A model generated the notes under the pieces. It saw nothing but the letters and a program-made list of their open reading frames with translations. It searched no databases and was not told where the DNA came from. A stretch of 43,332 nt of DNA from Bacteroidales bacterium (GTDB lineage Bacteria > Bacteroidota > Bacteroidia > Bacteroidales > F082): NCBI GenBank assembly GCA_016936505.1, contig JAFGXS010000009.1, forward strand, positions 1-43,332, in the 5' to 3' direction. Both the position numbers and the translations under genes were made by a program. Of this stretch, positions 1-43,332 are shown one piece after another (position 1 is the first letter of the stretch; each line of letters begins with the position of its first letter).

Positions 1-24
1 AAATTATTATCAAACAATTAAAAA

Positions 25-2592
25 ATGAAAAGAGCTTATTCTATGTTCAAAAAGGCGCTGTTAATGGGTATCTTGGTAAGCTTACCCTTTGCTTTCTTTG
101 GTCAGGATACTACTGCCAAGAAAAAGGATACAGCCAACAAACCGAAGACATCTTTCACTCCTTATTTCTTCTTGCAGGGTGATTTTGGTCTCAGCTGGCC
201 AAATACTGAAGTGTCTACAACTACCTTTGTTCCTGATTTAAGATCAGGAATTCCAACTGTAAACGGAGATCTTGCTCTGGGTTACCAATTTAATTACTGG
301 TTAAATGTATATGGCAATTTTACCCGTGGTTTTGCCAATGGTAGACTCTGGAGTCAAAAGAATACTTACGGTGTTTATCCAGGTATTCAGCTTCTTGACA
401 AAATTGATTACATGGGTGGGGATTTGAATTTGGGATTGAACCTTTCCAATTTATTTGCCGGATATAAGGATCGTAAATTTTCAGTTGGGTTGCACGCTGG
501 TCTTGGACAAGTTCAGTGGATGACACAGCTTTATAATAGATTAACTGGTCAGGAATTAGATACTTATGGTTTAAGAGTTAGTCCTGCTACTCATCAGGGT
601 AACGGATTCCACAAAAGAAAAATAGCTTTAACTGTTCCTGTTGGTATTAATTTAGATTATAAGCTCAATGATAAATGGTCAGTATATGGTGATTATACTG
701 TAAGCATGGCTGATACTTACATGATGGATGCTGTTTATGGTGACAAAGCTTTGTTTGGACACCGTGACGCATTGTTAAGAGCAAATTTGGGTTTGAAACT
801 TAATTTGACTGAAGCGTTGGCAGGAACTAAAACGATGGCTAAAAAATTCAACACAGCTGTTCAATTGAAAGCTACCCCGGAACCTTTGGTTAAAAAAGGT
901 AATGAGATTGCAATTAATGTAAAAGGAACTGTAGCTCCTAAGTACTTTAACAAGAAAGCGTTGATGATTATTCAGCCTGTTTTAACTTATGAAGGTGGAC
1001 AAGAAGTGTTGAAACCAATTATGCTGAAAGGTGAAGATGTTGCCGGTGACGGACAGATGGTTCCTTACAAAAATGGCGGTTCATTTACCTATAATGTAAC
1101 CGTACCTTATAAAGCAGGTATGGAAGCTGCTGAATTGCATGCTGCTCCTGTAATTTATGCTTACAGTGGTCAGGATTTTACTACAGCTAAAGATGCTTTG
1201 GCTCAAGGTAAAAAAGCTGTTGAGGTTCCTGATATGAAATTAGCTGATGGTACAATTGTTACCGATACTTATGTGCAGTTGGCTTCAGGTATGGCTCCAA
1301 CAGAAGCTGGTCAGGGTTCTTTGGTTTACGAATTTGCACCTGATGGATATCAGCATGTTACTGTTGTTACTAATAATTCAGACATTCATTTTAAAGTTAA
1401 CAGCTCAAGATTAAACTGGGCTTTGGCTTTGAATAAAATGCAGGATAATCTTGATGCACTGAAAAGTAACTTGTCAGACTTGCAAAAAGGATGGAAAGTA
1501 AAAGGTATTGAAATTGCTGGATGGGCTTCTCCTGAAGGACCTTATAACTTTAACCAAAAGCTTTCACAAATGCGTGCTCAGACAGCTGAAAAATATTTGA
1601 TGAACAAAATCAAAAGAGAGCTGAAAAAGAAAGATAATGGTTTTGCATTCAATAGTGTTAAAGATATTGAGTTTACAACAAGTGCTAATGGTCCTGACTG
1701 GAATGGATTTATGAAGGCTGTTGAAAATTCAGATTTGAAAGATAAATCATCAATCCTGAATGTAATTAATTCATCAGAAGAAAGTCAGAGAGAAACTCAG
1801 ATCAAAAATATGATCCAGATTTATCCTCAGATTGAAAAGGAAATCTTGCCTGCTTTAAGACGTGCTGTTATTAAAGTTAACGCATTTGAACCTAAGAGAA
1901 CTGATGAAGAGATTGCTCAGATGGCAGTTAGTGCAGATTATGGTCAATTGAAGATTAATGAGCTTCTTTATGCCGGTACAATGGCTAAAGATTTGAACAC
2001 TAAACTTAAAATCTACAATAATGCTATGACACAGTATCCTCAGTGCTGGAGAGCTGTTGCTAATGCTGGTGCTGTAGAAACCGGTTTAGGACATTTTGAC
2101 AATGCTGAAAAACTGCTGAAAAAAGCAGAAAGCATGAATCCTAAGTCTGTTGAAGTTGTTAATAATATGGGTGTTCTTTATGCCAAAATGGGCAAAACTG
2201 CTGAAGCTGAAAATTACTTCTCAAAAGCTCAGCAAATGGGAGCCAATGAAGATTACAACATGGCTTTGATGAACATTGTTAAAGGTGACTATGCTAAGGC
2301 TTTACAATTGATGAACGGTGTTAAATGTGATTATAACCTGGGTCTTGCTCAGTTGTTAAATGGCGATTTCTCTGCTTCTTCAAATACGCTGAAATGTGCT
2401 CCTCAAACAGCTGCTACAGATTATCTGTTGGCTATCGACGGTGCTCGTCAGGATAATAAAGCAATGGTTATGGAATACCTGACAAAAGCTGTTAAAGCAG
2501 ATTCAGGTTTTGCTGCAAAAGCTGCAAAAGATCGTGAATTCTTGAAGTATTTCAACGATGCAGATTTTAAGGCCCTTGTGAACATGAAATAA
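25..2592 (+). CDS. OmpA-family outer-membrane protein with C-terminal TPR repeats
   Basis: An 855-residue envelope protein. Residues 1-26 form a signal peptide ending near the FFGQD sequence. Residues about 45-265 alternate aromatic and polar residues like a small outer-membrane beta-barrel (TPYFFLQGDFGLSW at its start). An OmpA/MotB-like segment follows at about 445-540 (DIHFKVNSSRLNW, then GWASPEGPYNFNQKLSQMRA), which in this family contacts peptidoglycan. The C-terminal 200 residues contain TPR-like helices (A-NAGAVETGLGHFDNAEKLL and VVNNMGVLYAKMGKTAEAENY). I infer a structural protein tethering outer membrane and cell wall. Its exact role is unknown. It stands alone, closed by a strong terminator. 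Only 24 bases precede the start, so its promoter is outside the window. Confidence 0.85.
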   Translation: MKRAYSMFKKALLMGILVSLPFAFFGQDTTAKKKDTANKPKTSFTPYFFLQGDFGLSWPNTEVSTTTFVPDLRSGIPTVNGDLALGYQFNYWLNVYGNFTRGFANGRLWSQKNTYGVYPGIQLLDKIDYMGGDLNLGLNLSNLFAGYKDRKFSVGLHAGLGQVQWMTQLYNRLTGQELDTYGLRVSPATHQGNGFHKRKIALTVPVGINLDYKLNDKWSVYGDYTVSMADTYMMDAVYGDKALFGHRDALLRANLGLKLNLTEALAGTKTMAKKFNTAVQLKATPEPLVKKGNEIAINVKGTVAPKYFNKKALMIIQPVLTYEGGQEVLKPIMLKGEDVAGDGQMVPYKNGGSFTYNVTVPYKAGMEAAELHAAPVIYAYSGQDFTTAKDALAQGKKAVEVPDMKLADGTIVTDTYVQLASGMAPTEAGQGSLVYEFAPDGYQHVTVVTNNSDIHFKVNSSRLNWALALNKMQDNLDALKSNLSDLQKGWKVKGIEIAGWASPEGPYNFNQKLSQMRAQTAEKYLMNKIKRELKKKDNGFAFNSVKDIEFTTSANGPDWNGFMKAVENSDLKDKSSILNVINSSEESQRETQIKNMIQIYPQIEKEILPALRRAVIKVNAFEPKRTDEEIAQMAVSADYGQLKINELLYAGTMAKDLNTKLKIYNNAMTQYPQCWRAVANAGAVETGLGHFDNAEKLLKKAESMNPKSVEVVNNMGVLYAKMGKTAEAENYFSKAQQMGANEDYNMALMNIVKGDYAKALQLMNGVKCDYNLGLAQLLNGDFSASSNTLKCAPQTAATDYLLAIDGARQDNKAMVMEYLTKAVKADSGFAAKAAKDREFLKYFNDADFKALVNMK

Positions 2593-2610
2593 GTTTCAAA
2601 TATATAAGCT

Positions 2611-2640
2611 AAAAAAGGGAGGCGCTAGCCTCCCTTTTTT
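2611..2640 (+). terminator. Rho-independent terminator after the OmpA/TPR gene
   Basis: A perfect stem GGGAGGC/GCCTCCC with a GCTA-centred loop is flanked by an A-run and a T-run. It starts 18 bases after the stop codon. The symmetric A/T flanks would let it work in both directions, although no minus-strand gene ends here. Confidence 0.9.
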
Positions 2641-2681
2641 ATTTCCCCCCGTATTAAAAAGCAGTTATAGTGTATTAGTTT

Positions 2682-2689
2682 TATATTTG
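2682..2689 (+). promoter_or_regulatory. Bacteroidota -7 element for panB
   Basis: TATATTTG is an exact match to the Bacteroidota sigma-A -7 consensus TAnnTTTG. It lies 15 bases before the panB start and just after the upstream terminator. No convincing -33 TTG is visible. Confidence 0.5.
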
Positions 2690-2704
2690 TAAAAAATTTG
2701 AGCA

Positions 2705-3529
2705 ATGACCAAATTCAGAAGCAGCAGAGAGCTGTCAAAAATTACAACACATGTGCTTCAGGAAATGAAGCAAAAAGGTGATAAAATTGCTATGCTGACC
2801 GGTTATGACTTTTCGTCGGCCAAAATATTGGATGAGGCTGGAATTGATGTAATTCTTGTTGGCGATTCTGCTTCAAACGTAATGGCCGGACATGTTACCA
2901 CGCTTCCTATAACTCTTGATCAGATGATATACCATGCTTCTTCAGTGATGAGGGCAGTTAACAGAGCATTGGTTGTTGTTGACCTCCCTTTCGGTTCTTA
3001 TCAAGGGAACTCAAAAGAAGCACTGCATTCTGCAATACGAATTATGAAAGAATCTGGTGCTAACGCTGTTAAGATGGAGGGAGGAAAAGAGATTTCTGAA
3101 TCTATAGGCCGAATTCTGAGTGCAGGCATCCCTGTTTTAGGTCATTTGGGGCTTACACCACAATCAATTAATAAATTTGGAACCTATACTGTAAGAGCCA
3201 GGGAAAAGGAAGAAGCCGATAAACTGAAAGAAGATGCCAAATTTCTTGAAGATGCCGGGTGTTTTGGTGTGGTTCTGGAAAAAATACCGGCAGCACTTGC
3301 CGGAGAAGTGACGGCATCAATTAAAATTCCTACAATTGGTATTGGCGCAGGCTCTTTGGTTGATGGGCAGGTGTTGGTTTTGCATGACATGTTGGGAATT
3401 AATCAGGATTTTTCACCTCGATTCCTGCGTCGTTATCATAACCTGCACGATGAAATGATCAAAGCCTTTGTCTCCTACATTGGTGATGTGAAGTCGCAGG
3501 ATTTTCCCAACAGTAAAGAACAATACTAA
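2705..3529 (+). CDS. panB: 3-methyl-2-oxobutanoate hydroxymethyltransferase
   Basis: First committed enzyme of pantothenate (coenzyme A) synthesis: it transfers a hydroxymethyl group from 5,10-methylene-THF to alpha-ketoisovalerate, in the cytosol. The 274-residue length fits the family. Visible family landmarks are LVGDSASNV (metal ligand D54), [10 protein letters not shown] (D93), KMEGG (E125), GHLGLTPQS (147-154) and the catalytic Glu in VLEKIP (E192). It is the first gene of an apparent operon: the RluA gene starts 2 bases after its stop, and the third gene overlaps the second. No panC or panD is in the window. Confidence 0.97.
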
Positions 3530-3531
3530 TT

Positions 3532-4239
3532 ATGTCTCTTTCCTTACTGGAAGAACGCATATTATTTGAAGACAATCATTTGCTGATTGTAAATAAGTTG
3601 CCGTCTGAAATAGTTCAGGGCGATAAAACAGGTGATCAGCCATTGAGCGAATTACTCAAAACTTTTCTCAAAGAAAAATACAATAAACCAGGAAACGTGT
3701 TTGTTGGTGTTGTGCATCGTTTGGACAGGCCGGTCAGTGGGGTTGTTGCTTTTGCCAAAACCAGTAAGGCTTTAAGCCGAATGAATCAGTTAGTGAAAGA
3801 TCGTTCGCTTAGGAAAACATATTGGGCTATCGTAAAGAATCATCCTCCTGCTTTGTCAGGAACTTTAATTCATTACCTCGTACGCAATGAAAAGCAAAAT
3901 AAATCGTTTGCATACCAAAAGGAAGTAAAGGGGAGTAAGGAAGCCGTTCTTGATTATCGTTTGGTTGCCAAAGCAGAAAATTATTATCTCTTGGAAATTG
4001 ACCTGAAAACAGGAAGACATCATCAGATAAGAGCACAACTGGCTGCAATGGGATGTCCCATAAAAGGCGATTTAAAATACGGTTCGCAGCGTAGCAATGA
4101 AGATGCCAGCATAAGTTTACATGCATTAAAATTGAGTTTTGTCCATCCTGTAAAAAAAGAACCGGTTGAAGTTACAGCCCCGCCACCCAACGACAAATTA
4201 TGGAATTATTTTTATAATGAACAACGTAAAAATTTATGA
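3532..4239 (+). CDS. RluA-family rRNA/tRNA pseudouridine synthase
   Basis: Cytosolic enzyme that isomerises uridine to pseudouridine in structured RNA. The signature HRLDRPVSG (catalytic D65) and the RLLDxKTGRHHQIRAQL-type motif (KTGRHHQIRAQLAAMG near 162-177) are both present. At 235 residues it is a short member with no N-terminal S4 domain, like the RluA/RluE-size subgroup. The target uridine cannot be read from sequence. It lies 2 bases after panB, and its stop overlaps the start of the next gene (ATGA), so it is probably translationally coupled. Confidence 0.9.
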   Translation: MSLSLLEERILFEDNHLLIVNKLPSEIVQGDKTGDQPLSELLKTFLKEKYNKPGNVFVGVVHRLDRPVSGVVAFAKTSKALSRMNQLVKDRSLRKTYWAIVKNHPPALSGTLIHYLVRNEKQNKSFAYQKEVKGSKEAVLDYRLVAKAENYYLLEIDLKTGRHHQIRAQLAAMGCPIKGDLKYGSQRSNEDASISLHALKLSFVHPVKKEPVEVTAPPPNDKLWNYFYNEQRKNL

Positions 4240-4898
4240 GTAAATCTGTGCAAAGCCTTGATATGGAAAAGCAGTATTCTTATACGGAAGAGTTTCTTAA
4301 TATTCTGAGTCATGGACTAGGTTTTCTGTTGGCTATCCTGGCGACCGTTGTCTTGGTTGTTAAGGCTTCCTCAACTGGTGATCCCTGGCAAATTGTTAGT
4401 GTGAGCATTTATGGGGCTTCCATGATGTTGCTTTACCTGGCATCAACATTGTATCATTCAGCCAAAGAACCAAAACGCAGACAAAGGCTGAATGTTTTTG
4501 ATCATGCTTCCATATATGTCCTCATTGCAGGTACATATACTCCTTTTGTTTTGGTGACTTTGCGTGGACCATGGGGATGGACAATTTTCGGGATCATATG
4601 GGGTGCTGCCATTGCCGGAATTATTTTCAAACTATTTTATACAGGGCGTTTCACTTTGGCATCAACCATTGCTTATGTGGTGATGGGGCTTCTGGTTTTA
4701 ATCGCTATAAAACCTTTGGTTGATAATTTATCAAGCCAGGGATTGTTTTGGCTGCTTGCCGGAGGCATTAGTTACATTATTGGTGCTGTACTATACCTGC
4801 AAAAGAAAATGCCATTCAATCATGCCATCTTCCATTTATTTGTGTTGTTTGGAACATTCTCCCATTTCTGGGCAATATACTGGTATGTTATAGGCTAG
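4236..4898 (+). CDS. trhA: TrhA / hemolysin-III family membrane protein
   Basis: A 220-residue polytopic membrane protein with about seven TM segments, of the YqfA/TrhA (hemolysin III, PAQR-like) family. Family landmarks are EEFLNILSHGLGF near residue 20, STLYHSA, FDHASIYVLIAGTYTPF and the C-terminal NHAIFHLFVLFGTFSHF; the conserved His and Asp residues would bind a metal. The family is linked to membrane-lipid homeostasis in other bacteria; haemolytic activity should not be assumed. The start overlaps the upstream stop (ATGA); a second Met at 4263 is an alternative. The stop overlaps the stop of the convergent NifX-like gene. Confidence 0.88.
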   Translation: MSKSVQSLDMEKQYSYTEEFLNILSHGLGFLLAILATVVLVVKASSTGDPWQIVSVSIYGASMMLLYLASTLYHSAKEPKRRQRLNVFDHASIYVLIAGTYTPFVLVTLRGPWGWTIFGIIWGAAIAGIIFKLFYTGRFTLASTIAYVVMGLLVLIAIKPLVDNLSSQGLFWLLAGGISYIIGAVLYLQKKMPFNHAIFHLFVLFGTFSHFWAIYWYVIG

Positions 4899-5299
4899 CC
4901 TTCCACAAACTGTAACATCTTTCGGTTTTCTCCCATATTCCAGTTCTTTTCAACTAGATCGAGTTGTTCCTGAATTTTCATAGCCAGTAATACTATATCA
5001 TTGTCATGAACCTTGGCACAAGAAAACTGATTTAACATCCTGAAGATATTGGCTCCGTATTTAAGTGAAACCATAACGTGTACATTTTCTTTCTTTAGGA
5101 TTGCGCCAATGTTTTTGGCTTTGTTGGGATCACCATGTCCTTGTTCTTCAGGTGATTTATTTTGAATTCGTTTGAAAAAACGAACCTTTTCTTTGTTGAT
5201 TTGGTAAATATCAAAATAATCTGCTTCTCCAAAGTGATCGTTTACCAAATGCTTTCCGTCATTGGTTGGAAAAGCGAATACCCATGTTACTGGTTCCAT
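4895..5299 (-). CDS. NifX/NifB-type dinitrogenase iron-molybdenum cofactor domain protein
   Basis: A 134-residue single-domain protein resembling the NifX/NafY/NifB-C family, which binds Fe-S or FeMo cofactor precursors in nitrogen fixers. Visible landmarks are FAFPTNDGKHLVNDHFGEADYF (residues 9-30), the ThisHFG-type metal-binding region of the family, and a Gly-containing LKYGANIF segment near 80. No nitrogenase genes are nearby, so the role is probably in generic Fe-S/metal handling; this is inference. It is divergent from the superoxide reductase gene across a 140-base gap. The stop overlaps trhA's stop within CTAG. Confidence 0.72.
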   Translation of the reverse strand: MEPVTWVFAFPTNDGKHLVNDHFGEADYFDIYQINKEKVRFFKRIQNKSPEEQGHGDPNKAKNIGAILKKENVHVMVSLKYGANIFRMLNQFSCAKVHDNDIVLLAMKIQEQLDLVEKNWNMGENRKMLQFVEG

Positions 5300-5349
5300 G
5301 ATAATTTATTTTAATTTATGTAACTTTCTGTTGAAATTTTAGCTCAATG

Positions 5350-5357
5350 CAAAATTA
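5350..5357 (-). promoter_or_regulatory. -7 element for the NifX-like gene
   Basis: On the minus strand this reads TAATTTTG, an exact TAnnTTTG match, 51 bases before the NifX-like start. It lies in the divergent region shared with the superoxide reductase gene. Confidence 0.45.
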
Positions 5358-5429
5358 TAAAAAACCGTTATCTGTAATTAATCTAAATTGACTATCTTCA
5401 TCGAAATTTATAATTCGAGATTATTTAAA

Positions 5430-5437
5430 TACTTTTG
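5430..5437 (+). promoter_or_regulatory. -7 element abutting the superoxide reductase start
   Basis: TACTTTTG matches TAnnTTTG exactly and ends 2 bases before the ATG. If used, transcription would begin at or about the start codon, giving a leaderless mRNA. It could also be a chance match. Confidence 0.35.
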
Positions 5438-5439
5438 CC

Positions 5440-5856
5440 ATGAATAACAGACGTAATTTCTTAAAAAGTGGTGTACTTCTGGCCACTGGTATGGCTGTTT
5501 CAGCGCCATTGCTCGCTAAACCCAAAAAAGGTCGTGATCCTAAATTTTCTGGTGTAATTTATACTGATGAAGATACCGGAATGTGGGCAGGAAAACAGGA
5601 TCATCATGTTCCTGTTGTTACTGTTGAGGGTAATTCAATTACATTGTTTACTGATCATCCAATGAGTGAAGTTCACTATATTGTGCGCCATACACTGGTA
5701 GACAAAAGCGGAAAAGTGTTGGGAAGTAAGACTTTTTATCCTACCGACGAGAAAGCAGTTTCCCGTTTTACAGTTCCATCAGAATATCATGGAAAATTAT
5801 ATGCAACCAGTTTTTGTAACAAACACGATTTCTGGTTAAAAGAATTTGTGGTTTAA
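5440..5856 (+). CDS. Tat-exported superoxide reductase (neelaredoxin-type)
   Basis: A 138-residue one-domain superoxide reductase that would reduce superoxide to peroxide at a mononuclear Fe(His)4Cys centre. Ligands expected from the family are all visible: His56 (DHHVP), His73 and His79 (DHPMSEVHY), and Cys126 with His129 (SFCNKHDFW). There is no N-terminal desulforedoxin Cys4 domain. The N-terminus has a textbook Tat signal (RRNFLKS at 4-10, then a hydrophobic stretch and PLLAKP), so export as a folded metalloprotein is expected. The usual Glu-Lys before the first ligand is Asp54-His55 here. The stop overlaps that of convergent murB. Confidence 0.88.
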   Translation: MNNRRNFLKSGVLLATGMAVSAPLLAKPKKGRDPKFSGVIYTDEDTGMWAGKQDHHVPVVTVEGNSITLFTDHPMSEVHYIVRHTLVDKSGKVLGSKTFYPTDEKAVSRFTVPSEYHGKLYATSFCNKHDFWLKEFVV

Positions 5857-6872
5857 AGCATTAAAACCTCCGGTTCAATAGTAATGTTGAACCGGTTTTT
5901 TATATCCGATTGAATCTGTAACGCCAGTTTTTTAACCTCAGAACCTTTGGCGTTGTCATGATTTACCAGTACCAACGCCTGTTTATCATGAACTCCGGTA
6001 TTGCCGTATTTCTTCCCTTTCCATCCGCTTTGCTCAATGAGCCAGCCAGCCGGTACTTTAACAGTTCCGTTTTCCTGAGGATAAGAAGGGATCTCGGGAA
6101 ATTCACCCTGAAGTAGCTTAAATTGTTCTTGTGAAATAACAGGGTTCTTGAAAAAGCTACCCGCATTACCCAGAACCTTTGGATCGGGTAGTTTAGAATT
6201 GCGAATATCTTTTACTTTTTGACTGATATCAGAGGCTTTAATATTTTTCTGATCAACTTCTGTAAATGCCGCTTTAAGTGGGGCATAGTTTAAAACCGGG
6301 TGAGATTTTTTATTTAACCGATAGGTGACATTTAATATGAACCAGTTTCCTTTTTCGGTAGTTTTAAAGATGCTTGACCGATAGCCAAAAAGACAATTGT
6401 TATTGGTAAAGCTTATAATTTCTCCTGTTTTCAGGTTGATGGCTTCTAAGTTGGTGAAATGTTCCTTTTGTTCAATTCCATAGGCTCCTATGTTTTGAAC
6501 CGGTGCGGCACCAACAGTTCCGGGAATTAAACTCAGGTTTTCCAGTCCCCACAAATTATGGGCAACAGTATAATCTACAAAATCACTCCAGTTTTCGCCT
6601 CCCCCTGCCTGAATCAAAACAAAGTCATCATTTTCTTCCAGAATATCAGTTCCACTGATTTCATTATGCAACACCCATCCATCAAAATCTTGCGTAAAAA
6701 GTACGTTGCTTCCTCCACCAAGAATGAGAATCTTATTTCCAAATATCTTTTCTTTCAGAATCAGTTCTTTAATATCCAGCACAGAATTTATGGAAACAAA
6801 TTTTTGTGCTTTGGCTTTGATCCCAAAGGTATTGAATAAAGTCAAATCCTGGTGTTCTATAATGTTCAGCAT
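5853..6872 (-). CDS. murB: UDP-N-acetylenolpyruvoylglucosamine reductase
   Basis: FAD/NADPH enzyme that reduces UDP-GlcNAc-enolpyruvate to UDP-MurNAc, the second step of peptidoglycan precursor synthesis, in the cytosol. It has 339 residues, typical of E. coli-type (type I) MurB. FAD-binding landmarks are LGGGSNVLF (51-59) and IPGTVGAAPVQNIGAYG (117-132). The catalytic Ser is S239 in GNAGSFFKNP, and the acidic residue near the end is in IEPEV (about E335). The gene starts only 2 bases after purB's stop, so the two are probably cotranscribed. Confidence 0.96.
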   Translation of the reverse strand: MLNIIEHQDLTLFNTFGIKAKAQKFVSINSVLDIKELILKEKIFGNKILILGGGSNVLFTQDFDGWVLHNEISGTDILEENDDFVLIQAGGGENWSDFVDYTVAHNLWGLENLSLIPGTVGAAPVQNIGAYGIEQKEHFTNLEAINLKTGEIISFTNNNCLFGYRSSIFKTTEKGNWFILNVTYRLNKKSHPVLNYAPLKAAFTEVDQKNIKASDISQKVKDIRNSKLPDPKVLGNAGSFFKNPVISQEQFKLLQGEFPEIPSYPQENGTVKVPAGWLIEQSGWKGKKYGNTGVHDKQALVLVNHDNAKGSEVKKLALQIQSDIKNRFNITIEPEVLML

Positions 6873-6874
6873 AA

Positions 6875-8227
6875 TTAAAGAAGAGATAATCCTGTATAAT
6901 TTTCCGGACGAATGGCTTTCAATTCATTTTTGATTTCTTCTGAAACTGCCAGTGAATCAATGAAACGTGTGAAGGTTTCCTGAGTAATCTTCTCATTGGT
7001 TCGGGTTAAATCGCGCAGCGCTTCGTATGGATTTGGATATTTTTCGCGCCGTAAAATGCTCTGAACGGCTTCAGCAACTACAGCCCAATTGTTTTCAAGA
7101 TCCAGGCGGATTTTATTTTCATTTAATATCAGTTTTTCCAATCCCTTTTTTAATGAACCTAAAGCAATCATCATATGTGCCATTGGGACGCCAATATTTC
7201 TGGTAACTGTTGAGTCGGTTAAATCGCGTTGGAGACGTGAGACCGGTAATTTTTCTGCAAGATGGTGCAACATGGCGTTGGCTATTCCCAGATTGCCCTC
7301 TGCATTCTCAAAATCAATAGGGTTTACTTTGTGGGGCATGGCTGATGAACCCACTTCTCCGGCTTTGATTCTTTGCTTGAAATAATCCATGGAAATATAC
7401 ATCCATATATCCCGACTCAAATCGATCAATATAGTGTTGATTCTATGCAGAGCATCAAAATAGGCTGCCAGGTTATCGTAATGTTCAATTTGTGTGGTAG
7501 TTTTCTGGCGAACCAGACCGAGCTGTTCTTCAAGAAATTTTTGGGCAAAATCAGCCCAGTCAATTTCCGGATAAGTAACTACGTGAGCATTCATGTTTCC
7601 TGTAGCACCACCAAATTTTCCAGAGCAGGGAATATTCTGTAACAAATCCAGTTGGTCTTCGAGGCGTTCTACAAACACATAAAATTCTTTGCCCAAACGG
7701 GTAGGAGAGGCTGGCTGACCATGGGTACGAGCCAGCATTGGAATATTTTTCCAATCTAACGAGAGCTTTTGCAGTATTTCAATAATTTCTTTTAGCCCGG
7801 GAAGTAGAATCTGCCAGTGTGCTTCTTTTATAGAAAGCGGTAGCGCTGTATTGTTGATGTCTTGTGAAGTAAGTCCGAAATGCACAAACTCTTTGAACTG
7901 ACTCAGTCCGGCAGCGTCCATTTCCTTTTTGATGTAGTATTCCACAGCCTTCACATCATGATTGGTGGTTTTTTCCAGTTCTTTGATTTCTTCAGCGTTT
8001 CTGACTGAAAAATCGAGGTAGAGATTTCTTAGTAAATCAAAATTTCCCGGATCAAAATTTTCCAATCCCGGCAATGGAAGCTGGCACAAAGCAATGAAAT
8101 ACTCGACTTCAATACGGACACGGTATTTAAAAAGAGCGTATTCCGAAAAAAACGGAGCAAGTGAATTTGTTTTGCTGTTGTATCTTCCATCGACAGGCGA
8201 TACGGCTGTGAGCGGATTGAATTCCAT
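6875..8227 (-). CDS. purB: Adenylosuccinate lyase
   Basis: Cytosolic lyase acting twice in purine synthesis (SAICAR to AICAR, and adenylosuccinate to AMP), releasing fumarate each time. At 450 residues and with the N-terminal LTAVSPVDGRY motif it belongs to the E. coli-type subgroup. The fumarase-superfamily signature GSSAMPHKVNP and the general-acid region ARTHGQPASPT are intact. The start is supported by a perfect -7 element 18 bases upstream. murB follows after 2 bases; rlmD lies 68 bases upstream on the same strand but has its own promoter. Confidence 0.96.
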   Translation of the reverse strand: MEFNPLTAVSPVDGRYNSKTNSLAPFFSEYALFKYRVRIEVEYFIALCQLPLPGLENFDPGNFDLLRNLYLDFSVRNAEEIKELEKTTNHDVKAVEYYIKKEMDAAGLSQFKEFVHFGLTSQDINNTALPLSIKEAHWQILLPGLKEIIEILQKLSLDWKNIPMLARTHGQPASPTRLGKEFYVFVERLEDQLDLLQNIPCSGKFGGATGNMNAHVVTYPEIDWADFAQKFLEEQLGLVRQKTTTQIEHYDNLAAYFDALHRINTILIDLSRDIWMYISMDYFKQRIKAGEVGSSAMPHKVNPIDFENAEGNLGIANAMLHHLAEKLPVSRLQRDLTDSTVTRNIGVPMAHMMIALGSLKKGLEKLILNENKIRLDLENNWAVVAEAVQSILRREKYPNPYEALRDLTRTNEKITQETFTRFIDSLAVSEEIKNELKAIRPENYTGLSLL

Positions 8228-8244
8228 GGGCGCAAATTTTTATT

Positions 8245-8252
8245 CAAAAGTA
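8245..8252 (-). promoter_or_regulatory. -7 element for purB-murB
   Basis: Minus strand reads TACTTTTG, an exact TAnnTTTG match, 18 bases before the purB ATG. Confidence 0.5.
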
Positions 8253-8295
8253 CGTGAAATTTACGCTTTCCTGAGGAAAAATTACAGCAATTCTT

Positions 8296-9741
8296 CTATT
8301 CTGTTTTCGACCTTTTCACCAGAAGTATCACGTTTTCCACATGATGAGTCTGAGGAAACATATCTACCGGCTGCACTTTTTTAATCTCGTACAGGGCATC
8401 CATTTCTGCTATGTCGCGGGCCTGAGTTGCCGGATTGCAGCTTACATAAACAATCTTTTCGGGAGCAGCTTTTAAAATCTGTTGTATTACTTTTGGATGC
8501 ATCCCGGCACGGGGCGGGTCAGTAACAATGATATCAGGTTGTCCGTGTGTGCTCAGAAAGTTTTCATCCAGCAACTTGGCCATATCTCCTGCATGAAAAG
8601 AAACATTGTTTATTTCGTTCTCTTCAGCATTCTTGCGGGCATGTATTACTGCTTCTTTCACCGACTCAATTCCGATTACTTCCTTCACAAAAGGTGCCAT
8701 AAATAAGGCAATGGTTCCTGTTCCGGTGTATAAATCATATACTTTTTCGTGGCCTTTAAATTCGGCAAAGTCGAAAGCTGTTTTGTAAAGCACATGAGCC
8801 TGTTCGGGATTGGTCTGATAAAAAGACTTAGGGCCAACCTTGAACTGCAACGGTTTTTGTTCGGGAGTAGCACCAGGCATTACTTCAAGATTAAAGTCTT
8901 TCCCTTTGAATAAATGGACATCCAGATCATAAATGACATCATTTACTTTGGTATTGATGACGTACATCAGAGAAGTGATTTCAGGAAATTTCCCGGCAAG
9001 AAATTCCATCATTTCCTGAATGGCAGCCTCATTGTCCTCGCCAAAAATCATAACAACCATCAAATCGCCTGTTGAAGCGGTTCGGATGATTAAGTTGCGC
9101 AGAAAACCTTTTTGTTCTCTTATGTTGTAAAACGACAGTCCTTTTCTTACTCCATATTCTTTTGCAGCCAGACGAATGGCGTTGGAAGGATCTTTTTGCA
9201 AATAGCAGTGATTGATGTCGAGGATTTTATCAAACTTTCCCGGAAGGTGAAAACCCAGCGCTTTCATTTCATTAGCAGGTTTTTCGCCTTCGGTAAAGTC
9301 TTCTGCCTGAAGCCAGCGCTTGTCTGAGAAGGTAAATTCCAGTTTGTTTCTATAGTAAAAAGGGTTTTCCACCCCGATTATGGGCCTGATTTCAGGATAT
9401 GCCACCTTTGCAATATGATCGAGATTATCTTTTACCTGTTTTTCTTTGAAAAACTTCTGGTTGTCATAGTCCATGTGTTGCCATTTGCAACCACCGCAAA
9501 GTCCGAAATGTTCACATTTAGGTTGGCTTCTGTAAGGCGATTTTTTGTACAGTTTGGTAATAACTCCTTCGTAGTTTCCTTTCTTCTTTTTGATTACCTG
9601 AACATCTACCACATCGCCGGGTGCAGCAAACGGAACAAATACCACGCGTTGGTTCACCCTGGCAACGGCTTTGCCTTGTGCTCCTGCATCAATAATTTCA
9701 ATCTCCTTTAATAACGGAAGCGGTGTGTTTCTTCTGGCCAT
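8296..9741 (-). CDS. rlmD: 23S rRNA (uracil-C5)-methyltransferase, RlmD/RumA type
   Basis: SAM-dependent m5U methyltransferase of the RlmD/RlmC/TrmA class, acting on 23S rRNA in the cytosol. It has 481 residues. An N-terminal TRAM domain (about 12-65) is followed by the Fe-S cysteines C76, C82 and C85 (CEHFGLCGGC), with a fourth probably in INHCYLQ. The SAM motif is DLYTGTGTIALF, and the catalytic Cys is in YVSCNPATQARD. DPPRAGMHPKV is the family DPPR motif. The family also includes RlmC and a TRAM-bearing CFA group, so the exact uridine is inferred. A -7 element lies 20 bases upstream. Confidence 0.9.
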   Translation of the reverse strand: MARRNTPLPLLKEIEIIDAGAQGKAVARVNQRVVFVPFAAPGDVVDVQVIKKKKGNYEGVITKLYKKSPYRSQPKCEHFGLCGGCKWQHMDYDNQKFFKEKQVKDNLDHIAKVAYPEIRPIIGVENPFYYRNKLEFTFSDKRWLQAEDFTEGEKPANEMKALGFHLPGKFDKILDINHCYLQKDPSNAIRLAAKEYGVRKGLSFYNIREQKGFLRNLIIRTASTGDLMVVMIFGEDNEAAIQEMMEFLAGKFPEITSLMYVINTKVNDVIYDLDVHLFKGKDFNLEVMPGATPEQKPLQFKVGPKSFYQTNPEQAHVLYKTAFDFAEFKGHEKVYDLYTGTGTIALFMAPFVKEVIGIESVKEAVIHARKNAEENEINNVSFHAGDMAKLLDENFLSTHGQPDIIVTDPPRAGMHPKVIQQILKAAPEKIVYVSCNPATQARDIAEMDALYEIKKVQPVDMFPQTHHVENVILLVKRSKTE

Positions 9742-9760
9742 AAATTTTTTATTTGGGGTG

Positions 9761-9768
9761 CAAAGATA
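9761..9768 (-). promoter_or_regulatory. -7 element for rlmD
   Basis: Minus strand reads TATCTTTG, an exact TAnnTTTG match, 20 bases before the rlmD start. Confidence 0.5.
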
Positions 9769-9790
9769 GTGCTCTTTTTATTTTGAAAAT

Positions 9791-10017
9791 TTAAATCTTC
9801 CAGCGTTCTTCAATGATAATGGTTTTGTTGGTGATGGATGGAATATTCTGCATGATTTGTGCCTGCTGTTGTAATTTTGGAAGATAGCTCAGTACGTAAA
9901 GCTCATGATTTGTTGTAAAAGTACAATTCTTCACCGATCATCTGTTTGCAATAAAGGGGTATTGCCTCAATTGATTTTACCAGATTTGATTCTTTGTTGT
10001 TTAAAAATAGTTTTTGT
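9791..10017 (-). pseudogene. Frameshifted remnant of an unrecognised gene
   Basis: Two overlapping minus-strand frames read like adjacent pieces of one protein. The first (10017 to stop at 9903) contains NNKESNLVKSIEAIPLYCKQ and ends in GEELYFYNKS. The second (9934 to stop at 9791, 47 codons from a GTG) contains NHELYVLSYLPKLQQQ and ends in NKTIIIEERWKI. One frameshift at 9903-9934 would join ELYFYN to HELYVLS. Neither frame has a normal start, and a stop lies directly upstream, so only a C-terminal piece remains. I do not recognise the family. It fills most of the 331 bases between rlmD and the acetyltransferase gene. Confidence 0.35.
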
Positions 10018-10072
10018 TACTTTTATACTTGTGCAATTACTAAATCTAATTCATTAACAAAAAACAGGTGCT

Positions 10073-10549
10073 GTGGAACACAATATCATTCTGAAACTAA
10101 CAGAACCATCTGATCTGGAATATTTTTTCCGATTTCAACTGGATCAGGAAGCAATTCATCTGGCGGCTTTCACATCAGAAAATCCGGCTGATAAAGATGC
10201 TTACATGAGCAAACACAATAAATTATTGAAAGATCCCACTATTAATCACCAAACTATTTTTGTGGGAGAAGAGATTGCCGGAAGTATTTCGAAATTTGAA
10301 ATGGAAGGACACGCTGAAATTGCATACTGGATCGATAAAAAATTCTGGGGCAAAGGAATTGCCACGTCAGCTTTGACAATGTTTTTGAGTTTGGAACATA
10401 CAAGACCGATTTTTGGACGGGTTGCTTTTGATAATATAGGTTCGCAAAGAGTGCTTGAAAAAAACGGCTTTATGAGCATTGGAACGGACAAAGGATATGC
10501 TAATGCACGAAAGGCTGAAATAAAAGAGTATATTTATAAGTTAGGGTAG
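10073..10549 (+). CDS. GNAT-family N-acetyltransferase (RimJ/RimL-like)
   Basis: A 158-residue acetyl-CoA-dependent acetyltransferase. It has the RimJ/RimL pattern: IAYWIDKKFWGKGIATSAL (about 82-100) holds the acetyl-CoA pyrophosphate loop (Q/RxxGxG/A type, here KGIATSA), and VAFDNIGSQRVLEKNGF (about 116-132) is the conserved C-terminal motif. The substrate cannot be read from sequence. The start is a GTG preceded by an AGG-containing purine stretch (near 10066). It stands alone between a gene remnant and a serine hydrolase. Confidence 0.85.
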   Translation: MEHNIILKLTEPSDLEYFFRFQLDQEAIHLAAFTSENPADKDAYMSKHNKLLKDPTINHQTIFVGEEIAGSISKFEMEGHAEIAYWIDKKFWGKGIATSALTMFLSLEHTRPIFGRVAFDNIGSQRVLEKNGFMSIGTDKGYANARKAEIKEYIYKLG

Positions 10550-10676
10550 TGCTGAACCTGATTTGTTATAATTAAAATTTGATGATAAAATGAATTTGCA
10601 AAGCGATTTAATAAAAAAGTGGATTAAGTGAGGGCTGTTGAGTATTTCAGCTTTACAGAATTATAAATAATCATGA

Positions 10677-11723
10677 ATGATTGAACAAATGAGAAAAAAA
10701 ACTATTAAAAACATCATAAGAATAGCATTACTTACAGGTACTCTTATTTCGCTGTACTTTGTTCCCTGGCCAATAGTTAAAGTATGGTTGGCGCCGTTAC
10801 CCGACACTGTTCAGGAACAGGTAAATAAAGTGCATGAGTATGGGTTTGACGGCATTATTGTTTATGTAGACGAAAAAGGTAAAAAACCTGAATTTTACAC
10901 TGCCGGTTTTAAAAACAGAGAAAATAAGATACCTGCCGATCCTTATTCTTTGTTCAAAATTGCCAGTGTAAGCAAGTTATATACTGCTGTTTCGATTGCT
11001 AAACTGGTTCACAGCGGACGCCTGTCGTTGGATAGTACACTTGCTTATTATTTTCCTGAACTGGCAGCTAGAATAAAAAATGCTGATAAGATTACCGTAA
11101 GAATGTTGGTTCAACATCGTAGCGGTATTCCCGATTATGTGCGTACTCATAATTATTGGGGTCATCCCAAACAAAACGATAAAGAGCGACTTGATTTAGT
11201 GCTTGATTTACCTGCCCACTTTAAACCTGGTACGGAATACGAATACAGCAACACAAATTATTTGTTACTTTCTAAACTCATAGAAAAAGTTACCGGAGAA
11301 AGTCAGTATCAATACATAAAAGAAAATATTCTGGAACCTTTGCATCTCAAAAACACTTTTGGTTCTATTAAAGATGTGAACCTGGAGGATGTAATGAGTG
11401 GCTATTATGTTGGCTATAAAAGCGACTTAAAAGCAGATGATAATGGTGTTATGCTGGCAACGGCAGAAGATTTGGGTAAATTTATCAGGGCGCTCAATGA
11501 CGGCTCTGTTTTTAAAGATAAAAAAGAGCAGGAAATTTATTCTTCAATATACAACTACGGGCACACAGGCCTGATACCCGGATACCAAACTATAGCCGAG
11601 TATCATAAAGATATTGATGCGGTGGTAATTCAGTTCACCAACACCACTAATTTTGATGGATACAACTGGAATTTATCGGAAATAATGTATCATAGGATAG
11701 TAAAAATATTGAGAAAAAAATAA
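10677..11723 (+). CDS. Membrane-anchored beta-lactamase-fold serine hydrolase
   Basis: A 348-residue class C beta-lactamase/DD-peptidase-like hydrolase. An uncleaved-looking N-terminal TM helix (about 10-30) puts the catalytic domain in the periplasm. The nucleophile motif is SVSK (S97, K100), the second motif is Tyr190-Ser-Asn192 (YEYSNTNY), and the third is HTG at 296-298 in place of KTG, as in many esterase and peptidase members. The substrate (peptidoglycan peptide, D-amino acid ester or other) is unknown; beta-lactam resistance should not be inferred. Starts at 10677 or 10689 are both possible, with no clear ribosome-binding site. Confidence 0.83.
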   Translation: MIEQMRKKTIKNIIRIALLTGTLISLYFVPWPIVKVWLAPLPDTVQEQVNKVHEYGFDGIIVYVDEKGKKPEFYTAGFKNRENKIPADPYSLFKIASVSKLYTAVSIAKLVHSGRLSLDSTLAYYFPELAARIKNADKITVRMLVQHRSGIPDYVRTHNYWGHPKQNDKERLDLVLDLPAHFKPGTEYEYSNTNYLLLSKLIEKVTGESQYQYIKENILEPLHLKNTFGSIKDVNLEDVMSGYYVGYKSDLKADDNGVMLATAEDLGKFIRALNDGSVFKDKKEQEIYSSIYNYGHTGLIPGYQTIAEYHKDIDAVVIQFTNTTNFDGYNWNLSEIMYHRIVKILRKK

Positions 11724-11791
11724 GCATCCGCTTGTGCCTCAACACTCGCTATATATACCCGGAGTTTCCTTACAAAAAACTTGTTTCGTGT

Positions 11792-11956
11792 CGTTGCAAC
11801 TTTGCAAAAGGCTGAAAAAACCGTTTTCATACTTTTGCAAGGCTGCGAAACGCTGAAAAAAATAAAACCAACGCTTTGCAAAGCTGCGAAACGCTGAAAA
11901 AAAACGGAACCGGCTCTTTGCAGGGTTGCAAAACATCGAAAAAAATCATTTACACT
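11792..11956. repeat. Four imperfect tandem copies of a ~42-bp unit
   Basis: Units begin near 11792, 11831, 11873 and 11915. The two central units are both 42 bases and share TTTGCAA, GCTGCGAAACGCTGAAAAAA; the outer two are more diverged (for example TTTGCAGGGTTGCAAAACATCGAAAAAA). Each unit has a GC-containing 5' half and an A-tract. It lies in a 578-base gene-free stretch (11724-12301). Confidence 0.8.
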
Positions 11957-12065
11957 TTCCTCTCGTCCTTGATTGTAACGCGGATGCTTTTGTTAACTTC
12001 AGAAGTGGCCCTGCGGAACACTTGCTCGGGCGAGGGTCATACGCAAATATCCCTTCCATTTTGCA

Positions 12066-12089
12066 GGGGAAGCTATAACCAAATAATAA
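12066..12089. repeat. Dispersed repeat, copy 1 (GGGGAAGCT-TAACCAAA)
   Basis: This 24-base tract, GGGGAAGCT then ATAACCAAATAATAA, matches 43135-43158 with only a few differences. Both copies lie within about 120 bases of a copy of the palindromic element. Confidence 0.55.
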
Positions 12090-12102
12090 TGGTCTTTTTT
12101 TT

Positions 12103-12182
12103 TGTCATATTGAGTGCAGCGAAGTACCTCTTTTTCCGATGTAAAGATCCTTTATCCCATTGCATTACGTTCAGGAAGGCAA
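12103..12182. repeat. Palindromic GTCA-TGAG-GCGAAGTA element, decayed copy
   Basis: The left arm (12103-12131) contains GAGTGCAGCGAAGTACCTCT, and the right arm (12156-12182) contains CCATTGCATTACGTTCAG. These align with the left and right arms of the better-preserved copy at 42941-43017. It resembles the family of short palindromes beginning GTCATTCTGAGCG that are dispersed through many Bacteroidota genomes. Confidence 0.65.
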
Positions 12183-12252
12183 ATCCGGCTATCGTATCTA
12201 TCTTGAGGAGTGAGCCAACGCTTAATACAATAGCTATTCATGTTTGGGCAAC

Positions 12253-12284
12253 AAAAAAAGCGCTGAATTATTCAGCGCTTTTTT
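12253..12284 (-). terminator. Rho-independent terminator after the C1 peptidase gene
   Basis: A 9-bp perfect stem GCGCTGAAT... (GCGCTGAA/TTCAGCGC) has A and T runs on its two sides. It starts 18 bases beyond the stop codon of the minus-strand peptidase gene and is symmetric enough to act in both directions. Confidence 0.9.
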
Positions 12285-12301
12285 ATTTATTGAAGGAAAT
12301 C

Positions 12302-13513
12302 TTATTTAATTCCGATTTTCTTTCTGATGTCTTTTGGAACGGCTTGTTTGTTTACCGAGAAGGAAACCGTCTGCAGTTCAACATAAGCTTTGGAAGCATA
12401 GAAATAACCGTGGTATTTCTGGTCGGTGCCCCATGAGTTTTTGATTTTATAGAAAATATCACCTTTCTGATCCTTGGCAATACCTACAATCACCATACCG
12501 TGGTCGTCGGTAGTTTGGTAATTGTTGTAGTGTTCCTGACGCATTTCGGGTGTAATGGTAGCTTCCTGAACAATGGAGTCGAAGTTGTACAACATTTTCT
12601 GTTTTTCTCTCTGGCTCAAAGCTTCCCATTTGGCCTGGTCGCTTCCTTTCAGTTCAGGATGTTCGGCAGGAACAATAGCCACGCCTTCTTTCCAGTTGAA
12701 ACCGCGGTCGCTTACATCGGCGCCCCAGCCTACAGTATAACCGTTTTTCAGAGCATTGTCGATAATCTTCATCATGTCCTCCATCGAAACATTCATGTAA
12801 TCGGCCCACAGCCAGTTGTCTGGAATTTCCAGCTGGTAAGGCTTATCGTAAGGATGGTTCATAAAAGAAGTAAAGTTCGTGATGTCGTCGGGGTTAAATC
12901 CGGTCATATCGCGGAAACTTTCAGGAGTATACTCTTTGCCTTCGTAAGTAAAAGTTTTGGGTAAAGGCCCCAGGTAAGTATCCAGCACAGCGTCGAAGGC
13001 GTTGTGCCATACGGGAGTAATTTTGTGGTTCGGATCTTTAACAATGGCATCTACAAAGTCCTGCAAAACGGCATCCAGTTCGTTCTGAACCGGAAGTTTG
13101 GTTCCATATTGCATACCTGTGTAGGCTTCCTGTGGAACCATACCGTATTGTTTGATCACTCTTAACACGTCGCCAATTTCGGCACCGGGACCAAAGTTCA
13201 GTTTTCCGTGCAAACGAACATATTTAACAGCTTTATCAGAATAAGTATGGTTTACACAAAACATTTCTGAGAGGTCGTATTTTTTGCCGGTAGTGCGTAA
13301 CAATTCATCTTCAACCAGGCCGATTCCTGAATAGCTCCAGCAGGTACCTGAGCGGTATTGGTTCTTAACCGAAGTGTGGGGAACCACCACCTCATCAGTA
13401 AAATGATACCCTTTTTCGTTTTTTGTGTTTTTATCCTGAGCCGAAAGGTTCAGCTGACCGAACATGAAAAATGCGGCCAAAATCCAAGCGAATGATTTTG
13501 TATTCATGTGCAT
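12302..13513 (-). CDS. C1-family (bleomycin hydrolase-like) cysteine aminopeptidase, exported
   Basis: A 403-residue papain-fold peptidase of the PepC/bleomycin-hydrolase group. Visible catalytic residues are the Cys in YRSGTCWSYSG (about C58), the His in TDDHGMVIVG and the Asn in IKNSWGTDQKYHGY. Unlike cytosolic PepC it starts with a signal peptide (about 1-26, ending LNLSAQ), so it should act in the periplasm or at the outer membrane, trimming peptides. It begins 12 bases after the aldehyde dehydrogenase stop, so the two are probably cotranscribed. A second Met two codons in is an alternative start. Confidence 0.88.
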   Translation of the reverse strand: MHMNTKSFAWILAAFFMFGQLNLSAQDKNTKNEKGYHFTDEVVVPHTSVKNQYRSGTCWSYSGIGLVEDELLRTTGKKYDLSEMFCVNHTYSDKAVKYVRLHGKLNFGPGAEIGDVLRVIKQYGMVPQEAYTGMQYGTKLPVQNELDAVLQDFVDAIVKDPNHKITPVWHNAFDAVLDTYLGPLPKTFTYEGKEYTPESFRDMTGFNPDDITNFTSFMNHPYDKPYQLEIPDNWLWADYMNVSMEDMMKIIDNALKNGYTVGWGADVSDRGFNWKEGVAIVPAEHPELKGSDQAKWEALSQREKQKMLYNFDSIVQEATITPEMRQEHYNNYQTTDDHGMVIVGIAKDQKGDIFYKIKNSWGTDQKYHGYFYASKAYVELQTVSFSVNKQAVPKDIRKKIGIK

Positions 13514-13525
13514 AATGTTTAATAA

Positions 13526-15082
13526 TTAAATGTCAAATTTGATTCCTTGTGCCAATGGCAAATCGGTGCCAAAGTTAACAGTATTTGTTTGTCGGCGCAT
13601 ATAAATTTTCCATGCATCTGAACCCGATTCTCTTCCGCCACCCGTATCTTTCTCGCCACCAAAGGCTCCGCCAATTTCGGCACCTGATGTTCCCAGGTTC
13701 ACATTGGCAATGCCACAATCGGAACCGGCATAGGATAGGAAGGTTTCAGCTTCGCGCATATTCAGTGTAAAGCACGCAGAAGAAAGTCCCTGCGGTACAT
13801 CATTCTGAATGGCAATAGCGTTGGTAATGTCGCCTTTGTATTTGATAAAATAAACGATGGGGGCAAAGGTTTCTTCCTGAACAATCTGGAAATGATTTTC
13901 AGCCTCGGCAATACAGGGAACTACATAGTTGCCCGATTCGTACCCTTCACCTGATAATACTTCACCACCAAACAATACTTTTCCGCCTTCTTCCTGAACC
14001 TTTTTTACAGCATTGCTGAAGAGTTCGACGGAGTATTTGTCAATTAACGGACCTACCAGATAATTTTCATCCAGTGGATTTCCGATTTTAGGAACTATGT
14101 TTTTATAAGCAGAAAGGAATTTATCGCGCACCTGGTCGTAAATGTCTTCATGGATGATCACACGGCGGGTGGTGGTGCAACGTTGTCCGGCAGTTCCAAC
14201 GGTTCCGAATACAGTAGACATTACAGCCATTTGAATGTCGGCACTGGGGGTAATAATTACGGCGTTGTTGCCGCCCAGTTCGAGGATGGTTTTGCCCAGA
14301 CGCTTACCCACAATTCCGCCTACTCTTTTTCCAACGGCTGTGGAACCGGTTACAGAAAGCAGTCTTACTCTCGGGTCGCTCAGGAAATTGTCGCCCATAA
14401 CCGATGATTTGGCTACTACAAGGTTGAAAACACCATCGGGAACATTATTGGCTTTCAGTACATCAACAATTATTTTGTGCGTGGCAATAGCGGTTAACGG
14501 GGTTTTTGATGAAGGTTTCCAAACCACAACGTCACCGGCAATAATGGCCAGTGCCGTGTTCCATGCCCAAACGGCTACCGGAAAGTTGTAGGAGGTAACC
14601 AAACCAACAATACCTAATGGATGGTATTGTTCGGAGAGGCGGTGGTTCACACGCTCCGACTGTAGGTTGGTCCCGTTAATTAGTCTTGACTGTCCCACGG
14701 CAAAGTCACAAATGTCAATCATTTCCTGAACTTCGCCCATACCTTCCTGGAAGATTTTACCCATTTCGAGGGTAACAAGAGCTCCGAGCAGTTCTTTGTT
14801 CTCACGAAGAGCCAGACCGATCTGGCGAACCAGTTCGCCTCTTACAGGTGCCGGAACTTTGCGCCATTCAACAAAAGCTTTTTCTGCCTTTTGAATAACC
14901 ATTTCATATTCGCTCAGGGTAGCATTGCGCACCTGAGCAATTTCTTTTCCGTCGATAGGAGAGTAGGAAGAGGTAATGTCGCCTTCGCTGGCATGCCATT
15001 GTGTTCCGGTGCATACGCCCGGATTGATGTGTTCTAAACCCAGTTTTTCGAGAATTTCCCGGGTGTTGTACTTTACGCTCAT
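13526..15082 (-). CDS. ALDH7-type aldehyde dehydrogenase (aminoadipate-semialdehyde-like)
   Basis: A 518-residue NAD-dependent aldehyde dehydrogenase. It has the antiquitin/ALDH7 hallmark TAGQRCTTTRR with the catalytic Cys, the general base Glu in ILELGGNNA, VTGSTAVGKRV for cofactor binding and the family GGAFGGEKDTGGGRESGSD end region. In this family the usual role is oxidation of alpha-aminoadipate semialdehyde in lysine catabolism, but no lysine genes are adjacent. I chose the Met at 15082: the frame is open to 15154, but a perfect -7 element at 15118-15125 lies inside that extension, and homology begins at the later Met. Confidence 0.88.
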   Translation of the reverse strand: MSVKYNTREILEKLGLEHINPGVCTGTQWHASEGDITSSYSPIDGKEIAQVRNATLSEYEMVIQKAEKAFVEWRKVPAPVRGELVRQIGLALRENKELLGALVTLEMGKIFQEGMGEVQEMIDICDFAVGQSRLINGTNLQSERVNHRLSEQYHPLGIVGLVTSYNFPVAVWAWNTALAIIAGDVVVWKPSSKTPLTAIATHKIIVDVLKANNVPDGVFNLVVAKSSVMGDNFLSDPRVRLLSVTGSTAVGKRVGGIVGKRLGKTILELGGNNAVIITPSADIQMAVMSTVFGTVGTAGQRCTTTRRVIIHEDIYDQVRDKFLSAYKNIVPKIGNPLDENYLVGPLIDKYSVELFSNAVKKVQEEGGKVLFGGEVLSGEGYESGNYVVPCIAEAENHFQIVQEETFAPIVYFIKYKGDITNAIAIQNDVPQGLSSACFTLNMREAETFLSYAGSDCGIANVNLGTSGAEIGGAFGGEKDTGGGRESGSDAWKIYMRRQTNTVNFGTDLPLAQGIKFDI

Positions 15083-15117
15083 GATATGATATTTTTGGTG
15101 ATTTTCTGTAACGATTG

Positions 15118-15125
15118 CAAAGTTA
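15118..15125 (-). promoter_or_regulatory. -7 element for the ALDH7/peptidase unit
   Basis: Minus strand reads TAACTTTG, an exact TAnnTTTG match, 35 bases before the chosen start at 15082. Confidence 0.5.
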
Positions 15126-15208
15126 ACAAAACAGGTGGGAAAAATTCTGTTCAACAGGAGTTAAAACAGTAAAATGGGAAAGATTCAGTAAATTTCGTAT
15201 AAGGAAAA

Positions 15209-16501
15209 TTACACTACTTCGGCTACAACAAAGGTGCTTCCGCCAACAAAAACAAGGTCCTCGGGGTGGGCATTGTTGACTGCCGAAGCCAGCGCATGGG
15301 TAACTGAAGAATAGGTCATGCCACTTAGCCCCAGTTCGTCGGCTTTGGCCTTGAGCTCTTCGGCGTCAAGTCCGCGTGGAATATCGGGTTTGCAGTAATA
15401 ATATTTGGCTGTTTTGGGCAACAACTGTAATATAGCATCATGATTTTTATCGGAAACCATACCCAGCACAAAGTGAAGTTGCCTGAAGTTCAGCTCTCTG
15501 ATTTGTGCGATAACTGACTTCATTCCGTCGACATTATGGCCTGTGTCGGCTATTGTGAGCGGATTGGTGTTTAATATCTGCCAGCGGCCTTTTAGCCCGG
15601 TGTACTCAACCGTGCGTTCAATGCCTTCTTTTATTTGTTCGGCGGAAATTTCAATTGCACCATCTGATTGAAGCTGAAGTATGGTTTGTACTGCAGTGGC
15701 AATGTTTTCCAGTTGGTAATTTCCCCGTAAGGGACTGTTTAATTCTTCAATAAAAAGCAAGTCGTTCAGCCAAATATCGACGAGCAAATTCATTGGTTTG
15801 GAGGTGTGGATCTTTTTCACTTCCACATGATCTCCTGCATAGGTGATGCGGGTTTCTTTTTCCTGAGCCGTTTTTTCAAAAACGGGTTTGGTTTCCAGTT
15901 GTTTTTTCCCAATAATCACAGGGATGTCTTTTTTGAAGATACCGGCTTTCTCAGCTGCGATCAGTTCAATTGTGTTGCCCAAAAATTGTTGATGATCCAA
16001 TCCAATGTTGGTAACAACAGATACAGCCGGATTACAGATGTTAGTAGAATCAAGTCTTCCGCCCATTCCTGTTTCGAGCACGGCAAAATCAACCTTTTCC
16101 TGTTTAAAATAATCGTAGGCCATAGCTACAGTCATTTCAAAAAATGAAGGCTGTATTTGTTCAAAATCTGATTTGTGTTTTTCAACAAACTCAACAACCT
16201 TTTCCTCAGGAATCATCTGGCCGTTGATTTTTATTCTTTCTCTGAAATCTTTCAGATGGGGAGAAGTGTACAATGCTGTTTTGTACCCTGCTTCCTGCAG
16301 TACAGCGGCGATCATATGCGAAACACTTCCTTTTCCGTTGGTTCCGGCAATATGAATGGCTGTGAAATGTTTTTGCGGATTATCGAGCAGGTTCAGTAAC
16401 GAAATAGTATTCGACAGATCTGCCTTATAAGCTGCTTTTCCTGTTCGCTGGAACATGGGTAATTGGGCAAACAGCCATTGAACAGTTTCCTGATAATTCA
16501 T
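15209..16501 (-). CDS. folC: Bifunctional dihydrofolate/folylpolyglutamate synthase
   Basis: Mur-ligase-superfamily enzyme that adds glutamate to dihydropteroate and to folates, in the cytosol. It has 430 residues. The ATP-binding loop is HIAGTNGKGSVSHM (about 49-62); the family motifs LETGMGGRLDSTN and ADTGHNVDGMKSV are present. A -7 element lies only 4 bases before the ATG. It is 68 bases downstream of tonB's stop on the same strand; the two could be transcribed together, but folC has its own promoter candidate. Confidence 0.95.
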   Translation of the reverse strand: MNYQETVQWLFAQLPMFQRTGKAAYKADLSNTISLLNLLDNPQKHFTAIHIAGTNGKGSVSHMIAAVLQEAGYKTALYTSPHLKDFRERIKINGQMIPEEKVVEFVEKHKSDFEQIQPSFFEMTVAMAYDYFKQEKVDFAVLETGMGGRLDSTNICNPAVSVVTNIGLDHQQFLGNTIELIAAEKAGIFKKDIPVIIGKKQLETKPVFEKTAQEKETRITYAGDHVEVKKIHTSKPMNLLVDIWLNDLLFIEELNSPLRGNYQLENIATAVQTILQLQSDGAIEISAEQIKEGIERTVEYTGLKGRWQILNTNPLTIADTGHNVDGMKSVIAQIRELNFRQLHFVLGMVSDKNHDAILQLLPKTAKYYYCKPDIPRGLDAEELKAKADELGLSGMTYSSVTHALASAVNNAHPEDLVFVGGSTFVVAEVV

Positions 16502-16505
16502 GAAG

Positions 16506-16513
16506 CAAAGGTA
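16506..16513 (-). promoter_or_regulatory. -7 element abutting the folC start
   Basis: Minus strand reads TACCTTTG, an exact TAnnTTTG match. It ends 4 bases before the folC ATG, so a transcript from it would be leaderless or nearly so. Confidence 0.4.
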
Positions 16514-16569
16514 GAATCTTTCTGAGTTTTGTGGAGGTAGAAATGATGACTTTTTATAAAAAAAAGTTC

Positions 16570-17406
16570 TTATTTGAGGATGAAAGTATAAGTAATGGTT
16601 CCGACTTGTTTTGCAGGAGCTGTCGGGTCAGCAACAAATTTTGAATTTTTGGCAGCTTGAATAGCCATATTGCGCAGGTTTTCATTGACAACGGTAGTGC
16701 CTTTAGCATAAATCTGGGCATTAACTACGTTTCCCTGCGGGTTAACCCAAATCTGAACTACGACAGCTCCTTGTTCATTAAATTTGGTTGATGGTTTATC
16801 GAGATACGCTGAACCGCGCTTCCCGTCACCGAGATTGTAGGTGACTCCATTCCCCACACCTCCTTTTCCGTTGACTTTGTCGCTGTCGCTGATGCCGTGA
16901 GGTTTTCCAAGTGTTCCGGTTCCGGGTTTGAACCCTTCACTGTTGCCGGTTTGGTTTTTATTCATCTTGAAGAGCGCCCTTTGGTTTACGATGGGTTTGG
17001 GTTCTTCAGGTGTTTTTTTTGTTTCTTCCTTTTTAGGTTGTTCTACAGGCTTCTTAACTGGCTTTGGTTTGGGTTTTGTTTTTGGCTTTATTTCCTTTTT
17101 AGGCTGTTTTTTGGGTAGAGCCGGGGCTTCTTCAGTATTTTGTGTGAGCACTTTTTGTTTGACAGGTTTGTCTTGTTGTGGAGGTGTGGCCTTGGGAACA
17201 GGAGCCGGTGTTTTGGGTTGGGTTACTGCTTTGACAGGATTATTGCCTAATCCCTGATCATCCACTCCGAAACGAACTTCAACTCCCTGTTCTCCGGGCA
17301 AAGGAAGAGGGGTTCTTAATGCCAGAAACAACAATGCTGCAATCAGCAGTGCATGAAAAAGCAATGTGCCAATCAGTGCTTTATTGTTATTGTTGTTCCA
17401 TTCCAT
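16570..17406 (-). CDS. tonB: TonB-type energy transducer
   Basis: A 278-residue periplasm-spanning protein that carries inner-membrane proton-motive energy to outer-membrane TonB-dependent transporters, or to Tol-like envelope systems. There is an N-terminal TM anchor (about 10-30, LLFHALLIAALLFLAL), a Pro/Lys-rich rigid spacer (about 60-140, including KTKPKPKPVKKPVEQPKK) and a C-terminal TonB/TolA-like domain (VVVQIWVNPQGNVVNAQIY, about 205-278). Just upstream are exbB and exbD on the same strand (spacings 6 and 15 bases), a complete ExbB-ExbD-TonB unit. A TolA-like role is an alternative. Confidence 0.9.
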   Translation of the reverse strand: MEWNNNNNKALIGTLLFHALLIAALLFLALRTPLPLPGEQGVEVRFGVDDQGLGNNPVKAVTQPKTPAPVPKATPPQQDKPVKQKVLTQNTEEAPALPKKQPKKEIKPKTKPKPKPVKKPVEQPKKEETKKTPEEPKPIVNQRALFKMNKNQTGNSEGFKPGTGTLGKPHGISDSDKVNGKGGVGNGVTYNLGDGKRGSAYLDKPSTKFNEQGAVVVQIWVNPQGNVVNAQIYAKGTTVVNENLRNMAIQAAKNSKFVADPTAPAKQVGTITYTFILK

Positions 17407-17421
17407 ATTTTTTGCAATTCG

Positions 17422-17832
17422 TTACTGAGGTTTGGTAGCCAGAATAACTTTGTGTTTGGTATTGTTCTTTTCGTTGATTTGGTTCAAAGCATCCAACACA
17501 TTCACTACATCCTGAACAGGAACTGTTTTGTCGGCTCTAACCACGATAGTAGCGGTGACATTGTTTTGGATTTTCGCGGCAATGGCGTTCTCCAATACAT
17601 CGGCACTGGTTTTGTCTTCACCCACATAAAAATTCCCGCTTTTATCAATATATACGGTAAGACTTTGCTTGGCCATAGTTTTACTGTGACTGCTGGGTAA
17701 TAGCAGTTTTATGGCGTTGGGGGCAACCAAAGTAGAAGTAAGCATGAAAAAGATAAGCAGCAGAAATACCAGATCCGACATGGAAGCCATGCTGAATGCG
17801 GTATTGATCTTATTTCTGGTTTCGATGGCCAT
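17422..17832 (-). CDS. exbD: ExbD/TolR-family biopolymer transport protein
   Basis: A 136-residue inner-membrane protein with one TM helix (about 18-38) and a periplasmic C-terminal domain. The conserved proton-path Asp is D20 in ASMSDLVFLLLIFF. With ExbB it forms the proton channel that powers TonB. It starts 6 bases after the exbB stop, and tonB starts 15 bases after its own stop. TolR is the alternative family name; the partner tonB favours ExbD. Confidence 0.92.
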   Translation of the reverse strand: MAIETRNKINTAFSMASMSDLVFLLLIFFMLTSTLVAPNAIKLLLPSSHSKTMAKQSLTVYIDKSGNFYVGEDKTSADVLENAIAAKIQNNVTATIVVRADKTVPVQDVVNVLDALNQINEKNNTKHKVILATKPQ

Positions 17833-17838
17833 ATGGAT

Positions 17839-18537
17839 TTATTTAACGGGTTCGTGAAGCAAATCCATAAACTCTGAGGTTCTGATTTCGAGCAGATAAA
17901 CAACTTTCTGAACCCTTGCAACCAGAACATTATAAAAGATGTATGCCATAATTCCTACAATTAAGCCTCCGATTGTGGTAATCATAGCCTGATAGATACC
18001 TTTGGAAAGTAATTCTATGTTGATGTTGTTGCCTGCCATCGACATATCGTAAAAAGCTCTGACCATTCCGATTACGGTTCCTAAAAAACCCAACATGGGT
18101 GCTGCACCGGCAATGGTAGCCAGTCCGGCAAGGTTTTTTTCCAGGCGCGATATTTCCAGCTTCCCCACATTTTCTATGGCTGCATTGATATCGTTCAGTG
18201 GTTTTCCCAATCGTGAAAGACCTTTGTGAATCATGCGACCAATGGGCGAGTTGTTGGTCAGACAAAGATCTTTGGCACTGTCAAGTTTCCCATCAAGAAT
18301 AAAATTGCGGATGTTGTTCATGAAATTTTTATCCTCTCGTGAGGCTTTACCAATCACTAAATATCTTTCAATGAAAATGTATACTGCCAACAGCGACAAA
18401 AGTCCTAAAACAGCCATAATCCAACCCCCTTTAACAACCAGGTCGATGATGGGTAATGTGATTTCGTGTTTTTCAACAGCAGCAGCTGTCAACACTTTTG
18501 CATTTTCGTTGAGCTGTAGTAAAATGAATGCGATCAT
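17839..18537 (-). CDS. exbB: MotA/TolQ/ExbB-family proton channel protein
   Basis: A 232-residue inner-membrane protein with three TM segments (about 32-55, 138-165 and 180-205). The family core LATIAGAAPMLGFLGTVIGMV and the segment GLIVGIMAYIFYNVLV are present. It forms the pentameric stator of the ExbB-ExbD-TonB unit. It is the first gene of that operon; upstream (18558-18565) the minus strand has TACTTTTA, one base off the -7 consensus. The stretch 18538-18781 upstream is divergent with nhaD. Confidence 0.92.
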   Translation of the reverse strand: MIAFILLQLNENAKVLTAAAVEKHEITLPIIDLVVKGGWIMAVLGLLSLLAVYIFIERYLVIGKASREDKNFMNNIRNFILDGKLDSAKDLCLTNNSPIGRMIHKGLSRLGKPLNDINAAIENVGKLEISRLEKNLAGLATIAGAAPMLGFLGTVIGMVRAFYDMSMAGNNINIELLSKGIYQAMITTIGGLIVGIMAYIFYNVLVARVQKVVYLLEIRTSEFMDLLHEPVK

Positions 18538-18734
18538 AGGTTGAAAAAATTAAGTGGTAAAAGTACATTATGGAGTATGACCAAACCATCAGTTATTACT
18601 TTCTTTTTTAAACATCAGGTTGTTAATTTAACTGGAAAAAGCCGGTTTTATTATACCTGAAGCTAAATTTGTTTAGACACCGTATAAATTTCTTTTCATA
18701 TGTTAATAATGAACAATAGCTTGCTTAGTTTATT

Positions 18735-18742
18735 TATTTTTG
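18735..18742 (+). promoter_or_regulatory. -7 element for nhaD
   Basis: TATTTTTG matches TAnnTTTG exactly and lies 39 bases before the nhaD ATG, in the divergent region with exbB. Confidence 0.45.
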
Positions 18743-18781
18743 CCGCTAAAATTTAAGGTTTTTTAACAAAAATAAAATAAT

Positions 18782-20236
18782 ATGATCGGATTTATATTGA
18801 TGTTGGCGGTTTTTGTGCTTGGCTATACCGCCATAGCTCTTGAGCACTCTATTGAAGTGGATAAGGCTGCTTCGGCATTGTTGCTGGGGGTATTGGTTTG
18901 GGTGATCTATATTTTGGATTCAACCCAGATACTATCGTTGGGCTTTAGTACAGCATGGAAAGAATTTGAAGAGGGAACCGGTTTAAAAGATTTGTTGGCG
19001 ATGCATCCACATGCAGATATGTTGGAACAAGCCAGGCATTTTATTGTTCACAATCAGATTATTGAGCACCTCGGAGATATCAGTGAGATTCTGTTCTTTT
19101 TGCTGGGTGCTATGACTATTGTTGAAACAATTGATCAACATGAAGGATTTAAACTAATCACAGATCGTATTAAAACAACCAATAAGGTGAAGTTGTTGTG
19201 GATTTTAAGTGTCCTGACATTCTTCATGTCTGCAATTCTGGATAACCTTACTACAACTATCGTAATTGTAACCTTGTTGAGTAAACTGGTAGACGATAAG
19301 AAAACCCGTTGGTTTTTTGCCAGTATGGTGGTAATTGCTGCGAATGCCGGTGGAGCTTTCTCGCCCATTGGAGACGTAACTACTATTATGTTGTGGATTG
19401 GCGGACAGGTAACTGCCGGAAATATCATAGCTATGGTATTCCTGCCCAGCGTCTTCAATATGTTGTTCCCGTTAGTTGTTGTTTCATTTATGATGAAAGG
19501 AGACGTTCAGCGTCCGGTTCTGGAAAATGGAGATGCAAAAGAGTTTACTACAGAATTTGAAAGAAAGCTGATGTTTTTTGTAGGAGTAGGTGCATTATTG
19601 TTCGTTCCGGTATTTAAAACTATTACTCATTTGCCTCCCTATATGGGAATGTTGTTTGGCTTGGGTGTAATCTGGATTGTTACTGAAGTAATTCATAAAC
19701 ATAAACCTGATGAAGACCGCCGAAAATTAACTGTTGTTGGGGTATTGCGGAGAGTGGATGTTCCTACTATTTTCTTCTTCCTTGGAATTCTTTCTGCGGT
19801 AGCTGCATTACAATCAGCAGGACATTTGGCATTGGCCGGTAACTGGCTCGATATTAATTTTCATCATATTTATGCAATCAATGCTGCTATTGGTGTGTTG
19901 TCTTCTATTGTGGATAATGTTCCGCTTACAGCAGGAGCTATGGGTATGTATCCTATAATGACTCATTCATTGGCTGCAACTTATCCTGCAGGAGAAGTAC
20001 AATATCTGATGAATTTTGTTCAGGATGGACCTTTCTGGGAACTGTTGGCTTATGCAGCCGGTACCGGTGGTAGTATTCTGATTATTGGATCGGCAGCCGG
20101 TGTTGCAGCTATGGCACTTGAGAAAATTGATTTTATCTGGTACATGAAAAAGATCAGTTGGCTGGCATTGATTGGATATTTTGGCGGGATGGCCATATAC
20201 TGGTTACAGGAGGTGCTTATTTTCCATGCTTCGTAA
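18782..20236 (+). CDS. nhaD: NhaD-type Na+/H+ antiporter
   Basis: A 484-residue polytopic inner-membrane antiporter of the IT superfamily that exports Na+ (or Li+) in exchange for protons. It has about 12-13 TM segments. Family landmarks are EHLGDISEILFFLLGAMTIVE (about 98-118), ILDNLTTTIVIVTLL, NAGGAFSPIGDVTTIMLW and, near the end, GSAAGVAAMALEKI. It stands alone with its own -7 element and a strong terminator. Its presence fits life in sodium-rich water, though that is inference. Confidence 0.93.
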   Translation: MIGFILMLAVFVLGYTAIALEHSIEVDKAASALLLGVLVWVIYILDSTQILSLGFSTAWKEFEEGTGLKDLLAMHPHADMLEQARHFIVHNQIIEHLGDISEILFFLLGAMTIVETIDQHEGFKLITDRIKTTNKVKLLWILSVLTFFMSAILDNLTTTIVIVTLLSKLVDDKKTRWFFASMVVIAANAGGAFSPIGDVTTIMLWIGGQVTAGNIIAMVFLPSVFNMLFPLVVVSFMMKGDVQRPVLENGDAKEFTTEFERKLMFFVGVGALLFVPVFKTITHLPPYMGMLFGLGVIWIVTEVIHKHKPDEDRRKLTVVGVLRRVDVPTIFFFLGILSAVAALQSAGHLALAGNWLDINFHHIYAINAAIGVLSSIVDNVPLTAGAMGMYPIMTHSLAATYPAGEVQYLMNFVQDGPFWELLAYAAGTGGSILIIGSAAGVAAMALEKIDFIWYMKKISWLALIGYFGGMAIYWLQEVLIFHAS

Positions 20237-20262
20237 AAGTTAAGCTACTTTATAAGAAATTT

Positions 20263-20293
20263 AAAAGCCTACCGACTATCGGTGGGCTTTTTT
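20263..20293 (+). terminator. Bidirectional terminator between nhaD and anmK
   Basis: Stem AAAGCCTACCGA (20263-20274), 3-base loop, TCGGTGGGCTTT (20278-20289; one G-T pair), then a T-run. It lies 27 bases after the nhaD stop; the T-run reaches the stop of convergent anmK. Confidence 0.88.
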
Positions 20294-21354
20294 TATGGTA
20301 AGTGGACGTCTCCCGAGGAACTGTCTTTTATAGCACCTGTTACCGAGGCCAGGCAATTGTTTTTACCTTCTAACCTCAAAAGTCCCATAAAGGCAAAGAT
20401 TAGCGCTTCTTTGAAATCAATCAGTCTCGTGTCGGGGAAAACCCATTGTACATTACTCATCAATTGGAGTCTTTCTCTTAAGAAATGATTGTGAGCTCCG
20501 CCGCCTGTGATTAACACTTTCTTTTCGGGATGATTTCCTAAGGTACACCCAATCTGATGAGCAATGTGTTCAACAACTGTGCGTAGTTTATCTTCAATAG
20601 AGATGTTGTACTGGTTCAGAATAGGAAAATAGACAGATCTTACATCTTCATTACCAAGAGATTTAGGTGTTTTCTTTTCATAGTAGGGAAGGCTATTTAA
20701 GCTTGTATATAGGTTTTTATTCAGGTTTCCTTCTTTGGCATTGAGTCCGTCACGATCATAATTCAAACCCAGTTGATTGCTTAAATAGTTTGTTAGCTGA
20801 TTTGCAGGACAAATGTCGAATCCTTTGATTGAATGATTGCTCTTTATTGAAATGTTGGCAATTCCGCCAATATTCAGACAATAGTCAAATTCAGGAAATA
20901 GGAGTAAATCGCCAATAGGAACCAGAGGTGCTCCCTGACCACCGTTCAAAATATCTTTTTGCCTGAAATTGTTTATTGTTTTGATCCCGCATGCCGAGGC
21001 GATGGACAAACCATTCCCCAATTGATAAGTATATCCTTTTTCAGGTTGATGAAAAATTGTGTGGCCGTGAGAAGCTATAAAGTCAGGTTTATTCTGACAG
21101 TTTTTAATAAAATCAGAAGCAATTTTTCCAAGGTATTTTCCAAAAAGAACATCATAGTAGGCTAATTTTTCAGCTTTAGAATCGGGCAGTGATTTAAGTG
21201 TTTTGATCCATTCTTCGGAAAAGGCTATAGTTTCTGTTTTGATCCATTCGAAATTCCATTGGTAGGTAAATGAAAAACTACAAAGTACCAGATCAATTCC
21301 ATCCAAAGAACTGCCCGACATCATTCCTAATGCAGTATATTGCTTATCAGACAT
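20293..21354 (-). CDS. anmK: Anhydro-N-acetylmuramic acid kinase
   Basis: Peptidoglycan-recycling enzyme that opens 1,6-anhydro-MurNAc and phosphorylates it to MurNAc-6-phosphate, in the cytosol. It has 353 residues. Family motifs are GMMSGSSLDGIDLV (10-23), ASHGHTIFHQP, LNIGGIANIS and the ITGGGAHNHFLRERL ATP-binding end region. Its start overlaps the murF stop (TAATG), so the two are translationally coupled: murF makes wall precursor while anmK recovers wall fragments. Confidence 0.95.
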   Translation of the reverse strand: MSDKQYTALGMMSGSSLDGIDLVLCSFSFTYQWNFEWIKTETIAFSEEWIKTLKSLPDSKAEKLAYYDVLFGKYLGKIASDFIKNCQNKPDFIASHGHTIFHQPEKGYTYQLGNGLSIASACGIKTINNFRQKDILNGGQGAPLVPIGDLLLFPEFDYCLNIGGIANISIKSNHSIKGFDICPANQLTNYLSNQLGLNYDRDGLNAKEGNLNKNLYTSLNSLPYYEKKTPKSLGNEDVRSVYFPILNQYNISIEDKLRTVVEHIAHQIGCTLGNHPEKKVLITGGGAHNHFLRERLQLMSNVQWVFPDTRLIDFKEALIFAFMGLLRLEGKNNCLASVTGAIKDSSSGDVHLP

Positions 21355-22640
21355 TATAATAATTTTGTCAGCACTTCAAGTTTCATTCCTCTGGAACCTT
21401 TTATGAGAATATTTGCATTTTTTATGGGATGACAGGATAAATAATATGCTGCCTCTTCAGTGGTGCTAAAACAGTTGTCAGATGCAGAAACTTTACATCT
21501 TGAGAATTCTTTGCCAATGAGGATAACCTGTTTGAACTTTTTTGAACTAATCAGGTCAACAATTTTTTGGTGTTCAATTTTTGCCTGATCACCCATTTCA
21601 AACATGTCGCCAAGAATAATTACTTTATTGGGACGATTGTTCTTTGAAAAGTCTTCTACCGCAAGCGACATGCTGTGCGGATTAGCATTGTATGCATCCA
21701 GAATTAAAGTGTTGTGTTCCGTTTGCATGATCTGGGACCGATTATTTTGCGGCACGAAATTGGTCAGTGCATTTTGGATGTTTGGTTCGGAAATACCAAA
21801 ATAATTACCTGCTGTTATGGCAGCCATGATATTTGAAAAATTATAGCTGCCAAAAAGTTGTGTATGAATGATAACAGGATGATTGTTATCCCACTTAATA
21901 GAAATAGAAGGTGATTCAGTAATTATTTCACCTGAAACATCAGCTTGTTTGCCGTATGTAATCCTTTGGATGTTTTCAGAAAGGTTCATCAGTAACTCAT
22001 TTTCTGCCGGAACAAATACAGTTCCCTTAACTGATTGCACGCTTTCATACAATGCTTTTTTTGTGTTGATGATATTCTCAAGACTTCCAAACCCTTCAAG
22101 GTGAGCTTTTCCTATTGTAGTAATGATGCCAAGAGTAGGTTGTGACAAAACGCAAAGCTCTTTTATTTCTCCGGGATGATTGGCTCCCATTTCGATAACA
22201 GCAATTTCTGTGCTTTTATCGATTTCAAGCAATGTCAATGGAACACCGATATGGTTATTCAGGTTTCCTTTGGTACTTACAATATTTTTTTCCGATGCTA
22301 AAACTACCGAAACGAGTTCTTTGGTTGTGGTTTTTCCATTCGATCCTGTAATACCCAGAACCGGAATTTTAAATTGTTCCCTGTGAAATTTTGCCAGACT
22401 TTGAAGAGTGTTCAAGACATTGTCAACAAGAAAGTATTTTTCATTGGATTCAGGAATAACAGATTCATCATCTACAATTACAAACGCTGCCCCTTTATTT
22501 AGGGCCTCAGGAGCAAAAAGGTTGCCGTTAAAATTTTCACCCGACAAGGCAAAGAATAACGTATCAGAAATATCTTTTCTGGTATCTGTACTTATTTTCC
22601 TGTATTTCAGGAATAGATTATATAGTTTTTGAATCATCAT
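21354..22640 (-). CDS. murF: UDP-N-acetylmuramoyl-tripeptide--D-Ala-D-Ala ligase
   Basis: Mur ligase adding D-Ala-D-Ala to UDP-MurNAc-tripeptide, the last cytosolic step of precursor synthesis. It has 428 residues. The ATP loop is GITGSNGKTTTKELV, the central motif is VIEMGANHPGEI, and LDAYNANPHSM is the MurF-typical Asn/His region. The N-terminal domain contains the STDTRKDISDTLFFALSG pattern. It lies 64 bases downstream of gldJ, with a hairpin-plus-T-run between them, and its stop overlaps the anmK start. Confidence 0.95.
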   Translation of the reverse strand: MMIQKLYNLFLKYRKISTDTRKDISDTLFFALSGENFNGNLFAPEALNKGAAFVIVDDESVIPESNEKYFLVDNVLNTLQSLAKFHREQFKIPVLGITGSNGKTTTKELVSVVLASEKNIVSTKGNLNNHIGVPLTLLEIDKSTEIAVIEMGANHPGEIKELCVLSQPTLGIITTIGKAHLEGFGSLENIINTKKALYESVQSVKGTVFVPAENELLMNLSENIQRITYGKQADVSGEIITESPSISIKWDNNHPVIIHTQLFGSYNFSNIMAAITAGNYFGISEPNIQNALTNFVPQNNRSQIMQTEHNTLILDAYNANPHSMSLAVEDFSKNNRPNKVIILGDMFEMGDQAKIEHQKIVDLISSKKFKQVILIGKEFSRCKVSASDNCFSTTEEAAYYLSCHPIKNANILIKGSRGMKLEVLTKLL

Positions 22641-22643
22641 GGC

Positions 22644-22686
22644 ATAAAAAAAGGACTGCTCTCACATAGGAAAAGCAGTCCTTAAA
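22644..22686 (-). terminator. Terminator or attenuator between gldJ and murF
   Basis: On the minus strand AAGGACTGCT (22683-22674) pairs perfectly with AGCAGTCCTT (22660-22651) across a 13-base loop, and a T-run follows. It ends only 4 bases before the murF start, so either murF has its own promoter or read-through is regulated here. Confidence 0.8.
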
Positions 22687-22704
22687 AGTATGAAAAATTA
22701 TTCT

Positions 22705-24231
22705 TTATTTTTTCTTCAATTTACTGTCCTCAGGACTGCCAACACGACTCATAGCACAACGGAAACCAACAGTAGCTGAAGCTTTGTCTTCATCCATATA
22801 ACGTCGTACACCCGGACTTAGATAATAAGGGCCATCAGCCCACGAACCACCTTTAATCACACGTGATTTATCGTTGATCAGAGTAGTTACACCATAATCA
22901 TACATTTGTTTTGTGCTGTTCTTAAGTTCGTCTTTGTTGGGATTGTTCCAGTCAGACTGAATAGTTGATTCAAAGTCTCCGTCCTTGGCATTGATGTTAT
23001 TTGCCTGAGAATAATTATCTCTTTTTGCCGCTTCTTTAGCGGTGATAGGCAAAAATTCAATGTGTCCAAGACTATCTTTGCGTGCGATGCTCCCATCAGG
23101 ATTTCGTTTAATATTCTTAAACACATTTCCTCGGAAGGGGTTCATATCGCTAACCTCCTGATAAGACATGGGGCGATAAACATCCATTACCCATTCACTT
23201 ACGTTTCCTGCCATGTTGTACAATCCGTAGTCGTTTGGCCAGTACGACATAACAGGAGCCGGAATTGCAGCGCCATCATTCAGATCACCTGCAACACCCA
23301 TAAAATCACCATTATCATCTTTGAAGTTGGCCATGAATTTACCCATGTATTTTTTGCTGTCGTTGCGAAGGCTGGTTCCATTCCACGGATATGTTTTTCT
23401 TTCAACAACTCTGTTCTGAACCGTGTTACCCATAAGCCCAAGGGCTGCAAACTCCCATTCTGCTTCAGTAGGAAGACGGTAATGGGGCAGAAGAATTCCT
23501 TTTTCAAAACTAACTCTTCTTACAACCGAATCGTTTTCCCCTTTCTTTTTGCCAAAGTGGAGCAATCCTTTTTTATTTTCTGGGATCTTACCATTGTACT
23601 GGCCTGCAAGATAAGCCTCGGTATTAAAGCTACTGCTGTCTTTTTGATTTGGATCGTAATCAAGATAGCCTGCTTTGATGAGCAGCATTTCATTTACTCT
23701 GTCGGTACGCCACGATGCATAGGCATTGGCCTGAACCCAACTGACTCCGACAACAGGATATTCGTGGTAAGCCGGATGCCTGAAATAGGTTTCTACCAAA
23801 GGTTCGTTGTAAGCTAATTTATCACGCCACACATTGGTGTCGGGTAATGCTTTTTGAACAACACCAGGATAGTCTTGTCCGTAAACCCTTTGTAACCAGT
23901 GAATATATTCCAGATAGTCAATGTTTCTGACTTCTGTTTTATCCATGTAAAAACTGTTAACGGTTACTTTTCTTGGTTGATTGTCCCATTCATAAAACGG
24001 ACTTTCTTCAGTTGCTCCCATAGTGTAAGTTCCACCTTCAATAAATGCCAGTCCGGGACCGGTTATTTGCTGACGGGCAGGTGCTACCTGAAAGTCTCCG
24101 TTTCTGGGGTCGTTATAGGCCCATCCGGTGGTTTGACTAACCTCCTGACTTCCTTTCTTGCTACAGGATGTTAATGCCATAATTCCGGCAGACAGACTCA
24201 AAACAAACAATAAATTTCTTCTTATGCGCAT
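22705..24231 (-). CDS. gldJ: GldJ, gliding/T9SS lipoprotein with an FGE-sulfatase fold
   Basis: Outer-membrane-associated lipoprotein of the type IX secretion/gliding apparatus; family knowledge places GldJ with GldK in a periplasmic ring-like structure. From the Met at 24231 (508 residues) a type II signal peptide ends in the lipobox LTSC. The rest is a formylglycine-generating-enzyme-like domain: FIEGGTYTMGATEESP, VNSFYMDKTEVRN, VGVSWVQANAYASWRT, YRLPTEAEWEFAA and the C-terminal RVIKGGSWADGPYYLSPGVRR. The frame is open upstream to a TTG at 24282, with another ATG at 24273; I prefer 24231 because the signal peptide then has a normal n-region. It is divergent from porU. Confidence 0.9.
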   Translation of the reverse strand: MRIRRNLLFVLSLSAGIMALTSCSKKGSQEVSQTTGWAYNDPRNGDFQVAPARQQITGPGLAFIEGGTYTMGATEESPFYEWDNQPRKVTVNSFYMDKTEVRNIDYLEYIHWLQRVYGQDYPGVVQKALPDTNVWRDKLAYNEPLVETYFRHPAYHEYPVVGVSWVQANAYASWRTDRVNEMLLIKAGYLDYDPNQKDSSSFNTEAYLAGQYNGKIPENKKGLLHFGKKKGENDSVVRRVSFEKGILLPHYRLPTEAEWEFAALGLMGNTVQNRVVERKTYPWNGTSLRNDSKKYMGKFMANFKDDNGDFMGVAGDLNDGAAIPAPVMSYWPNDYGLYNMAGNVSEWVMDVYRPMSYQEVSDMNPFRGNVFKNIKRNPDGSIARKDSLGHIEFLPITAKEAAKRDNYSQANNINAKDGDFESTIQSDWNNPNKDELKNSTKQMYDYGVTTLINDKSRVIKGGSWADGPYYLSPGVRRYMDEDKASATVGFRCAMSRVGSPEDSKLKKK

Positions 24232-24343
24232 ACTCTGGCTGTTTGTTGTTTTCTTTTGTTCATAAGAACTCATTTCTGCCAATTTTATTGTGGAAAAATC
24301 TTTTTCAATTATAATTGGGCATTAATACATAAGTCCTAACAGG

Positions 24344-24351
24344 CAAAAATA
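24344..24351 (-). promoter_or_regulatory. -7 element for gldJ
   Basis: Minus strand reads TATTTTTG, an exact TAnnTTTG match, about 110 bases before the chosen gldJ start and about 70 before the ATG at 24273. Confidence 0.45.
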
Positions 24352-24514
24352 ATGATTCTGTTCATTCCCCGACGGTTCTGAAAAGAAATTATACACAGTA
24401 AAAAGGTGAATATTTTTAACTAACCGATTTGTTTTCGTGTATTTAACTCCACAAATCGTTCAATAATAAATCATTTGGTTTTTCGTTTCATGTTTTAGGT
24501 CAATTCGAATCTCT

Positions 24515-24522
24515 TATATTTG
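24515..24522 (+). promoter_or_regulatory. -7 element for porU
   Basis: TATATTTG matches TAnnTTTG exactly and ends 13 bases before the porU ATG, so the expected leader is only a few bases long. Confidence 0.5.
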
Positions 24523-24535
24523 CCTTGTTATTTAT

Positions 24536-27500
24536 ATGAAATTCAGAAAATTCTTACTCTATATTTCGTTTTTGCTGATCCCTTTTCAGGGATTTGGTAT
24601 CGACTATTCTTTTCAGGGAAAGATAAACTGGAAACCTGTACAGTATGTCCAACCTGAAAGAGGAAGCGGTTTTTTCAGGCTTGCATTTGATCATGCTTTC
24701 TATCCTGATTGGAATGGGTTGCCGGTTTTTAAAGCATCGATACAGGTTCATACTGCCGATGCAAAGCTTTCTGCAAAACTTTTCCCCGAGCTTGTTGTGC
24801 CTGCTGATTCAGCGGAAACAGCTTTGCTGCATAAACAGTCTTTTGAAGATACATCGTTCCGAATTAAAGTAAATTTTTCAGTTGCCAGAAAACAGCCACT
24901 GGTAATAATACAGGTAAGTCCTGTCAGATGGAATCCTACAAAAGAACAATATGAGAAATTAGTTTCTTTCAATGTTGATATTCAGGTTGTTGATGACACT
25001 TTAGGCGTCGTTCAAAAACAGGCTCTGGTAACCGATCATTGTGTTTTGGCAACAGGTTCGTGGTTTAAAATAAGAATCAACAAAAGCGGAATTTATAAGA
25101 TTACTTACGATGAATTGAAAAACATGGGGTTTCCGCTTGATGGAAGTTCAGCTGATATTGCTTTATATGGCAACGGGGGTGGCGTGCTGCCTGAACAAAA
25201 TAATATTCCTGTTCCGGAGGATCTTACAGAAAACCCGATTGAGGTTGTAGAGGGCGGGGACGGGACATTTGGCCCCGGCGATTATATTCTGTTTTACGGG
25301 CAGGGGCCTGTAACCTGGAATTATGATGCTTCAACGGGATATTTTTCTCATCAGGATAACTATTACAGCGATTATGCTTATTATTTTCTAACATTGAAAA
25401 GTACACCGGGCAAAAGGATTCAGACTCAGACAATGCCCTCAGGAACACCTGATGTTGATGTGAAAAGTTTTTCTGATTATGCCTACCATGAGTTGGATCA
25501 AAGAAATTTGGGTAGCACCGGAAGAACCTGGTATGGTGAAGTGTTTGATTTTACCACCAGCTATACTTTTGATTTTAATTTCCCTAACAGACTTGATACG
25601 ACCAATGTTTTTGTAAAGGCATCGTTGGCTTCAACGGCTCAAAGTACAAATGGTTTTCAGGTATATGGAAATAGTTCGTTACGGAGTTATGTGAGTATTC
25701 CTATAACCGGAACCAGTGGATACGATGTGGGAAAAGGAGCGACAACACAATTTAGTTATAATCCTTCAGACACAGTTGTTTCAATTAATCTGAAGTTTTT
25801 GCGAAATGATGCCGCTTCGGTGGGTTATCTGGATTATATTGATGTGAATGCTCAGCGGGCTCTGATTTTTACAGGGAATCAAATGACCTTTACTAAAGTA
25901 TTCCATACCGGATCACTAGCCAGTTATTATTTAACATCTAATCAACCGGTACAGGTTTGGGATATTACCTATCCCCTGGATGCTCAAAAGGTTTGGTTAA
26001 CCCAACAATCAAACGGATATCAGTTTTCTGAACCGGTATCAACAACGGTTCAGAGATTTATCGCCTTTAATGGAAATGAATATTATAGCCCTGAATTTGT
26101 GGAGCGGGTTCAGAATCAGGATTTACATGCTGTGAAGGATATTGATTATCTTATTGTTGCGTATCCTGAATTTTTGGCGCAGGCAGAAAGGCTGGCTGCT
26201 TATCATGAACAAAAGGACGGGCTAAAGGTTTATGTAACAACGCCCGAAAAAATTTATAATGAGTTTTCTTCAGGTGCACAGGATATTACAGCTATCAGGA
26301 ATTTTGTAAAAAGATTATACGATATCAGCGATCCGGGTCAGGAAATCAAATATCTGTTGCTGTTTGGAGATGCCTCCTATGATTATAAGGACCGTGTGAA
26401 AGATAATACCAACTTTGTTCCCTGCTGGGAAAGTGTTGGTTCTTTAAATTTAATCAGTTCCATTGCCAGCGATGATTATTATGGCTATCTGGATGATGGA
26501 GAAGGAGCAAGCAGTTATGATCGTGTGGATATTGGAATTGGCCGCTTTCCTGTGGATAATGTTGATGAAGCTACAAGAGCGGTTGATAAAATAATCAGTT
26601 ATGAAACTCCTTCGGCTAAGAATATCGGCCCGTGGCGTAATGTGATCACTTTTGTTGCTGATGACGGAGATAACAATACCCATCTGAATGATGCTGAAAA
26701 GCTTTCAACTCTGGTTCAAACACAGAATCCTGCACTCAACATAAAAAAGTTGTACCTGGATGCTTTTCCTCAGGAATCCACTCCCAGCGGACAAAGAGCT
26801 CCGGCTTTAAATGAAGCCATTGATGCCCAAATTGATAATGGAACGCTTATCTTTAATTACTCAGGTCATGGCGGTGTTAATGGTCTGGGACACGAGCGTT
26901 TTGTTCAGTTATCGGATATTAATTCCTGGGATAATTATAATAAACTTTCTGTGTTCATAACAGCAACTTGCGAGTTTACAGCTTTCGATAATCCTGAACT
27001 GGTTTCTGCAGGCGAGTGGACATTTTTCAATCCGAATGGCGGAGCAGTAGCGTTATTTACTACTACAAGAGCAACCTATGCCAGTTCAAATCTGGCTTTG
27101 AATACAGCAATATATAACCACAATATGTTGGAAAAAACAGGTGGACTTTATCCCAGGTTTGGCGATGTTATCCGGCGGTCAAAAATCCTGGGAGGCGATA
27201 ATGACAAAAAGTTTACGTTGATAGGTGATCCGGCTTTAAGGCTGAATTATCCTCAGTGGAGCGCAGTAACTACATCAATTAATGAGCAGCCTCTTGATTC
27301 GGTACAACCTGATACATTGAAAGCATTGTCGAAAGTCAGAATTCGGGGTGAAGTTCTGACTGAATCGGGGCAGTTGGCATCTGCCTATCAGGGAACCTTA
27401 TTCCCAACAATCTATGATAAGGAATCAAAGATTTATACTTTGGGAACCGATAATGACAGTCAGGTTACTTCATTTTTATTGTGGAAAAATATATTGTTTA

Positions 27501-28339
27501 ACGGGAAAGCCGAAATAAACAATGGAAAATTTGATTTCACATTTTTGGTGCCCAAAGACATTGCCTATCAGTACGGAACAGGTAGAATTGCTTATTATTT
27601 TTCAAATGACTCGATTGATGGAAATGGTTCTTCAGAAAATATAATTGTCGGCGGTTTTAATCAGCAGGCTGTTGAAGATACAACAGGCCCTGAAATCAGG
27701 CTTTTTATGAATGATTCAACTTTTATCTCAGGTGGAATTACCGATGAAAATCCCAGTTTGTTTGCTATGGTTAATGATGTAAATGGTATCAACACTTCGG
27801 GAATTGGTATTGGTCATGACATTGTGGCTACTCTTGATAATAATCCGAACAAAAGTTATAATCTGAATGCATTTTATACTGCGTCAGAAGGTGACTATAC
27901 GCATGGAATTGTAACATATCCTTTTCAGAATTTAAGCGTGGGTGAACATACGCTTACGCTGAAGGTTTGGGATTTGTATAACAATTCATCTACTGCAACT
28001 ATTAATTTTATGGTGAAGAGTTCAGGAAGTGAAGTGGTAGAACATTTGCAAAACTGGCCCAATCCTGCCAGGGGAGCAACGGATTTTGTTTTTCAACATA
28101 ACATGGCGGGAAAAGAACTAAAGGTGGAAATAGATATTTACAGTCTGGATGGAAGAAAAATCAGTACAATCAGAAAAACTTTGATTCCGGATGGCTTTAC
28201 TTCCGGAAGGATACATTGGGATGGAACGTCTTATACAGGAGCAAGGCTTGCTGCCGGAATGTATGTTTGCAGGGCGTTAATAACAGCTCCCGATGGTGAA
28301 ACTAAGTCATTGCAAACGAAAATGGTTTTTATTCCATAG
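24536..28339 (+). CDS. porU: PorU, type IX secretion sortase
   Basis: A 1267-residue gingipain-like (peptidase C25) protease that cleaves the C-terminal signal of T9SS cargo at the cell surface and joins the cargo to a lipid carrier. A signal peptide (about 1-21) is followed by a beta-rich N-terminal region and the C25 domain (about 530-900). The catalytic His is H778 in NYSGHGG and the catalytic Cys is C812 in ITATCEFTAFDN. Residues about 1170-1267 resemble a T9SS type A sorting domain (NWPNPARGATDF, GRKISTI, LAAGMYVCRA); PorU is known to keep its own such domain. porV follows 78 bases downstream, supplying the PorV partner. Confidence 0.95.
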   Translation: MKFRKFLLYISFLLIPFQGFGIDYSFQGKINWKPVQYVQPERGSGFFRLAFDHAFYPDWNGLPVFKASIQVHTADAKLSAKLFPELVVPADSAETALLHKQSFEDTSFRIKVNFSVARKQPLVIIQVSPVRWNPTKEQYEKLVSFNVDIQVVDDTLGVVQKQALVTDHCVLATGSWFKIRINKSGIYKITYDELKNMGFPLDGSSADIALYGNGGGVLPEQNNIPVPEDLTENPIEVVEGGDGTFGPGDYILFYGQGPVTWNYDASTGYFSHQDNYYSDYAYYFLTLKSTPGKRIQTQTMPSGTPDVDVKSFSDYAYHELDQRNLGSTGRTWYGEVFDFTTSYTFDFNFPNRLDTTNVFVKASLASTAQSTNGFQVYGNSSLRSYVSIPITGTSGYDVGKGATTQFSYNPSDTVVSINLKFLRNDAASVGYLDYIDVNAQRALIFTGNQMTFTKVFHTGSLASYYLTSNQPVQVWDITYPLDAQKVWLTQQSNGYQFSEPVSTTVQRFIAFNGNEYYSPEFVERVQNQDLHAVKDIDYLIVAYPEFLAQAERLAAYHEQKDGLKVYVTTPEKIYNEFSSGAQDITAIRNFVKRLYDISDPGQEIKYLLLFGDASYDYKDRVKDNTNFVPCWESVGSLNLISSIASDDYYGYLDDGEGASSYDRVDIGIGRFPVDNVDEATRAVDKIISYETPSAKNIGPWRNVITFVADDGDNNTHLNDAEKLSTLVQTQNPALNIKKLYLDAFPQESTPSGQRAPALNEAIDAQIDNGTLIFNYSGHGGVNGLGHERFVQLSDINSWDNYNKLSVFITATCEFTAFDNPELVSAGEWTFFNPNGGAVALFTTTRATYASSNLALNTAIYNHNMLEKTGGLYPRFGDVIRRSKILGGDNDKKFTLIGDPALRLNYPQWSAVTTSINEQPLDSVQPDTLKALSKVRIRGEVLTESGQLASAYQGTLFPTIYDKESKIYTLGTDNDSQVTSFLLWKNILFNGKAEINNGKFDFTFLVPKDIAYQYGTGRIAYYFSNDSIDGNGSSENIIVGGFNQQAVEDTTGPEIRLFMNDSTFISGGITDENPSLFAMVNDVNGINTSGIGIGHDIVATLDNNPNKSYNLNAFYTASEGDYTHGIVTYPFQNLSVGEHTLTLKVWDLYNNSSTATINFMVKSSGSEVVEHLQNWPNPARGATDFVFQHNMAGKELKVEIDIYSLDGRKISTIRKTLIPDGFTSGRIHWDGTSYTGARLAAGMYVCRALITAPDGETKSLQTKMVFIP

Positions 28340-28357
28340 CAGATTAATTAGTTCTTT

Positions 28358-28365
28358 TATATTTG
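28358..28365 (+). promoter_or_regulatory. -7 element for porV
   Basis: TATATTTG matches TAnnTTTG exactly, 52 bases before the porV ATG and 19 after the porU stop. It suggests porV is also transcribed on its own. Confidence 0.45.
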
Positions 28366-28417
28366 TATGATACTAAGATTGATTTTTAAGCGTTAGAGTT
28401 ACAACTATTGAATTTTT

Positions 28418-29617
28418 ATGAAGACAAGATTATTTCTACTTTTTGTTTTATTTGGTTTTGGTACCCAAATTAAAGCGCAAACCAATAATGATGGAAATCC
28501 AATCAGAACAGCAGTTCCTTTTATGATGATAGGCCCCGATGCGAGAGCAGGTGCTATGGGTGACGGCGGTGTCGCAACAAGTCCTGATGCTTATTCCATG
28601 CATTGGAACGCAGCTAAATATGCATTCATCAACGAAGAAAACGGTTTTTCTCTTTCCTATACACCCTGGTTAAAAAATCTAGTCAACGATATCAATCTTT
28701 CTTATTTAACCTATTTTCACCGTTTGAATGACCAGTCTACACTGGCTTTCTCCATGCGTTACTTTTCGATGGGTTATATTACTTTTACGGATCAAACCGG
28801 GAATCCTGTTGGTGATTATAAACCTAACGAATTTGCTATAGACGGTGCTTATGCACGCAAATTATCAGATAATCTGGCTTTGTCGGTAACCGGAAAGTTT
28901 ATTTATTCAAACCTGACAGCCGGTTATAGCACACCTGGTGTTGATAATAGTGCCGGATATTCGGTTGCTGCTGATGTAGCTCTTTATTGGGAAAAAGATG
29001 TAAACTGGTTCCAGTCTATGGATGCGCAATTTGCCTGGGGTCTCCAGATTTCAAATATCGGATCAAAAATATCATATAGTTCGTCAAATATTAAGAGAGA
29101 TTTTATTCCGACAAACCTGCGCTTTGGTCCCAGGTTAACTTTTCATCTGGATCAGTATAATAAACTTTCTTTTAACTTGGATATCAATAAATTGTTGGTT
29201 CCAACCACACCTATATATGAAACTGACAGTACCGGAAGTCCAATAGTTGATGCCGGTGGAAATTATATAATTGCCAAAGGTATGAATCCTGATGTTTCTG
29301 TTGTAAAAGGAATGGTACAGTCGTTTTATGATGCTCCGGGTGGATTTAAAGAAGAAATGCAGGAATTTTACATGTCGTTTGGTGCCGAATATTGGTACAA
29401 TAATGTATTTGCTGTTCGCGGCGGCTACTTTTACGAAAACAAATATAAGGGCGATCGTCAGTATGTTACTCTGGGATTGGGCTTGAGATATAATGTTTTT
29501 GGAATAGATTTTTCCTATTTGATACCGACGGTTTCTTATCAGAACCCGATGGAAAACACACTTCGTTTTAGTTTGGTCTTTAACTTTGGCAGCAATACCG
29601 GCAACAGAAGTTATTGA
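28418..29617 (+). CDS. porV: PorV, type IX secretion outer-membrane shuttle protein
   Basis: A 399-residue outer-membrane beta-barrel (FadL-like fold) that receives cargo from the SprA translocon and delivers it to PorU. A signal peptide (1-21, ending QIKAQ) precedes the family N-terminal motif RTAVPFMMIGPDARAGAMGD (about 30-49) and the TSPDAYSMHWNAAKYAF segment. Alternating beta-strand pattern continues to the end, which closes in RFSLVFNFGSN. The neighbours porU and gldJ make the assignment firm. The downstream gap to the phosphohexomutase holds no clear terminator. Confidence 0.95.
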   Translation: MKTRLFLLFVLFGFGTQIKAQTNNDGNPIRTAVPFMMIGPDARAGAMGDGGVATSPDAYSMHWNAAKYAFINEENGFSLSYTPWLKNLVNDINLSYLTYFHRLNDQSTLAFSMRYFSMGYITFTDQTGNPVGDYKPNEFAIDGAYARKLSDNLALSVTGKFIYSNLTAGYSTPGVDNSAGYSVAADVALYWEKDVNWFQSMDAQFAWGLQISNIGSKISYSSSNIKRDFIPTNLRFGPRLTFHLDQYNKLSFNLDINKLLVPTTPIYETDSTGSPIVDAGGNYIIAKGMNPDVSVVKGMVQSFYDAPGGFKEEMQEFYMSFGAEYWYNNVFAVRGGYFYENKYKGDRQYVTLGLGLRYNVFGIDFSYLIPTVSYQNPMENTLRFSLVFNFGSNTGNRSY

Positions 29618-29696
29618 TAAACTTTTTCCGGCATAACAAAATGTCAGGTTTAGTGTATTTGTTAGAAAATCTTTTCTGATAAACATGATTTCTCCT

Positions 29697-29704
29697 TAAT
29701 TTTG
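29697..29704 (+). promoter_or_regulatory. -7 element for the phosphohexomutase gene
   Basis: TAATTTTG matches TAnnTTTG exactly, 15 bases before the ATG at 29720. Confidence 0.45.
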
Positions 29705-29719
29705 TAGAAAATTTGAATA

Positions 29720-31066
29720 ATGAAAGCATTTAAAGCCTATGATATTCGTGGTGTTTACGGCCGCGATCTTAATCCTGAAATTGTTTACCGTATAGGATAT
29801 TTTTTGCCCAGAGTTTTGCCAATGAAAGAAATTCTTGTGGGAAGAGATATAAGACTTTCGTCTGATGAAATGTTTGAATCGCTTTCGAGAGGACTTACAG
29901 ATGCCGGAATCAATGTAGTGGATGCAGGGCTTACCACAACACCAATGGTATATTGGGGAACAGGAAAATACAATTTTGATGCTTCTGTTATGATAACAGC
30001 ATCGCACAATCCCAAGGAGCATAATGGTTTGAAGGTTTCAGCCCGTCATGTGTTGCCCGTTGGCTACGATACGGGTTTGGGAAGGCTGGAAAAGCTGGTT
30101 GAATCGGATGAACCTGTAGTTGTTAAACAAAAAGGAAGTGTTCGTTCACTGGATATGAAACCTGATTATCTTGAGTTTTTATCTACATACAAACAGGATT
30201 ATTCAGATCTGAATTTGAGTATTGATTTTTCAAATGGAATGTCTACTTTGTTTAAAAATGATTTGTTTGGAAATAAATATTTCCCTTTAAACGATACCTG
30301 TGATGGTACTTTTCCGGGTCATGAACCCAATCCGTTGGAACCTGAAAATCAGGAACAGATTAAAGAAGCGGTGTTGAAAAACAAAAGTGACCTGGGTGTG
30401 ATTTTTGACGGAGATGCCGATCGTGTGATGTTTATTGATGAAAAAGGTCAGTTTATTTCTCCCGATTTGATCATAGCTGTTTTTGCCCGTTATTTTCTTA
30501 CCGATACAAGTAAGAAGCAAACCGTTGTGCATGATATCAGAACCTCAAAAGCTGTGGGTGAATATCTGAAACAGTTTAATGCCGATGTGGACATTTGGCG
30601 TGTGGGAAGAGCTTATGGTGCAACCAAGTTACGCGAGGTGAACGGAATTTATGGAGGTGAATTGGCTGGTCATTATTATTTCAAAGACTTTTATTTTTCT
30701 GATAGCGGACTAATGGCTGCATTGATTATGCTGAATATTGTCAAAGAGTTGAATGCTTCCGGTAGTACTGTTTCAAAAATGATGCAGGAGATTTCTCCTT
30801 ATGCTAATACTGGTGAAGTGAATTTTGTAATCAGTCGTAAAGAAGAAGCTATGAATGCCGTTGTTGATTATTTTAGATCTTCTGAAGTGCCAACCGCATA
30901 TTATGACTTTGACGGCTATCGTCTTGAATTTTCTGATTGGTGGTTCAATATCAGGCCTTCCAATACGGAACCTTATCTCCGCTTTATAGCGGAAGCCAGG
31001 TCTAAAACTCTATTGGATGTAAAATCACAAAAAGTTTTTGAATTATTGAAACCATTTCAGGTTTAA
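29720..31066 (+). CDS. manB: Phosphomannomutase/phosphoglucomutase
   Basis: A 448-residue alpha-D-phosphohexomutase that interconverts the 1- and 6-phosphates of mannose or glucose, feeding GDP-mannose or UDP-glucose synthesis. The phosphoserine loop is VMITASHNPKEHNG (about S97). The Mg2+ site is IFDGDADRVMF, the sugar-binding loop is GGELAGHYYF and the C-terminal phosphate site is RPSNTEPYLR. The relaxed family cannot be split into manB and pgm by sequence alone, so the symbol is tentative. It has its own -7 element and is not obviously part of the por operon. Confidence 0.92.
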   Translation: MKAFKAYDIRGVYGRDLNPEIVYRIGYFLPRVLPMKEILVGRDIRLSSDEMFESLSRGLTDAGINVVDAGLTTTPMVYWGTGKYNFDASVMITASHNPKEHNGLKVSARHVLPVGYDTGLGRLEKLVESDEPVVVKQKGSVRSLDMKPDYLEFLSTYKQDYSDLNLSIDFSNGMSTLFKNDLFGNKYFPLNDTCDGTFPGHEPNPLEPENQEQIKEAVLKNKSDLGVIFDGDADRVMFIDEKGQFISPDLIIAVFARYFLTDTSKKQTVVHDIRTSKAVGEYLKQFNADVDIWRVGRAYGATKLREVNGIYGGELAGHYYFKDFYFSDSGLMAALIMLNIVKELNASGSTVSKMMQEISPYANTGEVNFVISRKEEAMNAVVDYFRSSEVPTAYYDFDGYRLEFSDWWFNIRPSNTEPYLRFIAEARSKTLLDVKSQKVFELLKPFQV

Positions 31067-31105
31067 TTGAGTTTTTCTATTGTTTTTGTGAAAACAAAAT
31101 ATTGT

Positions 31106-31113
31106 TATTTTTG
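31106..31113 (+). promoter_or_regulatory. Promoter for the SpoIIAA-like gene
   Basis: TATTTTTG matches TAnnTTTG exactly, with a TTTG (31085-31088) 17 bases upstream as a -33 candidate. It lies 31 bases before the ATG. Confidence 0.5.
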
Positions 31114-31143
31114 ATACAAATAGTGTGTTAACTATTAACTATT

Positions 31144-31539
31144 ATGGGAACAAAAGAAGACTCTGTTGCAGGAATTTTTTCCTATAAAGTTTTTAAAGAC
31201 AAGAAGTTTTGTGAAATTAAGGGAGAAGGAAAGGTTAATTTTAATGACTCACTTAATGCAATGATTGCTTTAGTAAAAGATCCTGACTTTCAACCTGATT
31301 TTGCTATTCTTGCAGATATTAAAGACTTAGACTATCATCCTACTTATGATGAATTAATGAGTCTTAAAGACAGACTTGTTTTTTTAAAGCATAACTTTAA
31401 AAATAAAATTGCATTGGTTACTTCAGATAAACTTTTTGTTATCGTTGAAGTTGTAACTGTTTTTTCACGAATAGCAGGTATAAAGATTAATTCTTTTACA
31501 AAGATGGAAAAAGCCCAATCGTGGTTGGCAGAGAAATAA
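31144..31539 (+). CDS. SpoIIAA/STAS-like small protein
   Basis: A 131-residue cytosolic protein whose alternating beta/alpha pattern resembles the SpoIIAA-like (STAS/SEC14-like) family. Two landmarks are GEGKVNFNDSLNAMIALVKDPDF (about 27-50) and FAILADIKDLDYHPTYDEL (about 54-72), the family's Asp-containing strand turn. The end MEKAQSWLAEK is also typical. The function is unknown; such proteins are often small adaptors. It is followed 13 bases later by a 68-residue gene on the same strand, suggesting cotranscription. Confidence 0.6.
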   Translation: MGTKEDSVAGIFSYKVFKDKKFCEIKGEGKVNFNDSLNAMIALVKDPDFQPDFAILADIKDLDYHPTYDELMSLKDRLVFLKHNFKNKIALVTSDKLFVIVEVVTVFSRIAGIKINSFTKMEKAQSWLAEK

Positions 31540-31552
31540 TCCCCTTTTTTTA

Positions 31553-31759
31553 ATGCGTAACAACACAAAACTAAAATTATTGCTTCAAAAATATACGGTT
31601 ACTCTAAACCGTAATGAAGATGAAGTTTTTCAACTGCGCCTCACAGATAAAAATAAAGGGACACAGCAAGAATTTGAAGGGGCTTCCTACAGCATCGTAA
31701 TGGCAAAAGCTTATAGTTATTTATTGAAGGTGCTGAAAAATCCTATGGAGTTCGAATAG
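31553..31759 (+). CDS. Small hypothetical protein
   Basis: A 68-residue protein, rich in Lys/Glu/Tyr, with no signal peptide or TM segment. Its content (KNKGTQQEFEGASYSIVMAK, then AYSYLLKVLKN) suggests a small beta/alpha fold but I do not recognise a family. It follows the SpoIIAA-like gene by 13 bases on the same strand, which supports it being real. Translation from the ATG at 31553 is preceded by a T-rich stretch without a clear ribosome-binding site. Confidence 0.5.
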   Translation: MRNNTKLKLLLQKYTVTLNRNEDEVFQLRLTDKNKGTQQEFEGASYSIVMAKAYSYLLKVLKNPMEFE

Positions 31760-31797
31760 GTATTTGAATCTTTTTAGATTCTATATCTTAAAGCAAA

Positions 31798-31826
31798 AAT
31801 AAATCAAGAATAAATCAAGAATAGAT
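31798..31826. repeat. Short AT-rich direct repeat
   Basis: AATAAATCAAG occurs twice in tandem (11-base unit), then partly a third time as AATAGAT. It lies between two convergent genes and has no evident role. Confidence 0.6.
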
Positions 31827-31836
31827 TACATTAGAT

Positions 31837-33063
31837 TTATAAAGCTGCTTTTAACCCGTCTATTAATTGTTCCATTTCTTCCATTGTTGTATAGTGTAGA
31901 AATGAGATTCTCAATACACCCGGATCGGTAGGAATCTTCATATCCATTAACGGACGCACTGCATAAAAGTTTCCCATGCCAACCATTAGTTTGTGTTGAG
32001 TTAATACAGAGTAGACTTCTTCAATACTTTTCTTTTTTGGGATTATAGAAACAATTGGAGCCCGATTTTCTGCTTGGTCAGGCCCTACAACTACAACATC
32101 ATTTCTTGATCTTAGAAATTCAAGCAGCTTCTCCAGCAGTTTGTTTTCATGTTCACGGAATAAGTTGTTTAAAGCTCTGTTTCTTTGATCTGGTGAGGTT
32201 TCTTTGTCAAAGTGATGCTCATAAATAGCATCAAAGTAATCCAGAATTCCACTGGCAGCAGCAATTTGTGCATGATCAGGCCCAGCAGGGGTTAGCATGC
32301 TTCGGGTTAATCCATCTTTAAAAAAGTGTGACTGATTTTTCATCTTTTTGATGAGGTTATCATTCACATACATCACACCTAAATGGGGTCCGAAGGTTTT
32401 GTAGGTTGAAAACAAATAAATATCAGTTCCGAGTTCCTTGATGTCAGGAAAACCATGGGGAGCCATGCCCACACCATCTACTACAGAAAGAGCATTGTGT
32501 TCGTGTGCTTTACGACTGATCTCTGCAACTGGGTTGATATACCCGATGATGTTGGAACAATGAGGATAAGCAACCATTCGTGTTTTATTTGTAAACAAAG
32601 CATCCAGTTCCCCGGGATCGAGCATGCCCGTTTCAGGATGTACATGCCATTCGATCACTTTTATTCCCTGATCAGCCAATCTTCTCCATGCTCCTGCATT
32701 GGCTTCATGATCCTGGCACGAAACTATGATTTCATCACCTTCATTCCACATGGGTTGCATAGCATGGGCCAGCACATATATATTTTGTGTAGTGGATGGT
32801 CCAAAATGAATCTCAGATTCATCCACATTCAAATAACCAGCCATTCTTTTGTATGAATCATCCATCAGACTACCTGCAAGTGTGGATGCCGGATAGGGAT
32901 AGTGTGGTTGTACCTTGTTTTGGGTGTAAAAACTGGTAAGCCTGTTCACCACTTGCTGACAAGGGTAGGAACCCCCTGCATTTTCAAAAAAAGCCCAACC
33001 TTTTAAAGTTGGTTCTGAAAATTCAGAGAATTGGGAACGAACGAATTTCAAGTCGAGATTCAT
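31837..33063 (-). CDS. Class V aminotransferase, SufS-like, without the desulfurase Cys
   Basis: A 408-residue PLP-dependent fold-type-I enzyme of the class V (SufS/CsdB-like) group. The PLP lysine is K222 in FSTYKTFGPHLG, and HFGPSTTQNIYVLA (86-99) and CQDHEANAGAWRRLA (116-130) match the SufS-type motifs. In SufS the catalytic Cys sits in a VRTGHHCAxPLM-type loop; the corresponding segment here is VGMGNFYAVRPLM with no Cys (the only cysteines are at 35, 116 and 169). This makes cysteine desulfuration unlikely and an epimerase, lyase or transaminase role more plausible. It is a single-gene unit. Confidence 0.82.
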   Translation of the reverse strand: MNLDLKFVRSQFSEFSEPTLKGWAFFENAGGSYPCQQVVNRLTSFYTQNKVQPHYPYPASTLAGSLMDDSYKRMAGYLNVDESEIHFGPSTTQNIYVLAHAMQPMWNEGDEIIVSCQDHEANAGAWRRLADQGIKVIEWHVHPETGMLDPGELDALFTNKTRMVAYPHCSNIIGYINPVAEISRKAHEHNALSVVDGVGMAPHGFPDIKELGTDIYLFSTYKTFGPHLGVMYVNDNLIKKMKNQSHFFKDGLTRSMLTPAGPDHAQIAAASGILDYFDAIYEHHFDKETSPDQRNRALNNLFREHENKLLEKLLEFLRSRNDVVVVGPDQAENRAPIVSIIPKKKSIEEVYSVLTQHKLMVGMGNFYAVRPLMDMKIPTDPGVLRISFLHYTTMEEMEQLIDGLKAAL

Positions 33064-33164
33064 GACAATACTTTTTAAACCTAATTAACGATATAAGCTT
33101 TGATAAAGATATTGTCTTTTTTTGGAAGAGCGCATTTGCTTGGAATAACAGAATTAAATAAACA

Positions 33165-33202
33165 AAGCCTGTTTCTCTTTTTGTTATTTGAGAAACAGGC
33201 TT
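33165..33202 (-). terminator. Terminator after the PepSY-like gene
   Basis: A 13-bp perfect inverted repeat AAGCCTGTTTCTC / GAGAAACAGGCTT with a 12-base loop. The minus strand continues TGTTTATTT, a weak T-rich tail. It lies 54 bases beyond the minus-strand stop at 33257. Confidence 0.75.
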
Positions 33203-33256
33203 CGGAGTTAATACCACTTATTCTATTGATTTATGATACGAATATCTTACCTCTTT

Positions 33257-33898
33257 TTAATAATGGTCGTTGGAGATTACCTTTCCTTTTGAATCAATCT
33301 TCATGATAGAATAGCCGTTGTGTTTGATAAATATCTTAACCCTATAAACAGGATCTTTCAGATATTTTGGAGTCATTAAAACCTCTTTAGCGTGTGCCAG
33401 TCTGATATAGTTTCCTTTATAGGTATTTTTTACGGCTGATACAATAGACCAGGGTATAAGAACAACACGACCCTTAGCTAAAACAAGTTTTCCATCTGGC
33501 TTAAATATTCCGGTCATTTTTATATTACGATAATGAAAATTTAATTGGTATTGACTGGGAACTCCTTGGTACCCCATTTGATAATTGTCTGGAACATAGT
33601 AATTGTAGTCCAAATCATCATCATAATAAAACGGCATATCATCGCCAACAAAATTAAAATACGGTTCATCATCCCAATACATTCCATCAGGATAACCATC
33701 GAGATTAAAGTCATCAAAATAGGCATCGTTGTCCCAGTCGTAAACATAATTGTAGTTATTGTTTACCGTCCAGGAATTAATGGTGCCTCCGGGAAAATCT
33801 TTACTAAAAGATTTGACTACAGCTTCAGGGAGCTGAGGATACTGTGCATAGCTGAAAGCAGGCAACAGTAAAAATAAAAAAACTGCTAATGGTTTCAT
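33257..33898 (-). CDS. Exported PepSY-like protein with an Asp/Tyr/Asn-rich insert
   Basis: A 213-residue exported protein. The signal peptide (1-19, ending FSYAQ) is followed by a PepSY-like repeat (LPEAVVKSFSKDFPGG, about 24-39). Residues about 48-110 are strikingly rich in Asp, Tyr and Asn, including a calcium-loop-like DFNLDGYPDG. A second PepSY-like repeat follows (IPWSIVSAVKNTYKGN, about 150-165), and the C-terminus YRVKIFIKHNGYSIMKIDSK is beta-strand-like. The function is unknown; PepSY domains often modulate peptidases. It is followed by a good hairpin and has a long possible leader. Confidence 0.7.
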   Translation of the reverse strand: MKPLAVFLFLLLPAFSYAQYPQLPEAVVKSFSKDFPGGTINSWTVNNNYNYVYDWDNDAYFDDFNLDGYPDGMYWDDEPYFNFVGDDMPFYYDDDLDYNYYVPDNYQMGYQGVPSQYQLNFHYRNIKMTGIFKPDGKLVLAKGRVVLIPWSIVSAVKNTYKGNYIRLAHAKEVLMTPKYLKDPVYRVKIFIKHNGYSIMKIDSKGKVISNDHY

Positions 33899-33911
33899 AT
33901 CAGTATAATTT

Positions 33912-33967
33912 AACGGGTTCTTAAAATTTCTTTACTAATGATTCCGAAAAAAACACCAGAACCCGTT
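33912..33967 (-). repeat. Long-loop inverted repeat upstream of the PepSY-like gene
   Basis: AACGGGTTCT (33912-33921) is the exact reverse complement of AGAACCCGTT (33958-33967), a 10-bp stem with a 36-base loop. It starts 14 bases before the start codon. The 351 bases 33899-34249 hold no gene I can support; this and a -7 element at 34188 are the only signals. Confidence 0.55.
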
Positions 33968-34187
33968 TTGCATTCTTCCGAAATAACGATGATAATCCTC
34001 TGAATCGGAAACCAGGAAAGCACTGATTTTTGAATTTTTGATTGGTGTTGAATTAAAATCTCATTTTGTTTTTTCGAATCTCTTGAGATTTTTATTTTCC
34101 ATGCTTTATGACTCCGGTTATCGTTTGTATAAGCATGATTTCATACACCTCAGTTTTAATAGAATTATCTTATTAAAGATTAAGGCA

Positions 34188-34195
34188 CAAAGGTA
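34188..34195 (-). promoter_or_regulatory. -7 element, possible distant promoter of the PepSY-like gene
   Basis: Minus strand reads TACCTTTG, an exact TAnnTTTG match. If used, the mRNA would have a leader of about 280 bases containing the inverted repeat at 33912-33967. Confidence 0.35.
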
Positions 34196-34249
34196 GAGTA
34201 AAGAGTATGTTGGCTAATATTAATAAATTGTAAAAAAGATGATGAAATG

Positions 34250-35761
34250 TTATAATCCCAACTTTTGAAAAGCTTTCCCCAAGTATTTAATGATATCTCC
34301 TGCAATCAGCGCGTTTTCTCCCTGTTTTTTAGCTGCCAGATCGCCTGCTTTACCATGAAGGTAGGTTCCTAAAATAGCTGCGTGAGCAGGAGCATAATGT
34401 TGAGCCAAAAGGCCTGTAATGATTCCGGTAAGTACATCACCACTGCCTGCTGTTGCCATTCCCGGGTTTCCTGTAGAATTGAAATAACAGGTGCCATCCC
34501 GTAAACAGGTTGCTGTGTTTGCTCCTTTAAGTACTACAATAATCCCGAATTTTTGACAGAAAGCCCTGAGCTTTTCAATTTTCTCAAAATCGTTCTTCCA
34601 TTGGCCTGCCAGACGCTCAAATTCTTTTGGGTGGGGCGTTAAAATGCTGTCTGGTGCCAGGAATGAAAGCCAGGTTTTGTTTTCAGACAAGATATTCAGC
34701 GCATCTGCATCAATAACCATAGGCTGGCGATACTGTTGAATCAATAGCTTAAAAGCCATCTGGGATTGATTTTCCATGCCTAAACCAGGACCAATACCAA
34801 TGGCGTTATAAGCTTCGATATTGGGTACTTCAGAAAAATAATGATCGTAGCGATCGATACTTATCATAGCTTCCGGCAGAGCGGTTTGCATGATAGGGTA
34901 GGCCACTTTTGGAATATGAACATGCAACAGGCCGACTCCTGAGCGCAGGCAGGCATGGGCAGCCAGAATTGCAGCGCCGACTTTTCCGTAACTTCCTGCA
35001 ATGAGCAAAGCATGACCGTAAGTTCCTTTGTGTGAAAATTTTGGACGTTTCTTTATCCAGCCAGCAACATCTTCATTCAATATGAAATGGTTTTGAACCT
35101 TAACCTGCTGAATAAAATCTGGGTGGAGTTCAATGTCCAAAATTTCCCACTTTCCGACAAATTGATCGTTTTCAGGTATTAAAAACGCATATTTTGGAAA
35201 CTGGAATGTGAGCGTGTAATCAGCTTTTAAAATTGTTGATTTAGATTCGTTGGATGAGGTGTCTGTATATAAACCGCTGGGGATATCAATAGCAATTTTA
35301 ACAGCCTTTGTCATGTTGATATTTTCGATGATTGTTTCCGTGAAACCGGAGACCGGCCGGGTTAATCCTGAGCCGAAAATAGCATCAACCAGCACATCAT
35401 TTCTATCAATGTTTGGAAATCTATCTGTATTGTTCAGGTCAAAAACGCTCTCGGCTGCAATTTCATTCAGTCTGTTGTAATTTTCTTCAAAACTGTCGGA
35501 TGTTTTCTCCGAATACCGAAGTACATAAACTGCAACATTATATTCTGCGTTGTGTAAGAGCCTTGCCAGTGCCAGCCCGTCGCCTCCGTTGTTTCCCAGT
35601 CCGGCAAAGATTACAATTCGGTGAGTATTGTCCACTCTTTTCATCATCCAGCCAAACAGCTTTCTGGCGGCTCTTTCCATCAGGTCAATATCGGCAATGG
35701 GCTCATTCTGTATGGTATAAGCGTCAGCAGCTCTGATTTCTTCAACAGGTAATATTTTCAT
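34250..35761 (-). CDS. nnr: Bifunctional NAD(P)H-hydrate epimerase/dehydratase
   Basis: Repairs hydrated NADH and NADPH. The N-terminal YjeF-N epimerase domain (about 1-215) contains FAGLGNNGGDGLALARLLH and a following VDAIFGSGLTRPVSG; the C-terminal ADP-dependent dehydratase domain (about 230-500) contains IAGSYGKVGAAILAA, GIGPGLGMENQSQ, LTPHPKEFERL and the catalytic NPGMATAGSGDVLTGI. The length of 503 residues is normal for the fused form. It is divergent from the ABC-F gene, with a 98-base gap holding a -7 element for each gene. Confidence 0.95.
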   Translation of the reverse strand: MKILPVEEIRAADAYTIQNEPIADIDLMERAARKLFGWMMKRVDNTHRIVIFAGLGNNGGDGLALARLLHNAEYNVAVYVLRYSEKTSDSFEENYNRLNEIAAESVFDLNNTDRFPNIDRNDVLVDAIFGSGLTRPVSGFTETIIENINMTKAVKIAIDIPSGLYTDTSSNESKSTILKADYTLTFQFPKYAFLIPENDQFVGKWEILDIELHPDFIQQVKVQNHFILNEDVAGWIKKRPKFSHKGTYGHALLIAGSYGKVGAAILAAHACLRSGVGLLHVHIPKVAYPIMQTALPEAMISIDRYDHYFSEVPNIEAYNAIGIGPGLGMENQSQMAFKLLIQQYRQPMVIDADALNILSENKTWLSFLAPDSILTPHPKEFERLAGQWKNDFEKIEKLRAFCQKFGIIVVLKGANTATCLRDGTCYFNSTGNPGMATAGSGDVLTGIITGLLAQHYAPAHAAILGTYLHGKAGDLAAKKQGENALIAGDIIKYLGKAFQKLGL

Positions 35762-35776
35762 GGTTACGGTTTTCTA

Positions 35777-35784
35777 CAAATTTA
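35777..35784 (-). promoter_or_regulatory. -7 element for nnr
   Basis: Minus strand reads TAAATTTG, an exact TAnnTTTG match, 15 bases before the nnr ATG. Confidence 0.5.
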
Positions 35785-35828
35785 CATGCTAAACTGTCAT
35801 TCTCCAAGAAAAAATCCGGTGATTGCAG

Positions 35829-35836
35829 TACTTTTG
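35829..35836 (+). promoter_or_regulatory. -7 element for the ABC-F gene
   Basis: TACTTTTG matches TAnnTTTG exactly, 23 bases before the ATG at 35860. Confidence 0.5.
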
Positions 35837-35859
35837 CAAAAATTAACTTTACAACATCC

Positions 35860-37743
35860 ATGAATTATCTGTCAGTCAGCAATCTTTCCAAACAATATGG
35901 CGACAAGGTTTTGTTCCACTCGGTTTCTTTTGGCTTGCAAAAAGGCGATAAAATGGCGCTTATTGCCAATAATGGCAGCGGGAAGTCAACTTTGATGAAA
36001 ATTTTGATGGATAAAGAAATGGCCGATGAAGGGGATTTTGTTTTTCAGGATGGGATTCGTTTGGGTTACCTGGAACAACAGCCTGTTTTCCCTTCGGGAA
36101 TGACCGTTTCTGATGTGGTTCAGGAACATGATTCGGAAATAAAAAGAACCATTCGTGAGTATGATCAGGCACTGAAAATGCAAAGTGAAGACGACAGTCC
36201 GGTGAACCGTGAAAATGTCGCTCTTTGTACGAATAAAATGGATAAACTGAATGCCTGGGATTACGAACGGCGGATGACAGAAATGTTGACCCGTTTTGGA
36301 ATAACAGAATTGAAACAGTCGACAGAAACGCTATCGGGTGGGCAAAGTAAAAGGCTGGCTTTGGCGCTGGCATTGCTGGATAATCCGGAGTTACTGCTCC
36401 TGGATGAGCCAACCAACCACATGGACCTGGAGATGATTGAATGGATGGAGCAGTATCTGGGCACTTCTGATTTGACACTTCTGATGGTGACCCATGACCG
36501 CTACTTTCTCGACCGGGTTTGTAACCAGATTCTGGAAATTGAGCAGGGACAGATTTTTCTGCACAAAGGAAATTATGGTTATTTTCTGGAAAAGAAAGCG
36601 CAGCGGATTGAAGCAGCGCAGATCGAGCGTGAGAAAGGTTCTAAAAAACTGAAACAGGAACTCGAATGGCTGCGACGTATGCCCAAGGCTCGTACACATA
36701 AGTCAAAAGCCCGTATTGATGCGTATTATGAAACCAAAGAGAAGCTGCAGAATATTCCTAATGATCAGCAGGAAATAGTATTGCAGAACAGTATGTCGCG
36801 ACAGGGCGGAAAAATTATTGAAGTTCATCAATTGAGTAAGCAATACGGCAATCTGAAAATTATCACCAACTTTGAATACATATTTAAAAAGGGTGAACGA
36901 ATAGGGGTTGTTGGGAAAAACGGAGTGGGCAAAAGTACATTTCTGAATCTTTTAACCCAAAAGGAACAACCGGATTCAGGCGAAGTGATTATCGGCGATA
37001 CAACGGTATTGGGTTATTATACCCAGTCGGGACTGGATGTGAAACAGGATAGCACAGTGCTTGAAGTTGTGAAAGATATTGCCGAGATGATAGTTTTTGG
37101 AAAAAATCAGTCCATGACGGCTTCACAGTTTTTGAATTATTTTCTGTTCCCGCCCAAGGTGCAGATGACACCGGTTTCCAAACTTAGTGGTGGCGAAGTG
37201 CGCCGGTTGCATCTGCTTACAGTACTGATTAAAAATCCGAACTTTCTTATTCTTGATGAGCCGACCAACGATTTAGACATAATGACCCTGAACAAGCTGG
37301 AAGAATTTTTGCTGGATTTTAAAGGTTGCTTGTTGTTGGTTTCACATGATCGTTATTTTTTGAATCGTCTTACTGATCATTTGTTTGTTTTTGAAGGCGA
37401 TGGAAAGATAAAGGATTTTTACGGCGATTATAACGAGTATAAGGCAGTAAAAGAAGAGGAAGAAAAGGAAAGAAGACAGCAAGAACTGGCTGAAAAAGAA
37501 CCGGTAGTAAAGAAAAAGGCGGAGTCAAAAAAACTTTCATATAAAGAGAAACGCGAATACGAAGCACTGGAGGTTGAAATAGAGAAGCTGGAAAATGAAA
37601 AGGAACGGTGTGAGCAAGTGCTCAACTCAGGAACTGATGATTACCAGGAACTAGAAAAAGCTTCTTCCCGAATTTCAGAACTCATAGAACTTATCGATGA
37701 AAAGACGTTCCGCTGGATGGAACTGGATGAGCGGAATACGTAA
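35860..37743 (+). CDS. ABC-F ATPase, Uup-type
   Basis: A 627-residue cytosolic protein with two ATP-binding cassettes and no membrane domain, of the ABC-F group that acts on ribosomes. Cassette 1 has ANNGSGKSTLMK, LSGGQSKRLALALALL and LLLDEPTNHMD; cassette 2 has GKNGVGKSTFLN, LSGGEVRRLHLLTVL and ILDEPTNDLD. Between them lies a basic arm (LEWLRRMPKARTHKSKARID). The last 85 residues are a charged coiled coil (about 545-627), as in Uup. Antibiotic resistance should not be assumed. It stands alone; its downstream side is the ~83-bp repeat array. Confidence 0.88.
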   Translation: MNYLSVSNLSKQYGDKVLFHSVSFGLQKGDKMALIANNGSGKSTLMKILMDKEMADEGDFVFQDGIRLGYLEQQPVFPSGMTVSDVVQEHDSEIKRTIREYDQALKMQSEDDSPVNRENVALCTNKMDKLNAWDYERRMTEMLTRFGITELKQSTETLSGGQSKRLALALALLDNPELLLLDEPTNHMDLEMIEWMEQYLGTSDLTLLMVTHDRYFLDRVCNQILEIEQGQIFLHKGNYGYFLEKKAQRIEAAQIEREKGSKKLKQELEWLRRMPKARTHKSKARIDAYYETKEKLQNIPNDQQEIVLQNSMSRQGGKIIEVHQLSKQYGNLKIITNFEYIFKKGERIGVVGKNGVGKSTFLNLLTQKEQPDSGEVIIGDTTVLGYYTQSGLDVKQDSTVLEVVKDIAEMIVFGKNQSMTASQFLNYFLFPPKVQMTPVSKLSGGEVRRLHLLTVLIKNPNFLILDEPTNDLDIMTLNKLEEFLLDFKGCLLLVSHDRYFLNRLTDHLFVFEGDGKIKDFYGDYNEYKAVKEEEEKERRQQELAEKEPVVKKKAESKKLSYKEKREYEALEVEIEKLENEKERCEQVLNSGTDDYQELEKASSRISELIELIDEKTFRWMELDERNT

Positions 37744-37992
37744 TAGTACACTGATGAGACTGATGCGACTGGTCGATTAAGATCTTAACACATCATAAGA
37801 ATCTGTGTCCGATTATAGGGTACACTGATTAGACTGATGTTACTGATCAATTAAGATCATAACAGATCATAGCGATCATAAGGATCAGTGTCCGATTATA
37901 GGGTACACTGATTGGACTGATGAAACTGATCGATTAAGATCATAACAGATCATAGCGATCATAAGGATCAGTGTCCTATTAAAAGAATCTGT
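37744..37992. repeat. Three tandem copies of an ~83-bp REP-like palindromic unit
   Basis: Units start near 37747, 37825 and 37907. Each opens with TACACTGAT and closes with an ATCAGTGTCC or ATCTGTGTCC end, so the two ends are inverted (ACACTGAT / ATCAGTGT) and each unit can fold. Between the ends GAT or GATC recurs about every 10 bases (ACTGATC, AAGATCATAA, CAGATCATAGCGATCATAAGG). Units 2 and 3 are nearly identical; unit 1 is shorter and more diverged, and a fragment (AGAATCTGTATCCTATT) follows unit 3. The array fills the gap between two convergent genes and probably ends both transcripts. Confidence 0.85.
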
Positions 37993-37998
37993 ATCCTA

Positions 37999-39573
37999 TT
38001 ACTTCTTCGGATAATTAGTAATATCCCTGATATCGTTGTACAAGGGTTTCAGTCGTTTGTACATTCTTCTATAGACTTTATTGAACAACTGATCGTAGAT
38101 TTTAACATTTTCCGGAATAGGCTGATAGGTTTCGCCCACATGGCACATATTTTCAATAGCAATTTCAAAATTGGGATATAGTTTTAACCCCACTGCTGCG
38201 TTGATGGCAGCCCCAAGCGCAGAAGTTTCATAAGTATGCGGTTTTTCTACCGGAAGGTTAAAAATATCTGCAGTAAGCTGCAATGCGTTTTTGCTCTGTG
38301 AACCGCCACCTGAAACTTTTATTTTCTGCATTTTTACTTTAGTGGTTTTCTCGGTTCGTAGTGCTCCGTCTTTCAGTGCATAAGCGATTCCTTCCAAAAT
38401 AGATCGGTACAAATGCGCACGGGTATGAACGTCGCCAAATCCAATTACCGCACCTTTGGCTTCAATTCCAGGTTGTTTCACGCCGGGTGTCCAGTAAGGC
38501 TGTAACATCAGTCCCATTGAGCCCGGAGGAATATCATCGATCATATCATCGAACAGCTCTTCAGGTTCTTTATCGAGTTCTTTAGCCTGTTCCACTTCCT
38601 TGTGTCCAAATTCATTTTTGAACCATTTGATCATCCAGTATCCGCGATAAATCATCACTTCGGTGTTGAAATTATGGGGAATGGCACTTGGGTAGGACGG
38701 GAACATCTTCACTACTTCGAGGTAACGATTGCTCACCGTTTCAATGGTGGCAGTGGTTCCGTAACTCAAACAGCCAATTTCGGGAGAAATTACCCCTGAG
38801 CCCAATAATTCGCAGGCTTTGTCTGCAGCAGCAGCAATGATGGACAATCCTTCAGGAATGCCTGTTTGTTCGGCAGCTTCTGAAGTGATATTTCCAATAA
38901 ATTCAGAAGGATGGACCAGTCTTGCCAGTTTCTTCTTTTCGATGGGAAACATTTTATAATTGATGGACGATTTTTTCGAATACTCATGTTTCTTGTAATC
39001 GAAAGGAATATAACCTACTGTACTTCCCACACTGTCCACAAAGTCGCCGGATAAATGATACAGCAGAAAACCTGACAGCAATAAATATTTGTCCGTTTTT
39101 TTCCAGATTTCGGGTTGGTTCTGACGTATCCAGTTGGCCTCACTTTGTTGAATAGCATAAGTTACCGGATCGTAAGCTCCTGCAATTTTAAATGCGGTTC
39201 GGGCAACTCCGGAAGGCCAGTTGCCTACCTTAGCCATTCGCTGATCAAGCCATACGATGGCAGGCCGAAGTGGTTTCCCGTTTTTATCCAGATTAACAAC
39301 AGTCCCGCGCTGCGTGGTAATGCTCATGCCTTTGAGCCTTTCCGGATCTGCAGGATGTTTTTTGAAGAGGTTTTTTGTTGTCAGGCATAACTGTTCCCAG
39401 AAATAATCAGGTTCCTGTTCGGCATATCCGGGTTGGGTCGAGAAATACGCCTCGATGTGGGTTTTTTCAATAGCCAGAATATTTCCTTTCATATCAATGA
39501 AAGAGGCTCTGATGGATTGTGTTCCCACATCAACGACCAAAACATAAGGTCCCGAATTATCGGAATAACTCAT
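37999..39573 (-). CDS. FGGY-family carbohydrate/polyol kinase
   Basis: A 524-residue cytosolic ATP-dependent sugar or polyol kinase. The first phosphate motif is VVDVGTQSIRASF (13-25), SITTQRGTVV and IVWLDQR (about 84-112) match the FGGY first signature, the catalytic Asp is D251 in AAAADKACELLGSG, and KVSGGGSQSKNALQLTAD is the adenine-binding region. It is not a close GlpK by eye, so the substrate (glycerol, dihydroxyacetone, xylulose or another) is unknown. It is the last gene of the glpD/AGPS-like operon, 10 bases after the AGPS-like stop, which suggests a three-carbon or glyceryl substrate. Confidence 0.88.
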   Translation of the reverse strand: MSYSDNSGPYVLVVDVGTQSIRASFIDMKGNILAIEKTHIEAYFSTQPGYAEQEPDYFWEQLCLTTKNLFKKHPADPERLKGMSITTQRGTVVNLDKNGKPLRPAIVWLDQRMAKVGNWPSGVARTAFKIAGAYDPVTYAIQQSEANWIRQNQPEIWKKTDKYLLLSGFLLYHLSGDFVDSVGSTVGYIPFDYKKHEYSKKSSINYKMFPIEKKKLARLVHPSEFIGNITSEAAEQTGIPEGLSIIAAAADKACELLGSGVISPEIGCLSYGTTATIETVSNRYLEVVKMFPSYPSAIPHNFNTEVMIYRGYWMIKWFKNEFGHKEVEQAKELDKEPEELFDDMIDDIPPGSMGLMLQPYWTPGVKQPGIEAKGAVIGFGDVHTRAHLYRSILEGIAYALKDGALRTEKTTKVKMQKIKVSGGGSQSKNALQLTADIFNLPVEKPHTYETSALGAAINAAVGLKLYPNFEIAIENMCHVGETYQPIPENVKIYDQLFNKVYRRMYKRLKPLYNDIRDITNYPKK

Positions 39574-39583
39574 CTTGTTAATT

Positions 39584-41227
39584 TTAAATTTTTGAACGCA
39601 GCCCCAGTGTGTTTCCCGGGTTTAGTATGCCTTTCGGGTCCAGGTGATCTTTTACCGCCTGCATAAGTCCCATGGCTGTACTTCCCATTTCATTTTCCAT
39701 CCACGGCGCCAGTGCTCTTCCAATGCCATGATGGTGTGAAAGTGAACCGCCGTTTTCATGAATGGTGTCAATCAATCCCTGATGATAAACCCTGTAGTCT
39801 TCCACTTCATCACCTTTTTTCATCGGACTTAAAAATGTAAAATACAAATTGGCACCGTTTTCATAAACATGCGAAATATGCACCATTACATACGATTTCT
39901 CACGGCTTTCAAGGTACGTTCTCACTGCTTTCCACAAAGGTATTAATTTATCCCACGGAACGGCTGTTTCTACCGTGTCGGTCATGATGCCTGCATCCAT
40001 GAGTGGATCGCGCATGTAGGCACTTTCATAGCGCTGTTTCAGCCATTTCTTGGTGGGGCTGCCTCCAATATAAAAACCGTGATGCTTCTTAGCCAGTTTC
40101 TTCATCCTTTTCTTTACCAACAGCGTATAGTTTTTATCTCCTTCGATGGAAACAAACATCAGACACCTGGAATTGTTTTTGTATCCAAGCGTTTTCAGAA
40201 ACTTATCACTCATACTATTCACAAAGCCATTAATTCTGAAAGCGGTTTCGGTTTCCACCGGATCGGAAATACGGAACAGGTGGGGAACGCCGATTTCCGA
40301 CTGCATAGCCTTACGCATCATCAGCGTTGCTGTTTCAAAGTCTTTGAAAATGAAAGAAGCAGAAGCCGTGTTTTTCGGACGGTAAGGCCTGATTTTCAGC
40401 GTTACCTGTGTAATGATGCCCAGACAACCTTCGGAACCGATAAAGGTTTTGTTCAGATCCCAGGCTTCGGCTGATGCCGGATAATCTTTGGTTTGGATGA
40501 TGCCAACAGGCGTAACCACATGCATTGCCAATACCATATCTTCAATTTTACCGTAACCTGTGGATGCCTGACCGGCACCACGGGCGGCAACCCAGCCACC
40601 AACTGTTGAGTATTCAAATGACTGTGGGAAATGGCCGCAGGTATAACCCATTTTGTTCAGGTGCTTTTCCAGTACCGGCCCCATAATACCCGGTTCCACA
40701 GTCACGGTATGATTGATTTCGTTGACTTCCAGAATGCGGTTGAGGTTTTCCGACAAGTCCAGGCTGATGCCGCCCTGGGGCGTTTCCACGCCCCGGGTTA
40801 CGGACGATCGTCCTCCAACCGGTGTTATCGCTAACTTTTCTTTTTCAGCAAAAGCCAGCAACTGCACAATCTCCTGTTCATCTTTCGGATACACCACTAC
40901 ATCAGGAGGCGTTTCAATGCTTTCCTTACGAAGCTTCAATAGTTCTCCAAAGAAATAACCATGTGCATGCAAAGCCCTGTTGTAGTCGTCAGTTTTTACA
41001 TTTTCATTTCCGCAAATTGTTTGCAGTTCATTCAGCTGTTTTTCTGACAGGGCAGGAGCGATGTCGAGTTTTACTTCATCGTCGGAATAGAGATATTTTT
41101 GGTCAAGATCGGCTTCGGTAAGGCCAAATTGTTCTTTTACCAGTGCTCTTACGCCTTCTTCCAGCGGACGGATTTTCTTATCTCCCCAGAGAAAAATGGA
41201 GCGGTATGTGTTTTTTTGTTCAGACAT
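39584..41227 (-). CDS. FAD-binding oxidase, alkyl-DHAP synthase (AGPS)-like
   Basis: A 547-residue flavoenzyme of the VAO/PCMH fold. In animals and some bacteria AGPS swaps the acyl chain of acyl-DHAP for a fatty alcohol, making the ether bond of ether lipids. FAD-binding landmarks are ITPVGGRSSVTRGVE (about 134-148) and STVGGWVAARGAGQASTGYG (about 207-226), which parallels the AGPS STxGGW segment; YESAYMRDPLMDAG (the AGPS Arg-Asp region) and SHHHGIGRA (H498-H500) match AGPS active-site motifs by eye. D-lactate or glycolate oxidase relatives are the alternative. It sits 5 bases after glpD and 10 bases before the kinase. Confidence 0.85.
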   Translation of the reverse strand: MSEQKNTYRSIFLWGDKKIRPLEEGVRALVKEQFGLTEADLDQKYLYSDDEVKLDIAPALSEKQLNELQTICGNENVKTDDYNRALHAHGYFFGELLKLRKESIETPPDVVVYPKDEQEIVQLLAFAEKEKLAITPVGGRSSVTRGVETPQGGISLDLSENLNRILEVNEINHTVTVEPGIMGPVLEKHLNKMGYTCGHFPQSFEYSTVGGWVAARGAGQASTGYGKIEDMVLAMHVVTPVGIIQTKDYPASAEAWDLNKTFIGSEGCLGIITQVTLKIRPYRPKNTASASFIFKDFETATLMMRKAMQSEIGVPHLFRISDPVETETAFRINGFVNSMSDKFLKTLGYKNNSRCLMFVSIEGDKNYTLLVKKRMKKLAKKHHGFYIGGSPTKKWLKQRYESAYMRDPLMDAGIMTDTVETAVPWDKLIPLWKAVRTYLESREKSYVMVHISHVYENGANLYFTFLSPMKKGDEVEDYRVYHQGLIDTIHENGGSLSHHHGIGRALAPWMENEMGSTAMGLMQAVKDHLDPKGILNPGNTLGLRSKI

Positions 41228-41232
41228 GTTGA

Positions 41233-42861
41233 TTAATCTTGTGGCAATGTAAAACGTTGTTCTGCTTTTTCCATTTGTTTTTGAAGTGTTTTTCTGTCCC
41301 AGTGCAGCCTGTCTTTCATTGTATGTGCAATTTTTTCCAGTACGTCTTTTCCGGGATGTCCCAGCGTTCCCAACCCTGTTCTTCTGAACAGTACATCATC
41401 CAGAAACATCGCCGACTCCTGTTCCATTGCATAAACTACTTCAGCCAGAATTTCCCCGTCAGCGTTTAACACTTCAGCTAATTTAGGATTTTCTTTGGCC
41501 ATTTGAAACAATTCGTGTGACTCGGTTCCGTAATTTTTTCCAAGGTAAGTAATGGTTTTTTGCGAAAAGTCGGGATAATCCCTGGCCAGTTTCTCCAGAA
41601 ATTCATCCATGTCAGGAATTTCACATCCTGAAAGAAACTCATTGGAAGTGTTTGAATCGGGAAGCTCTTTTGTCATCTTCTTTTTGATGAGTTCCATCAC
41701 ATTTTCAGCGAGCTGCCTGCTGGTGGTATATTTTCCGCCTTCTAAGGTAATCATGCCGTCGAGTCCTTCGTCAGCGTTGTCGTAGATTTCATATTTTCGG
41801 GACGATTCATAAGAGTTTTCTGTTTCTGTGTCAGCGAGTGGCCTTAATCCACCGTAATAAAACTCAACATCTTCATAACTCAGTTTTACTGCATAATTTT
41901 CATTCACATCATTTAAAAGCTGCATGATGCTTTCTTTGGTAACGCGATAGTCGTCAGGATTGCCATGATATTCTTTGTCGGTAGTGCCGATGAGTGAATG
42001 ATTTCGCCAGGGAATGATCATAATGTGGCGTTCGTTTTTGGTGACCTGCGAAACGGTATGGTTGGCATTCAGTTTTCTTGTGATGATGTGAATACCTTCA
42101 GAACGGCGGATGCTGTGTTGTGTTTCTTCGTGCGCTGCCGTTTTGATGGTGCGATCGGCCCAGGGGCCTGTACAGTTTACAATGATGGGAGCCGAATAGC
42201 TTGCTGTGCTATTCTGGATTTTGTCTTTGACTTCTACACCGGTTATTTTTTTACCCTTTTTTATGAACCCTGTTACTTCGGCATAATTGGAAAGCGCAGC
42301 ACCTTTGGCTTCGGCCGATTTCAGAAATGCCAGGGTCAGCCTTTCGGGAAAGATATTCTGATGATCATAAAATATCATAGACCCCGTCAGGTTGCGTGTG
42401 GGGACAATGCTTTCCAGACTGCGGGTTTCCTGTTTTGAGAGTGACCTGAAATTAGGAATCTTTTTGGAAGGATCGTTGGTGAGTTTTTTGTCGAAACCCA
42501 GTATGTCGTACATTACCATTCCCATGCCCAGCACTACTTTTCCGCTTTTTGAGTCTTTGTAAGTAGGAATCATAAACGGAACCGGGTAAATGAAATTTGG
42601 GGCAATATTGCTCAGTGTTTTGCGCTCTTTTAATGACTCACGGACGAGACCCAGTTCCATATTTTTTAAATAACGCAAACCGCCGTGAATCAGTTTGGAA
42701 GTTGCGGAAGATGTAGCTCCGCCATAATCGGCTTTTTCAAAAAGTGTCACACTAAGCCCTGCAGAAGCTGCTTCATAGGCCAGTGCTGCGCCTGTAATTC
42801 CTCCACCGACAATAATAACGTCAAAGTTGCCGGTTGACTGCTGTTCAATAGTTCGTTTCAT
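41233..42861 (-). CDS. glpD: FAD-dependent glycerol-3-phosphate dehydrogenase
   Basis: A 542-residue membrane-associated flavoenzyme oxidising glycerol-3-phosphate to dihydroxyacetone phosphate, with electrons passing to quinone. The N-terminal FAD site is VIIVGGGITGAALAYEA (15-31), followed by SSATSKLIHGGLRYL (51-65), the GlpD signature. GTTDKEYHG and the C-terminal domain with LEGGKYTTSRQLAENVM complete the family pattern. It is first in the glpD-AGPS-like-kinase operon, so its DHAP could feed the AGPS-like step. The upstream minus-strand GAATTTTG is one base off the -7 consensus. Confidence 0.93.
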   Translation of the reverse strand: MKRTIEQQSTGNFDVIIVGGGITGAALAYEAASAGLSVTLFEKADYGGATSSATSKLIHGGLRYLKNMELGLVRESLKERKTLSNIAPNFIYPVPFMIPTYKDSKSGKVVLGMGMVMYDILGFDKKLTNDPSKKIPNFRSLSKQETRSLESIVPTRNLTGSMIFYDHQNIFPERLTLAFLKSAEAKGAALSNYAEVTGFIKKGKKITGVEVKDKIQNSTASYSAPIIVNCTGPWADRTIKTAAHEETQHSIRRSEGIHIITRKLNANHTVSQVTKNERHIMIIPWRNHSLIGTTDKEYHGNPDDYRVTKESIMQLLNDVNENYAVKLSYEDVEFYYGGLRPLADTETENSYESSRKYEIYDNADEGLDGMITLEGGKYTTSRQLAENVMELIKKKMTKELPDSNTSNEFLSGCEIPDMDEFLEKLARDYPDFSQKTITYLGKNYGTESHELFQMAKENPKLAEVLNADGEILAEVVYAMEQESAMFLDDVLFRRTGLGTLGHPGKDVLEKIAHTMKDRLHWDRKTLQKQMEKAEQRFTLPQD

Positions 42862-42940
42862 TTGTTTTATCCTTTCCTACAAAATTCGTTGACTCTGAGG
42901 ATAATATTTTTAACAAATGGTAAAAAATAAGTGGGTTTTT

Positions 42941-43017
42941 TGTCAAGCTGAGCGCTAGCGAAGTATCTCTGTGTGGAAAGAGATTCTTCTCTCCACTGCG
43001 TTCCGATCAGAATGACA
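42941..43017. repeat. Palindromic GTCA-CTGAGCG element, well-preserved copy
   Basis: The left arm TGTCAAGCTGAGCGCTAGCG (then AAGTATCTC) mirrors the right arm (GAGATTCTT..., ending CGATCAGAATGACA): an imperfect 77-base inverted repeat with a GTGTGGAAAGAGA core. It matches the decayed copy at 12103-12182. The region 42862-43332 has no gene I can support: it holds this element, the second dispersed repeat and a short open frame running off the edge. Confidence 0.75.
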
Positions 43018-43134
43018 AACGTGAGGTGTACAGGGTGTCAGGCTTTTTTCTTTCCTTGAGGCCTTGCCTCAAACTTCAAACCCTTTTCTGTTCGGGGAAG
43101 CATGGGGGACTCTCCCAAGCTCCACTTTTTGTCC

Positions 43135-43158
43135 GGGGAAGCTTTAACCAAACAATAA
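43135..43158. repeat. Dispersed repeat, copy 2 (GGGGAAGCTTTAACCAAAC)
   Basis: GGGGAAGCTTTAACCAAAC then AATAA matches 12066-12089. A shorter GGGGAAGC also occurs at 43093. Confidence 0.55.
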
Positions 43159-43332
43159 GGGCAATACAAACAAGCTGTTGTATGAAATCATGAAAATTTT
43201 TAAATTAGCGAACGAAAAACTAAAATTTTGAAACATTTACCCAAAATAGTATCTTTTCGATTTACGGAAACAGACGGATATTGCCACCGCAACAGGTATT
43301 GTTCGGTATTTTTGGTACGGGTAAAAGGAGTT

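Follow-up and report, generated by a model that had tools for sequence, protein, structure and literature searches.

A conserved GlpD-like, AGPS-like and FGGY-kinase gene trio in Bacteroidales, a candidate module for breaking glycerol ethers

Ether lipids occur in animals, anaerobic bacteria and sediments, their ether bond is hard to cut, and alkylglycerol monooxygenase (AGMO) uses oxygen. According to the part of the source available, no enzyme other than AGMO is known to break alkylglycerols (PMC7911779). For the opposite direction, Myxococcus xanthus Agps is cited as a participant in alkenyl-ether formation in the available text of PMC11868695. In Pseudomonas aeruginosa, an operon under the AraC-type regulator GliR (PA3027), PA3026–PA3024, was described in 2021 and combines genes for an FAD-binding oxidoreductase, a glycerol-3-phosphate dehydrogenase and an FGGY kinase; a role in synthesis was proposed without an accompanying phenotype, the deletion strain growing normally (PMC8151288, available part). 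According to the same portion of that report, the operon is activated together with a phospholipase C and a lipid kinase, and a further glpD or glpK was not detected in non-Pseudomonas strains carrying the cluster; alkylglycerols go unmentioned there (PMC8151288). In Escherichia coli K-12, a relative is found in the ygc cluster (ygcU, ygcE, ygcW, ygcP, ygcS, ygcQR and ygcNO), all members of which are named putative in the record.

The window, that is, the whole stretch of DNA analysed, is a contig (C14) of 43,332 bases from a Bacteroidales genome that is 91.8% complete. Its AGPS-like, GlpD-like and FGGY kinase genes adjoin one another in the same orientation, the arrangement given for PA3026–PA3024 in the published annotation:

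37999..39573, minus strand: FGGY-family kinase, 524 aa, third gene, with FGGY_N and FGGY_C
39584..41227, minus strand: AGPS-like FAD enzyme (alkyl-DHAP synthase homologue), 547 aa, second gene
41233..42861, minus strand: GlpD-like FAD-dependent glycerol-3-phosphate dehydrogenase of a distinct subfamily, 542 aa, first gene, with DAO and DAO_C
42862..43332, minus strand: region upstream of the GlpD-like gene, up to the contig end; regulator frame not seen

The coordinates bear out the original prediction of three genes on one strand 5 and 10 bases apart, the gap of 10 lying between the kinase and AGPS-like genes and that of 5 between the AGPS-like and GlpD-like genes. The layout points to a putative operon transcribed in the order GlpD-like, AGPS-like, kinase, unlike PA3026–PA3024, in which the AGPS-like gene comes first. 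All three ORFs exceed 500 aa and match their Pfam families far above cut-off, and with their recurrence in relatives this makes the trio more than chance. The prediction of a "candidate new" pathway was nevertheless too strong, since the three-gene set is not new, having been published earlier for P. aeruginosa (PMC8151288, as far as the available text goes). Because the contig stops 471 bases upstream of the GlpD-like gene, the upstream regulator of relatives is not visible at the window. A sigma-70-like match at 42946–42917 is given little weight, as the promoter scan returned fewer sites (7) than shuffles (9.5); the terminator scan returned 13 against 5.5 in shuffles, mostly within genes.

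The trio is a conserved module. Among 393 genomes of the order, the AGPS-like gene is present in 24, of which 20 also have the kinase and 21 GlpD, compared with 6 and 1, respectively, of the other 369. The single GlpD-bearing genome of these 369 holds part of an AGPS gene where a contig ends. All three genes are contiguous in 14 of the 24; elsewhere, the kinase (two genomes) or GlpD (one genome) lies on a contig separate from the AGPS-like gene, and in 6 of the 24 a GlpD–AGPS pair has no adjoining kinase, 2 of these being at contig ends. The kinase is solitary in two congeners, one of them assembled as one contig, and it can act in a role apart from the trio, given that it is found without AGPS-like and GlpD-like genes in 6 of the 369 genomes. 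A minority of the neighbours of Bacteroidales trios were annotated. Within this set, six relatives' loci have a FadR-type (FadR_C) regulator upstream of GlpD, in keeping with the predicted link to lipids, and in one locus (L086) the gene immediately upstream of the trio is of POT/MFS type. One such regulator (L035) scores 184.2 bits against a cut-off of 189 (NF003444) and 180.5 against 249.2 (TIGR02812). In the window's own genus, the upstream gene is Crp-like, not FadR (6 of 7 congener loci). Both types differ from the AraC-type GliR of the P. aeruginosa operon.

The middle protein contains all of the AGPS motifs quoted in the original prediction (STVGGWVAARGAGQAS, YESAYMRD and SHHHGIG). It scores 281 bits to Dictyostelium and 251 bits to guinea-pig AGPS structures (2uuu, 4bby) and 110 to D-lactate dehydrogenase, with identities of 32% (472 columns), 33% (478 columns) and, to GlcD, 22%. 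Guinea-pig R419, R515, Y578 and H615–617, whose numbering was confirmed against 4bby and which we take to have active-site roles, correspond to R319, R406, Y462 and H498–500. Across 30 Bacteroidales rows of trio type, R419 and Y578 are invariant, R515 is kept in 29, and the HHH tract is present in all 28 rows that extend to it (L029 and L066 were retained though lacking it). R515 and HHH are absent from GlcD. Thus, the protein resembles eukaryotic AGPS in sequence family and active site, whereas its gene differs in adjoining kinase and GlpD genes. In the tree, GlcD and YdiJ are separate from all 16 AGPS-like rows (support 98/99); GlcE was placed unstably among AGPS-like rows in a 19-row tree, on a branch of 5.47, and the tree was therefore rebuilt without it. 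A topology that groups the trio with GlcD/YdiJ is not rejected by the AU test (p 0.279; p 0.149 with GlcE added), leaving the root within AGPS-like proteins unsettled. The predicted placement with AGPS rather than the oxidases therefore stands on bits, residues and the 98/99 split, but not on the AU test; a glycolate or lactate oxidase identity is ruled out by bits and residues, the trees agreeing without being decisive, and the protein is supported as AGPS-like. The 54-row AGPS-like tree and the kinase tree are quick builds with long branches flagged; the former and its residue table omit L085 (odd contig) and frames below 450 aa, such as L087 and L088. The f38 family of AGPS-like proteins in the phylum sample was set aside as another type, with R515 replaced by P and H615 by E in 6/6; neighbouring genes at its scanned locus (L038) code for an unnamed, a UPF0261 and a creatininase-like protein.

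The GlpD-like protein is above the Pfam cut-off for DAO and DAO_C, and close to but under the curated NCBIfam GlpD models (PRK12266, 336.9 bits, cut-off 360; PRK13369, 311.7 bits, cut-off 352). By alignment, it retains E. coli GlpD R54, Y55, H233, R317, R332 and K354, site numbers and roles that we take to be those of the phosphoglycerol residues, and these are also retained across GlpD-like proteins of trio type. T375 was dropped as a site, given that E. coli GlpD itself has G there in the alignment. The kinase falls under the cut-off of all 12 NCBIfam families matched; its top score is to XylB xylulokinase (270.4 bits, cut-off 380.25), and it is far under the GlpK model (154.7 bits, cut-off 590.35). 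E84 and Q246 of GlpK, presumably the residues gripping glycerol, correspond to G90 and K252, and all 23 trio kinases have K at the latter position and G, S or D at the former. Kinase plus GlpD-type dehydrogenase recalls GlpK–GlpD glycerol catabolism, from which the trio differs in these kinase residues, in the added AGPS-like step and in the occurrence of a proper GlpK beside another GlpD-like gene on contig C36. Plain glycerol catabolism is judged less likely in view of this additional GlpK and of the trio kinase's failure to reach the GlpK cut-off. The C36 GlpD-like protein, however, reaches 285.4 bits against a GlpD cut-off of 360, so that the trio protein, which scores higher, might still serve plain glycerol 3-phosphate.

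Sets that unite an AGPS-like protein with a kinase and a glycerol(-phosphate) dehydrogenase recur in several distant relatives, and importers or G3P antiterminators accompany some of them. In alphaproteobacteria, AGPS-like, FGGY kinase and glycerol dehydrogenase genes lie beside sugar-type ABC importers, and R515 is not retained there or in the Enterococcus gilvus relative. Actinobacterial sets comprise GlpD, AGPS-like protein and lipid kinase, the last near the AGPS-like gene in two loci; in Enterococcus raffinosus, ETF genes lie close to the AGPS-like one, and MFS or "transporter" genes accompany the Priestia and E. coli relatives. In the ygc cluster, YgcU is AGPS-like with R419, R515, Y578 and HHH, though only 27% identical, the FGGY kinase YgcE groups with trio kinases (support 93, not starred) and has the R..D-K residues, and YgcP is a G3P_antiterm protein. 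In contrast to the trio, the cluster has an SDR (YgcW) and no GlpD, with ygcNO and two genes annotated "putative flavoprotein", ygcQ and ygcR (presumably ETF-like), nearby.

Given these gene identities, conserved active sites, clustering, co-occurrence and relatives' regulators, the reading that we favour, tentatively and at somewhat less than an even chance, is that the trio may serve to catabolise glycerol ethers, most probably 1-O-alkylglycerols from ether lipids. The FGGY kinase would phosphorylate the 1-substituted glycerol at its free end, yielding 1-O-alkyl-glycerol-3-phosphate, and the GlpD-like flavoprotein would oxidise C2 to form 1-O-alkyl-DHAP. The AGPS-like enzyme would then bind alkyl-DHAP, release the fatty alcohol and form a flavin–DHAP adduct, as known from AGPS, which would be resolved by water to DHAP or by a carboxylate to acyl-DHAP. 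DHAP would enter glycolysis and the alcohol, after oxidation, β-oxidation. As this is the AGPS reaction run backwards, the ether would be cut without oxygen; the outcome would be that of AGMO, alkylglycerol breakage, without its need for oxygen. Favouring ether catabolism, judged from residues, are the retention of the AGPS active site and GlpD phosphoglycerol residues despite a GlpK and an adjoining GlpD-like protein elsewhere in the genome, and a trio kinase without the presumed glycerol-gripping residues of GlpK. The co-occurrence, the FadR_C regulators in six loci and the genome's eight matches to acyl-CoA dehydrogenase (of three scanned, one is above a FadE cut-off) favour it too, as, by analogy, may the distant relatives' sets with importers or antiterminators. 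By the same kind of analogy, co-activation with phospholipase C and lipid kinase in P. aeruginosa would fit alkylglycerol release upstream (PMC8151288, available part). Against it stand the solitary kinases, the GlpD–AGPS pairs without adjoining kinase, the alphaproteobacterial sugar-type importers, the loss of R515 there and in E. gilvus, and the Crp-like regulator of the window's genus. The ETF genes of E. raffinosus, like the presumed ETF-like ygcQ and ygcR, would suggest net oxidation in those relatives. As far as the available text goes, the absence of other glpD and glpK in non-Pseudomonas cluster strains fits plain glycerol use (PMC8151288).

The retained AGPS active site would also suit ether-lipid synthesis, in which the kinase and GlpD would make DHAP, an acyltransferase acyl-DHAP, and the AGPS-like enzyme would swap the acid for a fatty alcohol. 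The same scheme was drawn for PA3026–PA3024, and the M. xanthus Agps citation points the same way (PMC8151288 and PMC11868695, each in its available part). We consider synthesis rather unlikely for the trio, and the supply of DHAP by kinase and GlpD, as originally predicted, came out less supported than the breakdown that had been offered as its alternative, in view of the separate GlpK pair and the kinase's GlpK score. Glycolysis already gives DHAP, and quinone-linked glycerol 3-phosphate oxidation would be an odd feeder. Of the five PF01553 proteins in the 91.8% complete genome (four above cut-off, one below), none matched a PlsB-type model at E 1e-12; L111 alone matched NCBIfam at that threshold, to a PlsC/AGP-type model and below cut-off. 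PF07993 gave nine matches, the best two of which were scanned and are epimerase- or dehydratase-like, and importers and G3P antiterminators give relatives' loci a catabolic appearance. In the genome, the fatty acyl reductase search (PF03015) gave 0 matches, its control being silent too, and PF09989, which we take to be the domain linked to PlsA in the PlsA/Ger ether-lipid route, likewise gave 0, although it was detected in 4 of 14 control genomes.

The same three steps might instead catabolise a polar 1-substituted glycerol or an unusual sugar alcohol, with a sugar, aryl or short-chain leaving group. The sugar-type importers beside the alphaproteobacterial sets, the transporter genes in Priestia and E. 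coli, the POT/MFS gene of L086 and the kinase's top, if sub-threshold, score to xylulokinase all speak for a polar substrate; with FadR_C regulators, and lipid kinases in two actinobacterial loci and Pseudomonas, pointing to lipids, it is an unlikely yet credible choice. Least probable in our estimate is that the AGPS-like protein is a dehydrogenase passing electrons to ETF or quinone while oxidising a phosphorylated hydroxy acid or ketose, its likeness to AGPS reflecting a common fold and phosphate site. Other FAD_binding_4 enzymes are dehydrogenases, the AU test leaves room for such a grouping, and the E. raffinosus and ygc neighbours are compatible with it; the retention of R515 and HHH, which are absent from GlcD, and the 98/99 separation of GlcD and YdiJ argue against it.

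More broadly, it is conceivable, though doubtful, that oxygen-independent ether-bond cutting by phosphorylation, C2 oxidation and reverse AGPS chemistry is spread over many bacteria, encompassing the Bacteroidales trio, Pseudomonas PA3026–PA3024, the actinobacterial sets and the E. coli ygc cluster, the individual members acting on different 1-substituted glycerols. If true, such a flavin-based route would explain ether-lipid recycling by anaerobes and give a testable role to the orphan ygc cluster and the P. aeruginosa operon. It would also advise caution in treating bacterial agps matches as demonstrating ether-lipid synthesis, as is done in the available part of PMC11868695.

A single contig search across genomes gave one named relative. 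Among 40 listed rows (71 records) of the plasmid AGPS-like search, 16 regions were examined, 14 of them annotated. Of these 14, 3 have GlpD and 6 have neither kinase nor GlpD, 5 of the 6 adjoining acyl-ligase, GST or GMC genes. A kinase is near in 8 (five FGGY, one named GlpK and two of YegS/diacylglycerol type). In the plasmid kinase search (40 of 124 records listed), 2 of the 6 regions examined (H42, H43, H67, H65, H64 and H59) have an AGPS-like neighbour.

The three genes follow one another on the minus strand with gaps of 5 and 10 bases, bearing out the tight spacing described in the original prediction, and are transcribed in the following order:

41233-42861, minus strand, GlpD-like protein, first
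39584-41227, minus strand, AGPS-like (alkyl-DHAP synthase-like) protein, second
37999-39573, minus strand, FGGY kinase, third

Upstream of the first gene, 471 bases remain before their contig (C14 of a 3.04 Mb assembly with a completeness of 91.8%) stops. The closest named relative found is the Bacteroidales MAG contig JAFGYB010000012.1, whose middle protein is 86% identical.

The middle protein scores 281 bits against the Dictyostelium AGPS structure, 251 against that of guinea pig and 110 against D-lactate dehydrogenase, with identities of 32% to Dictyostelium AGPS, 33% to guinea-pig AGPS and 22% to E. coli GlcD. In the alignment, guinea-pig R419, R515, Y578, and H615-617, whose numbering was verified for this comparison, correspond to R319, R406, Y462, and H498-500, the equivalents in GlcD being E, G, H, and G-E-H. 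Among 30 trio-type Bacteroidales proteins, R419 and Y578 are present in all and R515 in 29 (K in the exception, from locus L081); all 28 that are long enough to reach the three histidines retain them. A careful 18-row tree separates GlcD and YdiJ from 16 AGPS-like rows (support 98/99), one fork of which unites the trio proteins, eukaryotic AGPS, and two actinobacterial rows (80/96). The bit scores, the residues, and the 98/99 split thus uphold the predicted AGPS relationship over one with lactate or glycolate oxidases, but the AU test leaves a grouping of the trio with GlcD/YdiJ unrejected (p 0.279), as it does one with eukaryotic AGPS alone (p 0.084), the values becoming 0.149 and 0.286 with GlcE added; the root is unsettled because neither grouping is rejected.

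The GlpD-like protein falls just below the curated GlpD cut-offs and keeps, by alignment, the E. coli GlpD sites R54, Y55, H233, R317, R332, and K354. A proper GlpK (727.8 bits, cut-off 590.35) is encoded separately, on contig C36 of the genome, adjoined by another GlpD-like gene that lies below the GlpD cut-off (285.4 vs 360) and scores lower as GlpD than the trio protein. The trio kinase is below the cut-off of all 12 NCBIfam families that it matches. With GlpK numbered without Met1, R83, W103, and D245 are retained in all 23 trio-type Bacteroidales kinases, and E84 is replaced by G/S/D, Q246 by K, Y135 by A/S/M, and F270 by T; the replaced residues include those by which GlpK holds glycerol.

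The AGPS-like gene occurs in 7/11 congeners (E 1e-40), with the same order of GlpD, AGPS-like, and kinase genes in all seven. Congeners G304 and G305 have no AGPS-like or kinase match, and G299 and G300, one of which is a single-contig genome, keep the kinase and lack the AGPS-like gene, GlpD being absent beside the kinase, the position checked:

L185 6963-8621 (G300), lone kinase, no AGPS-like or GlpD gene alongside
L186 1790-3388 (G299), lone kinase, then frames like the ABC-F and YjeF neighbours in the window

Across the order, 24 of 393 genomes carry the AGPS-like gene (E 1e-60). The trio lies side by side in 14 of these 24; GlpD and AGPS-like genes without an adjacent kinase are found in six (two at contig ends), kinase and AGPS-like genes without an adjacent GlpD in two, and neither partner adjacent in two, one of which begins at a contig end. 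The order in G346 is kinase-AGPS-GlpD, the trio of G650 is truncated by contig ends on both sides, GlpD runs past the contig end in L031, one of the seven congener loci, and separate contigs hold the kinase in G391 and G503 and GlpD in G678. At E 1e-140, a limit below which fragments may drop, 26 of the 393 genomes give a match to the kinase and 22 a match to the GlpD subfamily. With kinship among genomes ignored, both co-occur strongly with the AGPS-like gene (kinase, 20/24 vs 6/369 others, Fisher p about 1e-24; GlpD, 21/24 vs 1/369, p about 1e-30), and the sole exception for GlpD, G379, carries part of an AGPS-like gene where a contig ends. In six genomes of the order, including one that is 70% and one that is 87% complete, the kinase is found with neither of its partners. 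Several loci are irregular: G346 has two AGPS-like copies (L034, L036) with a kinase beside each, the GlpD beside the first copy being divergent (long branch) and a typical one lying on contig C647; the AGPS-like frame of congener G297 (L029 9540-11021) stops at an in-frame TAG before the histidine tract, through decay or MAG error; and the AGPS-like and GlpD frames of G365 (L085, L175) stand on odd contigs with repetitive-looking long frames, possibly chimeras.

In a phylum sample, 7/296 genomes match the AGPS-like protein at 1e-40, all except G000 belonging to a single family, f38. The f38 proteins (L037-L042) are of another type, in which R515 is P and H615 is E (6/6), and downstream of their genes come one for an unnamed protein (about 360-371 aa), one for a UPF0261 protein, and one for a protein resembling creatininase, as identified by a Pfam scan of L038 and of the unnamed protein of L042.

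Upstream of GlpD in the Bacteroidales relatives, a Crp/Fnr-like gene is present in 11 loci (by clustering, Pfam-checked in four), and six distinct loci from four families (L035, L074, L077, L078, L087, L174) encode a GntR protein in which a FadR_C domain is present. The L035 regulator scores below the cut-offs of two FadR models (184.2 bits vs 189; 180.5 vs 249.2). E. coli FadR senses long-chain acyl-CoA, and the FadR_C regulators are the best evidence for a pathway that touches long acyl or alkyl chains. In one genus, a TonB-dependent receptor gene, a candidate for substrate uptake, adjoins the FadR gene divergently (L035 12907-14835; L077 2649-4580). In L086 the trio is immediately preceded by a POT/MFS gene, and in L034 a Na/Pi cotransporter gene adjoins it. 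Annotation covered a minority of the neighbours, and the others in the last set scanned revealed nothing relevant to the pathway.

More distant gene sets were read from opened plasmid regions, together with one E. coli cluster:

Streptomyces fungicidicus, Tsukamurella: AGPS-like, GlpD, YegS/diacylglycerol-type kinase
Microbacterium: AGPS-like, GlpK, GlpD
Enterococcus gilvus: AGPS-like, FGGY kinase, glycerol dehydrogenase, G3P antiterminator
Streptomyces clavuligerus: AGPS-like, SDR, FGGY kinase, G3P antiterminator
Priestia: AGPS-like, SDR, FGGY kinase, MFS
E. raffinosus: AGPS-like, ETF, SDR, FGGY kinase
Shinella, Roseibium, Paracoccus: AGPS-like, FGGY kinase, sugar-type ABC importer, glycerol/iron-containing alcohol dehydrogenase
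E. coli K-12, L105 7658-18375: ygc cluster (ygcN-ygcE), uncharacterised

R515 is not retained in the AGPS-like proteins of Shinella, Roseibium, Paracoccus, E. gilvus, S. clavuligerus, and Microbacterium, and among the matches listed, kinase and GlpD are both absent in 6/14 annotated AGPS-like plasmid regions. The comparable E. coli set comprises ygcU, ygcE, ygcW, ygcP, and neighbours: YgcU is AGPS-like and, as in the trio, keeps the AGPS residues, YgcE is a trio-like kinase that clusters with the trio kinases (support 93), and YgcP is a G3P_antiterm protein. The combination that recurs across these relatives is an AGPS-like protein, a kinase, and an enzyme that could oxidise glycerol C2.

For the function of the trio, we favour catabolism over the ether-lipid synthesis envisaged originally, because a dedicated kinase and GlpD exist beside a separate GlpK, the kinase has lost glycerol-holding residues of GlpK, FadR-type control appears in relatives, relatives are also tied to importers, antiterminators, and a phospholipase C, and the genome has eight acyl-CoA dehydrogenase matches. 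Where GlpD is present, C2 would be oxidised after phosphorylation; in the wider relatives that have a glycerol-type dehydrogenase or an SDR instead, oxidation would come first. Either order would yield a DHAP substituted at position 1, as are the molecules that AGPS binds. In the AGPS reaction an alcohol resolves a flavin-substrate adduct, which makes the chemistry plausible; run in reverse, it would have water or a carboxylate as the acceptor. As for synthesis, no PlsB-type model matched at E 1e-12 among five PF01553 proteins and PF09989 is absent in this 91.8% complete genome; a search for a fatty acyl reductase gave no match in the genome or in its control. The catabolic reading has weak points of its own, namely the kinase standing alone in the six order genomes and two congeners, and the trio GlpD outscoring the GlpK-adjacent protein as GlpD. 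In addition, the ETF neighbours in E. raffinosus point to a net oxidation, and the polar importers in Shinella, Roseibium, and Paracoccus suggest that other leaving groups may be involved.

A similar operon of P. aeruginosa, PA3026-PA3024, was investigated in 2021; in that paper the scheme runs from glycerol to alkyl-DHAP, operon deletion is without effect on growth (rich medium, citrate, glycerol, osmotic media, Biolog plates), the cluster was found in few genomes (4 complete and 8 similar among 1748 searched), and cluster-bearing strains outside Pseudomonas have no other glpD or glpK (PMC8151288). Another study screened Black Sea metagenomes for agps homologues, taking them to indicate a potential for alkenyl ethers (PMC11868695). 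No proposal of a catabolic role for such a gene set was found in the titles and abstract starts of the matches listed.

Elsewhere in the window, 22705-24282 (minus strand) encodes a 525-aa protein with an FGE-sulfatase domain (PF03781), and 24536-29617 (plus strand) a Peptidase_C25-domain protein of 1267 aa, whose gene is immediately followed by a PorV type IX secretion gene.
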